Positions 1 to 64,000 of a stretch of DNA of 64,000 bases are shown here, in pieces (the first letter of the stretch is position 1; each line of letters starts with the position of its first letter). The stretch lies in contig NZ_JAUSBZ010000121.1 in assembly GCF_030651755.1 (NCBI RefSeq), positions 1 to 64,000 of the forward strand. Reading direction: 5' to 3'. The DNA is from Phenylobacterium sp. (GTDB lineage: Bacteria; Pseudomonadota; Alphaproteobacteria; Caulobacterales; Caulobacteraceae). A program made the translations under genes and the position numbers. The notes below the pieces were generated by a model, which worked only from the letters and a program-made list of their open reading frames with translations, searched no databases and was not told where the DNA came from.

Positions 1-1
1 G

Positions 2-1111
2 GCGATTGAACTGGGCCAACTGCGGGTGCAACAGGTTTACCAGTTCAGCCGACTGTCCAGCCTGATCGGTTTGATTGTGGCCGTCTTGATCGCCATGGCT
101 GTGGCCTATCTGATCCGCAGGTCGATCATTACGCCCCTCAACTCGTTCATGGCCTTCGTGGAGCGGGTCGGTCAGGGCGACCTCACCCGCCACACCGAGC
201 TTACCGGGGTCGACGAGATCGGCCGCCTCGGCGCCACGCTGAATGGCATGGTGGATGGGCTCCGCGATCTGGCCCAGCAGAACCGGGCGGCGACCGAAAA
301 CCTGAACGCCGCCACGGCTGAGATTCGGGCCTCCTCTCAGGAACAGGCCGCCAGCGTCGAGGAACAGCTGGCCGCGGTGCAGGAGACCGCCGCCACGGTG
401 GACGAAATCACTCATTCCGGCGCCCAGATCGGCAAGCGCGCTCAGGACGTCATCGCCTCGGCCCAGGCCACCGCCCAGACCAGCAATGAGGGTCTGCGCG
501 CGGTGGACGAGACCGCCCGGGCCATGGACGCCATCCGCGACCAGGCCGAGGCCGTGGCCGAAAACATCGTCGCGCTCAGCGAAAAGACCCAGGCCATCGG
601 CGACATCATCTCGACGGTGAATGACATCTCCGAGCGCTCGCACCTGCTGGCCCTGAACGCCGCCATCGAGGCCGCCGCCGCAGGCGAGAACGGTCGCAGC
701 TTCTCTGTCGTGGCCTCCGAGATGAAGCTGCTGGCCGATCAGGCCAAGGACGCCACCAACCAGGTCCGATCAATCCTCGGCGACATCCAGCGGGGCATCA
801 ATTCCTCGGTCATGCTCACCGAGGAGGCCGTCAAGCGGGTGGCGGCCGGCAAGGAGCGCACCGACACCACCCAGCGCACCATCACCGAGATCACCGGCCG
901 GGTGCAGGAGAGCGTCCAGACCTTCCAGCAGATCGTCGCCTCCACCAACCAGCAGCAGCTGGGGATCGAACAGGTCATGGGCGCCCTGCAGAACATCCGC
1001 CAGGCCAGCCAGCAGACCGCGGTCGGGACCCGCCAGTTGGAGGAAGCCGCCGGCAATCTGGCCAGCCTGTCCCAGCAGCTGCTGGGCCTGGCCGAACGCT
1101 ACCGGGTCTGA
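2..1111 (+). CDS. Methyl-accepting chemotaxis protein, C-terminal part (truncated by window start)
   Basis: TM segment, HAMP region, and MCP signalling tip (ISERSHLLALNAAIEAAAAGENGRSFSVVASEMKLLADQA). The frame stays open to the left edge, so the listed start at 26 is probably internal. Confidence 0.93.
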   Translation, partial: AIELGQLRVQQVYQFSRLSSLIGLIVAVLIAMAVAYLIRRSIITPLNSFMAFVERVGQGDLTRHTELTGVDEIGRLGATLNGMVDGLRDLAQQNRAATENLNAATAEIRASSQEQAASVEEQLAAVQETAATVDEITHSGAQIGKRAQDVIASAQATAQTSNEGLRAVDETARAMDAIRDQAEAVAENIVALSEKTQAIGDIISTVNDISERSHLLALNAAIEAAAAGENGRSFSVVASEMKLLADQAKDATNQVRSILGDIQRGINSSVMLTEEAVKRVAAGKERTDTTQRTITEITGRVQESVQTFQQIVASTNQQQLGIEQVMGALQNIRQASQQTAVGTRQLEEAAGNLASLSQQLLGLAERYRV

Positions 1112-1120
1112 TCGCTCCCC

Positions 1121-3301
1121 GTGGCTGACCTCCGCGCCCAGCTCCTGGCGGCGTTCGATATCGAACACCGCGACCACCTCGAATCCGTGCGCCGGGCCCT
1201 GGCCGCGCCGGCGGAGGCGGACCTGCGCGAGGTCTTCCGGCGGCTGCACAGCCTGAAGGGCGCCGCCCGCGCGGTGGATCTGGAGGTGGTCGAGCATCTC
1301 GCCCATCGGCTGGAGGAGCGCCTGGCCCAGGTCATCGACGCCGGCCGAGGCCTGGACCCCGCCAGCGTGGATCTGATTCACCTGGGTCTGGACGCTATCG
1401 AGGGTCAGGCGGCCGCTCAGCGCGAGGGGCAACCGCTCCCCGACGCCAGCCGCGCCCTGGCGGCCCTCGGGGCGACTCCGTCACCGACGACCGCAGGAGA
1501 CATCGCCCCAGCGCCGGCTTCCCCGGCCGGCCCGCCCAGCGGGGAGCGGGCGCCCGAATATGTGCGGATCGATTCCCAGCTCGGCGACAGTCTGAGCGAG
1601 TCGCTCCACCACCTGTCCAGCGAGGTGCAGATCGAGGCGGCGCAACTCGAGATGACGCAGCGGCTGCGCCGCGAAGCTGCGCAACTTGAACGTCTCTGGG
1701 GGGAGATGCGCGCCAAAGGCGGCCGCGATCGAAACGCCGCCCGGAGCCTGGCGTTTGAGCGGGGACTCCAGAACCTCAGCAGAAATCTCGGCGAGCTGAC
1801 CAGGCGCCAGGCGCGCGCCAACTGGGCCGTCTCTGAGAGCCTGACGGCGCTGCGCGAGCAGATCAACGAAGTCACCCTGACGCCGGCCGAAAGCGTGCTT
1901 GGCGATCTTGGCCGCATGGTCCGTGATCTGGCCCGAGAGCAGGGCCTGGAGGTTGACGTCCGAATAGAAGGGCTGGAGGTCCGGGCTGAGCGCCGGGTGC
2001 TTCAGGCCCTGCGCGAGCCCATCATCCACCTGCTGCGCAATGCTGTGAGCCACGGGGGCGAACCGGCCAAGGTCCGCGCCGCCGCCGGCAAGGACGAACG
2101 CCTGCATGTCACCTTGCGCGCCCTCGCCCGCGGCGGGCGGCTGGAGATCTACATCGCCGATGACGGCGCTGGACCTGATCTGGCCCGGATCGAGGCCGCC
2201 GCGGTGGAGCGGGGCCTCCTGCCTCCCCGTGAACCTGGCGCCCCGCTTCGTCAGGCTGACGAGATTTTGGCCATGGCGTTCGAGCCGGGCGTATCGGCCG
2301 CACAGACCGTCGACCGACTTTCCGGACGAGGTATGGGGCTCTCGGCCGTGAGCGAGGCGCTGACCGCCCTGGGCGGATCTGCCCGCCTGCTTCAGCGACG
2401 CCCGGCCGGCACGGAGGTGGTGCTTTCCGCCCCCCTATCGGCCGCTCGCCAGACGCTGGTCGTGGCGGAGGCCGGCGGCGCACTCTTTGGCCTGCCCAGT
2501 TTTGCGATCAAGGCCCTGTTGCGTCTTCGCGCCAGCGATATGGAAATCGTCGAAGGCGCGCCCAGCGCACGGATACAAATCGACGGGTCAGACATTGTCA
2601 CGCCCGTGATACCGCTCAGCACCCTCATCCATGAGTCCGCCCCAGCCCCTCTGGCGTCCGACGCCGCGACGCCATTGATCCTCATTCATCGCGGTGAGCG
2701 TCATCTGTTGCTGGCGGTGGATGAAATCACCGATGTGCGCGAACTCACCGTGCAGGACCTGGACGACAGCCGCCTCGCCCCAGGCCTGACCTTGGGCGCC
2801 GCGATCCTTGGCGAAGACCGGCCCCTGCTGGTGCTCAACCCTGAGGCCTTGATCGACCGATGGCTGAGGAACGCCCGGCGTCTGTCGATTTCCGCCCTCG
2901 GACTCGCCAACCGCGAGGATGTTGCGCGACAGGTCCGCACCGTCCTTGTGGTCGACGATTCGATCACCACCCGAACCCTGGAGAAGAGTATTCTGGAGGC
3001 TCAGGGCTACCGGGTGATCCTCGCGGTCGATGGGGTCGACGCCTTGAACACCCTGCGATCGTCTGAGGCCCTCATCGACCTTGTGGTGGCCGACATTGAG
3101 ATGCCGCGCATGGATGGCTTCTCGCTCCTGCAGGCGATCAAGGCCGATGCGGGGCTCGCCAACCTGCCAGTGATCTTGATGACCTCGCGAAACGACGAGG
3201 CCGACGTGCGCCGCGGCCTTGATCTGGGCGCGGAGGCCTACATCACCAAACAGAAGTTCGACCAGCGGGAGCTTTTTGCGACCATCGGACGAATCTTGTG
3301 A
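1121..3301 (+). CDS. cheA: CheA-type hybrid histidine kinase (Hpt - HATPase - CheW-like - receiver)
   Basis: Hpt motif LHSLKGAARAVDL; HATPase motifs LRNAVSHG and SGRGMGLSAV; C-terminal receiver VLVVDDS..VVADIEMPRMDG..ITK. GTG start. Confidence 0.93.
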   Translation: MADLRAQLLAAFDIEHRDHLESVRRALAAPAEADLREVFRRLHSLKGAARAVDLEVVEHLAHRLEERLAQVIDAGRGLDPASVDLIHLGLDAIEGQAAAQREGQPLPDASRALAALGATPSPTTAGDIAPAPASPAGPPSGERAPEYVRIDSQLGDSLSESLHHLSSEVQIEAAQLEMTQRLRREAAQLERLWGEMRAKGGRDRNAARSLAFERGLQNLSRNLGELTRRQARANWAVSESLTALREQINEVTLTPAESVLGDLGRMVRDLAREQGLEVDVRIEGLEVRAERRVLQALREPIIHLLRNAVSHGGEPAKVRAAAGKDERLHVTLRALARGGRLEIYIADDGAGPDLARIEAAAVERGLLPPREPGAPLRQADEILAMAFEPGVSAAQTVDRLSGRGMGLSAVSEALTALGGSARLLQRRPAGTEVVLSAPLSAARQTLVVAEAGGALFGLPSFAIKALLRLRASDMEIVEGAPSARIQIDGSDIVTPVIPLSTLIHESAPAPLASDAATPLILIHRGERHLLLAVDEITDVRELTVQDLDDSRLAPGLTLGAAILGEDRPLLVLNPEALIDRWLRNARRLSISALGLANREDVARQVRTVLVVDDSITTRTLEKSILEAQGYRVILAVDGVDALNTLRSSEALIDLVVADIEMPRMDGFSLLQAIKADAGLANLPVILMTSRNDEADVRRGLDLGAEAYITKQKFDQRELFATIGRIL

Positions 3302-4365
3302 GCGCCGCCACCCACCCGGTCCGGGTGATGATCGTCGAGGACTCCCTCGTCGTGCGGCAACTGCTGACCCATATTGTCGGCCGCGATCCACGCTTCCTCA
3401 TCGTCGCGGCGGTGGCTTCGGCCGAAGAGGCCCTGGACGCTATCCCCAAGGTCCGGCCGGATGTCATCTCCATGGATATCCGCCTGCCAGGCATGGACGG
3501 GCTGGAAGCCACCGCTCGGATCATGGCTGACTATCCAACGCCTATTGTCGTCATCGCAGACGCTGTCGAGGACGCCGCCCTGCGCATTTCGATGAACGCC
3601 CTTCGCGCCGGCGCCCTGACGGTCGTGGAAAAGCCCGCCGGCCCTGCCAACGCCAGCTATGAGCGCCTGGCCGACACGATCTGCACGCAGCTATTCATCA
3701 TGAGCAGCGTCCCGGTGATCCGCCGGCGCAGCATCGGCGGCGCAACCACCCCGCTGTCGCGGCCGCCGCCAGGGGGCGCGGGCGCCTTCAAACGGCTGGA
3801 CTTCCTGGCTCTGGCCGCTTCAACCGGCGGCCCGCCGGCGCTCGCCAAGGTGATCGGCGCCCTTCCCGCCGACTTTCCGGCGCCCGTCTTCATCGTCCAG
3901 CACATGGGGGCGGCGTTCATGGAAGGCTTCGCCAAATGGCTCGGCGGTTTGTCAGCCATGCCCGTGGTCCTGGCCATGGATGGCGCGAGGGCCAAAGAGT
4001 CTCACATCTATGTGGCGCCCGGCGACAGCCATCTGAGCGTCCGCGGCGATGGGATCATCCACATCAGCCGCGACCCGCCCGCCGGCGGGCAGCGCCCTTC
4101 CGCCAATGTTCTGTTCGGCTCACTGGCGGAAATCGCCCCGACCCGAACTGTCGCGGCTCTTCTGACCGGCATGGGCGAGGATGGCGCTCAAGGCCTTTCG
4201 CGATTGGCGCAAGGCGGCGGGCACACCATCGCCGAGCACGCCAGCACCGCGGTGGTCAACGGCATGCCCGCCGCGGCCGTGCGCCTGAAGGCGGCCAGGG
4301 ACATTCTGCCTCTGGACCTGATTGGGCCGCGCATTGTCCAACTCGCCGCCCGGGGGCGGACATGA
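3298..4365 (+). CDS. cheB: Chemotaxis response regulator protein-glutamate methylesterase CheB
   Basis: N-terminal receiver (MIVEDSLVVRQLL..ISMDIRLPGMDG) plus methylesterase domain (AASTGGPPAL, VQHMGAAF, LLTGMGEDGAQG). Overlaps cheA by 4 nt. Confidence 0.95.
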   Translation: MSAATHPVRVMIVEDSLVVRQLLTHIVGRDPRFLIVAAVASAEEALDAIPKVRPDVISMDIRLPGMDGLEATARIMADYPTPIVVIADAVEDAALRISMNALRAGALTVVEKPAGPANASYERLADTICTQLFIMSSVPVIRRRSIGGATTPLSRPPPGGAGAFKRLDFLALAASTGGPPALAKVIGALPADFPAPVFIVQHMGAAFMEGFAKWLGGLSAMPVVLAMDGARAKESHIYVAPGDSHLSVRGDGIIHISRDPPAGGQRPSANVLFGSLAEIAPTRTVAALLTGMGEDGAQGLSRLAQGGGHTIAEHASTAVVNGMPAAAVRLKAARDILPLDLIGPRIVQLAARGRT

Positions 4366-5996
4366 GCCCGCATCAGACCGCCAAGATCCTTGTGGTCGAG
4401 GACTCCGAAACCCAGGCCATGGCCCTTCGCGGTCGCCTTGAGGCGGAGGGATACACTGTCCAGACCGTGACCAGCGCCGAGGCCGCCCTTGAGCGTCTGA
4501 ATGGCCCCCTGCCGGACCTGGTGGTGGCTGATTTCCATCTGCCAGGGATGGATGGCCGAGAACTCTCGCGGCAACTCCGCCTGAATCGCCGGACCCGGAC
4601 ACTGCCCCTGCTGATGCTGACCAGCGCCCGGGAACAGGACCTGGAGCGACAGGGCCTGGAGAGCGGCGCCGACGCCTATGTGTCCAAATCAGCCGACATG
4701 GATGTGATGCTCGCCAGGCTGAGGGCCCTGCTGCGTCGTGGCCGCACCGGCGGCGGAGAAGCGGCGACCGACACCGACTTTCGACCAGCCCGGGTCATGG
4801 TGGTCCACGACAGCCCCACCCGTCGGCTGCACCTTGGGGCGGTCCTGGCCCAGGTGGGCTATGAAGTCAGCGAGGCCGCCAGCGCCGAAGGGGCGATGGC
4901 GGCCGCCCATGACCAGATCGACTGCATCGTGATGCCGGCTTTTGGAGCCGGGCTCGACGGCCTTGAGCTTTGCCGCAGCCTCGACCGTCGGCGTGAGCGA
5001 ATGTCGCTTCCGTTTCAGATTGTGGTGATTGGCCCTGCGGCGAGCGATCCGGCGGGCCTGGCTGCCGCCTTTGACGCTGGCGCCGATGACGTCGCCGCAA
5101 GCAGCGACGATGACGAAGTTCTGCGTATGCGGGTCCGCGCCCTGGTCCGTCGGAAGCTCCTGGCCGAGGAGACACGCCGTTCCGAGGAGGCCGAGGCCCG
5201 CGCTGCCGCCGCAGATGCCCTGGCCCGCACCAACGCCGAGCTGGAAGCCGCCAATCAGCAGCTGCGCGAGGCGCAGGCCCAACTGGTTCAATCGGCCAAG
5301 ATGGCCTCCCTGGGCGAGCTGGTCGCCGGCATCGCCCATGAAATCAATAATCCCCTGGCCTTCATCCTGGGGCATCAGAACACCGTCGAACGCCTGACTG
5401 GACAAGTGGCGGAGGGCGATCTGGCCGAGGACGACAAGGTGGCCCTGGCCAAGGCGATCGACCGACTCGGGGCGATGCGAATGGGCCTGCAGCGCATCTC
5501 GGGTCTGGTGATGAACCTGCGGAAATTCTCCCGTCTCGACGAGGCCGAGAGCCAGAGCCTGGACATACCGGACGCGATAGAAACGGTTCTTGCTCTGCTG
5601 GCGCCCAAACTGGGCGCCATTCAGGTCCGGCGTCGCCTGGAAGCGCGCTCAACCCTGACGGCCTCGCCGGCGCTGCTCAATCAGGTGGTGATGAACCTAT
5701 TGTCGAACGCCGCTGACGCCCTGGGCGGCGAGGGCGTCATCGAGATCGCCACAGGCGAGGCCGATGGCCTATATCGGATTGAAATCAACGATACGGGTCC
5801 AGGGGTCCCGGAAGCGTATCGCGACCGCATTTTCGAGCCGTTTTTCACCACCAAGCCCGTGGGCGCCGGCACTGGACTGGGCCTGGCCATTGCCTACGCC
5901 GTCGTCCGCGCCCACAAGGGCGACATCACGGTCGATAGCGGGCCCCTTGGCGGCGCGCGTTTCACTATCAAGTTGCCCCTGGAAGACCAGGCATGA
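4362..5996 (+). CDS. Hybrid sensor histidine kinase with two N-terminal receiver domains (REC - pseudo-REC - HisKA - HATPase)
   Basis: ATG at 4362 overlaps the cheB stop; REC1 [13 protein letters not shown]-box [16 protein letters not shown]; HATPase [19 protein letters not shown]. The longer ORF start at 3936 overlaps cheB and is rejected. Confidence 0.9.
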
Positions 5997-7876
5997 CCGC
6001 GCCGCAAGATCCGCCTCCCCTCATTCTCCTGGTCGATGACGAGCCCGACATCCTGGTGGCTTTGGAAGACCTGTTCGAGGCTGATTTCAGGGTCAAGGCG
6101 GCGCATTCCGGGGCTGAAGCCCTCGAGTTCCTGGCCGGTGAGCCGGATGTGGCGGTGATCATTTCCGACCAGCGGATGCCGGAAATGACCGGCGACGTCT
6201 TTCTCAGCCACGCCCGACGCTATTCACAGGCCGAGACCATACTCCTGACCGGCTATGCAGACCTCAGCTCGGTCACCGCGGCCCTGAACAAGGGCGGCAT
6301 TGTCGGCTATGCGCCCAAGCCGTGGGACCCCGAGGCCCTTAGCGCCATGGTGGGCGCGGCGGTCTCGCGTCATCAGTTGCGCCGCGCCCTCAATGAAGAA
6401 CGCTCGCTGTTGCGTGGGCTGATGGCCCACCTGCCCGCCGCTGTGGCGGTCAAGGACCGCGACGGGCGGTTCATCCGCATCAACCAGCGCAAGGCGCTTT
6501 CCCTGGGGGTGGCCGTCGAGGATGGCCTGGGCCTGACTGAGCCGGAATTGGGCGGCGGCCTTGGCCGCACGGACGCCGAATCCCGCGCCCGTCAGGAGGG
6601 GCGGACGATCGAGGTCCTAGAAGAGGTTGAGAGCGAGTCGGGCGCCCAATGGTTCGAAACCGCCATTGTGCCCGTCCCTGACGCCAGCGGAGAGGTTCGC
6701 CATCTGGTGATCGTTGAGCGGGACGTCACCGACGAGAAGCTGGCGGAGATGCATCTGCGCCAGTCCGACAAGTTGCGCGCCCTGGGGACCCTGGCCGGCG
6801 GGGTGGCCCACGATTTCAACAACCTGCTGACCGCCATTATCGGCAGCCTCGAACTGGCTACCCGACGACTGGGGGACGAGGGTGCTGTGCGGCGCTACCT
6901 CGACAACGCCACCATGGCGGCCCAGAAGGGCGCGACCCTCACCCAACGCCTTCTGGGTTTCAGTCGGCAAACCGAAAGCCGGGGGGCCGAGGTCGTCAAT
7001 CTGGCGGAGATCCTCGCCGAGGCCCGCGACCTGGTGGAACGAACCTTGGGCGGGGGCGCCCGGATCAGCTGGAATCTGATCGACGACCTCTGGATGTCGG
7101 CCATCGAACCCGATCAGTTCGAGCTCGCCGTCCTGAACCTTGCCGTGAACGCCCGCGACGCCATGCCAGGCGGGGGACGGATCACCATTTCGGCCTGGAA
7201 CCAGCCGGTTGAGACCGCGCCACCAGGTCTGGACCTCAACCCCGGCGACTATGCCGTGGTGTCGGTGCAGGACACTGGCGAAGGCATGACTCCGGAGGTG
7301 TTGGCTCGGGTGCTGGAACCGTTCTTCACCACCAAGCCGGTGGGCAAGGGAACCGGTCTTGGGCTGCCCATGGCCTATGGTTTCGCCCAGCGCTCCGGGG
7401 GCGCTCTGGAAATCTGCAGCGAGCCCGGCCAGGGAACCGAAGTGAAGATCTACCTCCCGCGCGCCTCGCCCCGGGAGGCAATGCCGGACGTTGGCTCCGG
7501 CGACGGACAGGACCTCGCCCCTGATACTGGCGGCCGTCGGATTCTCGTCGTGGATGATGAGACGCCGGTCAGGGCGGTCACGGTCGGGTTCCTCCGTGAT
7601 CGCGGTTGTCAGGTTGTGGAGGTCGACAGCGCCGACGCCGCCCTCAACCTGCTGGGGCGAGATAGCGCCTTTGACCTCGCCCTGGTCGATTTCGCCATGC
7701 CCGGCATGAACGGCGTGGAGTTCGCCAATCGTGCGCAGGCCGCTTGGCCCGATCTACCGATCATCCTCATCACGGGCTATTTCGACGTCGCTGTGCCGCC
7801 CGGAATCATCCTGGTCCACAAGCCGTTCAGCAACGCCACCTTGCAGGCCGCGCTGGACCGCGTCTGGGCTCAGTAG
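5993..7876 (+). CDS. Hybrid histidine kinase (REC - PAS - HisKA - HATPase - REC)
   Basis: REC ILLVDDEPDI..SDQRMPEMTG; H-box LAGGVAHDFNNLL; GKGTGLGLPM; C-terminal REC ILVVDDETPV..LVDFAMPGMNG. Overlaps the previous CDS by 4 nt. Confidence 0.93.
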   Translation: MTAPQDPPPLILLVDDEPDILVALEDLFEADFRVKAAHSGAEALEFLAGEPDVAVIISDQRMPEMTGDVFLSHARRYSQAETILLTGYADLSSVTAALNKGGIVGYAPKPWDPEALSAMVGAAVSRHQLRRALNEERSLLRGLMAHLPAAVAVKDRDGRFIRINQRKALSLGVAVEDGLGLTEPELGGGLGRTDAESRARQEGRTIEVLEEVESESGAQWFETAIVPVPDASGEVRHLVIVERDVTDEKLAEMHLRQSDKLRALGTLAGGVAHDFNNLLTAIIGSLELATRRLGDEGAVRRYLDNATMAAQKGATLTQRLLGFSRQTESRGAEVVNLAEILAEARDLVERTLGGGARISWNLIDDLWMSAIEPDQFELAVLNLAVNARDAMPGGGRITISAWNQPVETAPPGLDLNPGDYAVVSVQDTGEGMTPEVLARVLEPFFTTKPVGKGTGLGLPMAYGFAQRSGGALEICSEPGQGTEVKIYLPRASPREAMPDVGSGDGQDLAPDTGGRRILVVDDETPVRAVTVGFLRDRGCQVVEVDSADAALNLLGRDSAFDLALVDFAMPGMNGVEFANRAQAAWPDLPIILITGYFDVAVPPGIILVHKPFSNATLQAALDRVWAQ

Positions 7877-8361
7877 ATTCCCAGGGCGAGGCCGGCCGCC
7901 ATCGCTGCTCCAAGGTCACGACAGCGGCCCAGGGCGGTTTCATCGAGGCGCTTCGGCGCCAGGATGGCTTCCGGCGTCTGGGCGTGGGTGCAGATGATGA
8001 TCGGCGCGGCCACAGCCTTCAGCCGCCAACCGGTGGCGATCCGCGCCATCTGTCGCACAGCGTTCTCCCCGTCACTGCCTGCGCAGACCATCAGAGCGTA
8101 GGGACGTCCCTCGATCTGGCCGAGGACCGGATAGTAGGCGCGATCAAAGAACGCCTTCATCTCACCGGTGATCGCCGCCAGATTCTCAGGACAGATAAAG
8201 AGGTAGCCGTCCGCCGCCAGGAGGTCTGAGGCGCAGCCCGCCTCGGCCTCCAGCAGCCGCACCTCGACTTCATCGGCCCCGCGGGCCGCCTCAGCGGCCG
8301 CCTGCGCCATCTGCCGCGAACCGCCCGTGCGGGAATGATAGGTGATCAGCAAGGTCTTCAT
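7870..8361 (-). CDS. Flavodoxin-like / NAD(P)H-dependent FMN reductase family protein
   Basis: MKTLLITYHSRTGGSRQMAQ FMN-binding loop; start ATG read at 8361. Convergent with, and overlapping the stop of, the upstream HK. Confidence 0.75.
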   Translation of the reverse strand: MKTLLITYHSRTGGSRQMAQAAAEAARGADEVEVRLLEAEAGCASDLLAADGYLFICPENLAAITGEMKAFFDRAYYPVLGQIEGRPYALMVCAGSDGENAVRQMARIATGWRLKAVAAPIIICTHAQTPEAILAPKRLDETALGRCRDLGAAMAAGLALGIY

Positions 8362-8550
8362 CGGGCCAGCATAGCCGACTCCCGGCCCCTTGAAGGCGGG
8401 GTTCCAACACCCGGCCGCCCACCATCCGGTCGGCTGGCCCAGGTCGAAGACCCATGTGGCGAGCTTGGCCAGCAAAATTTCTTCCTCGAAAGCTCCACAC
8501 GGGAACCCAGTCAGCCATCTGCGGCTTTCTTCCGCCAACAGGAGATTTCC

Positions 8551-9495
8551 ATGGGCATGATCCAAGGTCTGGGCCTTCAGAGCGCCCCTGCGGCAGGTTT
8601 CGCCGACCCCAATAGTCTTCACCGCGGCCTCGCCCGGTGGAATCGCAGTCGGCTGTCACCCTCGACCCCGCGCAACGACTGGCGCCTGGAGCTGAACCGC
8701 GACCTGCGGATGCAGCTCAAGGAGGGCGAGTTCATTGAGGCGTTTCGCGCGCGGGTGCAGGACGAGGTGTCCGCAGTCCCGACTGACCCCGACGGCTTCA
8801 TCGCCTGGTTCGAGGGTCTGAAGGACACCGGGCCGGGTCAATGGGACCCCTTGTTCGACTGGTTGGCCACCCAGGCCGATCTTGACCAAATGCGCTGGTT
8901 CCTGACCCAGGAAGCCGTCGGCGAAGCCGGTTTCGATGACCTCGTGGCCATGACCCAGGTCAAGCTGCCGGACCGCCCCAAGCTCGAACTGGCCCGCAAC
9001 TACTGGGACGAGATGGGCCGCGGCAACATGGGCGGCATGCATGGCCCGATGCTCGACCTGACCGTCAAGGGACTGGAGCTCACCCCGACCCTTGAAGGGG
9101 CGCTGTGGCAGGCTCTGGCCCTGGCCAACACCATGACCGCCTTCGCAACCACCCGACGATATGCCTATCATTCCGTCGGCGCCCTGGGCGTTGTGGAGCT
9201 GACGGCCCCGACCCGGGTCGCCTCCGTCGCCGCCGGCCTCAAGCGTCTCGGCGTGGCGCCCAAGCTGCGCAAGTACTTCGATCTCCACGCCGTGCTGGAC
9301 GTCGAGCATTCCAAGGCCTGGAACGCAGAGGCGCTGACGCCCCTGGCCCGGGATCACCCCGAGGTGCTTCCGGCGATCGCCGAGGGTGCGATCATGCGAC
9401 TGCGCTGCGGCGAGCAGTGTTTTGAGGCCTATCGCGCCTTTCTGTGGGCCGGCGCACGGGCCAGTCAGCCCGTCGCCTTGAAGGAGTCGGCCTGA
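8551..9495 (+). CDS. Iron-containing redox enzyme family protein (heme-oxygenase-like fold)
   Basis: Start ATG 8551 after GGAG; conserved pattern (GRGNMGGMHGPML, E/H-rich helices, DVEHSKAWNAE) resembling the heme-oxygenase-like di-iron family. Confidence 0.7.
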   Translation: MGMIQGLGLQSAPAAGFADPNSLHRGLARWNRSRLSPSTPRNDWRLELNRDLRMQLKEGEFIEAFRARVQDEVSAVPTDPDGFIAWFEGLKDTGPGQWDPLFDWLATQADLDQMRWFLTQEAVGEAGFDDLVAMTQVKLPDRPKLELARNYWDEMGRGNMGGMHGPMLDLTVKGLELTPTLEGALWQALALANTMTAFATTRRYAYHSVGALGVVELTAPTRVASVAAGLKRLGVAPKLRKYFDLHAVLDVEHSKAWNAEALTPLARDHPEVLPAIAEGAIMRLRCGEQCFEAYRAFLWAGARASQPVALKESA

Positions 9496-9512
9496 GCGCG
9501 ACCCTCTCGGCC

Positions 9513-10358
9513 TCAGTGAGCCAGGAAGACGGGCGCTGGCGGCGCCTCCAACATGCTGCGGGTTGCGCCGCCGAGGATAAACTCCCGAGCGCGTGACTGA
9601 CCAAAGGCGCCCATGACCAGGAGGTCGGCCTCGGCACGGAGGACCACATGGTCGAGCACGGATCCGATCTTGGCGCCTGCGGAGTCAAACTCCTGGACCT
9701 CAGCCCTGACCCCATGGCGTTCCAGGTGGCGGAGGAGGTCCGATCCAGCGCCTGAGCGAGCACTGGCCTTCTCGTTGGTCACCGTCAAGACCACGACCTT
9801 ACGCGCTGAAGCCAGGGCAGGCATGGCGGCGGCCACAGCCGCGGCGGCTGAACGGCTGTTGTCCCAGGCGACCACCACCGTACCCAAACCTTGCTCGAAC
9901 CGGGGCCCGTCAGGGCGGAAAATGACGACCGGCCGGCCAGATGAAAAGATCATCGCCTCGGCCACCCCCTGATAGGTCGCCGCCTCCCGACCATAGGGAA
10001 TGACACACAGGTCGCGGGTTCGGGCTACACGGGCGGTCAGTTCCGGAATTTCAAAGACTTCAGCCTGGGGCGATAGCCGGCCGCCGAAGACGCCCAGGGC
10101 CTGGGCCCTGGCTTCGAAGAGGTCGAGCGTCGCCTGGGCGTTTTGGCGGCTGCGCGCCTCCTCGGCCTTGGCCATTTCCCCGAGGCTCAAGGCAAAATCG
10201 GCCAGTCGGTTGGTCTTCAGCGGAATGGAGACCTGCGGAGCCAGCGCCGTGACCTGTGTCCCCAGCGCCCGGCAGAGGGCCAACCCCTGCTCCACAGCCT
10301 GGTCTGGCGTGGGGTCAGGATAGGACTCCAGATGCAGCAGGATATCCTTGAAAGCCAT
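9513..10358 (-). CDS. Universal stress protein (two tandem Usp domains)
   Basis: C-terminal Usp motif ADLLVMGAFGQSRAREFILGGATRSML; length and duplicated Usp architecture. Confidence 0.88.
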   Translation of the reverse strand: MAFKDILLHLESYPDPTPDQAVEQGLALCRALGTQVTALAPQVSIPLKTNRLADFALSLGEMAKAEEARSRQNAQATLDLFEARAQALGVFGGRLSPQAEVFEIPELTARVARTRDLCVIPYGREAATYQGVAEAMIFSSGRPVVIFRPDGPRFEQGLGTVVVAWDNSRSAAAAVAAAMPALASARKVVVLTVTNEKASARSGAGSDLLRHLERHGVRAEVQEFDSAGAKIGSVLDHVVLRAEADLLVMGAFGQSRAREFILGGATRSMLEAPPAPVFLAH

Positions 10359-10481
10359 GGCTAGTCTCCAGTCCGGACAACGACCGCCCCCGCCCCTGAG
10401 CCCGCGCGGGTCAGGAGACGGAGGCGCTTAGATTGAGCAAGGCCCGGACCCGGCCAAGGGCGATCGGGCGATTCCGCGGGC

Positions 10482-10808
10482 CTAGCCCTTCTTGCGACGC
10501 TCAGCGACCAACAGGCTGATCAACAGCGCCGCGGCGGTCAAGGCGGCGCCGGCCGAGACGATGGGGTGATCCTTAACCTCATGGACCGCCTTTTCAGCCA
10601 GGGCCTTGGCGGGCTTGGCCTTTTCCGAAAGCGCATCAGCGGCCTTGCGAACCGCGACAGCCGCCTTGGCGATCGCTTCTTCGCTTTCGTCCGACAGACT
10701 CTCGGCCGCAGATCGAAGGGCGCGGGCGACGTCTTCCAGGGTCTCGTCGATGTTCTCCCGCAGGTCTTTGACGTCTTCGCGGAGGTCTTTGCTGATGGAC
10801 TTCGACAT
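10482..10808 (-). CDS. DUF883/ElaB-YqjD-like small helical membrane protein
   Basis: Helical DLREDVKDLRENIDETLEDVARALRSAAES.. plus C-terminal TM helix VSAGAALTAAALLISLLVAERRKKG. Confidence 0.65.
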   Translation of the reverse strand: MSKSISKDLREDVKDLRENIDETLEDVARALRSAAESLSDESEEAIAKAAVAVRKAADALSEKAKPAKALAEKAVHEVKDHPIVSAGAALTAAALLISLLVAERRKKG

Positions 10809-10864
10809 GGGGCGGCTCCTTGGGGTTGCGCACCGCACCTGGCGCGCTTTCCGCGGGCGACGCC

Positions 10865-10878
10865 TTGACCAGCATCAA
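10865..10878. promoter_or_regulatory. Candidate FNR/FixK box TTGACCAGCATCAA
   Basis: Matches TTGA-N6-TCAA in the divergent 10808/10985 intergenic region. Confidence 0.6.
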
Positions 10879-10907
10879 ACCACCGCAGCCTCAGTCCAAG
10901 CTCAAGC

Positions 10908-10921
10908 TTGAGCCAGATCAA
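10908..10921. promoter_or_regulatory. Candidate FNR/FixK box TTGAGCCAGATCAA
   Basis: Second TTGA-N6-TCAA match, 64 bp upstream of the ompW start. Confidence 0.65.
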
Positions 10922-10984
10922 GGATGCCCTCCCCGACCAGGCGCATCACGCCGCCACGGTCCTACCGTCAATTAGGGGATAGTC

Positions 10985-11632
10985 ATGAAAACCACCGCCG
11001 CCCTCCTCGCCGCGGGCCTCGCCCTCACCCTCGCCGGGGCGGCCCAGGCTCAAGAGTTCCAGCCCAAGACCGCCGGGACCAAGATGCTCAACGTCCGGGT
11101 CACCACCGTCGATCCGGAAGCCGGCGATTCCATCACCACCCTGGCCGGCGCCCCGACGGGCCTGCGCGCCGAGGTGAACGCCGATGTGATGCCGACCATC
11201 GGGCTGAGCTACTTCTTCACCGACAATCTCGCCGTCGAGGTGATCGCCGGGACCACCAAGCACACGGTCACCGCCAAGGGTCCGGGCGCCGACGTGAAGG
11301 TCAAGGAGACCTGGGTCCTCCCCCCGGTGGTCTCCCTGCAATACCACTTCGCCCCAGCCGCCAAGGTCAGCCCCTACGTGGGCGCGGGCGTGAACTACAT
11401 GATCTTCTACAGCGGCTCGGACAAGAACGGCTTCGACCTGGACATCGACAACGGCTTCGGCTTCGCCCTGCAGGCCGGCGTGGACGTGGCGGTCAGCGGC
11501 CCATGGAGCGCCAATCTCGACGTGAAGAAGGTGTTCTTCGAGACCGACGCCACCGACAACCGCAATGGCCTGAAGTCCACGGTGAAGCTGGACCCCTGGG
11601 TCGTCTCGGCGGGTTTCGGCTACAAGTTCTAA
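10985..11632 (+). CDS. ompW: OmpW family outer membrane protein
   Basis: Signal peptide; beta-barrel pattern PTIGLSYFFTDNLAVEVIAGTTKH, PYVGAGVNYMIFY, C-terminal GFGYKF. Confidence 0.9.
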   Translation: MKTTAALLAAGLALTLAGAAQAQEFQPKTAGTKMLNVRVTTVDPEAGDSITTLAGAPTGLRAEVNADVMPTIGLSYFFTDNLAVEVIAGTTKHTVTAKGPGADVKVKETWVLPPVVSLQYHFAPAAKVSPYVGAGVNYMIFYSGSDKNGFDLDIDNGFGFALQAGVDVAVSGPWSANLDVKKVFFETDATDNRNGLKSTVKLDPWVVSAGFGYKF

Positions 11633-11660
11633 GCCGCGTTTGAAACGCAGACTGAAGAGA

Positions 11661-11694
11661 GGCCCCGGCTTAACCGCCGGGGCCTTTTCATTTT
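11661..11694 (+). terminator. Rho-independent terminator downstream of ompW
   Basis: GGCCCCGGC-TTAACC-GCCGGGGCC followed by TTTTCATTTT. Confidence 0.85.
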
Positions 11695-12869
11695 CAGGCG
11701 CCCTGCAGGAGGGCCCTGGCGGCGCGAGCGATGACGATCTGCTCGTCCGTCGGCAGGACCAGCGCCTGGAGGCGGCTGGCGGGCGTGGTGATCGTCTCCG
11801 CTCCCGCCAGATTGGCCTCAGCGTCCAGCTCGGCGCCTAGCCAGGCGCAGGCCTTCAGCACACCAGCGCGGATCTCTGCGGCGTTCTCGCCGACGCCGGC
11901 GGTGAAGACCAGACGGTCAACCCCGCCCAGGACTGCCGCCAGGCCGCCGATCTCCCGCGACAGGCGGTAGACGAACAGGTCCAGCGCCTCTCGGGCCTCT
12001 GGCCGGCCGCTGGCCTGCAGCACGCGAACATCGCCGCTCTCGCCAGAGACGCCCAGGAGGCCAGATCGCCGATAGAGAAGGTCGGTCAGATCGGACGACG
12101 ACATCCCCTTGGCCTCCATCAGATAGAGCAGGACGCCGGGATCAAGCGCCCCGGAACGGGTGGCCATGGGCGGGCCGTCCAGGGCGGAGAAGCCCATGGT
12201 GGTGGCCAGGCTCTGGCCCTCGGCCAGGGCGCAGAGGGACACCCCGCTGCCCAGATGGGCGACGATGACCCGCCCGCCGCAGGTCGGTCCGAACCGCTCC
12301 CGCAGGGCGCCGGCTATGAAATCGTAGGACAGGCCATGAAAGCCGTAGGCCAGCACGCCCTCGTCGGTGAGCCGGCGCGGCAGGGCGTAGAGGCGAGCCA
12401 GCCGGGGCTGAGCGGCATGGAAGGCGGTGTCGAAGCAGCCGACCTGCGCCGCGTTGGGAAAGCGGTCCCGGGCGGCGCGGACGGCGGCGAGATTGAACGG
12501 CTGATGCAGGGGCGCCAGGGGCGACAGCGCCTCAAGGCGATGGAGGGTCTCGTCATCCAGGCGGACGGGCGCGCGAAAAGCCAGGCCCCCGTGAACGATG
12601 CGGTGGCCGATGGCCGCGGGCGCGCTCACCCCGCCCTCCCCCGCCAGCCAGTCGAGGGCGCAGGCGAGCGCGTCGGCAAGCCCGCCGGCCGCCTGGGGCC
12701 AATCGGCCTCAGCCAGGATCGCCCCGTCCACGCCGGTCACCCGGAACTGCGGCCGATCGGGCAGGCCTGACACCGCGCCGGTCATCTGCAGGACCAGCCC
12801 GTCGCGCCCACCGTCATAGACCGCGAACTTGAGGCTGGACGAACCCGCGTTCAGAACCAGGATCTGCAT
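11694..12869 (-). CDS. ackA: Acetate kinase
   Basis: MQILVLNAGSSSLKFAVYD; GHRIVHGG; FDTAFH; VFTAGVGENAAEIR. Confidence 0.95.
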   Translation of the reverse strand: MQILVLNAGSSSLKFAVYDGGRDGLVLQMTGAVSGLPDRPQFRVTGVDGAILAEADWPQAAGGLADALACALDWLAGEGGVSAPAAIGHRIVHGGLAFRAPVRLDDETLHRLEALSPLAPLHQPFNLAAVRAARDRFPNAAQVGCFDTAFHAAQPRLARLYALPRRLTDEGVLAYGFHGLSYDFIAGALRERFGPTCGGRVIVAHLGSGVSLCALAEGQSLATTMGFSALDGPPMATRSGALDPGVLLYLMEAKGMSSSDLTDLLYRRSGLLGVSGESGDVRVLQASGRPEAREALDLFVYRLSREIGGLAAVLGGVDRLVFTAGVGENAAEIRAGVLKACAWLGAELDAEANLAGAETITTPASRLQALVLPTDEQIVIARAARALLQGA

Positions 12870-12880
12870 GCCCGCGTCCC

Positions 12881-13837
12881 CTAGCGGGAGGGCGGCTTGA
12901 GGCGGCCGGCCTTGGCCACCAGCAGGGCGACGGCGCAGGAGGCCAGACGCGAGAGCACCCCGTCGGAGCGGCTGGTGAGCATGATCGGGACCCGAGCCCC
13001 CATCACGATGCCCGCCGACTGCGCCCGCGCCAGATAGAAGAGCTGCTTGGCCAGCATGTTGGCGGACTCGATGTCCGGCGCCAGCAAAATGTCAGCATCG
13101 CCAGCCACCTCGGAGACGATGTGCTTTTGCTCAGCGGCCTCCCGGGAGATGGCGTTGTCGAAAGCCAGTGGCCCATCCAGCAAGCCCCCGACGATCTGAC
13201 CCCGATCGGCCATCTTGCACAGGGCGGCGGCGTCGAGGGTGGCGACCATCTTCGGATTGACCGTCTCCACCGCCGCCAGGATGGCCACCTTGGGCCGCCC
13301 GACCCCCATGGCCCGGGCGCAGTCGATGGCGTTCTGGACGATGTCGCGCTTGGTGGTGAGGTCCGGGGCGATATTGATCGCCGCATCGGTGACCAGCAGC
13401 GGCTTTGGATAGGTGGGGACATCCAGGATGAAGACGTGACTCATCCGCCGTTCGGTGCGCAGGCCGCATTCCTTGACCACCACCGCTTCCAGAAGCTCGT
13501 CGGTGTGCAGAGCGCCCTTCATCACGGCCTCCGCCTCGCCCCGGCCGGCCATCAGACAGGCAAGGGCGGCGGCGGCGTGACTGTGGGGGGCGTCGTGTAG
13601 CTCGAAGCTGCTGATATCAACGCCAGCCGCCTCTGCGGCGGCGCGGATGCGACCTTCTGGTCCCACGAGAATAGGGGTGATGAGCTTGCGCTCAGCCGCC
13701 TCGAAGGCGCCCATGATGGAGAGGTCATCCACGGGATGGACCACCACCGTGCGCACAGGGTCTGGTCGATCCGCCAGGGCCAGCAGGCGCTCCAGCTGCG
13801 AGCCAGGCGCGCCGTCGGTCAGGTTGCTCAGGGTCAA
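12881..13837 (-). CDS. Phosphate acetyl/butyryltransferase family
   Basis: PTA/PTB family motifs (GRGEAEAVMKGALHTDELL, RRMSHVFILDVP, LLAPDIESANMLAKQL). Adjacent to ackA; probable TTG start. Confidence 0.88.
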   Translation of the reverse strand: MTLSNLTDGAPGSQLERLLALADRPDPVRTVVVHPVDDLSIMGAFEAAERKLITPILVGPEGRIRAAAEAAGVDISSFELHDAPHSHAAAALACLMAGRGEAEAVMKGALHTDELLEAVVVKECGLRTERRMSHVFILDVPTYPKPLLVTDAAINIAPDLTTKRDIVQNAIDCARAMGVGRPKVAILAAVETVNPKMVATLDAAALCKMADRGQIVGGLLDGPLAFDNAISREAAEQKHIVSEVAGDADILLAPDIESANMLAKQLFYLARAQSAGIVMGARVPIMLTSRSDGVLSRLASCAVALLVAKAGRLKPPSR

Positions 13838-13901
13838 GGGGAAACTCCGTCAGTGGCGAGGTCGCAGCCTGTCACGGGCGATGGCCGCCGCCCACCCCGG
13901 G

Positions 13902-14357
13902 TCATCCCTTAGAGGACTTGTCCTGATAGCCGAGGTCCTGGAGATCAGCATCGCTCAGCCGCTCGGCTTCAAGCCCAGCAGGATCGGCACGTGGGGTGTC
14001 GGGGGCGGCCTGCATGTCGCCGGCGTCGATCAGCGGCGCCTCGCTCTCAGCCCGACCCGGGCCGCCGCCGTCCTGGGCGGCGTCGAACACAGGCCGATCA
14101 CCGTCCCTGGCGAGACCATCCTGTTCGTCACGGCCCAACGCGACGATCTCGTCGTCCGTCAAATCCTCAGCGAACTGGGCCTCATCGTCGTCGGAGTCAC
14201 CGATGGCCGCCGTCTCGTCGCGCACCTGCGCCATCTCCTCGAAGGTGCGCATCTCGGCGGGCGGAATGTCGTCGCCCGCGCCGACGGTGTTGTCCTCGTC
14301 AAAGACCTCAGCCTGGTCCTGCGGTTCGAAATCCGGCTGCTCGGGAATGGGGGGCAT
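13902..14357 (-). CDS. Acidic, low-complexity protein of unknown function
   Basis: ORF with strongly acidic composition; no recognised domain. Confidence 0.5.
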   Translation of the reverse strand: MPPIPEQPDFEPQDQAEVFDEDNTVGAGDDIPPAEMRTFEEMAQVRDETAAIGDSDDDEAQFAEDLTDDEIVALGRDEQDGLARDGDRPVFDAAQDGGGPGRAESEAPLIDAGDMQAAPDTPRADPAGLEAERLSDADLQDLGYQDKSSKG

Positions 14358-14519
14358 GGGAATCTCCAGGGGCTATGGGCGTTCATCTGAGAACACCTGG
14401 CCCCGATCTCCGTTCGCTTTGAACCGCAGTTTTTCCGCCCTTGGGCTGCCGGCGATCACGGCGAACCTAAGCGGCCCTGGCGCGTTGGCCTTGCTGAACC
14501 CGAACCAGGAAGGTGTTGC

Positions 14520-16772
14520 ATGGACAGGTCCGCCCTGCGCCGCGACTTTGTCACGCGGCCGATCTATCACATGGCCAAGGGCGTCCTGCCCGAGATGTCC
14601 GACACCGAAGCCGAAGCCATCGCCGCCGGCGACGTCTGGTGGGACGCCGACCTCTTTTCCGGCGATCCGGACTGGCAGGCCATGCTGGATATTCCCGCAG
14701 CCAAGCTGACCGAGGCCGAGCGCGCCTTCATCGACGGCCCCGTCGACCAGCTCTGCGCCATGCTGGACGACTGGAAGATCAACTGGGAGGACCGTGACCT
14801 TCCGCCCGAGGCCTGGGACTTCATCAAGCGCGAGCGCTTCTTTGGGATGATCATTCCCGAGGAATATGGCGGCCTGGGCTTCAGCCCCTACGCCCATTCC
14901 GAAGTGGTGCGGAAAATCTCCACCCGCTCGGTGGCCGCCGCAGTCACGGTGATGGTGCCCAACTCGCTCGGCCCCGGCGAACTGCTGATGAAGTTCGGCA
15001 CGGACGATCAGAAGTCCTTCTGGCTGCCGCGGCTGGCCGATGGCCGCGACATCCCCGCCTTTGGCCTGACCAGCGCCGAGGCCGGCTCCGACGCCACGGC
15101 CATGACCGACACCGGCGTGGTCTGCGAAGGCGAGTACAAGGGCCAGAAGGTGCTGGGCCTGAAGCTGAACTGGGCCAAACGCTACATCACGCTTGGCCCT
15201 ATCGCCACGGTTCTCGGGCTGGCGGTGAAGGTCAAGGACCCCGACGGGCTGCTGGGCGGCGAGGAGGACCTGGGCATCACCGTGATCCTGGCGCCCACCG
15301 ACACGCCCGGGATCGAGATCGGCCGACGGCATATTCCGGCCATGCAGGCCTTCCAGAACGGCCCCAATTCCGGCCACGACGTCTTCCTGCCCATGGATGC
15401 GATCCTTGGCGGGCAGGACCAGATCGGCAAGGGCTGGATGATGCTGAATGCGGCGCTCGCCGCCGGGCGTGGCATCTCCCTGCCCTCCTTGTCGGCCGCG
15501 GGCGCGGCCATGGCGGCGCGCACCACCGGCGCCTATTCGAGGGTCCGCACCCAGTTCCGCATTCCCATCGGCGAGTTCGACGGCGTGCAGGAGCGTCTGG
15601 GGCGCATCGCCGCCAACGCCTATCTGCTGGACGCCGCCCGCCGGTTCACCTGCGCCGGCCTGGCGCTCGGCCACCATCCGTCGGTGGTCTCGGCGATCAT
15701 GAAGAACAGCGCCACCGAGCGCATGCGCATCAGCGCCAACGACGCCATGGACGTCCATGCCGGCAAGGCTGTGATCGATGGCCCGAAGAACTACCTTGGG
15801 ACCTTTTACCGTTCCGTGCCGGTGGGGATCACGGTGGAGGGCGCCAACATCCTCACCCGCAGCCTGATCGTCTTCGGCCAGGGCGCCATCCGCGCCCACC
15901 CCTTCATCCTCAAGGAGATGGAGGCCCTGGCCGACGAGGATACGCAGCGAGGGCTGGCCGCCTTTGACGTCACCGTCTGGGCCCATGCCGGCCACATACT
16001 GCGCACCGCCAAGAACGCCTTCATCCGCTCCTGGAGCGACGGGCTGCTGGGTCCCGCGCCGGAGACCGGTCCAACCAAGCGCTATTACCGCAAGCTCAGC
16101 CGCTATGCGGCCAGCTTTGCGCTGGCCTCCGACGCGGCCCTCCTGACCATGGGCGGCTCTCTGAAGCGCAAGGAGATGCTATCGGCCCGCTTTGGCGACA
16201 TCCTGGCCGAGCTCTATCTGCTCAGCGCCACCCTGAAGCGCTGGGAGGAGGATGGCCGCCAGGAGGCGGACCTGCCGCTGGTCGAATGGATCATGCAGGA
16301 CGGCTTCCTGACCATCGAGCGCCGCATGAAGGAAATACTCGACAACTTCCCCAACCAGCCGGTCGCCTGGCTGCTCGGCCTGTTCGTCCTGCCCTTCGGG
16401 ATCATCCGCCGCGGCCCCAGCGACCGGATCACCCGCGCCTGCGCCCGGCTGATCATGGAGCCGTCGGCGACCCGCGACCGCCTCACTGAGGGCGTCTATC
16501 TGGGCGTCGGCGATGACGCCGTGGCCGAGCTGGAACATGCCCTGGATCTTGTGGTCTCCACCGAACCGATCCGCGACCGTATGAAGAAGCTGCGGGTCCG
16601 CGACCCGGCCGCCGCCCTCGACCAGGGGCTGATCAGCCGCGATGACCACGACAAGCTGGCCGAGGTGGCCATTGCCGTCGCCAAAGTCGTCGCCGTGGAT
16701 GACTTTTCGCCCGAAGAGATCACCGGCAAGGCGACGCCAGCCGAGCAGGTGCGCGTCGAGGCGGCAGAATGA
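14520..16772 (+). CDS. Acyl-CoA dehydrogenase (FadE-like)
   Basis: GMIIPEEYGGLGFSPYAHSEVV, FGLTSAEAGSDA, YLGTFYRSVPVGITVEGANILTRSL. Confidence 0.93.
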   Translation: MDRSALRRDFVTRPIYHMAKGVLPEMSDTEAEAIAAGDVWWDADLFSGDPDWQAMLDIPAAKLTEAERAFIDGPVDQLCAMLDDWKINWEDRDLPPEAWDFIKRERFFGMIIPEEYGGLGFSPYAHSEVVRKISTRSVAAAVTVMVPNSLGPGELLMKFGTDDQKSFWLPRLADGRDIPAFGLTSAEAGSDATAMTDTGVVCEGEYKGQKVLGLKLNWAKRYITLGPIATVLGLAVKVKDPDGLLGGEEDLGITVILAPTDTPGIEIGRRHIPAMQAFQNGPNSGHDVFLPMDAILGGQDQIGKGWMMLNAALAAGRGISLPSLSAAGAAMAARTTGAYSRVRTQFRIPIGEFDGVQERLGRIAANAYLLDAARRFTCAGLALGHHPSVVSAIMKNSATERMRISANDAMDVHAGKAVIDGPKNYLGTFYRSVPVGITVEGANILTRSLIVFGQGAIRAHPFILKEMEALADEDTQRGLAAFDVTVWAHAGHILRTAKNAFIRSWSDGLLGPAPETGPTKRYYRKLSRYAASFALASDAALLTMGGSLKRKEMLSARFGDILAELYLLSATLKRWEEDGRQEADLPLVEWIMQDGFLTIERRMKEILDNFPNQPVAWLLGLFVLPFGIIRRGPSDRITRACARLIMEPSATRDRLTEGVYLGVGDDAVAELEHALDLVVSTEPIRDRMKKLRVRDPAAALDQGLISRDDHDKLAEVAIAVAKVVAVDDFSPEEITGKATPAEQVRVEAAE

Positions 16773-18052
16773 GCCGGCCGGTCTATATCGTAGACGGCGC
16801 CCGTACCCCGTTCATCAAGGCCCGCGGGCGGCCCGGCCCTTTCACCCCGGTGGATCTGGCCGTCCAGTGCGGCCGCCCCCTGCTGCTTCGTCAGCCGTTT
16901 GCGCCGAGCGCCTTCGACCAGGTCATCCTGGGCTGCGTGAACGTGGTGGCCGATGAGATGAACCCGGCGCGGGTGGCGGCCCTGCGGCTGGGCATGGGCG
17001 AGGCCATGGTCGCCTTCACCGTGCAGATCAATTGCGGCTCGGGCATGCAGTCGATCGACACCGCCTTCCGCTACATCCAGCAGGGGACGGCGGACCTGAT
17101 CCTGGCCGGCGGCGCGGAATCCTTAAGCCATGCGCCCCTGGTCCTGAACCATGACGCCACCGAATGGTTCGCCGAGCTGAACGGCGCCCGAAACCCCATG
17201 GCCCGGGCCAAGGCGGCTATAGGCTTCCGGCCAGATTTCCTTAGTCCCGTCATCGGCCTGGAACGCGGCCTGACCGATCCGATCACCGACCTGAACATGG
17301 GCCAGACCGCCGAAATCCTGGCGCAGATGTTCGACATCTCCCGTCATGAGGCGGACGTCTATGCGTCCGAAAGCCAACTCCGCTCCGCCCGCGCCCACAC
17401 CGAGGGCTGGTTCAAGGGCGAGCTGGAGCCCGCCTTCGCACCGGACGGCGAGCTCTATGACCGCGACGATGGGGTGCGGGCGGATTCCAGCCCCGACAAG
17501 CTGGCCAAGCTGAAGCCCGCCTTCGAGCCGCCGTTCGGCAAGGTGACGGCGGGAAACAGTTCGCAGATCACCGATGGCGCGACCTGGGTGGTGCTGGCCT
17601 CGGAGGCCGCGGTCAAGGACCACGGCCTGGAGCCCCTGGCTGAAATCGTCGATAGCCGCTGGGCCGCGCTGGATCCGAAGATCATGGGGCTTGGTCCGGT
17701 GATGTCGGCGACCGAACTGCTGCGCGCCCACGACATGACCCTGGCTGACGTGCCGATCTGGGAGATCAACGAGGCCTTCGCCGCCCAGGTCCTGGCCTGT
17801 CTGGCGGCCTGGCAGGACGACGACGTCCGACGCCAAGTCCTCGGTCTGGACGGCGACTTCGGTCAGATCGACCGGGAGCGGCTGAACGTCGATGGCGGCG
17901 CCATCGGCATGGGCCATCCGGTGGGCGCCAGCGGGGCGCGCATCGTCCTGCACCTGGCCAACGCCATGAAACGCCTGTCCCAGCCCCGGGGCGTCGCCAC
18001 CGAATGCATCGGCGGCGGCCAGGGCGGCGCCATGCTGCTCCAAGCGGTCTGA
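16769..18052 (+). CDS. Acetyl-CoA C-acyltransferase (thiolase; FadI/FadA-like)
   Basis: VQINCGSGMQSIDTA, GGAESLSHAP, NEAFAAQVLACL, GGAIGMGHPVGASGARIVLHL. 4-nt overlap with the previous CDS. Confidence 0.94.
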   Translation: MSRPVYIVDGARTPFIKARGRPGPFTPVDLAVQCGRPLLLRQPFAPSAFDQVILGCVNVVADEMNPARVAALRLGMGEAMVAFTVQINCGSGMQSIDTAFRYIQQGTADLILAGGAESLSHAPLVLNHDATEWFAELNGARNPMARAKAAIGFRPDFLSPVIGLERGLTDPITDLNMGQTAEILAQMFDISRHEADVYASESQLRSARAHTEGWFKGELEPAFAPDGELYDRDDGVRADSSPDKLAKLKPAFEPPFGKVTAGNSSQITDGATWVVLASEAAVKDHGLEPLAEIVDSRWAALDPKIMGLGPVMSATELLRAHDMTLADVPIWEINEAFAAQVLACLAAWQDDDVRRQVLGLDGDFGQIDRERLNVDGGAIGMGHPVGASGARIVLHLANAMKRLSQPRGVATECIGGGQGGAMLLQAV

Positions 18053-18063
18053 AGGAGACATCG

Positions 18064-20181
18064 ATGACGGATATCGCCTGGAAGACCCTTGAGCCCCGGC
18101 TGATGGAGCTTGGTCCTGACACCGGCGCGCCGGGCCCCTGGAAGACCTGGCGGCTGACCCGGGACGAGGACGGGATCGATTGGCTGATCGCCGACCAGCC
18201 GGGCGCCAGCGCCAATACGGTCTCCGAAGAGGTGCTGGAAGAACTCGACCAGATCCTGGCCAAGGTGGAGCAGGACGCGCCGAAGGCCCTGGTGATCCGC
18301 TCGGCCAAGGCCGGCGGCTTCTTCGCTGGCGCCGATGTGAAGGCCTTTGTCGGCGCCCGCGACGCCGCCGAGGTGGAGCAGCGCATGACCCGCGCCCACG
18401 CCGTGGTCGATCGCCTGGCCAAGCTCAGCACGCCGACGGTCGCGGTGATCCACGGCTACGCCCTGGGCGGCGGCCTGGAGATCGCGCTGGCCTGCGATCA
18501 CCGCATCCTGGTGGGCGACGAGGCGCGCCTGGGCTTTCCGGAGGTGCAGCTCGGGCTGCATCCGGGCCTTGGCGGTACAGCTCGCCTGCTGGATCTGATC
18601 GATCCGCTGGACGCCATGCAGATGATGCTGACCGGCAAGGCCAAGCGTCCTGGCGAGGCCAAGGCCATCGGCCTGGCCGACGCCGTGACCGACGAGCGGC
18701 ACGTGAAAGCGGCCGTCGCGGCTGTGGCCCGCGGCGAGTTCCGCTCATCCAAGCCCGGCCGCCTAGGCCGACTGCGCCAGCAGGTCACCGAACGCATCCT
18801 GCACGCCGATATTCCCCGCCGCGCTGCAGCCGATCGCATGCGTAGCCAGGCGGCCAAGCAGGCGCCCCCGGAACACTATCCGGCGCCGGGCGCCCTGGTG
18901 GATCTGTGGGAGCGGCACGGGGATGATCTGAAGGCCCTGCGCAAGGCCGAGATCGCCTCCTTCGCCCAGCTGATGACCACCGACGCGGCCCAGAACCTGA
19001 TCCGGGTCTTCTTCCTGCGGGAGAAGATGAAGCGGCTGACCGAGGTGGAGGCCAAGGCGCCGCGCCACCTGCACGTCATCGGGGCCGGCGCCATGGGCGG
19101 CGACATCGCCGCCTGGGCGGCCTGGCATGGGATCAAGGTGACCCTGGCCGACCTCAAGCCCGAGGTCATCGCCCAGGCCGTTGGCCGGGCCGCGACCCTC
19201 TATCCGAAGCTGGGCCACGACAGCGCCAAGACCCGCGACGCCCTGGATCGGCTGATCCCCGACCCCGATGGCCAGGGGGTTCGCCATGCCGACCTGATCA
19301 TTGAGGCGGCGCCTGAAAAGCTTGATCTCAAAAGAAAAATCTACGCCGATCTCGAACCGCGCATGAAGTCCGGAGCGGTCCTGGCGACCAACACCTCGTC
19401 TATCCGCCTGGAAGACCTCGCCGAGGGTCTCGCCCAGCCCGAGCGGCTGATCGGCATTCACTTCTTCAATCCGGTCTCGCGGATGCAGCTGGTGGAGATC
19501 GTCACCCATGAGGGCGTGGCGGACGACACCCTGAACCTGGCCAAGGCCTTCCTGGGCGCCATTGATCGCCTGCCCGCCCCTGTGCGCAGCGCGCCGGGCT
19601 TCCTCGTGAACCGGGCGCTGACGCCCTACATGCTGGAAGCCATGGTGATGATGCAGGAGGGTGTCGCCCCCGAGACGATCGACGCCGCAGCCGAGGCCTT
19701 CGGCATGCCCGTGGGGCCGGCCGAACTGGCCGATCAGGTGGGCCTGGACGTGGGCATCGCCGTCGCCGACAGCCTGAAGGCGGGCCTCGACAAGCCCCTG
19801 CCCGTCCCGCCGGACACCCTGCGCGCCAAGGTCACGGCCGGCGATCTGGGCCGCAAGACCGGTAAGGGGATCTACGCCTGGAAGGACGGCGAGCCGCAGA
19901 AGGCCAAGTCCTTCGCCAAGCCCTCTCAGGAAATGACCGACCGCCTGATCCTGCCGATGATCGACGCCTGCCTAGAATGCCTCCGCAAGGGTGTGGTCGA
20001 GGACGAGGACATTGTCGACGGGGCCATGATCTTCGGCGCCGGCTTCGCCCCCTTCCGCGGCGGACCCATCCACTATGCCCGCGAGGCCGGGGCGCAGACC
20101 TTGAAGGCGCGCATGGAGGAACTGGCCGCGGTCCATGGCGAACGCTTCCGTCCTGACCAGGGCTGGGAGCTTCTGACGTGA
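18064..20181 (+). CDS. 3-hydroxyacyl-CoA dehydrogenase / enoyl-CoA hydratase (FadB/FadJ-like)
   Basis: Crotonase domain (GGFFAGADVKAF, GYALGGGLEIALACDHRI) plus HAD domain (VIGAGAMGGDIAAWAAWHG, FFNPVSRMQLVEIV). Confidence 0.95.
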   Translation: MTDIAWKTLEPRLMELGPDTGAPGPWKTWRLTRDEDGIDWLIADQPGASANTVSEEVLEELDQILAKVEQDAPKALVIRSAKAGGFFAGADVKAFVGARDAAEVEQRMTRAHAVVDRLAKLSTPTVAVIHGYALGGGLEIALACDHRILVGDEARLGFPEVQLGLHPGLGGTARLLDLIDPLDAMQMMLTGKAKRPGEAKAIGLADAVTDERHVKAAVAAVARGEFRSSKPGRLGRLRQQVTERILHADIPRRAAADRMRSQAAKQAPPEHYPAPGALVDLWERHGDDLKALRKAEIASFAQLMTTDAAQNLIRVFFLREKMKRLTEVEAKAPRHLHVIGAGAMGGDIAAWAAWHGIKVTLADLKPEVIAQAVGRAATLYPKLGHDSAKTRDALDRLIPDPDGQGVRHADLIIEAAPEKLDLKRKIYADLEPRMKSGAVLATNTSSIRLEDLAEGLAQPERLIGIHFFNPVSRMQLVEIVTHEGVADDTLNLAKAFLGAIDRLPAPVRSAPGFLVNRALTPYMLEAMVMMQEGVAPETIDAAAEAFGMPVGPAELADQVGLDVGIAVADSLKAGLDKPLPVPPDTLRAKVTAGDLGRKTGKGIYAWKDGEPQKAKSFAKPSQEMTDRLILPMIDACLECLRKGVVEDEDIVDGAMIFGAGFAPFRGGPIHYAREAGAQTLKARMEELAAVHGERFRPDQGWELLT

Positions 20182-22043
20182 GTGGGGCGATGCTGCGGAT
20201 GACCAAGGCCGACGATGTCGCCAAGGCGATCATCGAACGCCTGGACGGCAAGGTGGTGCTCGGCCTGCCGCTGGGCCTCGGCAAGGCGAACCATATCGCC
20301 AACGCCCTCTATGCACGGGCGGCCACCGACCGCTCCATCTCCCTGCGCATCTTCACCGCACTCACCCTGACGCCGCCCGAGCCCGGCAGCCTGTTGGAAA
20401 AGCGGTTCATGGGGCCGATCATGGAGCGCACCCTGGGGGGCTATCCCGAGCTCGCCTACGCTCAGGCCCAGCGCCGCGGCGGCCTGCCGCCCAATGTCGA
20501 GGTGGACGAGTTCTTCCTGCAGGCCGGCATGTGGCTGAACGATCCCGAGGTGCAGCAGAACTACATCAGCGCCAACTACACCCATGCCAGCCGTTACATC
20601 CTGGAGCGCGGCTGCAATGTGGTCGCCCAACTGGTGGCCAAGGGAGAACGGGACGGCGCCGAGCGTTACAGCCTGTCCTGCAACACCGACCTGACCCTGG
20701 AACTGTTGAAGGCCAAGGCGGAGGGCCGCACCGACCTCATCCTGGTGGGCCAGGTCAATTCTGAGTTGCCCTATATGCCCGGGGCCGCCGAGCTGGCGCC
20801 TGAGGCCTTCACCATCATGCTGGAGAGCCCGGAGGTGGAGTTTCCCCTGCCCGGCCCGCCCAAGCAGCCGGTCAGCCTGACCCACTACGCCATGGGCTTC
20901 CACGTCGCGAGCCTGATCCCCGACGGCGGCACCCTGGAGATCGGCATCGGCTCCATGGGCCACGCGGTGGCCCACGCTCTGATCCTGCGTCACCAAAAGC
21001 CGACACGCTTCGCCGCCATCCTCAAGGCCCTGACTCCGCCCGACGATCCTCTGGAGCGCCACACCGGACCCTTCGAAGAGGGGCTCTACGGAGCCACCGA
21101 GATGTTCGTGGACGCCTTTCTCGAGCTCTATCGCGCGGGCGTTCTAAAGCGCGAGGTGGACGGCGCGGTGCTGGACGCCGCCTTCTTCCTGGCGCCGCGG
21201 GACTTCTACGCCGCCCTGCGCGACATGCCCCTGGAGGAGCGCGCCAAGTTCCGCATGACCGATGTGGGCTTCGTCAATGAGCTGCACGGCGCGGACTTCG
21301 ACAAGCGTGTCGCAGACCGCAAGGGGGCGCGCTTCGTCAACAACGCCATGATCGCCACCCTGCTGGGGGCCGTGACCTCTGACGCCCTGGAGGACGGCCG
21401 CGTGGTGAGCGGGGTGGGGGGCCAGTACAACTTCGTCGCCCAGGCCTTCGCCCTGCCCGACGCCCGCTCGATCATGACCCTCCCGGCCAGCCGCCAAGGG
21501 GGCGACGGCCCGGAATCCAACATCCGCTGGTCCTATGGCCACACGACCATTCCCCGCCACCTGCGCGACATGGTGGTGACCGAGTACGGCGTGGCCGACC
21601 TGCGCGGCGCCCGCGACGCCGAGGTGATCGCCCGGATGCTGGAGGTGGCCGATGCGGGCTTTCACGACGTCCTCACCGGCCAGGCCAAGTCCGCGGGAAA
21701 GCTGGCTGGCGACCACCAGATCAGCGCCGCGGCCGCCAACAACACCGCCGACGCCCTGGCCACCCGCCTGGCGCCCTTCCGTGAGGCCGGCGACCTGCCG
21801 CCCTTCCCATTCGGCACGGAGATGACCGAGGTGGAGCAGGCCCTGGCTCCGGCCTTGCAGAAGATCAAAGCCGCGTCGGCCTCCAAGGCGGACATCGCCG
21901 CCCTGGTCCTGCGCGGCCTGACGGCGGGACGGCCCGATGATCAGGTTCGCCAGGCGCTGGAGCGACTGGGGCTGGAACGCCCCAGGAGCGTGGAGGAACG
22001 TCTCTATGCGCGTCTCGTTCGAGGCGCCATGGCGCGGTCCTAA
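20178..22043 (+). CDS. Acetyl-CoA hydrolase/transferase family protein
   Basis: VLGLPLGLGKANHIANALY; GTLEIGIGSMGHAVAHAL; VVTEYGVADLRGA. 4-nt overlap with the fadB-like gene. Confidence 0.88.
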   Translation: MSGAMLRMTKADDVAKAIIERLDGKVVLGLPLGLGKANHIANALYARAATDRSISLRIFTALTLTPPEPGSLLEKRFMGPIMERTLGGYPELAYAQAQRRGGLPPNVEVDEFFLQAGMWLNDPEVQQNYISANYTHASRYILERGCNVVAQLVAKGERDGAERYSLSCNTDLTLELLKAKAEGRTDLILVGQVNSELPYMPGAAELAPEAFTIMLESPEVEFPLPGPPKQPVSLTHYAMGFHVASLIPDGGTLEIGIGSMGHAVAHALILRHQKPTRFAAILKALTPPDDPLERHTGPFEEGLYGATEMFVDAFLELYRAGVLKREVDGAVLDAAFFLAPRDFYAALRDMPLEERAKFRMTDVGFVNELHGADFDKRVADRKGARFVNNAMIATLLGAVTSDALEDGRVVSGVGGQYNFVAQAFALPDARSIMTLPASRQGGDGPESNIRWSYGHTTIPRHLRDMVVTEYGVADLRGARDAEVIARMLEVADAGFHDVLTGQAKSAGKLAGDHQISAAAANNTADALATRLAPFREAGDLPPFPFGTEMTEVEQALAPALQKIKAASASKADIAALVLRGLTAGRPDDQVRQALERLGLERPRSVEERLYARLVRGAMARS

Positions 22044-22105
22044 GCTTCACCGCGGCCCCAGGCTTGCAGAGCTCCCTCCAAACCGTACCGAGAAGGGACG
22101 CCGCC

Positions 22106-22576
22106 ATGTTCGAGAAAGCCAACAAGACCTCCCCTCGCCCGCTGCTGGAGGACAATCCGCCGTCGCGCAACGCTGCAGCGCCTTCGCCCGCGCCAGCCAA
22201 GCCCAAGGCCCCGTCGCTGATTGGCCCAGGCCTTTGCGTGCAAGGCAATGTGGCTGGTGAGGCCGAGGTTCAGATCGATGGTCTGGTGCGCGGCGACGTT
22301 CGGGTCGGCAAGCTCAGCCTGGGCCCCCAGGGTCGCATTGAGGGCTCGGTCGTCGCCGTCGTGGCTGAGATTCGCGGCCATATCAAAGGCCCGATGAAGG
22401 CGCGTCAGGTGCGCCTCTATGGGACGGCCCATGTGGAGGGCGACATCGCCCATGAGCAGTTGGCCATGGAGACCGGCGCAATCTTCGAGGGTCGTAGCGT
22501 GCGGTTGGCCAAGCCTGCGGAGGCTGACGCCCCCGCCGCTGTTCCGGCTCCGCCGGCCGTATCCAGCGCCGCCTGA
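22106..22576 (+). CDS. Bactofilin family (polymer-forming) protein
   Basis: SLIGPGLCVQGNVAGEAEVQIDGLVRGDVRVGKLSLGPQGRIEGSVVA repeats. Confidence 0.88.
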   Translation: MFEKANKTSPRPLLEDNPPSRNAAAPSPAPAKPKAPSLIGPGLCVQGNVAGEAEVQIDGLVRGDVRVGKLSLGPQGRIEGSVVAVVAEIRGHIKGPMKARQVRLYGTAHVEGDIAHEQLAMETGAIFEGRSVRLAKPAEADAPAAVPAPPAVSSAA

Positions 22577-22579
22577 GTC

Positions 22580-23785
22580 TCAGGGGGCGACGGGCGGCGG
22601 CTGCGCCTCCGGTATCACCTCTTCGAAGGCCGTACCGTCGGCGCCGGTCGCCAGACCCGCGTCGAACAATCGCTGCATTGACGCCCTGTCGAAGGCCAGA
22701 CTGTCCGCCCCCAGGGCGGTGGGGATGGCCGCATATCGCAGGCGCGCCTCATTGCGGGACGCAAACGCGACCGCGGCGATCAGATGCGCCCGAAGGTCAG
22801 ACTTGGACAGGGTGTCGAAGCTGCGCATCAGGATCGGCAAGGTCGCGCCCTTGGTGATGGTTCGCCGCGGTTCAATTTCGCCGTTGATGATCACATAGAG
22901 GTCCTTGGGACGCATCACCCCTTCGGGCCGCCAAAAGGTCAGGCCGGCCGGCGCCAGGACAAACGGCGTGCTGACACCCCCGTCCACATGCATCTCGCTC
23001 ACTGTCCCGAAGGGCCCCGCCGCCTCCATCATGACGGGCGGAAAGACGCCGGGGATACTCGCCGAGGCGACCAGGACATTGCGAAACAGGGCCAGGGCTG
23101 CGGCCTCCTGTCCTGGCGCCTGGCCAGCCAGGGCGATGGCCCCCATGTCCCAGAGGATCGTCGCCTGGGCGTCCAGATTGGTGGTCGCCACCAGCAGTCG
23201 CCGTCCCGCCTGGTGCTCAGCGGCGATCGCCGTCAACAGATCTGGCTGCACATATTTGCCCACCAGGGCTCGGAGCGACCGGTCGCCATACAGGCTGGGC
23301 CGGCGCAGCGCACCCCAGCGACCGGCGGTGAGCCGCGAGGCGTCCTCGTCCCTGTAGGCCGCCGCAAGCCGCTCGTCCCAATCTGAACCCAGGAAGGCGA
23401 ACGGTGAGATCAGGGCCCCCGTGCTGACGCCGGTCACCAGATCAAAGACTGGCCGCTCGCCAGTCTGCGTCCACCCGACCAGCACACCAGCGCCAAACGC
23501 CCCATTGGCGCCGCCCCCCGACACCGCCAGGGCGGTGACGGACTGCGCGCCGCCAGCCTCCCGCTGGGCCTGCCAGGCGTTGAGAAAGGCCTGACCAGCG
23601 CCCTCGCTGTCGGCGACGAAACGGAACGGGTCCAGGGACGAAGCCGCCGCCGCCACGCCGATGCGGGCGGGCTCCGCCTCCGGTCGAGAGATCGACCCGC
23701 AACCGGCCAGGGTCAGCGCCAGGACGCCCGCGAGCATAGCGACGGCCGGCCCGCCCCAATCCCTGAACTGTCCCCGTGTCAGCAT
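22580..23785 (-). CDS. Patatin-like phospholipase, lipoprotein
   Basis: Lipobox LTLAGCGS; ALAVSGGGANGAFGAGVLVGW; GVSTGAL; catalytic D in HVDGGVSTPF. Confidence 0.9.
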   Translation of the reverse strand: MLTRGQFRDWGGPAVAMLAGVLALTLAGCGSISRPEAEPARIGVAAAASSLDPFRFVADSEGAGQAFLNAWQAQREAGGAQSVTALAVSGGGANGAFGAGVLVGWTQTGERPVFDLVTGVSTGALISPFAFLGSDWDERLAAAYRDEDASRLTAGRWGALRRPSLYGDRSLRALVGKYVQPDLLTAIAAEHQAGRRLLVATTNLDAQATILWDMGAIALAGQAPGQEAAALALFRNVLVASASIPGVFPPVMMEAAGPFGTVSEMHVDGGVSTPFVLAPAGLTFWRPEGVMRPKDLYVIINGEIEPRRTITKGATLPILMRSFDTLSKSDLRAHLIAAVAFASRNEARLRYAAIPTALGADSLAFDRASMQRLFDAGLATGADGTAFEEVIPEAQPPPVAP

Positions 23786-23799
23786 TCAGTTCCCCTGAC

Positions 23800-24738
23800 T
23801 CAAACCGCGGACCCTGTCGAGCCCGGCCCCCGGATGGCGCACCGTTCAGAGAGCCGACGGACCAGAAACTGGGCGAGGACCTCCACCCGGGCAGGTCTTG
23901 GTCCCCCGGGCGGCATGACGAGGTGCAGGGCCACGGGCGGTGGACGCCAGTCCGTCAACACCGCCTCCAGGCGGCCGGCGGCGAGGCTTTCACCCACAAT
24001 GAAGTCCGGCTGCAGCGCCAGGCCAAGTCCGGCTTCAAGAGCGGGCACGAGGGCCTCGGCGTTGTTGGCGCGCAGGGGGCCTGCGGGACGGACCGAAACC
24101 TCCTCGCCTGCGCCATTGATGAACCGCCAGGTTTCGGGGGTCGGCAGATAGGCGTAACCCAGGCAGGCGTGCTCGGCGAGGTGGGCCGGATGGGTCGGAC
24201 GCCCTCGGGCGGCGAGATAGGCCGGCGCCGCCACCACGTGCCGCGGGACCTGTCCGATTTTGCGGGCCAGCAGCGACGAATCTGGCAGGGCGGCGATCCG
24301 CAAGGCCATGTCAAAGCCAAGGCCGATCAGATCGACAGCCTCGTCGCTCATGTGCAGGTCGACCGAAACCTCCGGATAGGCGGTGAGGAAGTCCGGCAGC
24401 AGCGGCGCCACCTCCAGCAGCCCGAAGGACATGGGCGAGGCCAACCGGACCAGCCCCCTGGGCTGGGCCGACTGCGCCAGGATCTCATCCTCAGCAGCCT
24501 GTCCGTCCGCCAGCAGGCGGGTGGCCGGCTCCGCCAGCCTCAGCCCGGCCTCGGTCAGGGCCAGGCGTCGCGAGGTGCGATTGAACAGCCGCGCGCCAAG
24601 GCGGGCCTCAAGGCGCGTCACCGCCTTGGAAACCGTCGCCTTGGAGAGTTTCAGCTCGTCGGCCGCGCCGGAGAAAGACTTCAACTCCACCACCTTGGCG
24701 AAAATCGCCATGGCCTCGAGGTCTGGCAATGCGGTCAT
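23800..24738 (-). CDS. LysR family transcriptional regulator
   Basis: N-terminal HTH FAKVVELKSFSGAADELKLSKATVSKAVTRLEARLGARLFNRTSR. Confidence 0.94.
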   Translation of the reverse strand: MTALPDLEAMAIFAKVVELKSFSGAADELKLSKATVSKAVTRLEARLGARLFNRTSRRLALTEAGLRLAEPATRLLADGQAAEDEILAQSAQPRGLVRLASPMSFGLLEVAPLLPDFLTAYPEVSVDLHMSDEAVDLIGLGFDMALRIAALPDSSLLARKIGQVPRHVVAAPAYLAARGRPTHPAHLAEHACLGYAYLPTPETWRFINGAGEEVSVRPAGPLRANNAEALVPALEAGLGLALQPDFIVGESLAAGRLEAVLTDWRPPPVALHLVMPPGGPRPARVEVLAQFLVRRLSERCAIRGPGSTGSAV

Positions 24739-24742
24739 TTTT

Positions 24743-24766
24743 GAAACTATGACTTTCCGTAGTTTC
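24743..24766. promoter_or_regulatory. Perfect inverted repeat GAAACTA-N10-TAGTTTC, candidate LysR operator
   Basis: Read directly in the LysR-pirin divergent intergenic region. Confidence 0.6.
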
Positions 24767-24838
24767 TATTTCTATATCGATCATCCGCCCTATCTTGGTC
24801 TCAGGCAAGAGCGCCCCGCTGGGCGCGGAGGTTTCGAG

Positions 24839-25537
24839 ATGATCGAACGCAGAGGTTTTGACGGACTGGGCGGCGCCGACCACGGTTGGCTGAAGGCGCG
24901 CCACCACTTCTCCTTCGCCAACTACTACGACCCCAAGCGCATGGGCTGGGGGCCGATCCGGGTCTGGAACGACGACGAGATCGCGCCGAATTCGGGTTTT
25001 CCGCCCCACCCTCATGCCGACATGGAGATCATCACCTATGTCCGCGAGGGCGCCATCACCCACCAGGACAGCCTGGGCAACAAGGGCCGCACCGAGGCCG
25101 GCGACGTCCAGGTGATGAGCGCCGGCTCCGGCATCCGCCACGCGGAATACAATCTGGAGAGCGACGCCACCCGTATCTTCCAGATCTGGATCGAGCCGGC
25201 GCGGACGGGCGGCGCGCCGGCCTGGGGCGCCAAGCCCTTCCCCAAGGACGACCGAACCGGTCGCTTCGTGACCCTGGCCAGCGGCTTCGACGACGACGCC
25301 GACGCCCTGCCGATCCGCACGCCGGCCCGCGTCCTGGGGGCGACCCTGAAGGCGGGCGAGACCACCGAGCACGTCCTGGACGCCGCCCGCCATGCCTATC
25401 TGGTGCCGGCCAAGGGTCGGGTGGAGGTCAATGGCGTGACTCTGGAAACCCGCGACGGCGCGGCGATCACCGGTGAGACGTCCCTGACCATCACCGCCCT
25501 GGAAGATTCCGAGCTCGTCCTGGTGGACGCGGCCTGA
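24839..25537 (+). CDS. Pirin family protein
   Basis: ATG 24839; FPPHPHADMEIITYVREGAITHQDSLGNKG, VQVMSAGSGIRHAEYN. Confidence 0.93.
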   Translation: MIERRGFDGLGGADHGWLKARHHFSFANYYDPKRMGWGPIRVWNDDEIAPNSGFPPHPHADMEIITYVREGAITHQDSLGNKGRTEAGDVQVMSAGSGIRHAEYNLESDATRIFQIWIEPARTGGAPAWGAKPFPKDDRTGRFVTLASGFDDDADALPIRTPARVLGATLKAGETTEHVLDAARHAYLVPAKGRVEVNGVTLETRDGAAITGETSLTITALEDSELVLVDAA

Positions 25538-25579
25538 GGCCGCGCCCCCTCCCCCTAATCCCAAGTTGCAGGAGTTCCC

Positions 25580-26179
25580 ATGACCAAGGTTCTGGTCCTT
25601 TACTATTCGGCCTATGGCCACATCGAAACCATGGCCAAGGCGGTGGCCGAGGGCGCCCGCGAGGTCGGCGTCCAGGTGGACATCAAGCGCGTTCCCGATC
25701 TGGTGCCGGAAGAGGTCGCCAAGGCCGCTCACTACAAGATGGACCAGGACGCGCCCGTGGCGACCATCCAGGATCTGGCCGACTATGACGCCATCATCAT
25801 CGGCGTCGGCACCCGCTTTGGCCGGATGGCCTCGCAGATGGCCAACTTCCTGGATCAGGCTGGCGGCCTGTGGGCCAGCGGCGCGCTCAACGGCAAGGTC
25901 GGCGGCGCCTTCACCTCCACCGCCACCCAGCACGGCGGCCAGGAAACCACGCTGTTCTCCATCATCACCAATCTGATGCACTTTGGGCTCGTGGTGGTGG
26001 GCATGGACTATGGCTATCAGGCCCAGATGCGTCTGGACGAGGTGACCGGCGGCAGCCCCTATGGCGCCACCACCATCACCGGCGGCGATGGTTCGCGCCA
26101 GCCCAGCCAGACCGAACTGGACGGCGCCCGCTATCAGGGCCGTCGCATCGCCGAGGTGGCCAAGAAGCTAAAAGGCTAG
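25580..26179 (+). CDS. wrbA: NAD(P)H:quinone oxidoreductase, WrbA type
   Basis: [56 protein letters not shown]. Confidence 0.95.
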
Positions 26180-26345
26180 GTCGAAAGGCGTGCTTGTCCC
26201 TACCGGGGCACGCACGCCGCCCTCCTGTCTAGCCAACAAGTGGCGGCCAATACATTGAGACATCACTGAAACCACGAATGGATGACACTGGCCTAGCCTA
26301 GTGGAGGCCCCCGTCCGCTGATCACAGCAACAAGGGGGACGGACC

Positions 26346-29045
26346 ATGTCATCCAATCACCTGCGCCACCCGGCGCGTCTCGCCGGCGCGCGTACACGCC
26401 GCGCTCTGCTGGCCGTCTCGGCCTCCCTGCCCATCCTGGCGGCCGCAGCCGCCCCAGCCCTGGCCGACGACGCCGAGGTCTCCGAGTTGGTGGTCACCGC
26501 CACCCCGATCCGTGACTCCATCGAGGCCTCGCTGGAGATCCAGAGGGCGTCGGACAACATCGTCAACGTCATCGCCTCCGACACGATCGGCCGCTTTCCC
26601 GACGCCACCGCGGCCGGCGCGCTCGCCCGCCTCCCCGGCGTCGGCGTTCAGCGCGACCAGGGCCAGGAGCGCTACATCCAGATCCGCGGGGCGCCCACCC
26701 GTTGGACCACCATGGCGCTGGACGGCGTCAACCTGATCGGCGCCGAAGACCGCATTTTCCGGTTCGACTCCGTGCCGGCCGCTCAGATCAGCCAGGTGGT
26801 GCTGAACAAGACCCTGCTACCGAACATGCCCGCCGAAGCCCTGGCTGGCCGGGTGAACATCGAGACCTTCTCGCCCCTGACCCTGCCGGGCTTCCATGGG
26901 TCGTTCGATGTGGGCGGCGGGTTCGTCGATATGGGCGATGGGCCGGTGAAGCAGTATTCCGGCCGCCTGTCCTGGTCCAACGGGACCTGGGGCGCCAGCC
27001 TGATCGGCTCCCACTACTCCTTCGAGCAGCACACCGACAATGACGAGCCGCGCTTCGACGACATCGGGCTCTCCTCGCTGCGATTCACCAAGTATGTGAT
27101 CGAGCGGGTGACCGAGTCCTATTCCGCGAAATTGGAATACTCGCCCAGCGACGACCACTATATTTCACTCTCTCACCTGTCGACCGAGTTCGCCGACTAC
27201 GAAGAGCGGAACTGGTACGTCTTCAGCTACGCCAACGCCTTCTCTGGCACGCGGAACTTTGAGACCGCGGATCTGGTCGGCGTCCCCATGACCGCCTCCT
27301 TCGCCTACGGGATCTACACCAATGGCGTGGTCTTCAACGTGCTGCACGGCGACCACCGCGTGGGCGCCTGGGATCTGAACTGGGACCTCGCCTACGCCAC
27401 CACGGAGTTCAACAACTTCTACCCGAGCGTCGGCCAGACGACCTCAACGGCCACGTCGCGGCCTTCGATCGCCAACACCGTCTTCCTCCCGTCCATGAAT
27501 GTGACCGTCAACGCGGTCTCCGGCGGCTTCCCCTACCACACGCTCTACGACACGGTTCTGGTCAATGGACAGCCGACCCGGGGCCAACAGCGCACCTCCA
27601 TCAACCAGATGTCGCTGCCCGAATCCTTCGCCACCGAATCCACCAGCCGGCTTGAGACCGAGGCCTACACGGTGAAGTTCGACGCCAGCCGCGACTGGAA
27701 CAGCTTCGGCGCCCTGGCCACTTTCAGCGCCGGCTTCCAGTTCGACGACCGGACGCAGGAAAACGACATCACCAACCTGGTCCGCCCGGACGGCAGCGTA
27801 GCCACAGGAAACCGCACCGGCTTCCCCCTGGAGACCAACGCCGCCCTGCTCGGTCTGCCCTGGGACATGAAGACCCTCTTTGGGACGACCCCCTGGGACC
27901 AGGACATGGATCGCGGCTTCACCGCCGTCCACATCGACACCCGCCGCATGCGCGATGGGGTGCTGGCCCTGATGGACGCCGCGCGCGTCGCCAACGCCGC
28001 TGGAACCGGCAATTTCGCCGTCTATGATATCGACCGGAAGCTCAGCAACACCGTCGACGAGAAGATCGCCTCCGCCTACGCCATGAACCGCTGGAAGTGG
28101 GATCGTCACACCCTCACCGGCGGCGTCCGGGTAGAGCGCACGGAGACCGCGTCTGATGGTCTGGCCAATGTGGGCGGAACCCTGGTCCCCCTCAACTTCT
28201 CGTCGGAAGTCACCCACGTCTTTCCGAGCCTGCACTACGGCTTCGACTATTCGGACAATCTGAAACTCCGCGCCGCCTTCATCACCGGCGCCGCCCGCCC
28301 CAGCATGAACTGGCAGCGCGCGACGGTGACGGTGAACGACACCAGCGAAACCCTTTCTGGCGGCAACCCCTTCCTCGTGCCGGAAAGGGCCTACGGGGTA
28401 GATCTCTCGGCCGAGTGGTACTTCGCCCCCGCCGCCCTGATGGCGGTCAGCTTCTTTCATCGCGAAGTGGAAGACGTCCTGTTCAGCGCCTCGCGGATCG
28501 TTGGGGACGCCAGCTACAACTTCAACGGCGTGGACCGGAGCGGCTACACCCTGTCCTCGTTCCAGAACGGTCGAAATGGCCATCTGACGGGCCTGGAGTT
28601 CGTCTACACCCAGCCCTGGACCTTCCTGCCGGGCCTGCTGTCGGGCTTGGGCTTCCAGGGCAGCGTGTCGTTCACCAAGGGCGAGTTCGAAACCCCCGAT
28701 GGCGAGACGGTGGAGTTCCCGGGCACCTCTGACCGGATCACCAGCGCGACCCTCTTCTATGAAAAACACGGCATTTCCAGCCGCCTGACCTGGCAGCATC
28801 GGACCGACTGGCTGGACGAGGTCTTCCCGTCCGGATCGTCGGCCAATTCCAACCTCTACTGGGATGAAAGCCAGCGATTGGACCTGTCGGTTCGCTATCA
28901 GGTCAACGACACCTTCTCGGTCTTCCTGGACGCCAACAACCTGACCAATGAGCAGGGCGTGCGCTACCAGGGCCGTGAAGACCGTCCCTATGAGGTCGAA
29001 GGCTTTGGCCGGAAGTATCTCCTGGGCGTCCGCGCCTCCTTCTAA
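26346..29045 (+). CDS. TonB-dependent receptor
   Basis: Signal peptide; plug region (SDTIGRFPDATAAGALARLPGVGVQRDQGQERYIQIRG); long beta-barrel ending in F (LLGVRASF). Confidence 0.94.
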   Translation: MSSNHLRHPARLAGARTRRALLAVSASLPILAAAAAPALADDAEVSELVVTATPIRDSIEASLEIQRASDNIVNVIASDTIGRFPDATAAGALARLPGVGVQRDQGQERYIQIRGAPTRWTTMALDGVNLIGAEDRIFRFDSVPAAQISQVVLNKTLLPNMPAEALAGRVNIETFSPLTLPGFHGSFDVGGGFVDMGDGPVKQYSGRLSWSNGTWGASLIGSHYSFEQHTDNDEPRFDDIGLSSLRFTKYVIERVTESYSAKLEYSPSDDHYISLSHLSTEFADYEERNWYVFSYANAFSGTRNFETADLVGVPMTASFAYGIYTNGVVFNVLHGDHRVGAWDLNWDLAYATTEFNNFYPSVGQTTSTATSRPSIANTVFLPSMNVTVNAVSGGFPYHTLYDTVLVNGQPTRGQQRTSINQMSLPESFATESTSRLETEAYTVKFDASRDWNSFGALATFSAGFQFDDRTQENDITNLVRPDGSVATGNRTGFPLETNAALLGLPWDMKTLFGTTPWDQDMDRGFTAVHIDTRRMRDGVLALMDAARVANAAGTGNFAVYDIDRKLSNTVDEKIASAYAMNRWKWDRHTLTGGVRVERTETASDGLANVGGTLVPLNFSSEVTHVFPSLHYGFDYSDNLKLRAAFITGAARPSMNWQRATVTVNDTSETLSGGNPFLVPERAYGVDLSAEWYFAPAALMAVSFFHREVEDVLFSASRIVGDASYNFNGVDRSGYTLSSFQNGRNGHLTGLEFVYTQPWTFLPGLLSGLGFQGSVSFTKGEFETPDGETVEFPGTSDRITSATLFYEKHGISSRLTWQHRTDWLDEVFPSGSSANSNLYWDESQRLDLSVRYQVNDTFSVFLDANNLTNEQGVRYQGREDRPYEVEGFGRKYLLGVRASF

Positions 29046-29333
29046 ACACCTTGTCCTAGACTGGCCATGCGCAGGCGCGGCCAGTCCCAGGCGGAAGCAC
29101 AGGCGTCTCGGCCATGCCGGGGCGCCCTTTCTTTGACGGCGCTATCGGTCCAGATCGGGCCAGGTCAGCCAGCATGAGGGCGTGACCGGAGGGAACCCAG
29201 GGCCAGATGATTGAGCCCGGCGGCGATGGCGTTCAGGTCACCGCCCGACAGCAGTCCGGAGCCTGGCCAGCGATCCGCCGCCCACACTCGCCCTCGAGTT
29301 TCCAGGTGTCGAGGGCGTCGATCCGCATGGGCC

Positions 29334-30494
29334 TCAGGCCGCCCGGGCGCCGTTGGTCCAGACGCCTCGGACCAGAGGCAGACCGCCGGCGAGCCGCACT
29401 CTCAGCAAATCGGCCCGCTGGCCGGGGGCGATTTCGCCACGGTCAGACAGGCCGACCGCCCGGGCGGGGGCGGCGGTGACCAGGGCTGCGGCCCGCGAGA
29501 GGCTCCAGCCAAAAGGCTCGCGGGTCATGGCGAAGGCGCACTCCACCAGACTGCGCGGCACATAGTCCGAGGCGAAGGCGTCCAGCAGGTCAGCCTCGGC
29601 CAACTCAGCGGCCGGGACGTTGCCGGAATAGGAACCGCCGCGGATCAGGTTGGGGCCGCCCATGACCACCACCATGCCCCGCGCCCGCGCCCGATGGGCG
29701 GCCTCGGCCGTGACCGGGAACTCAGCCACGGTCGCGCCAAGCGCCGCGGCCTCATCAATGTGCTCGAGGCTCTCATCATCGTGGCTGGCCAGGGGGATCT
29801 GACGGTCCCGCGCCATCTGCGCCACATGCCGACGGTTGTCATTGGCGTTGCGGGCCTGGCGGTCCCGCACCTGGGCCAGCCGGTCGAGGGCGGCCGCCTC
29901 GCTCATGCCGCCCGCCTGCCAGTTGGCCAGGTGCTTTTCGAGGTTGCGATACTGCCGCTGGCCCGGGGTGTGATCCATCAGCGAGAACAGCGAGGTCATC
30001 GGATGATCGGCCATCACCTCCAGGCGGCTACGCAGATCATCGGCGGTGGTCTCGCAGCGCCAGTGGATCCTGTGATCGGCCCGCAGCATGCCCTGGCCTT
30101 CCGCCGCATGCAGGCCATCGACCAGGCGTTTCAGATTGTCGGTGTTGCGCGCCGCCGATGGATTGAAGGAGCCCAGGGTCAGGGAGTTGAGCACCGTGGT
30201 CACCCCCACCGAGAGGCCACAGCCGTCATGGGTCACCGCCGCCGAGACCGGGTTCCAGTCGATATTGGGCCGGGGGAAATAGTGCTTTTCCAGGCTGTCG
30301 GTGTGCAGGTCGACGACCCCGGGCATCAGGACATCGCCCTCAAAGTCCTCCCCGACCTCGCCGCCCCCCCGGTCCACCTGGACGATGACGCCGTCGCGCA
30401 CCAGAACCGATCCGATGAAGTCATCTTCGCCCGTGACCACACGGGCGTTTCGAAACGCCAGTTCCACACTCTTCTCCTGGAAAACTTGAGACAA
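29334..30494 (-). CDS. phnM: PhnM-like alpha-D-ribose 1-methylphosphonate 5-triphosphate diphosphatase (paralogue 1)
   Basis: LMPGVVDLHTDSLEKHYFPRP, LMDHTPGQRQYRN, SHDDESLEH, ASDYVPRSLV. An alternative GTG start at 30467 with AGGAGA is plausible. Confidence 0.88.
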   Translation of the reverse strand: MSQVFQEKSVELAFRNARVVTGEDDFIGSVLVRDGVIVQVDRGGGEVGEDFEGDVLMPGVVDLHTDSLEKHYFPRPNIDWNPVSAAVTHDGCGLSVGVTTVLNSLTLGSFNPSAARNTDNLKRLVDGLHAAEGQGMLRADHRIHWRCETTADDLRSRLEVMADHPMTSLFSLMDHTPGQRQYRNLEKHLANWQAGGMSEAAALDRLAQVRDRQARNANDNRRHVAQMARDRQIPLASHDDESLEHIDEAAALGATVAEFPVTAEAAHRARARGMVVVMGGPNLIRGGSYSGNVPAAELAEADLLDAFASDYVPRSLVECAFAMTREPFGWSLSRAAALVTAAPARAVGLSDRGEIAPGQRADLLRVRLAGGLPLVRGVWTNGARAA

Positions 30495-31214
30495 TCAGTC
30501 CCGCTCTGGGTCCTGGAAGATGATTTCGATCTCCGCGGTGGAGCGGGATTCCCCGAACTCCAGCGGGCGGCCCAGACCATCGACATTGAGGTATTTGCGG
30601 ATCAGCAGCGGGACGTGCCGAGGGACGTGCAGTTGCTCGGCCTCCTGCGGGGTGGGCAGGCGCGCTGATATGGAGGTTTTTCGCCGCGTATAGTCGGGCA
30701 CGCCGCTGTCGCGCAGGGTCTGGGTGATGGTGCCGCGGACCTTGTACATCTCGATGAAGGTCGGGAAGCGTTCGAAGCTGAAGTGGTGAAGGCCAAGCGC
30801 CGTCGGCTCGCCATCGACGAAACGTCGCCGCTCCATGAAGATCACCGGCGCGCCGATCTTCAGGCCCAGGGCCTCGGCCACCGGACTGGTCGCCGGACGA
30901 ACCTCCAGCTTGATGATCTGGGTGGTCGGCTCCGCGCCGCTTCTCAGGACCGCCTCGGTGAAGCGGGGCCGCTTCTGGAGCCGCGCCGGACGCGAGGGCC
31001 GGCGCACGAAGCTGCCCCGTCCCTGGGTCGACTCCACGATCCCCTTTTCCTGCAGGTCAGACAGGGCGCGGCGCACCGTGTGGCGGTTGACCATGAACTG
31101 GCGCGAAAGCTCGTGTTCGGTCGGTAACTTATCGCCGGGCGTCAGCTCACGCGACCGGATCTGCTGTTCCAGGGACTGGGCGATCTCGCGCCACAACGGC
31201 ATTCCACCTGACAT
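30495..31214 (-). CDS. phnF: GntR/HutC-family phosphonate regulator
   Basis: wHTH LPTEHELSRQFMVNRHTVRRALSDLQEKGIVESTQGRGSFV plus UTRA effector domain; position in the phn locus. Confidence 0.9.
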   Translation of the reverse strand: MSGGMPLWREIAQSLEQQIRSRELTPGDKLPTEHELSRQFMVNRHTVRRALSDLQEKGIVESTQGRGSFVRRPSRPARLQKRPRFTEAVLRSGAEPTTQIIKLEVRPATSPVAEALGLKIGAPVIFMERRRFVDGEPTALGLHHFSFERFPTFIEMYKVRGTITQTLRDSGVPDYTRRKTSISARLPTPQEAEQLHVPRHVPLLIRKYLNVDGLGRPLEFGESRSTAEIEIIFQDPERD

Positions 31215-31368
31215 TCCACCACCTCGTGATCAGTCTACGTCGGATGTCCTAGACAAGTTTTACTACTGTAAAATAAGTTTCATACTTGGCTTGTTGTCGT
31301 CAATTGGGCTTTCGAATACCCAATGCATAGGACGAATACAACATTTTACTTACTTGTCGAGGTGAGGG

Positions 31369-31842
31369 ATGCAGGTTGACCCGGTCAACGAGACGGCGAG
31401 CGAAGAGCGCCGCCAGTGGTTGTCCATCCTGGCCAAGGCGCAGCCCGACGAGGTCAGCGCAGCCTGGGACACCCTTGCCCAGCCGCCGGCCTATTCGGCG
31501 CTCCGCGCGCCGGAGACCGGCCTGGTTCTGGTGCGGGGCCGCATGGGCGGCGCCGGCGACGCCTTCAACATGGGCGAGATGACTGTCACCCGCGCCGCGG
31601 TGCGGCTGGAGAGCGGCGAGACCGGCATCGGCTACGTCGCCGGCCGCGACCGTCGCCACGCTGAACTGGCCGCGGCCGTTGACGCCATGATGCAGGCTCC
31701 GGCCCTTCGCCCGGTGGTCGAGGGCGCCGTGGTCGCCAAGCTGGCCCGCGCCCAGGCCGAGCGCCGCGACACCACCGCCCGCAAGGCGGCGGCCACCAAG
31801 GTCGACTTTTTCACCATGGTTCGCACCCGAGGCCCCCAATGA
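31369..31842 (+). CDS. phnG: Phosphonate C-P lyase subunit PhnG
   Basis: RPETGLVLVRGRMGGAGDAFNMGEMTVTRAAVRL; FFTMVRTRG. Confidence 0.95.
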   Translation: MQVDPVNETASEERRQWLSILAKAQPDEVSAAWDTLAQPPAYSALRAPETGLVLVRGRMGGAGDAFNMGEMTVTRAAVRLESGETGIGYVAGRDRRHAELAAAVDAMMQAPALRPVVEGAVVAKLARAQAERRDTTARKAAATKVDFFTMVRTRGPQ

Positions 31843-32456
31843 GCGTCGCCACCCTCGATCTCAGCCGCATCGCCCCGGCCTTCGCCGATCCGGTTCGTGA
31901 GAGCCAGGCGGTGTTCCGCGAAGTCATGGAATGCATGGCCCGGCCCGGCCGCATCACCCGCTTCGACCGCGCCCCCGACGCCCCGAACGGTCTCAGCAAG
32001 GCCGCGGGCGCCGTGGCCCTGACCCTGTTCGACTTCGAGACCCTGGTCTGGCTCGATCCGGCGCTGGCCGACTCAGAGGCCGAGGCCTGGCTCCGCTTCC
32101 ACTGCGGCTGCCCGCTCACGACGAAGGCTCAGGAGGCGGCTTTCGCCATCGTCACCGACGCGGCCAAGGCCCCGAACCTGGCCGCCTTCAGTCAGGGCGA
32201 CGCCAAGTACCCCGACCGCTCCACCACGGTGATCCTGCAGGTTGCGTCCCTCGAGGGCGGCCCCACGGTGACCCTCAGCGGTCCGGGCATCCAGACCACC
32301 ACCGACATCGCGCCCCAGGGCCTGCCCCAGGACTTCTGGACGCAGATCGAGACCAACCAGGCGCAGTTCCAGTTCGGCGTGGACGTTCTGCTGGTCGCTG
32401 GCGACCAGCTGCTCGCCCTGCCGCGCACCACCACCGCTCAGATCAAGGGAGGCTGA
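31839..32456 (+). CDS. phnH: C-P lyase subunit PhnH
   Basis: FREVMECMARPGRI; LALTLFDFETLVWLD; GPGIQT; synteny. Confidence 0.95.
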   Translation: MSVATLDLSRIAPAFADPVRESQAVFREVMECMARPGRITRFDRAPDAPNGLSKAAGAVALTLFDFETLVWLDPALADSEAEAWLRFHCGCPLTTKAQEAAFAIVTDAAKAPNLAAFSQGDAKYPDRSTTVILQVASLEGGPTVTLSGPGIQTTTDIAPQGLPQDFWTQIETNQAQFQFGVDVLLVAGDQLLALPRTTTAQIKGG

Positions 32457-32457
32457 C

Positions 32458-33567
32458 ATGGCCTACGTTTCCGTCAAAGGCGGCGAGAAGGCGATCACCC
32501 ACGCGCACCAGTGGCTGGCCGAAGATCGCCGTGGCGATCCTGGCGTCAGTGAGCTGGAGGTGGCGCAGGTTCGCGAACAGCTGTCGCTGGCCGTCGACCG
32601 GGTGATGAGCGAAGGCTCCTGCTACGACCGCGACCTGGCCGCCCTGGCCATCAAGCAGGCCCGCGGCGACCTGCCCGAGGCCATCTTCCTGCTGCGGGCC
32701 TATCGCACCACCCTGCCCCGCTTCGGCGCCTCCCTGCCCGTGGAGACCGAGGCCATGGCGGTGCGTCGCCGCGTCTCGGCGGCCTTCAAGGACATTCCCG
32801 GCGGCCAGGTGCTTGGCCCCACCTTCGACTACACCCACCGCCTGCTGGACTTCGCCCTGGCGGCTGAAGGCGGCGTGGCGCCTGAGCCCGCGCCCCAGGC
32901 CGAGGAGCCCCAGGCCTATCCCATGCCCAACATCGCCTCGGTGTTCCGCCATGAGGATCTGCTGGAGCACGACGTCCGCGCCGACGAGGGGCCTGAGCCC
33001 TACGACCTGACCCGCGAGCCGATGAAGTTCCCGGCCGACCGCGACCAGCGCCTGCAGGCCCTGGCCCGCGGCGACGAGGGCTTCCTGCTCAGCCTGGCCT
33101 ATTCCTCGCAGCGCGGCTGGGGCTCAACCCACCCCCTCTGCGGCGAGATCCGCATGGGTGAGGTGGCCGTGGAATTCGTGCCTGACGAGCTGGGCTTCGC
33201 CATCGAGATCGGCGAGGTCACCCTGACCGAATGCACCATGCTGTCGGGCTTCGCAGGCTCGGCCGAGCGTCCGCCGCAATATACCCGCGGCTATGGCCTG
33301 ACCTTCGGCCATTGCGAGCGCAAGGCCATGAGCATGGCCATCGTCGACCGCGCCCTGCGTCACCGCGAAGTGGGCGAACAGGCCGACGCCCCGGTCCAGG
33401 ACGAGGAGTTCGTCCTCTACCACTCCGACAATGTGGAAGCCTCGGGCTTCGTGCAGCACCTGAAGCTGCCCCACTACGTCGACTTCCAGGCCGACCTGCA
33501 ACTGATCCGCCGGCTCCGCAAGGAGCACTTCGAGCGCCGCGCCGCCCTGAAGGAAGCCGCAGAATGA
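32458..33567 (+). CDS. phnI: C-P lyase subunit PhnI
   Basis: YVSVKGGEKAITHAH; QRGWGSTHPLCGEIRMGEV; synteny. Confidence 0.96.
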   Translation: MAYVSVKGGEKAITHAHQWLAEDRRGDPGVSELEVAQVREQLSLAVDRVMSEGSCYDRDLAALAIKQARGDLPEAIFLLRAYRTTLPRFGASLPVETEAMAVRRRVSAAFKDIPGGQVLGPTFDYTHRLLDFALAAEGGVAPEPAPQAEEPQAYPMPNIASVFRHEDLLEHDVRADEGPEPYDLTREPMKFPADRDQRLQALARGDEGFLLSLAYSSQRGWGSTHPLCGEIRMGEVAVEFVPDELGFAIEIGEVTLTECTMLSGFAGSAERPPQYTRGYGLTFGHCERKAMSMAIVDRALRHREVGEQADAPVQDEEFVLYHSDNVEASGFVQHLKLPHYVDFQADLQLIRRLRKEHFERRAALKEAAE

Positions 33568-34493
33568 GTACGCCCGTCCCGGCTCGCGCCAATGCGCCCG
33601 AGCGCTATTACAACTACGCCTATCTCGACGAGCAGACGAAGCGGATGATCCGCCGCTCGATCCTCAAGGCCCTGGCCATCCCCGGATACCAGGTGCCCTT
33701 CGGCTCGCGGGAAATGCCCGTGCCCTATGGATGGGGCACTGGCGGCATCCAGCTGACCGCGGCGATCATCGGCCCCGACGATGTCTACAAGTGCATCGAT
33801 CAGGGCGCCGACGACACCACCAACGCTGTCTCCATCCGCCGCTTCTTCGCCAATGTGGCCGACGTGGCCACCACCGAGGACACTGGGGAGGCGACCATCA
33901 TCCAGACCCGCCACCGGATCCCGGAAAAGCCCCTGAAAGCAGGCCAGGTGCTGATCTATCAGGTGCCGCAGCCCGAGCCCCTGCGCGGCCTGGAGGCCCG
34001 GGAGACAGAGACCCGCGCCATGCACGCCTATGAGGAATACGGCCTGCAGTACGTCTCGCTCTATGAGAACATCTCGGCCTATGGGCGCATCGCCGCCACC
34101 GCCGGCTATCCGGTGATGGTGGAGGAGCGCTACCTGATGTCGCCCTCGCCGATCCCCAAGTTCGACAATCCGAAAATGGCCCAGAACGAGGCGGTCATGC
34201 TGTTCGGCGCCGGCCGGGAGAAGCGCATCTACGCCGTGCCGCCCTTCACCCGCGTCCGCAGCCTGGACTTCGAGGACTACCCCTTCGAGACCCAGACCTG
34301 GGAAGAGACCTGCGCCCTGTGCGGGGCCAAGGATTCCTATCTCGACGAGGTCATCCTCGATGACGCCGGCGACAAGATGTTCGTCTGCTCCGACAGCCAC
34401 CACTGCGCCGAACGCCGCGCGGCCGGCCATGTCGGCCCCATGGCCGGCCACACCCTGGATCAGGACGCCGCCCTGCAGGAGCCCGCCCAATGA
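33564..34493 (+). CDS. phnJ: C-P lyase radical-SAM subunit PhnJ
   Basis: PHN-J signature YNYAYLDEQTKRMIRR; C-X2-C-X21-C-X5-C (CALC..CSDSHHC). ATG at 33564 overlaps the phnI stop. Confidence 0.97.
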   Translation: MSTPVPARANAPERYYNYAYLDEQTKRMIRRSILKALAIPGYQVPFGSREMPVPYGWGTGGIQLTAAIIGPDDVYKCIDQGADDTTNAVSIRRFFANVADVATTEDTGEATIIQTRHRIPEKPLKAGQVLIYQVPQPEPLRGLEARETETRAMHAYEEYGLQYVSLYENISAYGRIAATAGYPVMVEERYLMSPSPIPKFDNPKMAQNEAVMLFGAGREKRIYAVPPFTRVRSLDFEDYPFETQTWEETCALCGAKDSYLDEVILDDAGDKMFVCSDSHHCAERRAAGHVGPMAGHTLDQDAALQEPAQ

Positions 34494-35287
34494 ACGCCAT
34501 CCCTGGCAGAATTGCGCCTGCCCCGCTGCTGAGCGTCGAGGGCCTGACCAAGTGGTACGGCCACGTGCTGGGCTGCCGCGATGTGGCCTTCGACCTGCGT
34601 CCCGGCGAGGTGTTGGGCATCGTCGGTGAGAGCGGATCGGGCAAGACCACCCTGCTCAACTGCATCTCCGGCAAGCTGACGCCCACCTCCGGCGAGGTCC
34701 GCTTCGACACCCGCCGCTTCGGCCTGACCGACATCTACCGCCTGTCCGAACCCGACCGCCGCCGGATGCAGCGGGAGGAATGGGGCTTCGTCCACCAGAA
34801 CCCCCGCGATGGCCTGCGCATGCGGGTCTCCGGCGGGGCCAATGTGGCCGAGCCGCTGATGAACCTGGGCGCCCGCCACTATGGAAAGATGCGTCAGTCC
34901 ACTATCGACTGGCTGGACCGGGTCGAACTCGACACCCGTCGCATCGACGACAAGCCGCGCAACTTCTCCGGCGGCATGCAGCAGCGGATCCAGGTGGCCC
35001 GCAACCTGATCCACGGCCCGCGCCTGGTGTTCATGGATGAGCCCACCGGCGGTCTCGACGTCTCGGTCCAGGCCCGCCTGCTCGACCTGCTGCGTGAACT
35101 GGTCCGCGATCTGGGCCTGGCGGTGATTATCGTCACCCACGACATGGCCGTGGCCCGCCTGATGGCCGACCGCCTGATGGTCATGAAGGGCGGCGAGGTG
35201 GTGGAAACCGGCCTGACCGACCAGGTGCTGGACGATCCCCAGCATCCCTACACCCAGCTCCTCGTCTCCTCCGTCCTGCAGATCTAG
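34490..35287 (+). CDS. phnK: C-P lyase ABC-type ATPase PhnK
   Basis: Walker A GESGSGKT; signature FSGGMQQRIQVARNL; synteny. Confidence 0.95.
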   Translation: MNAIPGRIAPAPLLSVEGLTKWYGHVLGCRDVAFDLRPGEVLGIVGESGSGKTTLLNCISGKLTPTSGEVRFDTRRFGLTDIYRLSEPDRRRMQREEWGFVHQNPRDGLRMRVSGGANVAEPLMNLGARHYGKMRQSTIDWLDRVELDTRRIDDKPRNFSGGMQQRIQVARNLIHGPRLVFMDEPTGGLDVSVQARLLDLLRELVRDLGLAVIIVTHDMAVARLMADRLMVMKGGEVVETGLTDQVLDDPQHPYTQLLVSSVLQI

Positions 35288-35291
35288 AGCC

Positions 35292-35996
35292 ATGACCGAC
35301 AAACCCCTGATCATCGTCGAAGACCTGGCCAAGACCTTCGTTCTGCACAATGCGGAGCAGGCTACCATCCCGGTCTTCCAGGACCTGACCCTGCAGGTCG
35401 CCGCCGGCGAATGCGTGGTGCTGGCCGGAGAGTCCGGCGTCGGCAAGTCCACCCTCATGCGCTCCATCTTCGGCAACTATCTGCCGACCCAAGGGGCGGT
35501 GAAGGTCTGGCATGACGGCGCCTATGTGGACATCACGAGGGCCAATCCCCACGAGGTGCTGGAGGTCCGCCGCCGGACCCTGGGCTATGTCTCCCAGTTC
35601 CTGCGGGTCATCCCCCGGGTGCCGACCCTGCAGCTGGTGATGGAGCCCCTGCTGGAGAACGGCGTCGCGTTCGACGAGGCCAAGGACCGGGCCAGCGAGC
35701 TGCTTTCGGCGCTCCGCCTGCCCCAGGCCCACTGGGACCTGCCGCCGGCCACCTTCTCCGGCGGCGAGCAGCAGCGGGTGAACATCGCCCGCAGCTTCAT
35801 CCGGAAGTATCCGGTCCTGCTGCTCGACGAGCCCACCGCCTCCCTGGATGCGGAGAACCGGGCCATCGTCGTGCGGCTGATCAACGAGGCCCTGGCCGAG
35901 GGCGCGGCCATGATCGGCATCTTCCACGATCTCGACGTTCGCGACGCCGTGGCCAGCCGGCTGTTTGAGGTGTCCCAGTTCAAGGCGGCCGCCTGA
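35292..35996 (+). CDS. phnL: C-P lyase ABC-type ATPase PhnL
   Basis: GESGVGKSTLMRSIFGNYL; FSGGEQQRVNIARSFI; synteny. Confidence 0.95.
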   Translation: MTDKPLIIVEDLAKTFVLHNAEQATIPVFQDLTLQVAAGECVVLAGESGVGKSTLMRSIFGNYLPTQGAVKVWHDGAYVDITRANPHEVLEVRRRTLGYVSQFLRVIPRVPTLQLVMEPLLENGVAFDEAKDRASELLSALRLPQAHWDLPPATFSGGEQQRVNIARSFIRKYPVLLLDEPTASLDAENRAIVVRLINEALAEGAAMIGIFHDLDVRDAVASRLFEVSQFKAAA

Positions 35997-35998
35997 CC

Positions 35999-37141
35999 AT
36001 GACCGAGACCCGCATCTTCTCCGACCAGGTGATCACGCCCTCAGGCCAGATCGCCGCCGAACTGATCCTCCGCGACGGCGTCATCGCCGCCGTGGAGGCC
36101 CGGGACGCCTGCCCAGCAGGCGCGCTGGACTGGACCGGCGACGTGCTGGTCGCCGGCCTGATCGACATCCACACCGACAATCTGGAAAAGCACTACCAGC
36201 CCCGCCCTGGCGCCCTGTGGGACGCCTATGGGGCGGCGCTGGCCCACGACGGCCAGTGCGTCACCGCCGGCATCACCACCGTGCTGGACTCCCTCAGCCT
36301 GCATGGGCGCAAGGATGGCCTGGACCGCAAGGACGCGCTCGGCCCCATGATCGCCGGCATGGACCAGGCGCAGACCGACGGCGCCCTGCGCGCCGACCAC
36401 CTGCTGCACCTGCGCTGCGAGGTGACCAATCCCGAACTGCTCACCCTGCTGGAGCCCCACGCCGACAATCCGCGGCTGAAGCTGCTGTCGGTCATGGACC
36501 ACACGCCGGGCCAGCGGCAGACCGCCAATGTGGAGCGCCTCCAGGCCCGCATGGTGGCGGCCGGTCGCAGCGCAGACGAGATCGAAGAGATCATGGCCCG
36601 CCGCCATGCCGGCCGCGATCCCGGTGTCGCCTATGACAACCGCCGTAAGGTGGTGGCGTTCGCCCGGGAATACGGCGTGCCGCTCGCCGCCCATGACGAC
36701 GAAACCCTGGAGCATGTGGAAGAGGCCCATGACGACGGCTGCATCATCGCGGAGTTTCCCGTCACCCTGACCGCGGCCCGCAAGGCCAAGGAACTGGGCA
36801 TGTTCGTGGCCATGGGCGCGCCGAACTTCGTGCGCGGCGGCTCGCATTCAGGCAATCTGTCGGCCCGTGAGAGCGCCCAGGCCGGCGTGCTCGACATCCT
36901 CGCCTCGGACTATGTGCCCCTCTCCATGCTGCGCTCCGCCTTCATGCTGATCGACGACCTCGGCTGGGCGCCGCAGGACGCCATGGCCACGGTCAGCGCG
37001 GCGCCGGCCCGCAGCCTAGGGCTCAAGGATCGCGGCGAGATCGTCGTCGGCCAGCGCGCCGACCTGGTTCGCGTCTCCCGCCGCAGCCAGGGCTGGCCCG
37101 TCCCGGTGGAAGTCTGGCGCCAAGGCGTCCGCGTGGCATGA
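35999..37141 (+). CDS. phnM: PhnM diphosphatase (paralogue 2)
   Basis: LVAGLIDIHTDNLEKHYQPRPGALWD; SVMDHTPGQRQ; AAHDDETLEHVEEA. Confidence 0.95.
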   Translation: MTETRIFSDQVITPSGQIAAELILRDGVIAAVEARDACPAGALDWTGDVLVAGLIDIHTDNLEKHYQPRPGALWDAYGAALAHDGQCVTAGITTVLDSLSLHGRKDGLDRKDALGPMIAGMDQAQTDGALRADHLLHLRCEVTNPELLTLLEPHADNPRLKLLSVMDHTPGQRQTANVERLQARMVAAGRSADEIEEIMARRHAGRDPGVAYDNRRKVVAFAREYGVPLAAHDDETLEHVEEAHDDGCIIAEFPVTLTAARKAKELGMFVAMGAPNFVRGGSHSGNLSARESAQAGVLDILASDYVPLSMLRSAFMLIDDLGWAPQDAMATVSAAPARSLGLKDRGEIVVGQRADLVRVSRRSQGWPVPVEVWRQGVRVA

Positions 37142-37842
37142 GCCCCCGCTACGCCGTCTATTACGCGCCTGATCCGCAAGGGGACCTCTGGGACCTGGCC
37201 TGCGCCTGGCTCGGCCGCGATCCGCATCGCAAGGTGGATTGCGTCCGGCCGGCCACGCCGGCGCTCGCCGACCTCGACCTGGACGCCTTGACCGCCAGTC
37301 CTCGGGGCTATGGCTTCCACGCGACGCTGAAGGCGCCGTTCGAACTGGCGGACGGGGCCAGCGAGCGGGACCTGCTGGATTTCGCCGAAGGCTTCGCCAG
37401 CCAGTGGACCGCCTTCGAGGCCTTGATTTCCCCCCAGGCGCTGGGCCGCTTCCTGGCCTTCCGGCTTAATGATCCCTGCCCGGCCATGGACGCCCTGGCC
37501 GAGGCCTGCGTTCGCGACTTCGACCCGTTCCGCGCGCCCCTGTCGGAGGCCGACATCGCCCGTCGCCGCAAGGCGAACCTGACGCCGGCCCAGGACGCCC
37601 GGATGCTGGAGTGGGGCTATCCCTACATCTTCGATGACTTCCGCTTCCACATGACACTGACCAGCGGAATCGCCGATGACACGGTGCGCGCCCGGGTGCT
37701 GGAGACCCTCTCGCAATTGTTCGCCTATGTGACAGGCCCACACCGCTTTGACAGCGTCGCCATCTACCGTCAGGCCGACCGCGACGCGCCGTTCGAGGTG
37801 ATGTCGCGCTTCGGCTTCGCCGTTGAGCGGGCGGCGGTCTAG
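37138..37842 (+). CDS. DUF1045-type phosphonate metabolism protein (2H phosphoesterase-like)
   Basis: RYAVYYAPDPQGDLWDLACAWLGRD; two H-x-T/S-x motifs GFHATLKAPF and FHMTLTS. Confidence 0.88.
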   Translation: MSPRYAVYYAPDPQGDLWDLACAWLGRDPHRKVDCVRPATPALADLDLDALTASPRGYGFHATLKAPFELADGASERDLLDFAEGFASQWTAFEALISPQALGRFLAFRLNDPCPAMDALAEACVRDFDPFRAPLSEADIARRRKANLTPAQDARMLEWGYPYIFDDFRFHMTLTSGIADDTVRARVLETLSQLFAYVTGPHRFDSVAIYRQADRDAPFEVMSRFGFAVERAAV

Positions 37843-38156
37843 AACTTGTCGCCGCGCATGACCTCGACGTCAGAGACAGCCGCCACCCCAGGATAATCGG
37901 CGAAGAAGTCGGCCAGACGGGTCAGGACCCGGTCGGCCACCTCGGTGGTCACCAGGGCATAGATCAGCCGCTTTTCCTGGCCCGGCGTGAAGTCGCCGCT
38001 ACGCCATTCGCCGCTGTCGCCGCTGCCCGCCAGACTGGGCAGCACGGTCCAGCCCCGCACCCCGGCCTCGGCGAGGAAGGCCTCCACCCGCCGCAGCACC
38101 GGCGCCTCAACGATGATTTCCAGCTTCTTCCGTTTCGACAGTTGCATGGATCTCAC
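37839..38156 (-). CDS. PII-like (SbtB-type) protein
   Basis: Small PII-size protein MQLSKRKKLEIIVEAPVLRRVEAFLAEAGVRGWTVLPSLAGSG; overlaps the SbtA-like permease gene by 4 nt. Confidence 0.7.
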   Translation of the reverse strand: MRSMQLSKRKKLEIIVEAPVLRRVEAFLAEAGVRGWTVLPSLAGSGDSGEWRSGDFTPGQEKRLIYALVTTEVADRVLTRLADFFADYPGVAAVSDVEVMRGDKF

Positions 38157-39139
38157 CCGAAGAGGGCGGCGGTCGCCGCCGTGTAGAGGGGAATGCCAAA
38201 GACCAGGTTGAACGGGAAGGTCACCGCCAGGGACAGGGTCAGATAGACGCCGGGATCAGCGTCCGGCAGGGCGATCCGCATGGCGGCCGGTACGGCGATA
38301 TAGGAGGCGCTGGCCGCCAGGATAGCCAGGACCGCCGCATTGCCCGGCGACAGTCCAAGGAGCAATGACAGGCCCAGCGACAGCACTGAGGAGGCCAGCG
38401 GCATGAGGATCGCAAAGGCGACCAGCGGCAGGGTCAGCGACCGCGCCGCGCTGAGCCGCCGGGCCGCCACCAGCCCCATGTCCAGCAGGAAGAGCACCAG
38501 CACCCCCTGGAAGACCGGGCCGACAAAGACCTCCATCTTGCTCATGCCCGCATCGCCGCTGAGCAGCCCCACCAGGAAGGCGCCGATCAGCAGGACCACC
38601 GACCCGTTCAGCGCCACCTCACGGAACAGCTCACCGCGCAGGCCCTGCCGGCCGGCCGCGCCGCCGCCCGCCAGGATCAGGGCCGAGAGAATGGCCGGGG
38701 TCTCCATCAGCGCCACGACCGCGACCATGTAGCCTCCGAAAGGCACGCCGCTGACCCGCAGGAACTCCGTGCCGGCCACGAAGGTGACGATGGACACCGA
38801 GCCATAGTGGGCCGCCGTGGCCGCCGCCGTCGTCCGGTCCAGGCGGCTGATTAGCCGCAGGACGCCGAAGGCGAGGATCGGGATGCCGAAGCTGAGGGTC
38901 AGGCCGACGCCAGCCGCCTTGAGAAAGTCCGCGCTCAGGCCCGCTCGCGCAGCCTCCACGCCGCCCTTGAAGCCAATGGACAACATCAGCACCAGGGCCA
39001 GAGTCTTGGCTGCGCCCTCCGGCACGGTCAGGTCGGACTTGAACCACCCGGCGCCGAAGCCCAGCAGGAAGAACAGGATGGCTGGCGTCAGCAGGTTGGT
39101 CAGGGCCAGTTGCAGCGACTCGACCACGGGCGGCTCCAA
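38153..39139 (-). CDS. SbtA-family (sodium-dependent bicarbonate-type) permease
   Basis: LALVLMLSIGFKGGVEAA, AAHYGSVSIVTFVAG, VVALMETPAILSALIL, SASYIAVPAAMRIALPDADPGVYLTLSLAVTFPFNLVFGIPLY. Confidence 0.85.
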   Translation of the reverse strand: MEPPVVESLQLALTNLLTPAILFFLLGFGAGWFKSDLTVPEGAAKTLALVLMLSIGFKGGVEAARAGLSADFLKAAGVGLTLSFGIPILAFGVLRLISRLDRTTAAATAAHYGSVSIVTFVAGTEFLRVSGVPFGGYMVAVVALMETPAILSALILAGGGAAGRQGLRGELFREVALNGSVVLLIGAFLVGLLSGDAGMSKMEVFVGPVFQGVLVLFLLDMGLVAARRLSAARSLTLPLVAFAILMPLASSVLSLGLSLLLGLSPGNAAVLAILAASASYIAVPAAMRIALPDADPGVYLTLSLAVTFPFNLVFGIPLYTAATAALFG

Positions 39140-39187
39140 GGGTTCAGGGACCAGCCCTCATAGCAGAACCATCAACGGGCTCCAGGC

Positions 39188-39808
39188 TCAACTGGCTCTC
39201 AGAATGGCGCTCATCATCGCCATGACGCCGGCCTCGCGGGAGCTGTCATTGCGCAGCACGATCACATCATCGCCGGCGATACTGTAGGCCCGGGCGCGGG
39301 CGATGCGGTCGGCGATCTCGGCCTCCGTCTCCCGGCCGCGGCGACGCAGGCGTTCGGCGAGTTGTTCGGGATCGGCGGTGACCGAGACGACGCGAACCCC
39401 GCCAAAACGCCGTCGGGCCTCGTCGATCACGCCGCGGGATACATTGGCGACAACCCGGCGGCCCAGGGCCAGATCCTGCAGGATGTCCACCGGCACGCCG
39501 TAGGAAAGGCCGTGGGCCCGCCAGAACAGCGCATAGTCGCCGGCCGCCTCGCGACGCTGGAAGTCAGCCTCGCTGACCGGCTGGTGGTCTTCGCCCCCGG
39601 CCTCGGCCGGGCGGGTAATGTCGCGGCGGACGAAGACGACGGCGGGATTGTCGGCCAGGGCCGCCCGGGCCCCGTCGATCAGGGTGTCCTTGCCGACCCC
39701 TGAAGGGCCGACCACCAGCACCAGCAGGCCGGCCTCAGGCGTACTTTTCGACGAAGGCCTCAGCGTCGAGGGCGCGGAAGTCGTCGAGGGCGTCAGCGAG
39801 GCGTTCAT
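39188..39808 (-). CDS. phnN: Ribose 1,5-bisphosphate phosphokinase PhnN
   Basis: [48 protein letters not shown]. True start uncertain; GTG at 39721 would avoid the 74-nt overlap. Confidence 0.92.
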
Positions 39809-40427
39809 GATCCCAGTCCCACCAAGCGATCGCGAGAAGGCCGTCCTGCACCGCCTTGGGGAAGCGCTCACGGATCGGCTTGGACGGCACCCCGCCCACA
39901 ATCGTGAACGGGGCCACATCCTTGGACACCACCGCGCCGGCCCCGACAACCGCGCCGGTGCCCACGGTGACGCCGGGCAGCACGGTCACCCCGTGGCCCA
40001 GCCACACGTCATGGCCCAGGGTCACGGTATGGGACCGCCGCCACTCAAAGAAGTCCTGGTCGTCCTCGTCCCCAAGCTCATAGGAGATGGCCCGATAGCT
40101 GAAGTGATGCTGGGCCGCCTTCCAGGTCGGGTGGTTGCCCGGATTGATCCGCACGTCCCGGGCGATGGAGCAGAACTTGCCGATCTCGGCATAGGCTGCG
40201 CTGGAGTCGTTCACGATATAGCTGAACGTCCCCATGGCGGTTTCCGACAGGCTGGTGCGCGCGCCCACCCGGCACCAAGGGCCAAGGATGCTGTCATGCA
40301 CCTGGGCCTGGGCGCTGATGGCGGGTTCAGGCCCCCCCGTCTTCTCGGCGGGTTCGGCCGGCGGCGTGAAACGCTCAAAATAGCGATAGCCCGGCGACAG
40401 GGGCCGGTCGGCGAGTCTCAGACCCAT
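39735..40427 (-). CDS. Hexapeptide-repeat acyltransferase of phosphonate clusters (DapH/CAT-like family)
   Basis: Hexapeptide repeats; [72 protein letters not shown]. Confidence 0.9.
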
Positions 40428-41209
40428 CAGGCGGCGGCCACGGCCTGGGTGGCGAAGGCCCGCCCGGCGCGGCCGGTGCGCACGCCATAGATCCTGTCGA
40501 CCACATCTGGCGTCAGGCCCGAAGGGGCGCCGTCATAGATGATCTTGCCCTTAGACATGCCGATAATGCGCGTGCAATAGCGCCGGGCGATGTCCAGGCT
40601 GTGAAGGTTGACGATGACGGGGATGCCCCGCTCACGGCACACATCCTCGAGCGCCTCCATCACCACCTCGGTGTTGATGGGATCGAGAGAAGCCACTGGC
40701 TCATCGGCCAGCAGCATGTCCGGCTCCTGCAGCATGGCCCGGGCGATGGCCACCCGCTGTTGTTGTCCGCCAGACAGGGTCGCGGCCCTCTGCAGCGCCG
40801 CCTGGGCCATGTCCAGACGGTCGAGCTCCAGGATGGCGCGGGCGCGGTCCTCCGCGGGGAAGATCTTGAGCAGAGACGTGGCCGTCGGTCGTTCGGCCAG
40901 GACGCCCACCAGTACATTGGTGATCACATCCAGGCGCGGACAGAGATTGAACTGCTGGAAAATCATCGCGCAGCGGCGGCGCCAGCGGCGCAGCGGCTTG
41001 CCCCTCAGCCTGCCCACATCCTCGCCGTCCCAGAGGATCTGCCCCGAGGTGGGCTCAGCCAGACGGTTTATCATGCGCAACAGGGTCGATTTGCCGGCGC
41101 CCGAGCGCCCGATCACCCCGATGAACTCGCCGCGGTCGCATCTGAAGGACACGCCGTCGACGGCGCTGACCTCCCCGAACCGCTTGGTCACGTTGCGCAG
41201 CTCCAGCAT
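40427..41209 (-). CDS. phnC: Phosphonate ABC transporter ATPase PhnC
   Basis: Start ATG at 41209 after [52 protein letters not shown]. Confidence 0.94.
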
Positions 41210-41391
41210 CCTGCCTCCAGGGTTCGGCGGTAAGCTCTTGATCCCTTGCCGTTTAGCCCGCCCCAGTGACCTCAGCATGACGGCCTCCGAGAGCCCCGGG
41301 CGCACCAAGGGGGGATTTGTCGGCCGGACTGCGGCGAGGTGTCTCGCCCGCGTCACCGGCCAAGCCTAAGGAGGACGGCGGAGGCGACCCC

Positions 41392-42264
41392 ATGGCGGAC
41401 TTTCTGGTGATCGGCGCGCTGGCCCTGGACCGTCCGGTCTGGCTGGAGGGCAGGCTGGAACGTGGTGGTCGTATGGCGGGCCGCAGCCTGATGGGCCGGC
41501 TCGGACCGCGCCTCGGCGGCGGTGGCGCCAATGCGGGGGTCGCCCTGGCCAAGGCCGGCCATATCGCCAGGCTCGCGAGCCTGGTCTCCGCGGACGACGG
41601 CGGCGACGAGTCGATCGCCATGGCGAAAGCCGCCAGCCTCGACATCACCCTGGTGGGGCGCCGGCCAGGCGCCAGCCGGACAACCCTGATCCTCATCGAG
41701 CCTGACGGCGAGCGCCTGGTGCTTGGCCTGGATTTCGACCGGGCCCGCATCACCCTGCCGGCGCTTCCCTCGCCCTCGGACCATCCAGAGGTTCAGCCAG
41801 ACGGCGTCTATGTGCGCGCCGCCTATCCAGGATCCGACGCCTGGGCGAGCCACAGCCGCGGCCCGGTGGTGGTCCACTGGCCGGCGCCGACCTATGCCGG
41901 GCCCGCCGACGTGGTGATCTGTTCGGCCGACGACCTTGATCCTGGCGTCCTCGCCTCGCCGTTCGAGGCCGCGAGGGCAGTCTTTGGGCCGCGCCTCTCG
42001 GCCATTGTCGTCACCCACGGGGCTGGCGGAGCGAGCGCCTACAGCATGAGCGCGCCGATCATCGTGCGCCCACCCCCTGCAATGGTCATAGACTCCACCG
42101 GCGCGGGCGACGTGTTCGCCGCCGGCCTGCTGGAGGCCCTCACGGCCGGCGCCGGCATGGAGGCGGCGCTCCAGCACGCCTGCGCCTGGGGCGCCGTCAC
42201 GGTCGGGTTGGCCAGTTCGGCGCCCGTGGACGCCGGCCCTGGCGCCTACCGACCCTTCGCCTAG
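41392..42264 (+). CDS. PfkB-family carbohydrate kinase
   Basis: GGGGANAGVALAKAG; C-terminal PfkB signature DSTGAGDVFAAGLLEAL. ATG at 41392 after GGAGGCG. Confidence 0.85.
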   Translation: MADFLVIGALALDRPVWLEGRLERGGRMAGRSLMGRLGPRLGGGGANAGVALAKAGHIARLASLVSADDGGDESIAMAKAASLDITLVGRRPGASRTTLILIEPDGERLVLGLDFDRARITLPALPSPSDHPEVQPDGVYVRAAYPGSDAWASHSRGPVVVHWPAPTYAGPADVVICSADDLDPGVLASPFEAARAVFGPRLSAIVVTHGAGGASAYSMSAPIIVRPPPAMVIDSTGAGDVFAAGLLEALTAGAGMEAALQHACAWGAVTVGLASSAPVDAGPGAYRPFA

Positions 42265-43082
42265 GCCAGACGGTTGCGCAGCGCCCGCGACAGGGTGTCG
42301 AGGCAGGCCACGGCGATCATGTAGAGCAGGATGATGAAGGCCACTTCGTCGAAGGCGAAGATGCGGATCCGCTCGTCCAGCTCGAAGCCGATGCCGCCGG
42401 CGCCGACGATTCCCAGGACGCCAGCGTTGCGGAAATTGCCCTCCAGGAAGAACAAGGTCTGGCTGGTGGCCACAGGCGCGAACTGCGGGGCCAGGCCAAA
42501 ACGCATCACCGCCAGGGGCGGGGCGCCGGCCGAGCGGACGCCTTCGATCGGCTTGGGGTCGCTGTTCTCCAGGGCCTCGGAGAACAGCTTGGCGAGGTTG
42601 GGAATGTCGGCGAGCGCCAGGGCGACCACCCCGGCGAAGGGGCCAAGTCCGAAGGCCGAGACCAGGATCAACGCCCAGACCAGCGCCGGAACCCCTCGGA
42701 AGATATCCAGGAACCGCCGAAACACGAAGTGCAGCACCGGGTTGGACACCACGGTCTTGGCGCCGATAATCCCCAAGGGCAGGGCGATCACCGCCGCAAT
42801 GGCGGTGCCGGCGAAGGCCATGGCGAAGGTTTCCGCCAGAGCCTTCAGAATCCGCTCGGACTGACCGCCCGATGAGGGCGGAAACATCTCGCCGAGGAAG
42901 CGGCCAAGCTTGCCAAATCCGGCCATCAGCGCTCCCGGCGCCATCTCCAGATCGATCGCCATGGCCACCAGGGCGGCCAGGGCGAGCGCCAACAGGGCGG
43001 CGTCGCGCGCCCGGCGGGTCCAGGGCGCCCGCAGGGCGTCCGGCGCGATGTTCAAGGCCTGGTCATAGGCTTGCCGCGGCAT
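42261..43082 (-). CDS. phnE: Phosphonate ABC transporter permease PhnE (2nd copy)
   Basis: TM pattern with EGVRSAGAPPLAVMRFGLAPQFAP and GAGGIGFELDERIRIFAFDEVAFIILL. Confidence 0.93.
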   Translation of the reverse strand: MPRQAYDQALNIAPDALRAPWTRRARDAALLALALAALVAMAIDLEMAPGALMAGFGKLGRFLGEMFPPSSGGQSERILKALAETFAMAFAGTAIAAVIALPLGIIGAKTVVSNPVLHFVFRRFLDIFRGVPALVWALILVSAFGLGPFAGVVALALADIPNLAKLFSEALENSDPKPIEGVRSAGAPPLAVMRFGLAPQFAPVATSQTLFFLEGNFRNAGVLGIVGAGGIGFELDERIRIFAFDEVAFIILLYMIAVACLDTLSRALRNRLA

Positions 43083-43969
43083 CAGGCCTTCTCCAGACCA
43101 ATGAGGCGATGACGCACCGCTTCTGAGAACAGGTCGATCAGGAAGATCATGGCGATGATGATCATCAGGATCGCCAGATAGGTGTCGAACTCGGTGTAGG
43201 TGATGGCCCGTTGCAGCTCGAGGCCGATGCCCCCTGCCCCAACGATGCCGAGGGCTGCGGCGCCGGCCAGATTCCCCTCCAGCCGAATGAGGGCGTAGGA
43301 GGCGTAGTTGGGCAGAACCTGGGGCATGACCCCATAGCGGATCTTCTTCAAGGATCCGGCGCCGGCGGCCTGCAGGGCCTCCATCTGGCGGGGATCGATC
43401 TCCTCGTTGATCTCGGCGAACAGCTTGCCGAGGCTCCCCATGGTCGAGATGGTCAGGGTCAGCACGCCAGCCAGAGGGCCAACCCCGAAGGCCGCCACCA
43501 GGATCAGGGCCATGATCAGGTCCGGCAGGGTGCGGATCGCCTCGAGGATGCGACGCACCACAAAACGCACAGGCGCGAAGGGCATCAGATTCTGGGCGGT
43601 GAGGAAGGACGCGCCAAGCGCCAGAAACGAGCCCATTGCTGTGGCGAGTATCGCCATCTCGACAGTCTGCCAGGCCGCCCGCAGCCAGATCGGCAGAGCG
43701 TAGAACCAGGAATGCAGCGAGCCGCGGGTCTGACGATCCTCCAGCAGGAGATCGGCCTGCAGGCCAGGATTCATCCGCTGCAGGAAGTCGGCCATGCGTC
43801 CCAGGGGATCACCACCGATTTCAGACCCGAAGAACTGGCTGCGCTGGAATGAGACCAGGAGCAGCACCGAGAAAATCGCCAGGCCGACGGCGGCCTGGGT
43901 CCGCTGGCGGATCAGCAGACGTCGACGCTCCCGCTCAAAGGCCTCGACGGCCGGATGCTGGATGCTCAT
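43082..43969 (-). CDS. phnE: Phosphonate ABC transporter permease PhnE (1st copy)
   Basis: MEALQAAGAGSLKKIRYGVMPQVLPNYASYALIRLEGN; GAGGIGLELQRAITYTEFD. Confidence 0.93.
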   Translation of the reverse strand: MSIQHPAVEAFERERRRLLIRQRTQAAVGLAIFSVLLLVSFQRSQFFGSEIGGDPLGRMADFLQRMNPGLQADLLLEDRQTRGSLHSWFYALPIWLRAAWQTVEMAILATAMGSFLALGASFLTAQNLMPFAPVRFVVRRILEAIRTLPDLIMALILVAAFGVGPLAGVLTLTISTMGSLGKLFAEINEEIDPRQMEALQAAGAGSLKKIRYGVMPQVLPNYASYALIRLEGNLAGAAALGIVGAGGIGLELQRAITYTEFDTYLAILMIIIAMIFLIDLFSEAVRHRLIGLEKA

Positions 43970-44823
43970 GACCCGACCGTGGGTCCCTGGTGCAGCAGGG
44001 CCTGAGCCTCGGTAGGCTCGAACTCTTCGCCCCCTGCCCTCCCCACGGCCCAGGCGAAGGCCTCCGGCGCCTCGTTATGCAGCGCCACATGGATGCCGAT
44101 CAGTCGAAAGCGACGGTCATCGCTTATATCGGTTCGCACCGACCACGCCTGGTCGGCCACCGGCCGTTGGCGCCAGATGACCCGCAGGTCCTGGCAACGA
44201 TCTTCGCCCGGGTGGTCGCCGCGGCAGAGCTTCTGCCAGGCGCCCGCATGCAGCACCATGGCCTGAGCCTCGCCGGCGCGCAGGCGGACGGCGGCCTCGT
44301 CATAGTCGCGGGCGACGGTCTGCGGACCAAAGAAGGCCTCGTCGGCGCCGTAGTCGGACAGGGCCCGACGAGGGACGTCCAGGCTGGCCTTCAGGGGGCC
44401 GCCGAAGACGAGGCTCGCCCCGGCCATATCCGGCAGGGTCCGGAACGGCGCCCCTTGGGCCGCAGCCACCACCACGGGGATTCGGTTCAGCGCCCCGGCC
44501 GCCCGAACAGTCAGCACATTGCGTGTCTTGCCGGCCACCGGCGCAAAGGCCGCGCCATCAAGCCTGGCCAGATCAATCTCCCCCGCCGCCAGGGCCACGG
44601 CTGCGGTCGCGGCGTCGGCCATCGGACAGTTCAGGACATCGGTCTGGAGCCGCTCAGCCAGCAGATCGAAATAGGCCTTCTGACCGGCGGGCGCGCTGGG
44701 CGGCAGAGGCCCGCAGGGCCCGGCCTCCCCGGTGATGTCGGCGACCCGCAGGGGTAGAACCGGCGTCTGAGCCTGGGCGGCGCTCAACAGGACCGCGCCA
44801 GCGGCCAAGGCGATGCGTCTCAT
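43966..44823 (-). CDS. Divergent PhnD-like periplasmic binding protein
   Basis: Signal peptide; LAAGEIDLARLDGAAFAPVAG; WSVRTDISDDRRFRLIGIH; operonic with phnD and phnE. Confidence 0.78.
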   Translation of the reverse strand: MRRIALAAGAVLLSAAQAQTPVLPLRVADITGEAGPCGPLPPSAPAGQKAYFDLLAERLQTDVLNCPMADAATAAVALAAGEIDLARLDGAAFAPVAGKTRNVLTVRAAGALNRIPVVVAAAQGAPFRTLPDMAGASLVFGGPLKASLDVPRRALSDYGADEAFFGPQTVARDYDEAAVRLRAGEAQAMVLHAGAWQKLCRGDHPGEDRCQDLRVIWRQRPVADQAWSVRTDISDDRRFRLIGIHVALHNEAPEAFAWAVGRAGGEEFEPTEAQALLHQGPTVGS

Positions 44824-45767
44824 TGGCGCACTCCGCTGCGACGCGCGGCGATGTCTTCGGCGCGGAGCTTGATGATCGGGGCGTAGTGTTCGCGCGTCAC
44901 GGCGGTGTAAGCCGCGCCGTCGGGCTGGCCGATGTCGCGCCAGACCTCCGGATCGTCGTAGGGCAAGGCCGCCATGGCTCCGCGGACCGCGTCAATGAAC
45001 GGCTGCGGACGGTCGGTGCGGACAACAATGGCGCTGTTTGGGATCGGGCCAGCGGTCCAGATGATCCGAAAATCGTCGAGATCGACCACGCCCCGCCGGG
45101 CCATGGTGAAGTGGGCGCCTGTTGTGAAGCCGTGCTCGGGGTCCCCGCCCCCGGCCTGGATAATCGTGGCGTCAAACTGGCCGTTGTCCAGGGCCATCAC
45201 CGCCTGGGTGTGCCCGCCGGCGAAGCTCGACCGGCCGAAGAAGGTGTCCGGATCAATTCCCTGATCACGCATCATCTTTCGGGGGAACAGGTAGCCGGAG
45301 GTGGAGTTGAAATCCACGTAGCCCAGGGTCTTGCCCTTCAGGTCCTGAATCGAACGGTAGGGGCTGTCGGCCATGACCAGCAGGCCGGAATAGTAGCCGG
45401 TGTCACCTTCCGCCTGGCGGACCGTCAGGATCGGCTGGGCCAGATCGCCAATCTGGGCGTCCACATTGGCGTAGCCGCCGCCAGCTATGGTGGCGATGTC
45501 CACCTGGCCGCTGGAAAGCGCCTGGATAGTGCCATTGAAGTCCGAGGATTCGTAGAGCTTGACGGGCAGGCCGGTGGCCTTGCCGATATAGGTCTTATAG
45601 GCGGTCAGGCGCCGGGTGATCATCGGGTCGTCCTCCGACCCGCGGACCGCCATCCGGACCTCCCGCATCTGGCTCTGCCAGGCGCCGTCGGTGGTCTTGG
45701 CTTCGCCGCCGCATCCCGCAAGGCCAAGGCCGATCGCCGCCAGGATCGCACCGGATCGTCGCCGCAT
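44820..45767 (-). CDS. phnD: Phosphonate-binding periplasmic protein PhnD
   Basis: Lipoprotein signal GLAGCGG; AYKTYIGKATGLPVKLYESSDFNGTIQALSSGQVDIATIAGGGYA; DLKGKTLGYVDFNSTSGYLFPRKMM. Confidence 0.93.
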   Translation of the reverse strand: MRRRSGAILAAIGLGLAGCGGEAKTTDGAWQSQMREVRMAVRGSEDDPMITRRLTAYKTYIGKATGLPVKLYESSDFNGTIQALSSGQVDIATIAGGGYANVDAQIGDLAQPILTVRQAEGDTGYYSGLLVMADSPYRSIQDLKGKTLGYVDFNSTSGYLFPRKMMRDQGIDPDTFFGRSSFAGGHTQAVMALDNGQFDATIIQAGGGDPEHGFTTGAHFTMARRGVVDLDDFRIIWTAGPIPNSAIVVRTDRPQPFIDAVRGAMAALPYDDPEVWRDIGQPDGAAYTAVTREHYAPIIKLRAEDIAARRSGVRQ

Positions 45768-45909
45768 GGGGAACCTCTACGCTGTCAAGTCGCGGCGCCG
45801 CGAACGACCCGGCGTCGGGGCCGAGGTTTCGCATCTGGACGTGAAGCCGCGGTGACACCGCCATGGGACGGCGGGCCAATGGCCGCCGCACTTGTCGGGT
45901 CCGGGCCGC

Positions 45910-46884
45910 TTAAGCTGGGAAGGTCAGGCGCACCTGGGCGCCAGCGCCATGGGGAAATTCAAGTTGGCCGTCGAGTTGGGTGGCCAGGCTGTGCATGATG
46001 CCGAAGCCCAGACTCCTGCGCCCCTCCAGGTCTGGGATGGTCGCCGGAAAGCCCGGCCCATCATCGGCGATGGTCAGCACCGCTCGCCCATCGCCCCGTG
46101 GGGCGAGATGCAAGGTGATCTGTCCCTCTCGGCGGCTCCCAAAAGCGTGCTTCAGGGAGTTGGTGACCACCTCAGCCACAAGCAGGGAGAGCGTCACCAG
46201 CCGCGTGGTGTCGAGATTGACGTCATCGGCCTCCACCGAACAGGTCACCCCGCCAACGCCTGCGGCCTGGATCAGATCGTCGCAAAGCTCCCGCAACGAC
46301 GCCGACACGCTGAGTTCAATGGTGGCGGGATCGTACAGCCGCCTATGGATCTGGGCCATGGTGACCAGACGCTCGCGGGCCTCGTCCAGAGCTTCCGAGG
46401 CCTGCGGGTTGTCGATGGACCGCTTCTTGATCTGCAGCAGTGCGGCCACGAAGGTCATGTTGTTGGCCACCCGGTGCTGCAACTCCTGAAACATCACCCG
46501 CTGCCGCTCATAAAGCTGCGCGGTCAGGATCTGCTCATGGCCAAGGCTGACGAGGGCCCGGCGCATCAGTTCGATCACCGCGATGTCGACGGCCACGACG
46601 AAAACGAAGAAGACAAGGGTCAGGGCGCTCGCGCCTGACAGACCAAAGCCGGTCGGTGGGATGAAAAACCACCAGGCCGAAAGGCCCGACAAAATCGCGC
46701 AGAGGATCCCTGGCCAGAGCCCCGCCAGGAAGGCTGTGAGAATCACCGCTGGAAAGAAGGTCAGATACGGAAAGCCCGGCGGCAGCACGCCATCCAGGGC
46801 CCAGCGCACATAGAAGCCCAAGCCGGCGCTGAGGATGGCGAGGGCGTAGGCAAGAACCGGGTGCTGCTGAAATATCCGAATCAA
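45910..46884 (-). CDS. Sensor histidine kinase, HWE/HisKA_2 type with DUF4118-like TM sensor
   Basis: Multi-TM N-terminus (LPPGFPYLTFFPAVILTAFLAGLWPGILCAILSGLSAWWFF); ELQHRVANNMTFVAALL; LVAEVVTNSLKHAF. Confidence 0.9.
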   Translation of the reverse strand: MIRIFQQHPVLAYALAILSAGLGFYVRWALDGVLPPGFPYLTFFPAVILTAFLAGLWPGILCAILSGLSAWWFFIPPTGFGLSGASALTLVFFVFVVAVDIAVIELMRRALVSLGHEQILTAQLYERQRVMFQELQHRVANNMTFVAALLQIKKRSIDNPQASEALDEARERLVTMAQIHRRLYDPATIELSVSASLRELCDDLIQAAGVGGVTCSVEADDVNLDTTRLVTLSLLVAEVVTNSLKHAFGSRREGQITLHLAPRGDGRAVLTIADDGPGFPATIPDLEGRRSLGFGIMHSLATQLDGQLEFPHGAGAQVRLTFPA

Positions 46885-47010
46885 TTTGGTTGCCCACCCC
46901 TAGGCGGCCGGTGGGCCTATCGCCGTGGCCATGCGCTCTAGGGCCTCGGAGATTGCTTGTCTATCGGTCCGCCGACAATGCCAAAGGCGAGATAGCGGTC
47001 GCCGGCGCCG

Positions 47011-47025
47011 TTAACCTTGCCTTAA
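47011..47025. promoter_or_regulatory. Candidate CtrA box TTAACCTTGCCTTAA
   Basis: Perfect TTAA-N7-TTAA, followed by CCAT. Confidence 0.55.
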
Positions 47026-47039
47026 CCATAAACAACCAC

Positions 47040-47114
47040 CTTCGAGAGGTCTTCTTTGAAGACACCCCACCATCACCAACCTTCTCAAGCCCGGCTTCGG
47101 CCGGGCTCTTTTTT
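47040..47114 (+). ncRNA. Candidate small RNA (boundaries approximate)
   Basis: No + strand CDS here; hairpin GTCTTC-TTT-GAAGAC (47049-47063), A/C-rich linker, then an intrinsic terminator; CtrA-box-like site upstream. Confidence 0.4.
47088..47114 (+). terminator. Rho-independent terminator
   Basis: AGCCCGGC-TTCG-GCCGGGCT followed by CTTTTTT, oriented +. Confidence 0.88.
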
Positions 47115-47195
47115 GACCGGGCCTGTGGATAGGACGCCACCGGAGACTTGCACCGCCCGGCCACCCGGCGTATAGCCGCCGCCCTACGGTGCTGA

Positions 47196-47271
47196 TCCCC
47201 GATAGCTCGGTTGGTAGAGCAGTCGGCTGTTAACCGACTTGTCGCAGGTTCGAGTCCTGCTCGGGGAGCCA
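47196..47271 (+). tRNA. tRNA-Asn (GTT)
   Basis: Full cloverleaf TCCCCGA..TCGGGGA, D-loop AGCTCGGTTGGTAGAGC, anticodon loop CTGTTAA, T-loop GGTTCGAGTCC, encoded CCA. Confidence 0.97.
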
Positions 47272-47310
47272 CCGTTCTTCATCCGCCGTCTGGCCGGATG
47301 TCCCCTCGCC

Positions 47311-47754
47311 TCACCACTGCCCTTGATTGCCCATGGACGCCCAGGGCTCGGCCGGCGGCAGGGCTGCGCCCGATTGCAGCAGTTCGACCGAAATGCCGTC
47401 CGGCGATCGCACAAACGCCATGTGGCCATCCCTGGGCGGCCTGTTGATCACCACCCCGCCGTCCATGAGCCGCTTGCAGGCGGCATAGATGTCGTCCACC
47501 GCATAGGCCAGGTGCCCGAAATTTCGGCCGCCCTGATAGTCCTCCGGATCCCAGTTATAGGTCAGCTCAACCATCGGTGCGCGCTGTGTCCGCGCCAGGT
47601 CCTCGTCCCCAGGGGCGCACAGGAAGACCAGGGTGAATCGCCCCGCGGCGTTCTCAACCCGTGAGACCTCCGTCAGCCCGAGCTTAGCGCAATAGAAGTC
47701 CAGGGACGCGTCCAGGTCGCGCACCCGAACCATGGTGTGGAGATATCGCATCAA
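47311..47754 (-). CDS. gloA: Glyoxalase I / VOC family protein
   Basis: RYLHTMVRVRDLDASLDFYCAKLGL; VELTYNWDPEDYQGGRNFGHLAYAVDDIYAAC. Confidence 0.92.
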   Translation of the reverse strand: MMRYLHTMVRVRDLDASLDFYCAKLGLTEVSRVENAAGRFTLVFLCAPGDEDLARTQRAPMVELTYNWDPEDYQGGRNFGHLAYAVDDIYAACKRLMDGGVVINRPPRDGHMAFVRSPDGISVELLQSGAALPPAEPWASMGNQGQW

Positions 47755-47996
47755 GGGGCTCCGTCGTTACTCTGAGGTGTGGGCGCGCCGGCCAGGACCA
47801 ACGGGCTACAGGACCATTCTATGCCCTCAACTGAGGTTCGTCAGGCACAGTCGCGGCGTCAATCGCATCCTGTCTGCGAATTCATTTGCACGTGTGCCGA
47901 GTGCGCCTCACAAGCGGCGGCGGTGTCCCAAAGAACGTGGGAATGCAGTCGCGCCGGGCTTTAACGCCGCCGGAGAGGCTGGGGGAAACAAACAGC

Positions 47997-49058
47997 ATGC
48001 GTCTCAAGGCGTCTCATATCTTTATCCTCGCCGTTTTCGGCGTCTTGGTGGTCTATTTCGTTGGCATGTCTCTCTTGGGCGGCGACAGCGCGCCAGCCGA
48101 GACCGCCGCCGAAACCTCCGAGACTCCGCAGGTTCAGGTCGCCCTGACCCCAGAGGCCATACGGCCCTATGTCGTCACCCTGCGCGGACGCACAGAGGCG
48201 GCTCGCAGCGTCGTGGTCCGGGCCGAAACATCGGGCGTGGTGGCCGCAACGCCGACCCGGGAGGGCGCCTTTGTCCAAAGGGGCGCGGTGTTGTGCAGGC
48301 TGTCGGTGGACGCCCGCCAGGCCTCCCTCGACCAGGCCAGGGCCGCGCTCCGCTCCCGTGAGTTGCAACACAAGGCCTCGGCTTCCCTGGCCGAGAAGGG
48401 CTATCGCTCCGAGACCCAGGTGCTGCAGGATCAGGCCAGTCTGGATGCTGCGGCGGCGGCCGTCCGGCAGGCGGAAATCGCCCTGGAGCAGGTCAATATC
48501 CGCGCGCCCTTCGCCGGCGTGTTTGACAACCGCGAAGCTGAGATCGGGACCTATCTGTCCCCTGGTCAGCCCTGCGGCACCCTGATTGAGCTGAACCCGA
48601 TCCTTATTGTCGGCAACGTGCCAGAGACCCAGGCCGGTCGAATTCGCAGCGGCGAGCCCGCCACCGCCACCTTGGTGTCAGGAGAAGTCCTGTCTGGCCA
48701 GGTCCGCTTTGTGGGTCGCGAGGCCGACCCCCAGACCCGCACCTATCGCCTCGAGATCATCGCGAACAACCCGCAGATGGCGACCCGTTCGGGTCTCTCG
48801 GCCGATGTGCGGATCACGACGGCCTCTGGTCCCGCGCATCTGGTTCCGCCGTCGGCCATGGTGCTCGACGCCGAGGGACGGCAGGGCGTTCGCCATGTGG
48901 GGCCGGGCGACCTCGTCGTTTTCACGCCCGTGCAGGTGACCGAGGAAACGCCGGACGGCGTCTGGGTGCGGGGCCTGAGCGGAGACGTCAGGCTGATCAC
49001 AGTGGGCCAGTCCTATGTCGACCAGGGCCAGAAGGTTCGCGTGGCGCTGGCCCGCTAG
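47997..49058 (+). CDS. RND efflux periplasmic adaptor subunit
   Basis: HlyD/MFP pattern (VVRAETSGVVAATPTREGAFVQRGAVLCRL, RAPFAGVFDNREAEIGTYL). Confidence 0.92.
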   Translation: MRLKASHIFILAVFGVLVVYFVGMSLLGGDSAPAETAAETSETPQVQVALTPEAIRPYVVTLRGRTEAARSVVVRAETSGVVAATPTREGAFVQRGAVLCRLSVDARQASLDQARAALRSRELQHKASASLAEKGYRSETQVLQDQASLDAAAAAVRQAEIALEQVNIRAPFAGVFDNREAEIGTYLSPGQPCGTLIELNPILIVGNVPETQAGRIRSGEPATATLVSGEVLSGQVRFVGREADPQTRTYRLEIIANNPQMATRSGLSADVRITTASGPAHLVPPSAMVLDAEGRQGVRHVGPGDLVVFTPVQVTEETPDGVWVRGLSGDVRLITVGQSYVDQGQKVRVALAR

Positions 49059-49085
49059 GGCGCGCCGCACAGGAGGCTTGAGAGT

Positions 49086-52000
49086 ATGATCGGTCCGCTG
49101 ATCGACGGCGCCATCAAGCGGCGGAAGGTGGTGCTGGGCGTCACCCTGATCGCCAGCATCTTTGGCCTGTTCGCCTATCTGGCCATGCCCCGGGAGGCCA
49201 ACCCGGACATCGACTTCCCGTTCGTGTCGGTGGTCGTGCCCTATCCCGGCGTCAGCCCGGAGGATTCCGAGCGCCTGCTGGTCAAGCCCCTCGAGGTGGA
49301 GTTGCAGTCCATCGAGGGGCTGAAAGAAATGAACTCGTCCGCCCGCCAGGGCGTGGCCATCGTCAATCTCGAATTCGAAGTGAACTTCAACAAGGACAGG
49401 GCCCTGTCTGAGGTTCGCGCCAAGGTGGACCTGGCCCGGGGCAAGTTCCCCCCGAACGCCGAAGAACCCATCATCCAGGAGGCTAATTTCAGCGGCGAGC
49501 CGGTGATCGGCATCGTGCTCTCGGGCGCGGCGCCGGAACGGGAGCTCTATCGCATCTCCCGGGCGCTGAAAGATCGGTTGGAATCCGCCCCAGGCGTGCT
49601 TGAGGTGAACCTCACCGGCGGGCGCGAGGAGATGCTTGAGGTCACCATCGATCCCCTGCGGATGGAGGCCTACAACGTCACGACCGGTGAGCTGGCCCAG
49701 GTGATCAGCCGCAACAACCAGCTGGTCGCCGCAGGCAGCCTTCGCACAGGCGGCAGCCAGTTTGCGGTCAAGGTGCCGGGGGTCGTCGAAGAGCCGGCCG
49801 ACATCCTGAGCCTGCCGATCAAGAAGAGCGGCGACCGGGTCATTACGGTCGCCGACATCGGCGATGTCCGCCGCACCTTCAAAGAACCCAACTTCATCAC
49901 CCGCTACAACGGGCAGCCGGCCATGTCGCTGGAGGTCTCCAAGCGCAGCGGCGCCAACATTCTTGACACCGTCGACGCCGTCCGCGCCGCGGTGACCGAG
50001 GAACAGGCTCGGTGGCCAGAGACGATCAAGGTCTCCTACACCTTCGATGAGAGCGACTTCATTCACCGCACCCTAGTCGTCCTGGAGTCGGGCCTGCTGA
50101 TCGCCACCATCCTGGTGATGATGATCATTGTCGCGGCCCTGGGCATCCGTCAGGGGCTGATGGTCGGCGCGGCCATTCCGGCCTGCTTCATGCTGGCCTT
50201 CCTGATGCTCAACGCCTCTGGCGTGACCCTGAACCAGATGGTGATGTTCGGCCTCGTCCTGGCCGTCGGCATCCTGGTGGATGGCGGCATCGTCGTGGTC
50301 GAATACGCTGACCGCAAAATGGCCGAGGGCCTGCCCAAGGAAGAGGCCTTCGCCGCCGCCGGCAAGCGGATGTTCTTCCCGGTCCTGAACGGCACCCTGA
50401 CGACGCTCTGCGCCTTCCTGCCGTTCATGTTCTGGAACTCGATCCCGGGCAAGTTCATGAGCTTCCTGCCGTTGACGCTCATGTACGTTCTCGGCGCCTC
50501 GATCTTTGTGGCCCTGATCTTCACCCCTGCCTTGGGGTCGATCTTTGGCCGCAAGACCGCGGTGGACGAGGCGCATCTGGCGGAGATTGAAAAATCCGAG
50601 CGCGGCGATCCCAGGGACATGTCCGGCTTCATGGGCTGGTACGCCCGCGCCCTGTGGACCCTGGGGGCTGCTCCCACCCGAACCTTCGCCGCCACCTTGC
50701 TGATCGTCGTGGCGATCGTCGCCTGGTTCGCCATGTCGACCCATCGCACGGAGTTCTTCCTCGATGAGGATCCCGAATGGGCCCAGGTCTATGTAAAGGC
50801 GCGGGGAAACCTGTCGCCTGAAGCCCATGACGTCCTGGTCCGGCAGGTGGAAGAACGGCTGCTGGACGTTCGCGGCGTCGATTCCATCTACACCCGCTCC
50901 GGGGCCGCAAGTTCCCGCGGCGGCGGCGGCGGGCCGCCGAACGACACGGTTGGACGGCTGCAGGTCGACCTGCTCGACTTCGAAGAGCGTGGCGAGCTTG
51001 GGCTGCGCGGGGCGGACATCGTCAATGACATTCGCACGCGCCTCACCGACCTGCCGGGGGTGCAGATCGAGGTGCGTGAGCCCCAGGGCGGTCCGCCGGT
51101 GGGCAAGGACGTGCAGGTTGAGCTGCGCAGCCAGAATCCAGAAGCGCTGAACGCCGCGGCCGACCTGATCCGCGCGCGGCTGGCCTCCGATCCCCAACTG
51201 TTCGAACTGGAGGATAACCGCACCTCCCCAGGCATCGAACTCAACCTGACGGTCGACCGTCAGGCCGCCGGACGCTATGGGGTCGACGTTCTTTCAGTGG
51301 GTCAGGCGATCCAGTTCGTCACGACCGGCGTGCTGGTGGGCCGCTTCCGCCCCGATGATGCGGACGACGAACTGGACATCCGCGTGCGCTTCCCGCCGGA
51401 GGCGCGCAATATTGCGGCCTTTGACGACCTGAAGATCTCGACCGCCCTCGGCCCCGTTCCGGCCAGCTATTTCATCCGCCAGGCGCCGGCCCAGCAGGTG
51501 ACCACCATCCAGCGACGGGATGGCCAGCGTCTGGTGATCGTCCAGGCTAACGCCATCAAGGGAGTCGCCGCCAACCAGAAGATCGCCGAACTGCGCCCCT
51601 GGCTGGAGCAGGCTGAAATCAGCGATGAGGTTCGCTGGAAATTCACTGGCGCCGATCAGGAGGGCCAGGAGGCCGCGCAGTTCTTCGTGGTCGCGATGGC
51701 GGTGTCCCTGTTCCTGATGGGCATCATATTGCTCTGGCAGTTCAACAGCTTTTACGGCGTGGTCGTCACCCTATCGGCAGTGGCGCTATCCACCGTCGGG
51801 GTGCTTCTGGGGGTGCAGATCAACCTGCTGGGCACCTTCAACTATGTTTCGGTGATCATGCTGGGCACCGGCATCGTCGCCCTGGCTGGGGTGGTGGTGG
51901 GCCACAACATCGTGCTGGTCGACACCTATTATCAGCTACGCCGTTCAGGGTACGCCGCCGACGACGCCGCTGTGCGAGCGGCCACCCAACGGTTCCGGCC

Positions 52001-52322
52001 GGTCATCCTGACCACCGTGGTGACCGTGGTCGGCCTGCTTCCGCTGATGTTCCAGCTGCATCCCAACTTCCGGGTCGGGCATATCGAGTATCGGGCGCCA
52101 GGATCGGAATGGTGGGTGCAACTGTCGGCCGCCGTGGTCTGGGGGCTGTCCTTCGCCACCCTGCTGACCCTCGTCCTGACCCCCGTCATGCTGGCTGCGC
52201 CCAAGGTCTATGGTGAGCGGCTGCGCCGCGCCGCCGGCTGGGGCGGGCGCAAGCTCGGCCTGCGGCCCCGGTCCGGGCGTGCGGCGGCGAACGAGGAAAC
52301 CCTGCCCAGGGCCGCCGAATAG
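49086..52322 (+). CDS. RND efflux transporter, inner-membrane permease
   Basis: 1078 aa; PREANPDIDFPFVSVVVPYPGVSPEDSERLLVKPLE; multiple TM; VGILVDGGIVVVEY. Confidence 0.95.
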   Translation: MIGPLIDGAIKRRKVVLGVTLIASIFGLFAYLAMPREANPDIDFPFVSVVVPYPGVSPEDSERLLVKPLEVELQSIEGLKEMNSSARQGVAIVNLEFEVNFNKDRALSEVRAKVDLARGKFPPNAEEPIIQEANFSGEPVIGIVLSGAAPERELYRISRALKDRLESAPGVLEVNLTGGREEMLEVTIDPLRMEAYNVTTGELAQVISRNNQLVAAGSLRTGGSQFAVKVPGVVEEPADILSLPIKKSGDRVITVADIGDVRRTFKEPNFITRYNGQPAMSLEVSKRSGANILDTVDAVRAAVTEEQARWPETIKVSYTFDESDFIHRTLVVLESGLLIATILVMMIIVAALGIRQGLMVGAAIPACFMLAFLMLNASGVTLNQMVMFGLVLAVGILVDGGIVVVEYADRKMAEGLPKEEAFAAAGKRMFFPVLNGTLTTLCAFLPFMFWNSIPGKFMSFLPLTLMYVLGASIFVALIFTPALGSIFGRKTAVDEAHLAEIEKSERGDPRDMSGFMGWYARALWTLGAAPTRTFAATLLIVVAIVAWFAMSTHRTEFFLDEDPEWAQVYVKARGNLSPEAHDVLVRQVEERLLDVRGVDSIYTRSGAASSRGGGGGPPNDTVGRLQVDLLDFEERGELGLRGADIVNDIRTRLTDLPGVQIEVREPQGGPPVGKDVQVELRSQNPEALNAAADLIRARLASDPQLFELEDNRTSPGIELNLTVDRQAAGRYGVDVLSVGQAIQFVTTGVLVGRFRPDDADDELDIRVRFPPEARNIAAFDDLKISTALGPVPASYFIRQAPAQQVTTIQRRDGQRLVIVQANAIKGVAANQKIAELRPWLEQAEISDEVRWKFTGADQEGQEAAQFFVVAMAVSLFLMGIILLWQFNSFYGVVVTLSAVALSTVGVLLGVQINLLGTFNYVSVIMLGTGIVALAGVVVGHNIVLVDTYYQLRRSGYAADDAAVRAATQRFRPVILTTVVTVVGLLPLMFQLHPNFRVGHIEYRAPGSEWWVQLSAAVVWGLSFATLLTLVLTPVMLAAPKVYGERLRRAAGWGGRKLGLRPRSGRAAANEETLPRAAE

Positions 52323-52326
52323 GACG

Positions 52327-54159
52327 TCAGCGCTGGCGGGTCTGACGCCGCCATAGGGCCGCATACTCGCCCGCCGCAGCCAGAAGGGCGTCGTGGGTTC
52401 CCCGTTCGACGACGCGGCCCCGGCGCAGCACCACGATCAGGTCGGCGTCAACGATGGTCGAGAGCCTGTGGGCGACCACAAGTGTGGTCCGCCCCGTGCG
52501 CACCTTGCGAAGGGTCGCCTGAATGGCTTCCTCAGTGCGTCCGTCCAGGGCGCTGGTGGCCTCATCCAGGATCAGCAGGCGTGGATCGGCCAGCAGGGCC
52601 CTGGCGATCCCCACCCGCTGGCGTTCGCCCCCAGACAGCTTAAGCCCCCGCTCCCCAACCTGAGTGTCGAGGCCGTCCGGCAGGCCTTCGATGAACGGAC
52701 CCAGTTCCGCCGCCTGGGCGGCCGCCTCGATGTCCGCCGCGCCCGCCTGCGGCCGGCCAAAGGCGATATTGGCCCGCAAGGTGTCGTTGAACAGGGCCAC
52801 ATCCTGGGGCACCAGGGCCACAGCCTGGCGCAAGGCGGTCTGACGGACCTGACGGAGGTCCAGCCCGTCCAGCAGGATCGCGCCCTCCTGAGGGTCGATC
52901 AGGCGCAGGGCCAGGCGCACAGCGGTCGTCTTTCCCGCCCCTGACGGACCGACCAGGGCCACGGTGGCGCCAGGCTCGGCGACGAAGCTGACATCGAGCA
53001 GACCCTGGCTGCGGGCGTCATGGCGGAAACCCACCTCGCGGAATTCCAGCCGGGCGCCGTCCGGCGAGGCGGGCGGCAGGTCCTGGGCCCCGGCCGCATC
53101 AAGGATGTCGGGGGTCCGGCCGGTCAGGGCCACCAGTTGCTCCATGTCGATGAAGGCCTGACGGATCTCGCGATAGTTGAATCCCAGCATGTTGAGCGGC
53201 GCATAGATGCCGATCAGCAGCAGGATGGCCATGGTCACATCGCCGATGCGCATGGTTCCGGCCGCAACCTCAAGGCCGGCCAGGACCGTCATCACCGCCA
53301 GCCCCAGGTTCAGGATGACCGCCTGAGCGCCATTGAGCAGGGAGAGGGAGGTGTTGGCCTTGACCGCGGCCCCGACATAACGGTTCAGCGCCGTGCGATA
53401 GGTGTCCACCGCCCGGGTCTCGGCCCCGAAGGTCTTGACGGTTTCAAAGTTCATCAGGGCGTCCACCGACAGCCCCGCGGCGCTGGCGTCAGCCTCATTG
53501 AGCTCCCGGCGATGGGACAGCCGCCAGTCGGTGATCTTGAAGGTGACCACGGCATAGATGACCACGGTCACAAAGGCCGTGGCGGCGAATCGCCAGTCCA
53601 GCCGCACGATCATCACGCCCATGGCCAGCAGCAGTTCCACCGCCGTCGGGCCGAGATTGAAGACCACGCTGCGGATCAGGAAGTCCGTCGAGCGCGCGCC
53701 CCGCTCGATCACCCGCGCCAGAGTTCCCGTCTGCTTGCTCTGATGAAAGTCCAGGGACAGGGAGACCGCATGGCCAAACCCCTCCACCGCGGCGGTGGCC
53801 ATGGTGGACTGGGACACCGCCGTAAACACCGCATCCCGGGCGAAGGGGGCGCAGGCCGACAGGAGCCGAAGCCCGGCGAAGGCCACCGCCAGGCCCACAA
53901 AGGTCGTTCCGACCACCACCGCGCCGCTGGAGACCGACAGGGTGTTGATCGCCTCCCCCAGCATGACCGGGGCGAGCACGGCGGCCACCTTTCCGATCAG
54001 CACGAGGATGACGGCGGCGGTCAGCCGCAGGCGCAGCTGCGGCGCGCCCGAGCGCATGACCAGGGCCCCGAGGTCGGCCATGGCGGGCCAGAAGCGAAAG
54101 TCGGCGGACACGGCCGGCTCGCCATTGCCCCGCCCTCGGGCGAGTCCTGGGGGATTCAA
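52327..54159 (-). CDS. ABC exporter (TM + ATPase fusion), Atm1/ABCB7-like
   Basis: TM domain with VIERGARSTDFLIRSVVFNLGPTAVELLL; Walker A GPSGAGKTTAV; LSGGERQRVGIARALL; LDEATSALDGRTE. Confidence 0.9.
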   Translation of the reverse strand: MNPPGLARGRGNGEPAVSADFRFWPAMADLGALVMRSGAPQLRLRLTAAVILVLIGKVAAVLAPVMLGEAINTLSVSSGAVVVGTTFVGLAVAFAGLRLLSACAPFARDAVFTAVSQSTMATAAVEGFGHAVSLSLDFHQSKQTGTLARVIERGARSTDFLIRSVVFNLGPTAVELLLAMGVMIVRLDWRFAATAFVTVVIYAVVTFKITDWRLSHRRELNEADASAAGLSVDALMNFETVKTFGAETRAVDTYRTALNRYVGAAVKANTSLSLLNGAQAVILNLGLAVMTVLAGLEVAAGTMRIGDVTMAILLLIGIYAPLNMLGFNYREIRQAFIDMEQLVALTGRTPDILDAAGAQDLPPASPDGARLEFREVGFRHDARSQGLLDVSFVAEPGATVALVGPSGAGKTTAVRLALRLIDPQEGAILLDGLDLRQVRQTALRQAVALVPQDVALFNDTLRANIAFGRPQAGAADIEAAAQAAELGPFIEGLPDGLDTQVGERGLKLSGGERQRVGIARALLADPRLLILDEATSALDGRTEEAIQATLRKVRTGRTTLVVAHRLSTIVDADLIVVLRRGRVVERGTHDALLAAAGEYAALWRRQTRQR

Positions 54160-54172
54160 GACGCCTCTCCCA

Positions 54173-54967
54173 TCAGTCCAGCAACAGGGTCGACTGCAGA
54201 CCGCCGCCAGGAGTCAGCCAATCGACCCTCAATCCATGGGGTGTCCGCGCCGCGCGAAAAGCGCCGGCGGTGATGGCGGGGGCAGGTGTAGCGTCCACCT
54301 CGGCGCTGAGATCCAGCGACTCCCCCTGAACACGGATCTGGTGCGTTCCCGACGGAACGGGCGCGCCGAAAGGCAGATTGAAGCGCCCCTGGGGGTTGGC
54401 CCGGCCGCTGGTGGAAACAGTGCGGCCGTCGATTCTGACCGACAGGCTGGCGTCCGCCGCGGCGATCCCGGAGATCACCGCCCCGCCCTCTTCGTCGAAA
54501 TCAAAGGCCAGGATGCCCGGAGCCTCGGCGCCCTGGACCACGATGGCGCCCGCTCCGGCTCTCAACAGCACCAGCCGGCCGTCCGGAAGGACCAGCTGAT
54601 AGCCTTCGGCCTGCACCGTGCGGTTGGCGATCGTCATGGACAGGCCGAAGATCTGCGGGGCCGTGCTGGCGTCCAGGGCGATCCGCCAGCCCCCATCCCC
54701 TCCCGCCTCGGCCGTCCGCACCTCCCCGTCCGGCGTCGCCAGGCGCACGCTGGCTCCCGGCGTAGCCTTGCCGATCAGGACCAGCCCCTCAGCCGCGGGA
54801 TCGATCGTCAGGGCCTGGGGCGGCGAAAGATAGGTCGAGCGGGGCGCAGGCTCCCGGTTCAGCGGAGAGCCGGCCCCCACAGGCGCCTCGCCGCAGGCCG
54901 CCAGACCCAGGAGGGCCAGGGTCGGGGCCAGCGCCATCCTGAGGAGGGTTTGCTTGAATCGCATCAT
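54173..54967 (-). CDS. Predicted lipoprotein of unknown function
   Basis: Lipobox LLGLAAC; no recognised domain beyond beta-rich repeats. Confidence 0.6.
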   Translation of the reverse strand: MMRFKQTLLRMALAPTLALLGLAACGEAPVGAGSPLNREPAPRSTYLSPPQALTIDPAAEGLVLIGKATPGASVRLATPDGEVRTAEAGGDGGWRIALDASTAPQIFGLSMTIANRTVQAEGYQLVLPDGRLVLLRAGAGAIVVQGAEAPGILAFDFDEEGGAVISGIAAADASLSVRIDGRTVSTSGRANPQGRFNLPFGAPVPSGTHQIRVQGESLDLSAEVDATPAPAITAGAFRAARTPHGLRVDWLTPGGGLQSTLLLD

Positions 54968-55037
54968 GTCAGACCCTAGCTACACAGATTCCCCGGCCCG
55001 CTTGGCGCGCCGACGACGTTCCAGGAGTCAACACCCT

Positions 55038-55646
55038 ATGGGCGCTTCGCCCCCCGCCATCGAGTCTGTCTGTGTCTTCTGCGGCTCTTCCGACGCCGCG
55101 GCCCCCAGCCTGTTGGCTGACGCCGCCGGGCTGGGCCGCGCCCTGGCCGCCGACGGCCGCCGCCTGATCTATGGAGGCGGCGGGGTTGGGCTGATGGGCG
55201 CCTGCGCCCGGGCCGCTCATGAGGCTGGCGGCGACGTGCTGGGGATCATCCCTCAGTTTCTCACCAGCCGTGAGCGGGCCTTGGAGGTGGTGGAGACCAT
55301 CGTCGTGCGCTCCATGCACGAACGTAAGCAGATCATGTTCGAGCGGTCCGACGGCTTTGTCGTCCTGCCGGGCGGCATCGGCACCCTTGAGGAGATCATC
55401 GAGCTGCTGTCGTGGCGCCGGCTCGATCTGCATCGCAAGCCTGTGGTCTTCTACAGCCCCGAAGGATTCTGGGACCCGCTGTTCAAGTTGCTGGAGCATA
55501 CCGTGGCCGCCAACCTCACGCCGGCCGACTTCATGGACAGCTGGGCCGTCGCCGCGAGGGTCGCCGACATCCTGCCGAAGCTGGACGGCCGCCTGACCGT
55601 GGGCGACGCCGAGGACGCCGTCCTGACCACAACCCGGATCACCTGA
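55038..55646 (+). CDS. LOG family (cytokinin riboside 5'-monophosphate phosphoribohydrolase-like)
   Basis: SVCVFCGSSDAAAPS; YGGGGVGLMGACARAA; VLPGGIGTLEEI. ATG at 55038 after AGGAG. Confidence 0.93.
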   Translation: MGASPPAIESVCVFCGSSDAAAPSLLADAAGLGRALAADGRRLIYGGGGVGLMGACARAAHEAGGDVLGIIPQFLTSRERALEVVETIVVRSMHERKQIMFERSDGFVVLPGGIGTLEEIIELLSWRRLDLHRKPVVFYSPEGFWDPLFKLLEHTVAANLTPADFMDSWAVAARVADILPKLDGRLTVGDAEDAVLTTTRIT

Positions 55647-55691
55647 CCCCCCGCCGCGGCGCGATGGTCAGCGACTTGTCAGCGCCTGACC

Positions 55692-56117
55692 TCAGTCGTC
55701 GCGGTGAACCCGCTCGCGCCGCTCATGGCGTTCCTGCGCCTCAAGGCTCAGGGTGGCGATGGGGCGAGCCTCAAGACGGGCCAGACCGATGGGTTCGCCG
55801 GTTTCCTCGCAATAGCCGTAGCTGCCATCCTCGATACGGCGAAGGGCCTCGTCGATCTTCGAGATCAACTTGCGCTGGCGGTCCCGGGTGCGCAGCTCCA
55901 GCGCCCGGTCGGTCGCCGACCAGGCCCGGTCGACGTCATCGGGCAGGTTTTCGGTTTCGTTTTGAAGATGAGAAAGGGTCTCCCGGCTCTCCCGGAAAAT
56001 CTCTTCCTTCCAACTCATGAGCTTCAGCCGGAAATACTCGACCTGGCGCTCATTCATGAACTCTTCGTCCTCAGACGGACGATAAGAACTATCTAAAGCC
56101 AAGACAGTGGCCGTCAT
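55692..56117 (-). CDS. dksA: RNA polymerase-binding protein DksA
   Basis: EYFRLKLMSWKEEIFRESRETLSHLQ; RKLISKIDEALRRIEDGSYGYCEETGEPIGLARLEARPIATLSLEAQERHE. Confidence 0.95.
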   Translation of the reverse strand: MTATVLALDSSYRPSEDEEFMNERQVEYFRLKLMSWKEEIFRESRETLSHLQNETENLPDDVDRAWSATDRALELRTRDRQRKLISKIDEALRRIEDGSYGYCEETGEPIGLARLEARPIATLSLEAQERHERRERVHRDD

Positions 56118-56189
56118 AACGATACCTCACGCCCCTGGACGGTTCCCCGGAACTTGGGAGGCGGCTATATAGCAGAACGCTGCGGACAT

Positions 56190-56648
56190 TCAACGCGACT
56201 CCACCGCCTCACGAAGACCAGCGTTACGCGCCATTTCGAGTTTGGCCAGTTCGACCGCGGCGCGGGTCTCAATCTCATTGAGAACGCCTTCGAGTGCGGC
56301 GTCCTCCGTGGCCGCCCGCTCCTCGCGAACAGCGCGGGTCAGGCGCTCAAGCTGCCCGAGGCTGAGTTCGCCGCTGATCAGGGCCAACTTGACCTCATCA
56401 AGGACATCAAGAATTCGTCCGGCCCGGCTGACCGCTCGACGCCGCCGCTCCAGGGGCCCCCCGGCCTCCTGCAGGGCCAGCAGCGCGCTCAGCCCTCCAA
56501 CGGAGGCCACCGCCGCGGCGGGGCCTGCGGCGGCCGCGGGCGCCGCGCCGCTGGCTGTCGGAATCTGAAATACTCCGTCGCCGGATGCGCCCTTGGCGCG
56601 ACCGGCCCCAGACGTTGATCCTGCAGAACCTGAACCAGTGACCTTCAT
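56190..56648 (-). CDS. fliX: Flagellar assembly regulator FliX
   Basis: MKVTGSGSAG..; LLALQE.., RRAVSRAGRILDVLDEVKLALISGELS; divergent from flgI as in Caulobacter. Confidence 0.85.
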   Translation of the reverse strand: MKVTGSGSAGSTSGAGRAKGASGDGVFQIPTASGAAPAAAAGPAAAVASVGGLSALLALQEAGGPLERRRRAVSRAGRILDVLDEVKLALISGELSLGQLERLTRAVREERAATEDAALEGVLNEIETRAAVELAKLEMARNAGLREAVESR

Positions 56649-56802
56649 GCGCCCTGCTGCACCGAAACCAAACTGAGGGGACTTTCGGCTCCGCCGCTTA
56701 GGGTATGGTTAATGCCGGGCAAATTCTGCACCGGTCCGCTCTGACCTCGTCCCACCAACGCACACAGAGCTGTTTTTGTTGGACTTTTTACAGTCGCGCC
56801 CT

Positions 56803-56818
56803 TGGCATGGGGCTCGCA
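56803..56818 (+). promoter_or_regulatory. Candidate sigma-54 promoter TGGCATGGGGCTCGCA
   Basis: GG (56804-05) and GC (56816-17) separated by 10 bp, 40 bp upstream of the flgI ATG. Confidence 0.65.
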
Positions 56819-56856
56819 AGAGCCAGGGCCTGCTTCCCTCGTCCTGGTGAGTGTTC

Positions 56857-57963
56857 ATGCCCTACCTCCTGCGCCTCCTCAGCACAGCTCTGGTTTGCCT
56901 TGGCCTCACTGCAGGTCCGGGGCTGGCCAGCTCCCGCATCAAGGACATCGTCGAGTTCGAGGGCGTGCGGGACAATATGCTGGTGGGCTATGGCATCGTC
57001 GTCGGCCTGAATGGCACGGGAGACTCCCTGCGCAATGCGCCCTTCACCCGCCAGAGCCTGGAGGCCATGCTGGAGCGGATGGGGGTCAACACCCGGGACG
57101 CCAATCTCAACACCAAGAACGTGGCCGCCGTCATGGTCACGGCCAGGTTGCCGGCCTTCTCCGCCGCGGGTTCCCCCATCGACGCCACGGTCTCGGCCAT
57201 GGGCGACGCCAAGAGCCTGCAAGGGGGCACTCTCCTGGTGACGCCGTTGCTGGGGGCCGATGGCGAAGCCTATGCGGTCGCCCAGGGCACGGTTCAGACC
57301 GGCTCGGTCTCGGCTGGCGGCGCCTCCGGCACGTCCATTTCCAAGGGCGTTCCCACCGCGGGACGCATCGCCAGCGGCGCCATAGTCGAACGCGAAATCG
57401 GCTTTCAGCTGGCCTCCATGGGGCAGATGCGCATGACCCTGCGCAATCCCGACTTCACCACCTCCCGGCGGATCGCTGAGGCGGTCAATCGCCAATTCCC
57501 TGGGACCGCCCACGCCCAGAACCCCACCATTGTCGCTGTCCGCCCCCCCGCAGGGCACGACATGACCGCCTTCATGGCCCAGATTGAAAACCTGCAGGTC
57601 CAGCCTGACAACGCCGCCAAGGTGGTGATCGACGAGGTGTCTGGGGTCATCGTCATGGGCGAGGCCGTTCGCGTCTCCACCGTCGCCATCGCCCAGGGCA
57701 ACCTGACGATCCGCGTGCAGGAATTCCCCGATGTCGTTCAGCCGGCGCCCTTCGGCCAGGGCCAGACTGTCGTCATCCCCCAGACCGCCGTCGATGTGGA
57801 GGAAGAGCGGGGCCGCCAGTTCCTGACCGTGCGCAACGGCGCCTCCCTCTCCGACCTTGTGGCCGGTCTCAACGCCCTGGGCGTCACGCCGCGGGACATG
57901 ATCTCCATCCTGCAGACCATCAAGGCCGCCGGCGCCCTGCAGGCCGACATCGAGGTGATGTGA
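56857..57963 (+). CDS. flgI: Flagellar P-ring protein FlgI
   Basis: [55 protein letters not shown]. Confidence 0.97.
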
Positions 57964-58283
57964 TGAACGCCCTGTCGCCCATCTCCGCCATCGCCCCCGG
58001 GACCGGCGTCGCGCCCGGGGCTCAGGACACCGCCGCCCTGGCCAAACGCGGTCAGATCCAGAAGACGGCTGAGGACTTCGAGGCCGCATTCCTGTCGATC
58101 ATGATGCAGCAGATGTTCACCGCCACCGAGGTGTCGGCTCCGTTCGGCGGCGGGCAGGCGGAAAACCAGTTCCGCTCCTTCCTCACCGAGGCCTTCGCCC
58201 GGGAGACCACCAAGAGCGGCGGCGTCGGCCTGGCCGACACGGTGGCCCGGGAAATGTTGAAACTACAAGGCCTGGAGGAGTAG
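57960..58283 (+). CDS. Rod-binding (FlgJ N-terminal/CheL-like) flagellar protein
   Basis: [41 protein letters not shown]; operonic with flgI. Confidence 0.88.
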
Positions 58284-58288
58284 CCGCC

Positions 58289-58732
58289 ATGGCGATCGCC
58301 GCGACGGACGCGAATGACCGCGTCGAACAGTTGAGCCTGCTGACCGAGCGTCTGACCGAGCTGGTCGCTTTGAGCGCCCAGGCCTTCGAGGACGGACGTC
58401 CCCAACAGGCCGCCGACCAGTTGGAGGAGACCACCCGACTGGCCAATGTCTACCGCCATGAATCAGCGCGGATCCGGGCCAATCCGGAACTGGTGGCGGC
58501 CGCCCCCGTCGTGCTTCGCGCCCGCCTGGTCCGCGCGACCGAGGCCTTTGACGCCGTGCTCGCCCGCCAGGGTCGCGCCATCGCGGCGGCCCGTACCGTC
58601 ACCGAGGGCCTGGTGAGGGCGATCGCTGATGAGGTGGCCGCCCAACGGGGAGAGGCCGCCGGCTATGGTCCTCGATCTGACCAGGCCGTCAACAAGGCCG
58701 CATCCGCCATCACCCTCAACAAGCGCGCCTGA
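58289..58732 (+). CDS. FlbY-like flagellar basal-body-associated protein
   Basis: Position after flgI and the rod-binding gene; helical FlgN-like composition. Confidence 0.6.
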   Translation: MAIAATDANDRVEQLSLLTERLTELVALSAQAFEDGRPQQAADQLEETTRLANVYRHESARIRANPELVAAAPVVLRARLVRATEAFDAVLARQGRAIAAARTVTEGLVRAIADEVAAQRGEAAGYGPRSDQAVNKAASAITLNKRA

Positions 58733-58801
58733 TTCAAACGCTTGTTTGCCGCGGTGGGTTGGGGCTAGGCTGGACCTGTCGCCGGGGGTTCCGGCGATCT
58801 A

Positions 58802-58958
58802 CGTTCTCAGGGCGGGGTGTAATTCCCCACCGGCGGTAATGCCGGGTCTCTAACGACCCGGACGAGCCCGCGGGCGCTTGGCGGCTCCATGCCGCCAAGG
58901 ACGAGCAGACCCGGTGTGATCCCGGGGCCGACGGTTAGAGTCCGGTTATGAGAACCGT
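58802..58958 (+). promoter_or_regulatory. FMN riboswitch (RFN element)
   Basis: Conserved GTTCTCAGGGCGGGGTGTAATTCCCCACCGGCGGTAATG ... GACCCGGTGTGATCCCGGGGCCGACGGTTAGAGTCCGG. Confidence 0.97.
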
Positions 58959-59046
58959 TGGACGACACCTTGAGGGCGCGTGCGCCCGCATGGTCCGTCC
59001 AGCGCGCCCCTGAGTCGTGGTTCATCCACCCGTCAGGGAAACGACC

Positions 59047-59541
59047 ATGACCCAAGCCGCCTTTGAACTTCCCACCGCCAACGGCGCTTTCCGCGCCGGC
59101 CGCATCGCCTTTGTCCAGTCCCTCTGGCATCGGCAGATCGTCGATCAGGCCTATGAGGGCTTCCTTGAAGCCATCGCGCAAAAGGGCTTTGGCCCGGAAC
59201 GCATCGACCGTTTCGAGACCCCAGGCGCCTTCGAGATTCCCCTCCATGCCCAAAGCCTGGCGCGCACCGGCCGCTACGCCGCCATCGTCGCGGCGGGTTT
59301 CGTTGTCGACGGGGGCGTTTACCGCCACGATTTCGTCGCCCAGACCGTCATCGCCGCCCTGATGCAGGTGCAATTGGCCACGGAGACGCCGGTCTTCTCC
59401 GTCGTTCTGACCCCGCACCACTTCCATGAGCACAAGGCGCATGAGGACTTTTTCACCGCCCACTTCCGGATCAAGGGCCAGGAGGCCGCCGAGGCCTGCG
59501 CCGGCACGCTGGAAAGCCTCGCCCGCCTGGCCGCGGCGTGA
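59047..59541 (+). CDS. ribH: 6,7-dimethyl-8-ribityllumazine synthase (RibH2-like)
   Basis: RIAFVQSLWHRQIVDQAYEGF; TPGAFEIPLHAQSLA; GGVYRHDFVAQTVIAALMQVQLATETPVFSVVLTPHHF; directly downstream of the FMN riboswitch. Confidence 0.93.
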   Translation: MTQAAFELPTANGAFRAGRIAFVQSLWHRQIVDQAYEGFLEAIAQKGFGPERIDRFETPGAFEIPLHAQSLARTGRYAAIVAAGFVVDGGVYRHDFVAQTVIAALMQVQLATETPVFSVVLTPHHFHEHKAHEDFFTAHFRIKGQEAAEACAGTLESLARLAAA

Positions 59542-59981
59542 GGTCGGTCATGGATCTCCTCGCGCCGCCCCCAGAGGGCTTTGAACCCCATGTCCGCAAG
59601 AGCCCGGTCACCGATCCCTGGGAGCCGCTCTACGCTCGAACGACAGACGATGCTGTCATCCTTGGCCTGCGCGCCGCTCAGCCGCACGCCAATGGCCGCG
59701 GCTTCGTTCATGGCGGTCTCATCTCGGCCCTGGCCGACAACGCCATGGGCTTGTCCTGCGCCCGCAGGCTCGGCGGCGAAGCCTCGCTGATCACGGTGAG
59801 CCTGAGCCTGCACTTCCTCGCCGCCGCCCAGATGGGGCAATGGCTGGCCTTCGAGACCGCCTTCGTGAGGCCCGGCGCAACCCTGTGCTTCGCCCAGGCC
59901 TTCGTCACGGCCGACGGCGCGCCGTGCGCCCGGGCCGACGGGGTGTTCCGGGTGGTCCGGCGGCCGCCTAGCCCAGGCTGA
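59538..59981 (+). CDS. PaaI-type hotdog-fold thioesterase
   Basis: GRGFVHGGLISALADNAMGLSC..TVSLSLHFLAAAQMGQWL. Confidence 0.9.
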   Translation: MRSVMDLLAPPPEGFEPHVRKSPVTDPWEPLYARTTDDAVILGLRAAQPHANGRGFVHGGLISALADNAMGLSCARRLGGEASLITVSLSLHFLAAAQMGQWLAFETAFVRPGATLCFAQAFVTADGAPCARADGVFRVVRRPPSPG

Positions 59982-61545
59982 TCTCGCGATCGACGCCGAC
60001 GGCGGCGAGGAAATCGCGGTCATGGCTGACCAGCAGCAAGGCGCCGTCATAGGCGCCGAGCGCCGCCTCGACTGCGGACAGGGAGTCCAGGTCGAGGTGG
60101 TTGCTGGGTTCGTCCAGCACCAGCAGCTGCGGGGGATCGGGCCGCAGCAGCACGCAGGCCAGGGCGGCCCGCAGGCGCTCGCCGCCGCTCAGCTCGGCGA
60201 TCTTGCGCTCGGCCGCCCGGTTGCGAAACAGGAACCGGGCCAGGGCCGCCTGGGCGGCGTTGCGGTCAGCCTGAGGGTTCAGCCGCAGATAAGCCTCCAG
60301 CAGGGTCTCGTCGGGCGACAGCAACCGCATCTGCTGGTCGAAGATCGCCGGCGCGACCCCCTGGCGCACCGCTCCGGCGGCCGGCGCCTGCTGGCCTGTG
60401 AGCACCCGCAGGAGGGTGGACTTGCCTGAACCGTTGGGTCCGCTCAGCGCCAGGCGCTCGGGACCAGCGATCTGAAGGTTGAGACCGTCAATGAGCATTC
60501 GGCCATCAGGCGCGCGAAGGCGCAGGCCCTCGGCGGCCAGCACAGTCTTGCCCTGCGCCAGCCCGCTGGACGGCAGGGAGAAGCCCAGACGCCGAACGGC
60601 CTCGACCCGGGCGCGGGCGGCGTCCAGCTGGTCGGTCGCAGCCTCGGTCTTGCGTTCGGCCAGACGGTCCAGGCGGCCAGAGCTGTTCTCGGCGCGCTCG
60701 GCCTGGGCGCCCAGCAAGATCTTCGGCTCACTGCCCCGGGCGGCGAAGCGGCGCCCGGCGCCGTCCCGACGGGCCTTGCGCTCGCGGTCAGCCTGGACCT
60801 CCCGGGCGACACGGGCGGCCTCCGTCTCGGCGGTCTCCAGGGCCCGCGTTGCTGCGGCGGCGGCCTCGGCCTTCCGCGCCACATAGAGATCATAGCCGCC
60901 GCCATAAATCTGTGGCCCGAGGCTCGTCAGGTCCAGGATCCGGTCCATCCGCCGCAACAGGGCTCGGTCGTGGCTGATCGCCAGGACGCCCCCAGGATGG
61001 GCGGACACCGCCTCGGCGACCAGGACCCGGCCTGCGGCGTCCAGGTCGTTGGTCGGCTCGTCAAGGATCAGAAGATCGGGCGCCTGGACCAGCAGGCCCG
61101 CCAGGGCCGCCCGGGTCGCCTCCCCGCCGCTGAGGCTGGCGGCTGGCCGGTGAAGATCCAGGCCCGCCAGGTCCAGGCTCTCCAGAGCCGCGGCGAGTCG
61201 GGGCTCCAAGGTCCAGTCGGCCTCGTCGAGGTCGGCGCCGCTCCCCTCCCCCCGCTGGATACGCTCCAGGCGCGCCAAAGGCGTGGCGAGGCCCAACAGA
61301 TCGGCGACCCGTCCCTCTGGCGGCCCCGCACGCTGGCGCAGGACGCCGATCCGACCCGAAACGGCCACCGACCCTGAGGCTGGCGCCGACTCGCCAAGGA
61401 TCATTCTGACGAGGGTCGACTTGCCCGCGCCATTGGCGCCGACCAGCCCGGTGCGTTCATGCCCAAGGGAAAGGGTCAGATTGTCAAAGAGAAGACGGCC
61501 GTCAGGGGTGCGAGCGCAGAGGCTGTCCAGGGTGACGAAGGGCAT
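59968..61545 (-). CDS. ABC-F family ATP-binding protein
   Basis: Two ABC domains without TM (LVGANGAGKSTLV, LSGGEATRAALAGLL; LSGPNGSGKSTLLRVL, LSGGERLRAALACVLL). Confidence 0.95.
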   Translation of the reverse strand: MPFVTLDSLCARTPDGRLLFDNLTLSLGHERTGLVGANGAGKSTLVRMILGESAPASGSVAVSGRIGVLRQRAGPPEGRVADLLGLATPLARLERIQRGEGSGADLDEADWTLEPRLAAALESLDLAGLDLHRPAASLSGGEATRAALAGLLVQAPDLLILDEPTNDLDAAGRVLVAEAVSAHPGGVLAISHDRALLRRMDRILDLTSLGPQIYGGGYDLYVARKAEAAAAATRALETAETEAARVAREVQADRERKARRDGAGRRFAARGSEPKILLGAQAERAENSSGRLDRLAERKTEAATDQLDAARARVEAVRRLGFSLPSSGLAQGKTVLAAEGLRLRAPDGRMLIDGLNLQIAGPERLALSGPNGSGKSTLLRVLTGQQAPAAGAVRQGVAPAIFDQQMRLLSPDETLLEAYLRLNPQADRNAAQAALARFLFRNRAAERKIAELSGGERLRAALACVLLRPDPPQLLVLDEPSNHLDLDSLSAVEAALGAYDGALLLVSHDRDFLAAVGVDREISLG

Positions 61546-61606
61546 GGGCGGGAGTCCGGGCGACGTTTGCGGGCGGGGCGAGGCGGGCTTCCGTCGCGAG
61601 GCGCAT
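61502..61606 (-). CDS. Candidate upstream ORF/leader peptide of the ABC-F gene (34 aa)
   Basis: AAGAAGGAGTCCCGACATG: strong SD and ATG at 61606; MRLATEARLAPPANVARTPAHALRHPGQPLRSHP; overlaps the ABC-F start out of frame. Confidence 0.45.
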   Translation of the reverse strand: MRLATEARLAPPANVARTPAHALRHPGQPLRSHP

Positions 61607-61749
61607 GTCGGGACTCCTTCTTTGGGTGGGCGATAAATAGTCGCCGAGGCTCAGGGGCGCAATTCTCCATGGTTGAGGAAGCCTCGCCATTGCGCCCGCC
61701 ATGCCCCTGCCTCCAAACTGCGCCATCAGCCTCCAAGGAGTTCCGCCCA

Positions 61750-62958
61750 GTGTTCCGACGCGCCCTGCTCGCCAGCTTCCTCGTCCTCGCCGCCAGCGGC
61801 GCACACGCCCAGGCGCCCACCCCGGCGCAGATGCACGAGCGAGCGATCGTCCTGGACACCCACTTCGACACCCCGGCCAATTTCTCGGCCCGGGGCTGGA
61901 GCATCATGGACCGGCATGACTATGCGGTGGACGGCACCCAGGTCGACTATCCGCGCATGGTGGAAGGTGGCGTGGACGGCGGCGTCTTCGTGGTCTTCAC
62001 CCCTCAGCGGGGTCGCGATGTCGTGGCGGACATGTGGTCACGCGACCATGCCCTGCTCCGGACCGTGGAGATTCTCGAGATGACGGCCCGTCATCACGAG
62101 CACTTCGTGCTGGTGACAACCGCCGATGAGGCCCGCGCCGCAGTGGCCGAGGGCAGGAAATTCGTCTTCATCAGCCTGGAGAATGGCGCGCCGCTGGCCG
62201 GGGACCTGTCGCTGATGCAGACCTTCTATCGCCTGGGCGTGCGGATGATGGGGCCGGTCCATTTCGCCAATAACGACCTGGCGGACTCCTCCACCGATCC
62301 CGCCGGGCCCGAATGGGGCGGCCTGAGCGAGAAGGGGCGCGCCTTTGTCCGGCACGCCAATGACCTCGGGATCGTCATCGATCCGAGCCATGCGTCGGAC
62401 GCGGCCCTGGACCAGATGCTGGAGCTGTCGCGGGCGCCGCTGGTGCTGTCCCACTCCGGGGTGAAGGCGGTCTATGACCACCCCCGCAATATTCCCGACG
62501 ACCTGCTGCGCAAGCTGGCCGACAAGGGTGGCGTCATCCAGGTCAACGCGTTTTCCGGCTATATGGTGGAGACGCCGCGGATTCCCGAGCGCAACGCGGC
62601 CCTTATCGCCCTCACCGAGAAGTATGGGCCGCAGCGGGACGTGAAGCCTGAACAGCGCGAGGCCTATCTGGCTGAACGGGCGGCGATCGAGGCGAAATAC
62701 CCCCTGCCCCGGGCCAATATGGACGACCTGATGCAGCATATCCTGCATGTGGTCGAGACCGTCGGTATCGACCACGTGGGCCTGTCTGGCGACTTCGACG
62801 GCGGCGGCGGGATCGAGGGTCTGGAGGACGTCACCACCTTCCCCGCCCTCACCGAACGGCTGGTGGCCGCAGGCTTCACCCAGTCGGATCTCGACAAGTT
62901 CTGGGGGGGCAATGTCCTGCGGGTGATGGAGCAGGTCCAGGCCGCAGCCGCCCGCTGA
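61750..62958 (+). CDS. Membrane dipeptidase (peptidase M19 family)
   Basis: GTG at 61750 after AAGGAG; signal peptide; VLDTHFDTPANF; VIDPSHASDAALDQMLELSRAPLVLSHSGVKAV; HVGLSGDFDGGGG. Confidence 0.9.
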   Translation: MFRRALLASFLVLAASGAHAQAPTPAQMHERAIVLDTHFDTPANFSARGWSIMDRHDYAVDGTQVDYPRMVEGGVDGGVFVVFTPQRGRDVVADMWSRDHALLRTVEILEMTARHHEHFVLVTTADEARAAVAEGRKFVFISLENGAPLAGDLSLMQTFYRLGVRMMGPVHFANNDLADSSTDPAGPEWGGLSEKGRAFVRHANDLGIVIDPSHASDAALDQMLELSRAPLVLSHSGVKAVYDHPRNIPDDLLRKLADKGGVIQVNAFSGYMVETPRIPERNAALIALTEKYGPQRDVKPEQREAYLAERAAIEAKYPLPRANMDDLMQHILHVVETVGIDHVGLSGDFDGGGGIEGLEDVTTFPALTERLVAAGFTQSDLDKFWGGNVLRVMEQVQAAAAR

Positions 62959-62968
62959 CGGGGACTTT

Positions 62969-62983
62969 GTTCGCCTCTTGTTC
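62969..62983. promoter_or_regulatory. SOS/LexA box GTTCGCCTCTTGTTC upstream of uvrA
   Basis: Exact GTTC-N7-GTTC match in the uvrA upstream region. Confidence 0.75.
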
Positions 62984-63064
62984 TCGTGTTATCTCTGAGT
63001 CCCGGCACTACATAGAAACCGGCCGCCTGGAACCTGGGCGGCCGGCACGGTTTCCAGGACAATC

Positions 63065-64000
63065 ATGGCCGATCAGCTGAACTTCATTCGCGTGCGCGGC
63101 GCCCGCGAGCACAATCTCAAGGACGTCAATGTCGACATCCCGCGGGGCGAGCTGGTCGTGCTCACCGGTCTGTCCGGTTCAGGCAAGAGTTCTCTGGCCT
63201 TCGACACCATCTATGCGGAGGGTCAGCGCCGCTATGTGGAGAGCCTCTCGGCCTATGCCCGCCAGTTCCTGGAGCTGATGAGCAAGCCCGATGTGGACCT
63301 GATCGAGGGTCTGTCTCCGGCCATCTCCATCGAGCAGAAGACCACCAGCCGCAATCCCCGCTCCACCGTCGGCACGGTCACCGAGATTCACGACTATATG
63401 CGCCTCCTGTGGGCGCGGGTCGGCGTCCCCTACTCCCCGGCCACCGGTCTGCCCATCGAGAGCCAGACCGTCAGCCAGATGGTCGACAAGCTGACCGCCC
63501 TGCCCGATGGCGAGCGGCTCTATCTGCTGGCCCCCGTGGTGCGCGGCCGCAAGGGCGAGTACCGTAAGGAAATCGCCGAGTGGCAGCGGGCGGGCTTCCA
63601 ACGGCTCAAGATTGACGGGACCTTCTATCCCATTGAGGACGCCCCGGTTCTCGACAAGAAGTTCAAGCACGACATCGACATCGTCGTGGACCGGCTGGTC
63701 ACCCGGCGCGACCAGGACAGCCGCTACGCCGACAGCCTGGAGACCGCCCTGCGGCTGGCCGACGGCATTGCGACCGCCGAATGGGCCGACGTGGCCGAGG
63801 GTGAGACCGAGCCGCGGAAGATCATTTTCTCGGAAAAGTTCGCCTGTCCGGTGTCAGGCTTCACCATCAGCGAGATCGAGCCGCGGCTGTTCTCGTTCAA
63901 CAACCCCTTCGGCGCCTGTCCGGCCTGCGATGGTCTGGGCGCCAAACTCACCTTCGACGCCGATCTGGTGATCCCGGACAAGGACAAGCCCCTGCACAAG
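63065..64000 (+). CDS. uvrA: Excinuclease ABC subunit A (truncated by window end)
   Basis: [66 protein letters not shown]. Absent from the ORF track because no stop lies in the window. Confidence 0.97.

Follow-up and report, generated by a model that had tools for sequence, protein, structure and literature searches.

In a stretch of 64,000 nucleotides of Phenylobacterium sp. DNA, hereafter the window, a gene pair encoding an SbtA-family permease and a PII-like regulator was found at the junction of two phosphonate (phn) operons. This pair is most probably an ordinary proteobacterial inorganic-carbon uptake system that was relocated once into the end of a phn operon and has since been kept under strong selection. 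The reading draws on the family and fold of both proteins, the single origin of the insertion, the empty junction in relatives, the conservation of both genes and the carbon-metabolism neighbours found in other lineages. The likeliest role of the pair would be to provide a heterotroph with bicarbonate for carboxylation reactions, both anaplerotic and biosynthetic, rather than to transport phosphonates.

Organization of the phn junction

Two operons converge in the phn region. The plus strand carries phnGHIJKLM up to its last gene, which encodes a DUF1045/TIGR03223 phosphonate-operon protein (37138..37842; PF06299, 2.7e-50; TIGR03223, 1e-73, slightly below cut-off). On the minus strand, genes for two PhnD-like binding proteins and two phnE genes precede phnC (40427..41209; TIGR02315, 9.5e-95), a phosphonate-associated hexapeptide transferase gene (39735..40427; TIGR03308, 4.1e-87) and phnN, coding for ribose 1,5-bisphosphokinase (39188..39748; TIGR02322, 4.8e-61). 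These three scores were above cut-off, and the equivalog-level models bore out the identifications proposed in an earlier note on this DNA. The sbtA gene (38153..39127, minus strand, 324 aa), a member of the Na+-dependent bicarbonate transporter family, and sbtB (37839..38147, minus strand, 102 aa from its ATG) occupy the junction of both operons, between phnN, immediately upstream of sbtA, and the convergent DUF1045 gene, whose stop codon overlaps that of sbtB by 4 nt. Both genes are real and lie, as the note had it, beside the phn genes and on the strand of phnC, the hexapeptide transferase gene and phnN.

Of the two candidate sbtA starts, the GTG at 39127 is more likely than the TTG at 39139; it is preceded by GGAG at a distance of six bases, a conserved arrangement in which one relative has ATG. 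The spacer from the phnN stop (39128..39187, minus strand) is then about 60 bp long and not 48 bp as previously given. The reported 4-nt overlap between sbtA and sbtB stands if sbtB starts at the alternative GTG (38156), and gives way to a 5-nt gap if it starts at the ATG (38147), from which the resulting MQL start is common to the most divergent relative.

Further features of the phn locus were recorded. A PfkB-family kinase gene (41341-42264, plus strand) is interposed between phnC and phnE2, in the opposite orientation; some other phn loci of Phenylobacterium have it as well, and it evolves fairly fast (dN/dS 0.20). The second PhnD-like binding protein (43966-44823, minus strand), encoded directly after phnD, is far less conserved than PhnD itself (dN/dS 0.21 versus 0.09). 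Two phnM genes (29334-30494, minus strand, and 35999-37141, plus strand) flank the phn core, one adjoining a GntR/UTRA (PhnF-type) regulator gene and the other lying within the operon. The DUF1045/TIGR03223 protein has relatives in the 2H phosphodiesterase-like 2_5_RNA_ligase2 family; encoded at the end of the phn operon, it may stand in for PhnP.

Family, fold and known relatives

Profile, fold and gene pairing all supported the identification of the two proteins as SbtA and SbtB. The permease matched Pfam Sbt_1 (PF05982; TC 2.A.83; 7.7e-107) over profile positions 1-306 of 308 and its partner matched Pfam P-II (2.4e-13), so that the identity and pairing first read from the sequence proved correct. 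The AlphaFold model of SbtA (pLDDT 91) predicts a helical-bundle fold with inverted repeats, as in solved SbtA. Its best PDB match was SbtA 8zor (E 4.7e-14) and its top five matches were all Synechocystis SbtA structures (8zor, 7egl, 7cyf, 7egk and 7cye), bile-acid-symporter-type folds coming after. For SbtB (pLDDT 91), the model predicts a ferredoxin-like PII fold, the best match being CPII 5d4o (9.1e-10; also 5d4p), followed by cyanobacterial SbtB. Sequence comparison with solved structures yielded Slr1512 alone for SbtA (2e-18) and, for SbtB, CPII, a Thermus PII-like protein and SbtB.

The SbtA-SbtB system of Synechocystis PCC 6803 (Slr1512/Slr1513; 7cyf, 7egk, 8zor) has the same folds and adjacent genes for transporter and PII-like protein. 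The window's SbtA, about 23% identical to it in the structural alignment, keeps the Na+-site backbone region as well as S114, S322 and S324, but Y140 and S327 are replaced; its SbtB lacks the C-terminal CGPxGC loop, and neither carboxysome nor RuBisCO accompanies the pair. Alphaproteobacterial sbtA-sbtB(-beta-carbonic anhydrase) loci (L119, L134, L130) share with the window the gene order, the pocket motif SASYIAVPAAM and the SbtB C-terminus R-x-E/D-K/R-F, but the window's pair has no adjacent carbonic anhydrase gene and ends a phn operon. CPII from Thiomonas intermedia K12 (5d4o/5d4p) is structurally closest to the SbtB model, at 33% identity; its PDB titles name ADP, AMP and bicarbonate as ligands in the solved structures, and the entries give no gene context. 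Binding of these ligands by the window's SbtB is putative.

The earlier note had singled out the absence of the cyanobacterial C-terminal Cys pair. This CGPxGC redox loop is indeed absent, but its absence is no distinguishing feature: the Cys pair was found in 0 of 94 related SbtBs, which end in R-x-E/D-R/K/H-F, and in SbtB homologues at large the motif occurs in some only (PMC8352866). As judged from these alignments, absence of the Cys pair is the lineage norm and the motif is not a defining feature of SbtB.

The bicarbonate pocket of SbtA

Docking places bicarbonate in contact with S114, Y140, S324 and S327 of Slr1512, Na+ is bound via backbone oxygens of F110, G111, A112, A320 and S322, and alanine changes at Y140 and S327 lower the activity of the protein (PMC8352866). 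The window's SbtA retains S114 and S324, with Y140 replaced by V and S327 by A, as throughout its lineage. Among 68 SbtAs compared, phn-embedded or not, G111, S114, S322 and S324 were retained in all, a smaller residue took the place of Y140, and A or V that of S327; a RuBisCO-linked SbtA from Cereibacter displayed the same pattern. In this comparison, no pocket residue sets the phn-embedded clade apart. A pocket adapted to phosphonates was considered and rejected because the whole lineage has these residues, including SbtAs encoded beside carbonic anhydrase or RuBisCO.

Two Sbt proteins from Thiomicrospira pelophila rescue carbonic-anhydrase-less E. coli at low CO2 and support bicarbonate accumulation in that host (PMC12628692). 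SO_3758 from Shewanella oneidensis, an Sbt family member with the same S-A-S-Y-I-A motif, influences formate tolerance, the respect in which it was studied (PMC12093963).

Distribution of the phn-linked pair

Analysis of 101 Phenylobacterium genomes detected PhnJ in 30 and Sbt_1 in 29. The pair was located between phnN and the DUF1045 gene in nine of the 30 PhnJ-positive genomes, the remaining order of the locus being unchanged. Fourteen other PhnJ-positive congeners had an empty convergent junction, phnN facing the DUF1045 gene directly, the two either overlapping slightly or lying up to about 100 bp apart. The nine phn-embedded SbtAs formed one clade (support 100/99). In the PhnHIJKL tree, the carriers also grouped together, along with one further genome (G251), a fragmented assembly without Sbt_1 match whose contig ends within phnM, so that the junction is not visible.

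Beyond Phenylobacterium, 137 PhnJ-positive genomes (64 Alphaproteobacteria, 20 of them with Sbt_1, and 73 further class and phylum members, 15 with Sbt_1) were surveyed and none had Sbt_1 near phnJ, although 35 have it elsewhere; where both were on the same contig, the nearest were more than 50 kb apart. At one locus (L126), phnE-like genes were found about 6 kb from sbtA, with unrelated genes between and without phnGHIJ. A plasmid collection searched for a phn-linked donor yielded only 14 distant SbtA matches, none above 60% identity, and no paper on such a pair was found in the literature on SbtA and phosphonate, judged by titles and abstracts. Co-occurrence with phnGHIJKLM was not conserved across the lineages surveyed. 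The neighbourhood conservation to which the earlier note had looked is limited to a single Phenylobacterium clade.

The grouping of the nine carriers in one clade, the empty junction in 14 congeners and the absence of linkage from the 137 other genomes show that sbtAB was inserted a single time, in the common ancestor of one Phenylobacterium subclade. The most divergent carrier (G187) has a DUF1203 gene (L045:8584-9054, minus strand) between sbtB and the DUF1045 gene; the junction has therefore received more than one insert.

Gene neighbours of sbtA in other lineages

Elsewhere, sbtB accompanied sbtA in 15 of 15 loci from PhnJ-positive Alphaproteobacteria of other families, and it followed sbtA in most of 80 named loci. 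Among Caulobacteraceae outside the phn clade, it was beside sbtA in four of 44 loci only, the other 40 being without it (e.g. L037, L038, L032). A same-strand beta-carbonic anhydrase gene neighboured sbtA in 23 of 76 named relatives, mostly right after sbtB. The Pfam Pro_CA assignment was confirmed for five of these neighbours, one of them beside a Caulobacteraceae SbtA without SbtB. On a Cereibacter plasmid, an SbtA homologue gene adjoins the form I RuBisCO genes cbbLS. By analogy, such neighbours speak for inorganic carbon as the substrate of SbtA. A divergent gene of LysR type, as named from its sequence, recurred in 12 of the 76 loci. The order sbtA-sbtB-beta-carbonic anhydrase is itself recurrent in Alphaproteobacteria (L119, L130, L134 and 20 other named loci), in a set drawn regardless of carbon-fixing lifestyle.

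Selection, transcription and genome background

Both genes are under strong purifying selection. Median pairwise dN/dS among eight phn-embedded loci was 0.064 for sbtA and 0.075 for sbtB, similar to phnC and phnE1 and far below 1, and the two frames were intact in all nine carrier genomes. The low ratios and intact frames indicate that the pair is functional, even if its function is unrelated to phosphonates.

A scan for sigma-70-type promoters and simple intrinsic terminators detected no promoter-like or terminator-like site in the phnN-sbtA spacer, which makes read-through from the phnC operon the simplest reading. Judging from the spacing, sbtA and sbtB are probably read as the tail of the phnC-thr-phnN operon, of which phnC would be the first gene. 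Pho-box-like patterns occurred in the window at chance level.

The genome from which the window was taken has a single Sbt_1, with no second copy, and two beta-carbonic anhydrase genes, neither of them adjacent to sbtAB. At least one such gene was present in 98 of 101 congeners. A role of SbtA as a substitute for an absent carbonic anhydrase was rejected on these grounds. The earlier observation that RuBisCO is missing from the window extends to the whole genome and to 14 congeners.

Possible roles of the pair

We favour a mechanism of inorganic-carbon uptake in which SbtA would act as a trimeric elevator symporter with 10 helices, for Na+/HCO3- or a similar small anion, and SbtB as a PII-fold trimer that would bind adenyl nucleotides and hold SbtA shut with its T-loop. 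The two genes were set once at the convergent phnN/DUF1045 junction in the subclade ancestor, and are probably transcribed with the phnC-thr-phnN genes. Some observations weigh against this reading: two of the four residues that contact docked bicarbonate in Synechocystis SbtA are replaced, and precisely those at which alanine lowers activity; the Shewanella relative is connected with formate; no carbonic anhydrase gene adjoins the pair; and the clade has retained sbtAB in its phn operon while diverging clearly, possibly a sign of functional coupling.

Such coupling could be regulatory. A bicarbonate-moving sbtAB would in that case have been placed adaptively under phosphate-starvation or phosphonate control, for instance to provide HCO3- for the carboxylations of nucleotide synthesis when the pathway delivers PRPP. 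The common strand, the 60-bp spacer with no recognisable terminator after phnN, the maintenance of sbtAB in nine genomes at low dN/dS and the lack of any other Sbt_1 in the genome are consistent with this proposal, and it is possible, from position, that HCO3- supply is coupled to phosphonate use via shared transcription. However, the linkage is absent from every other lineage examined with both systems, no Pho-box-like site exceeds chance in the window, and the unrelated DUF1203 gene at the same junction in the most divergent member makes it look like a tolerant insertion site. Adaptive control of this kind is unlikely on the whole. That SbtA carries a compound of the phosphonate pathway (a carboxylated phosphonate, formate, phosphite or another by-product anion), with SbtB as the gate, is very improbable. 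Genomic position, the two altered pocket residues and the formate phenotype of the relative with the same motif can be cited in its favour, but all SbtAs examined in the lineage have identical replacements, those encoded beside carbonic anhydrase or RuBisCO among them, Sbt_1 is found away from phn in 44 non-phn Caulobacteraceae loci and in 35 PhnJ-positive genomes outside the genus, and a phnCDE-type transporter with two binding proteins is already encoded at the locus. The earlier note's proposal of a phosphonate-pathway substrate for the pair is thus not upheld, the linkage being confined to one clade and the pocket being that of SbtAs linked to carbonic anhydrase or RuBisCO. The single insertion at a convergent gene end and the DUF1203 gene at the same place in one relative might instead suggest a passive passenger, non-functional or unlinked to its surroundings in any way and riding at a tolerant junction; this is hardly credible in view of dN/dS values as low as those of phnC and phnE1 and of frames intact in every carrier.

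Implications

A pair for inorganic-carbon uptake whose best-known setting is the carbon-concentrating mechanism is here conserved in heterotrophs without RuBisCO, and in one case was captured by a phosphorus-scavenging operon. The survey also calls for caution in reading a substrate off one genomic neighbourhood, since the wider set of loci points to carbon metabolism. Shared transcription, if real, would link the uptake of carbon anions with phosphorus starvation. It is quite unlikely, though conceivable, that in this one Phenylobacterium clade a PII-gated symporter of bicarbonate or another small anion now functions within the phosphonate regulon, in which case phosphorus starvation would induce nucleotide-sensed anion uptake along with C-P lyase.
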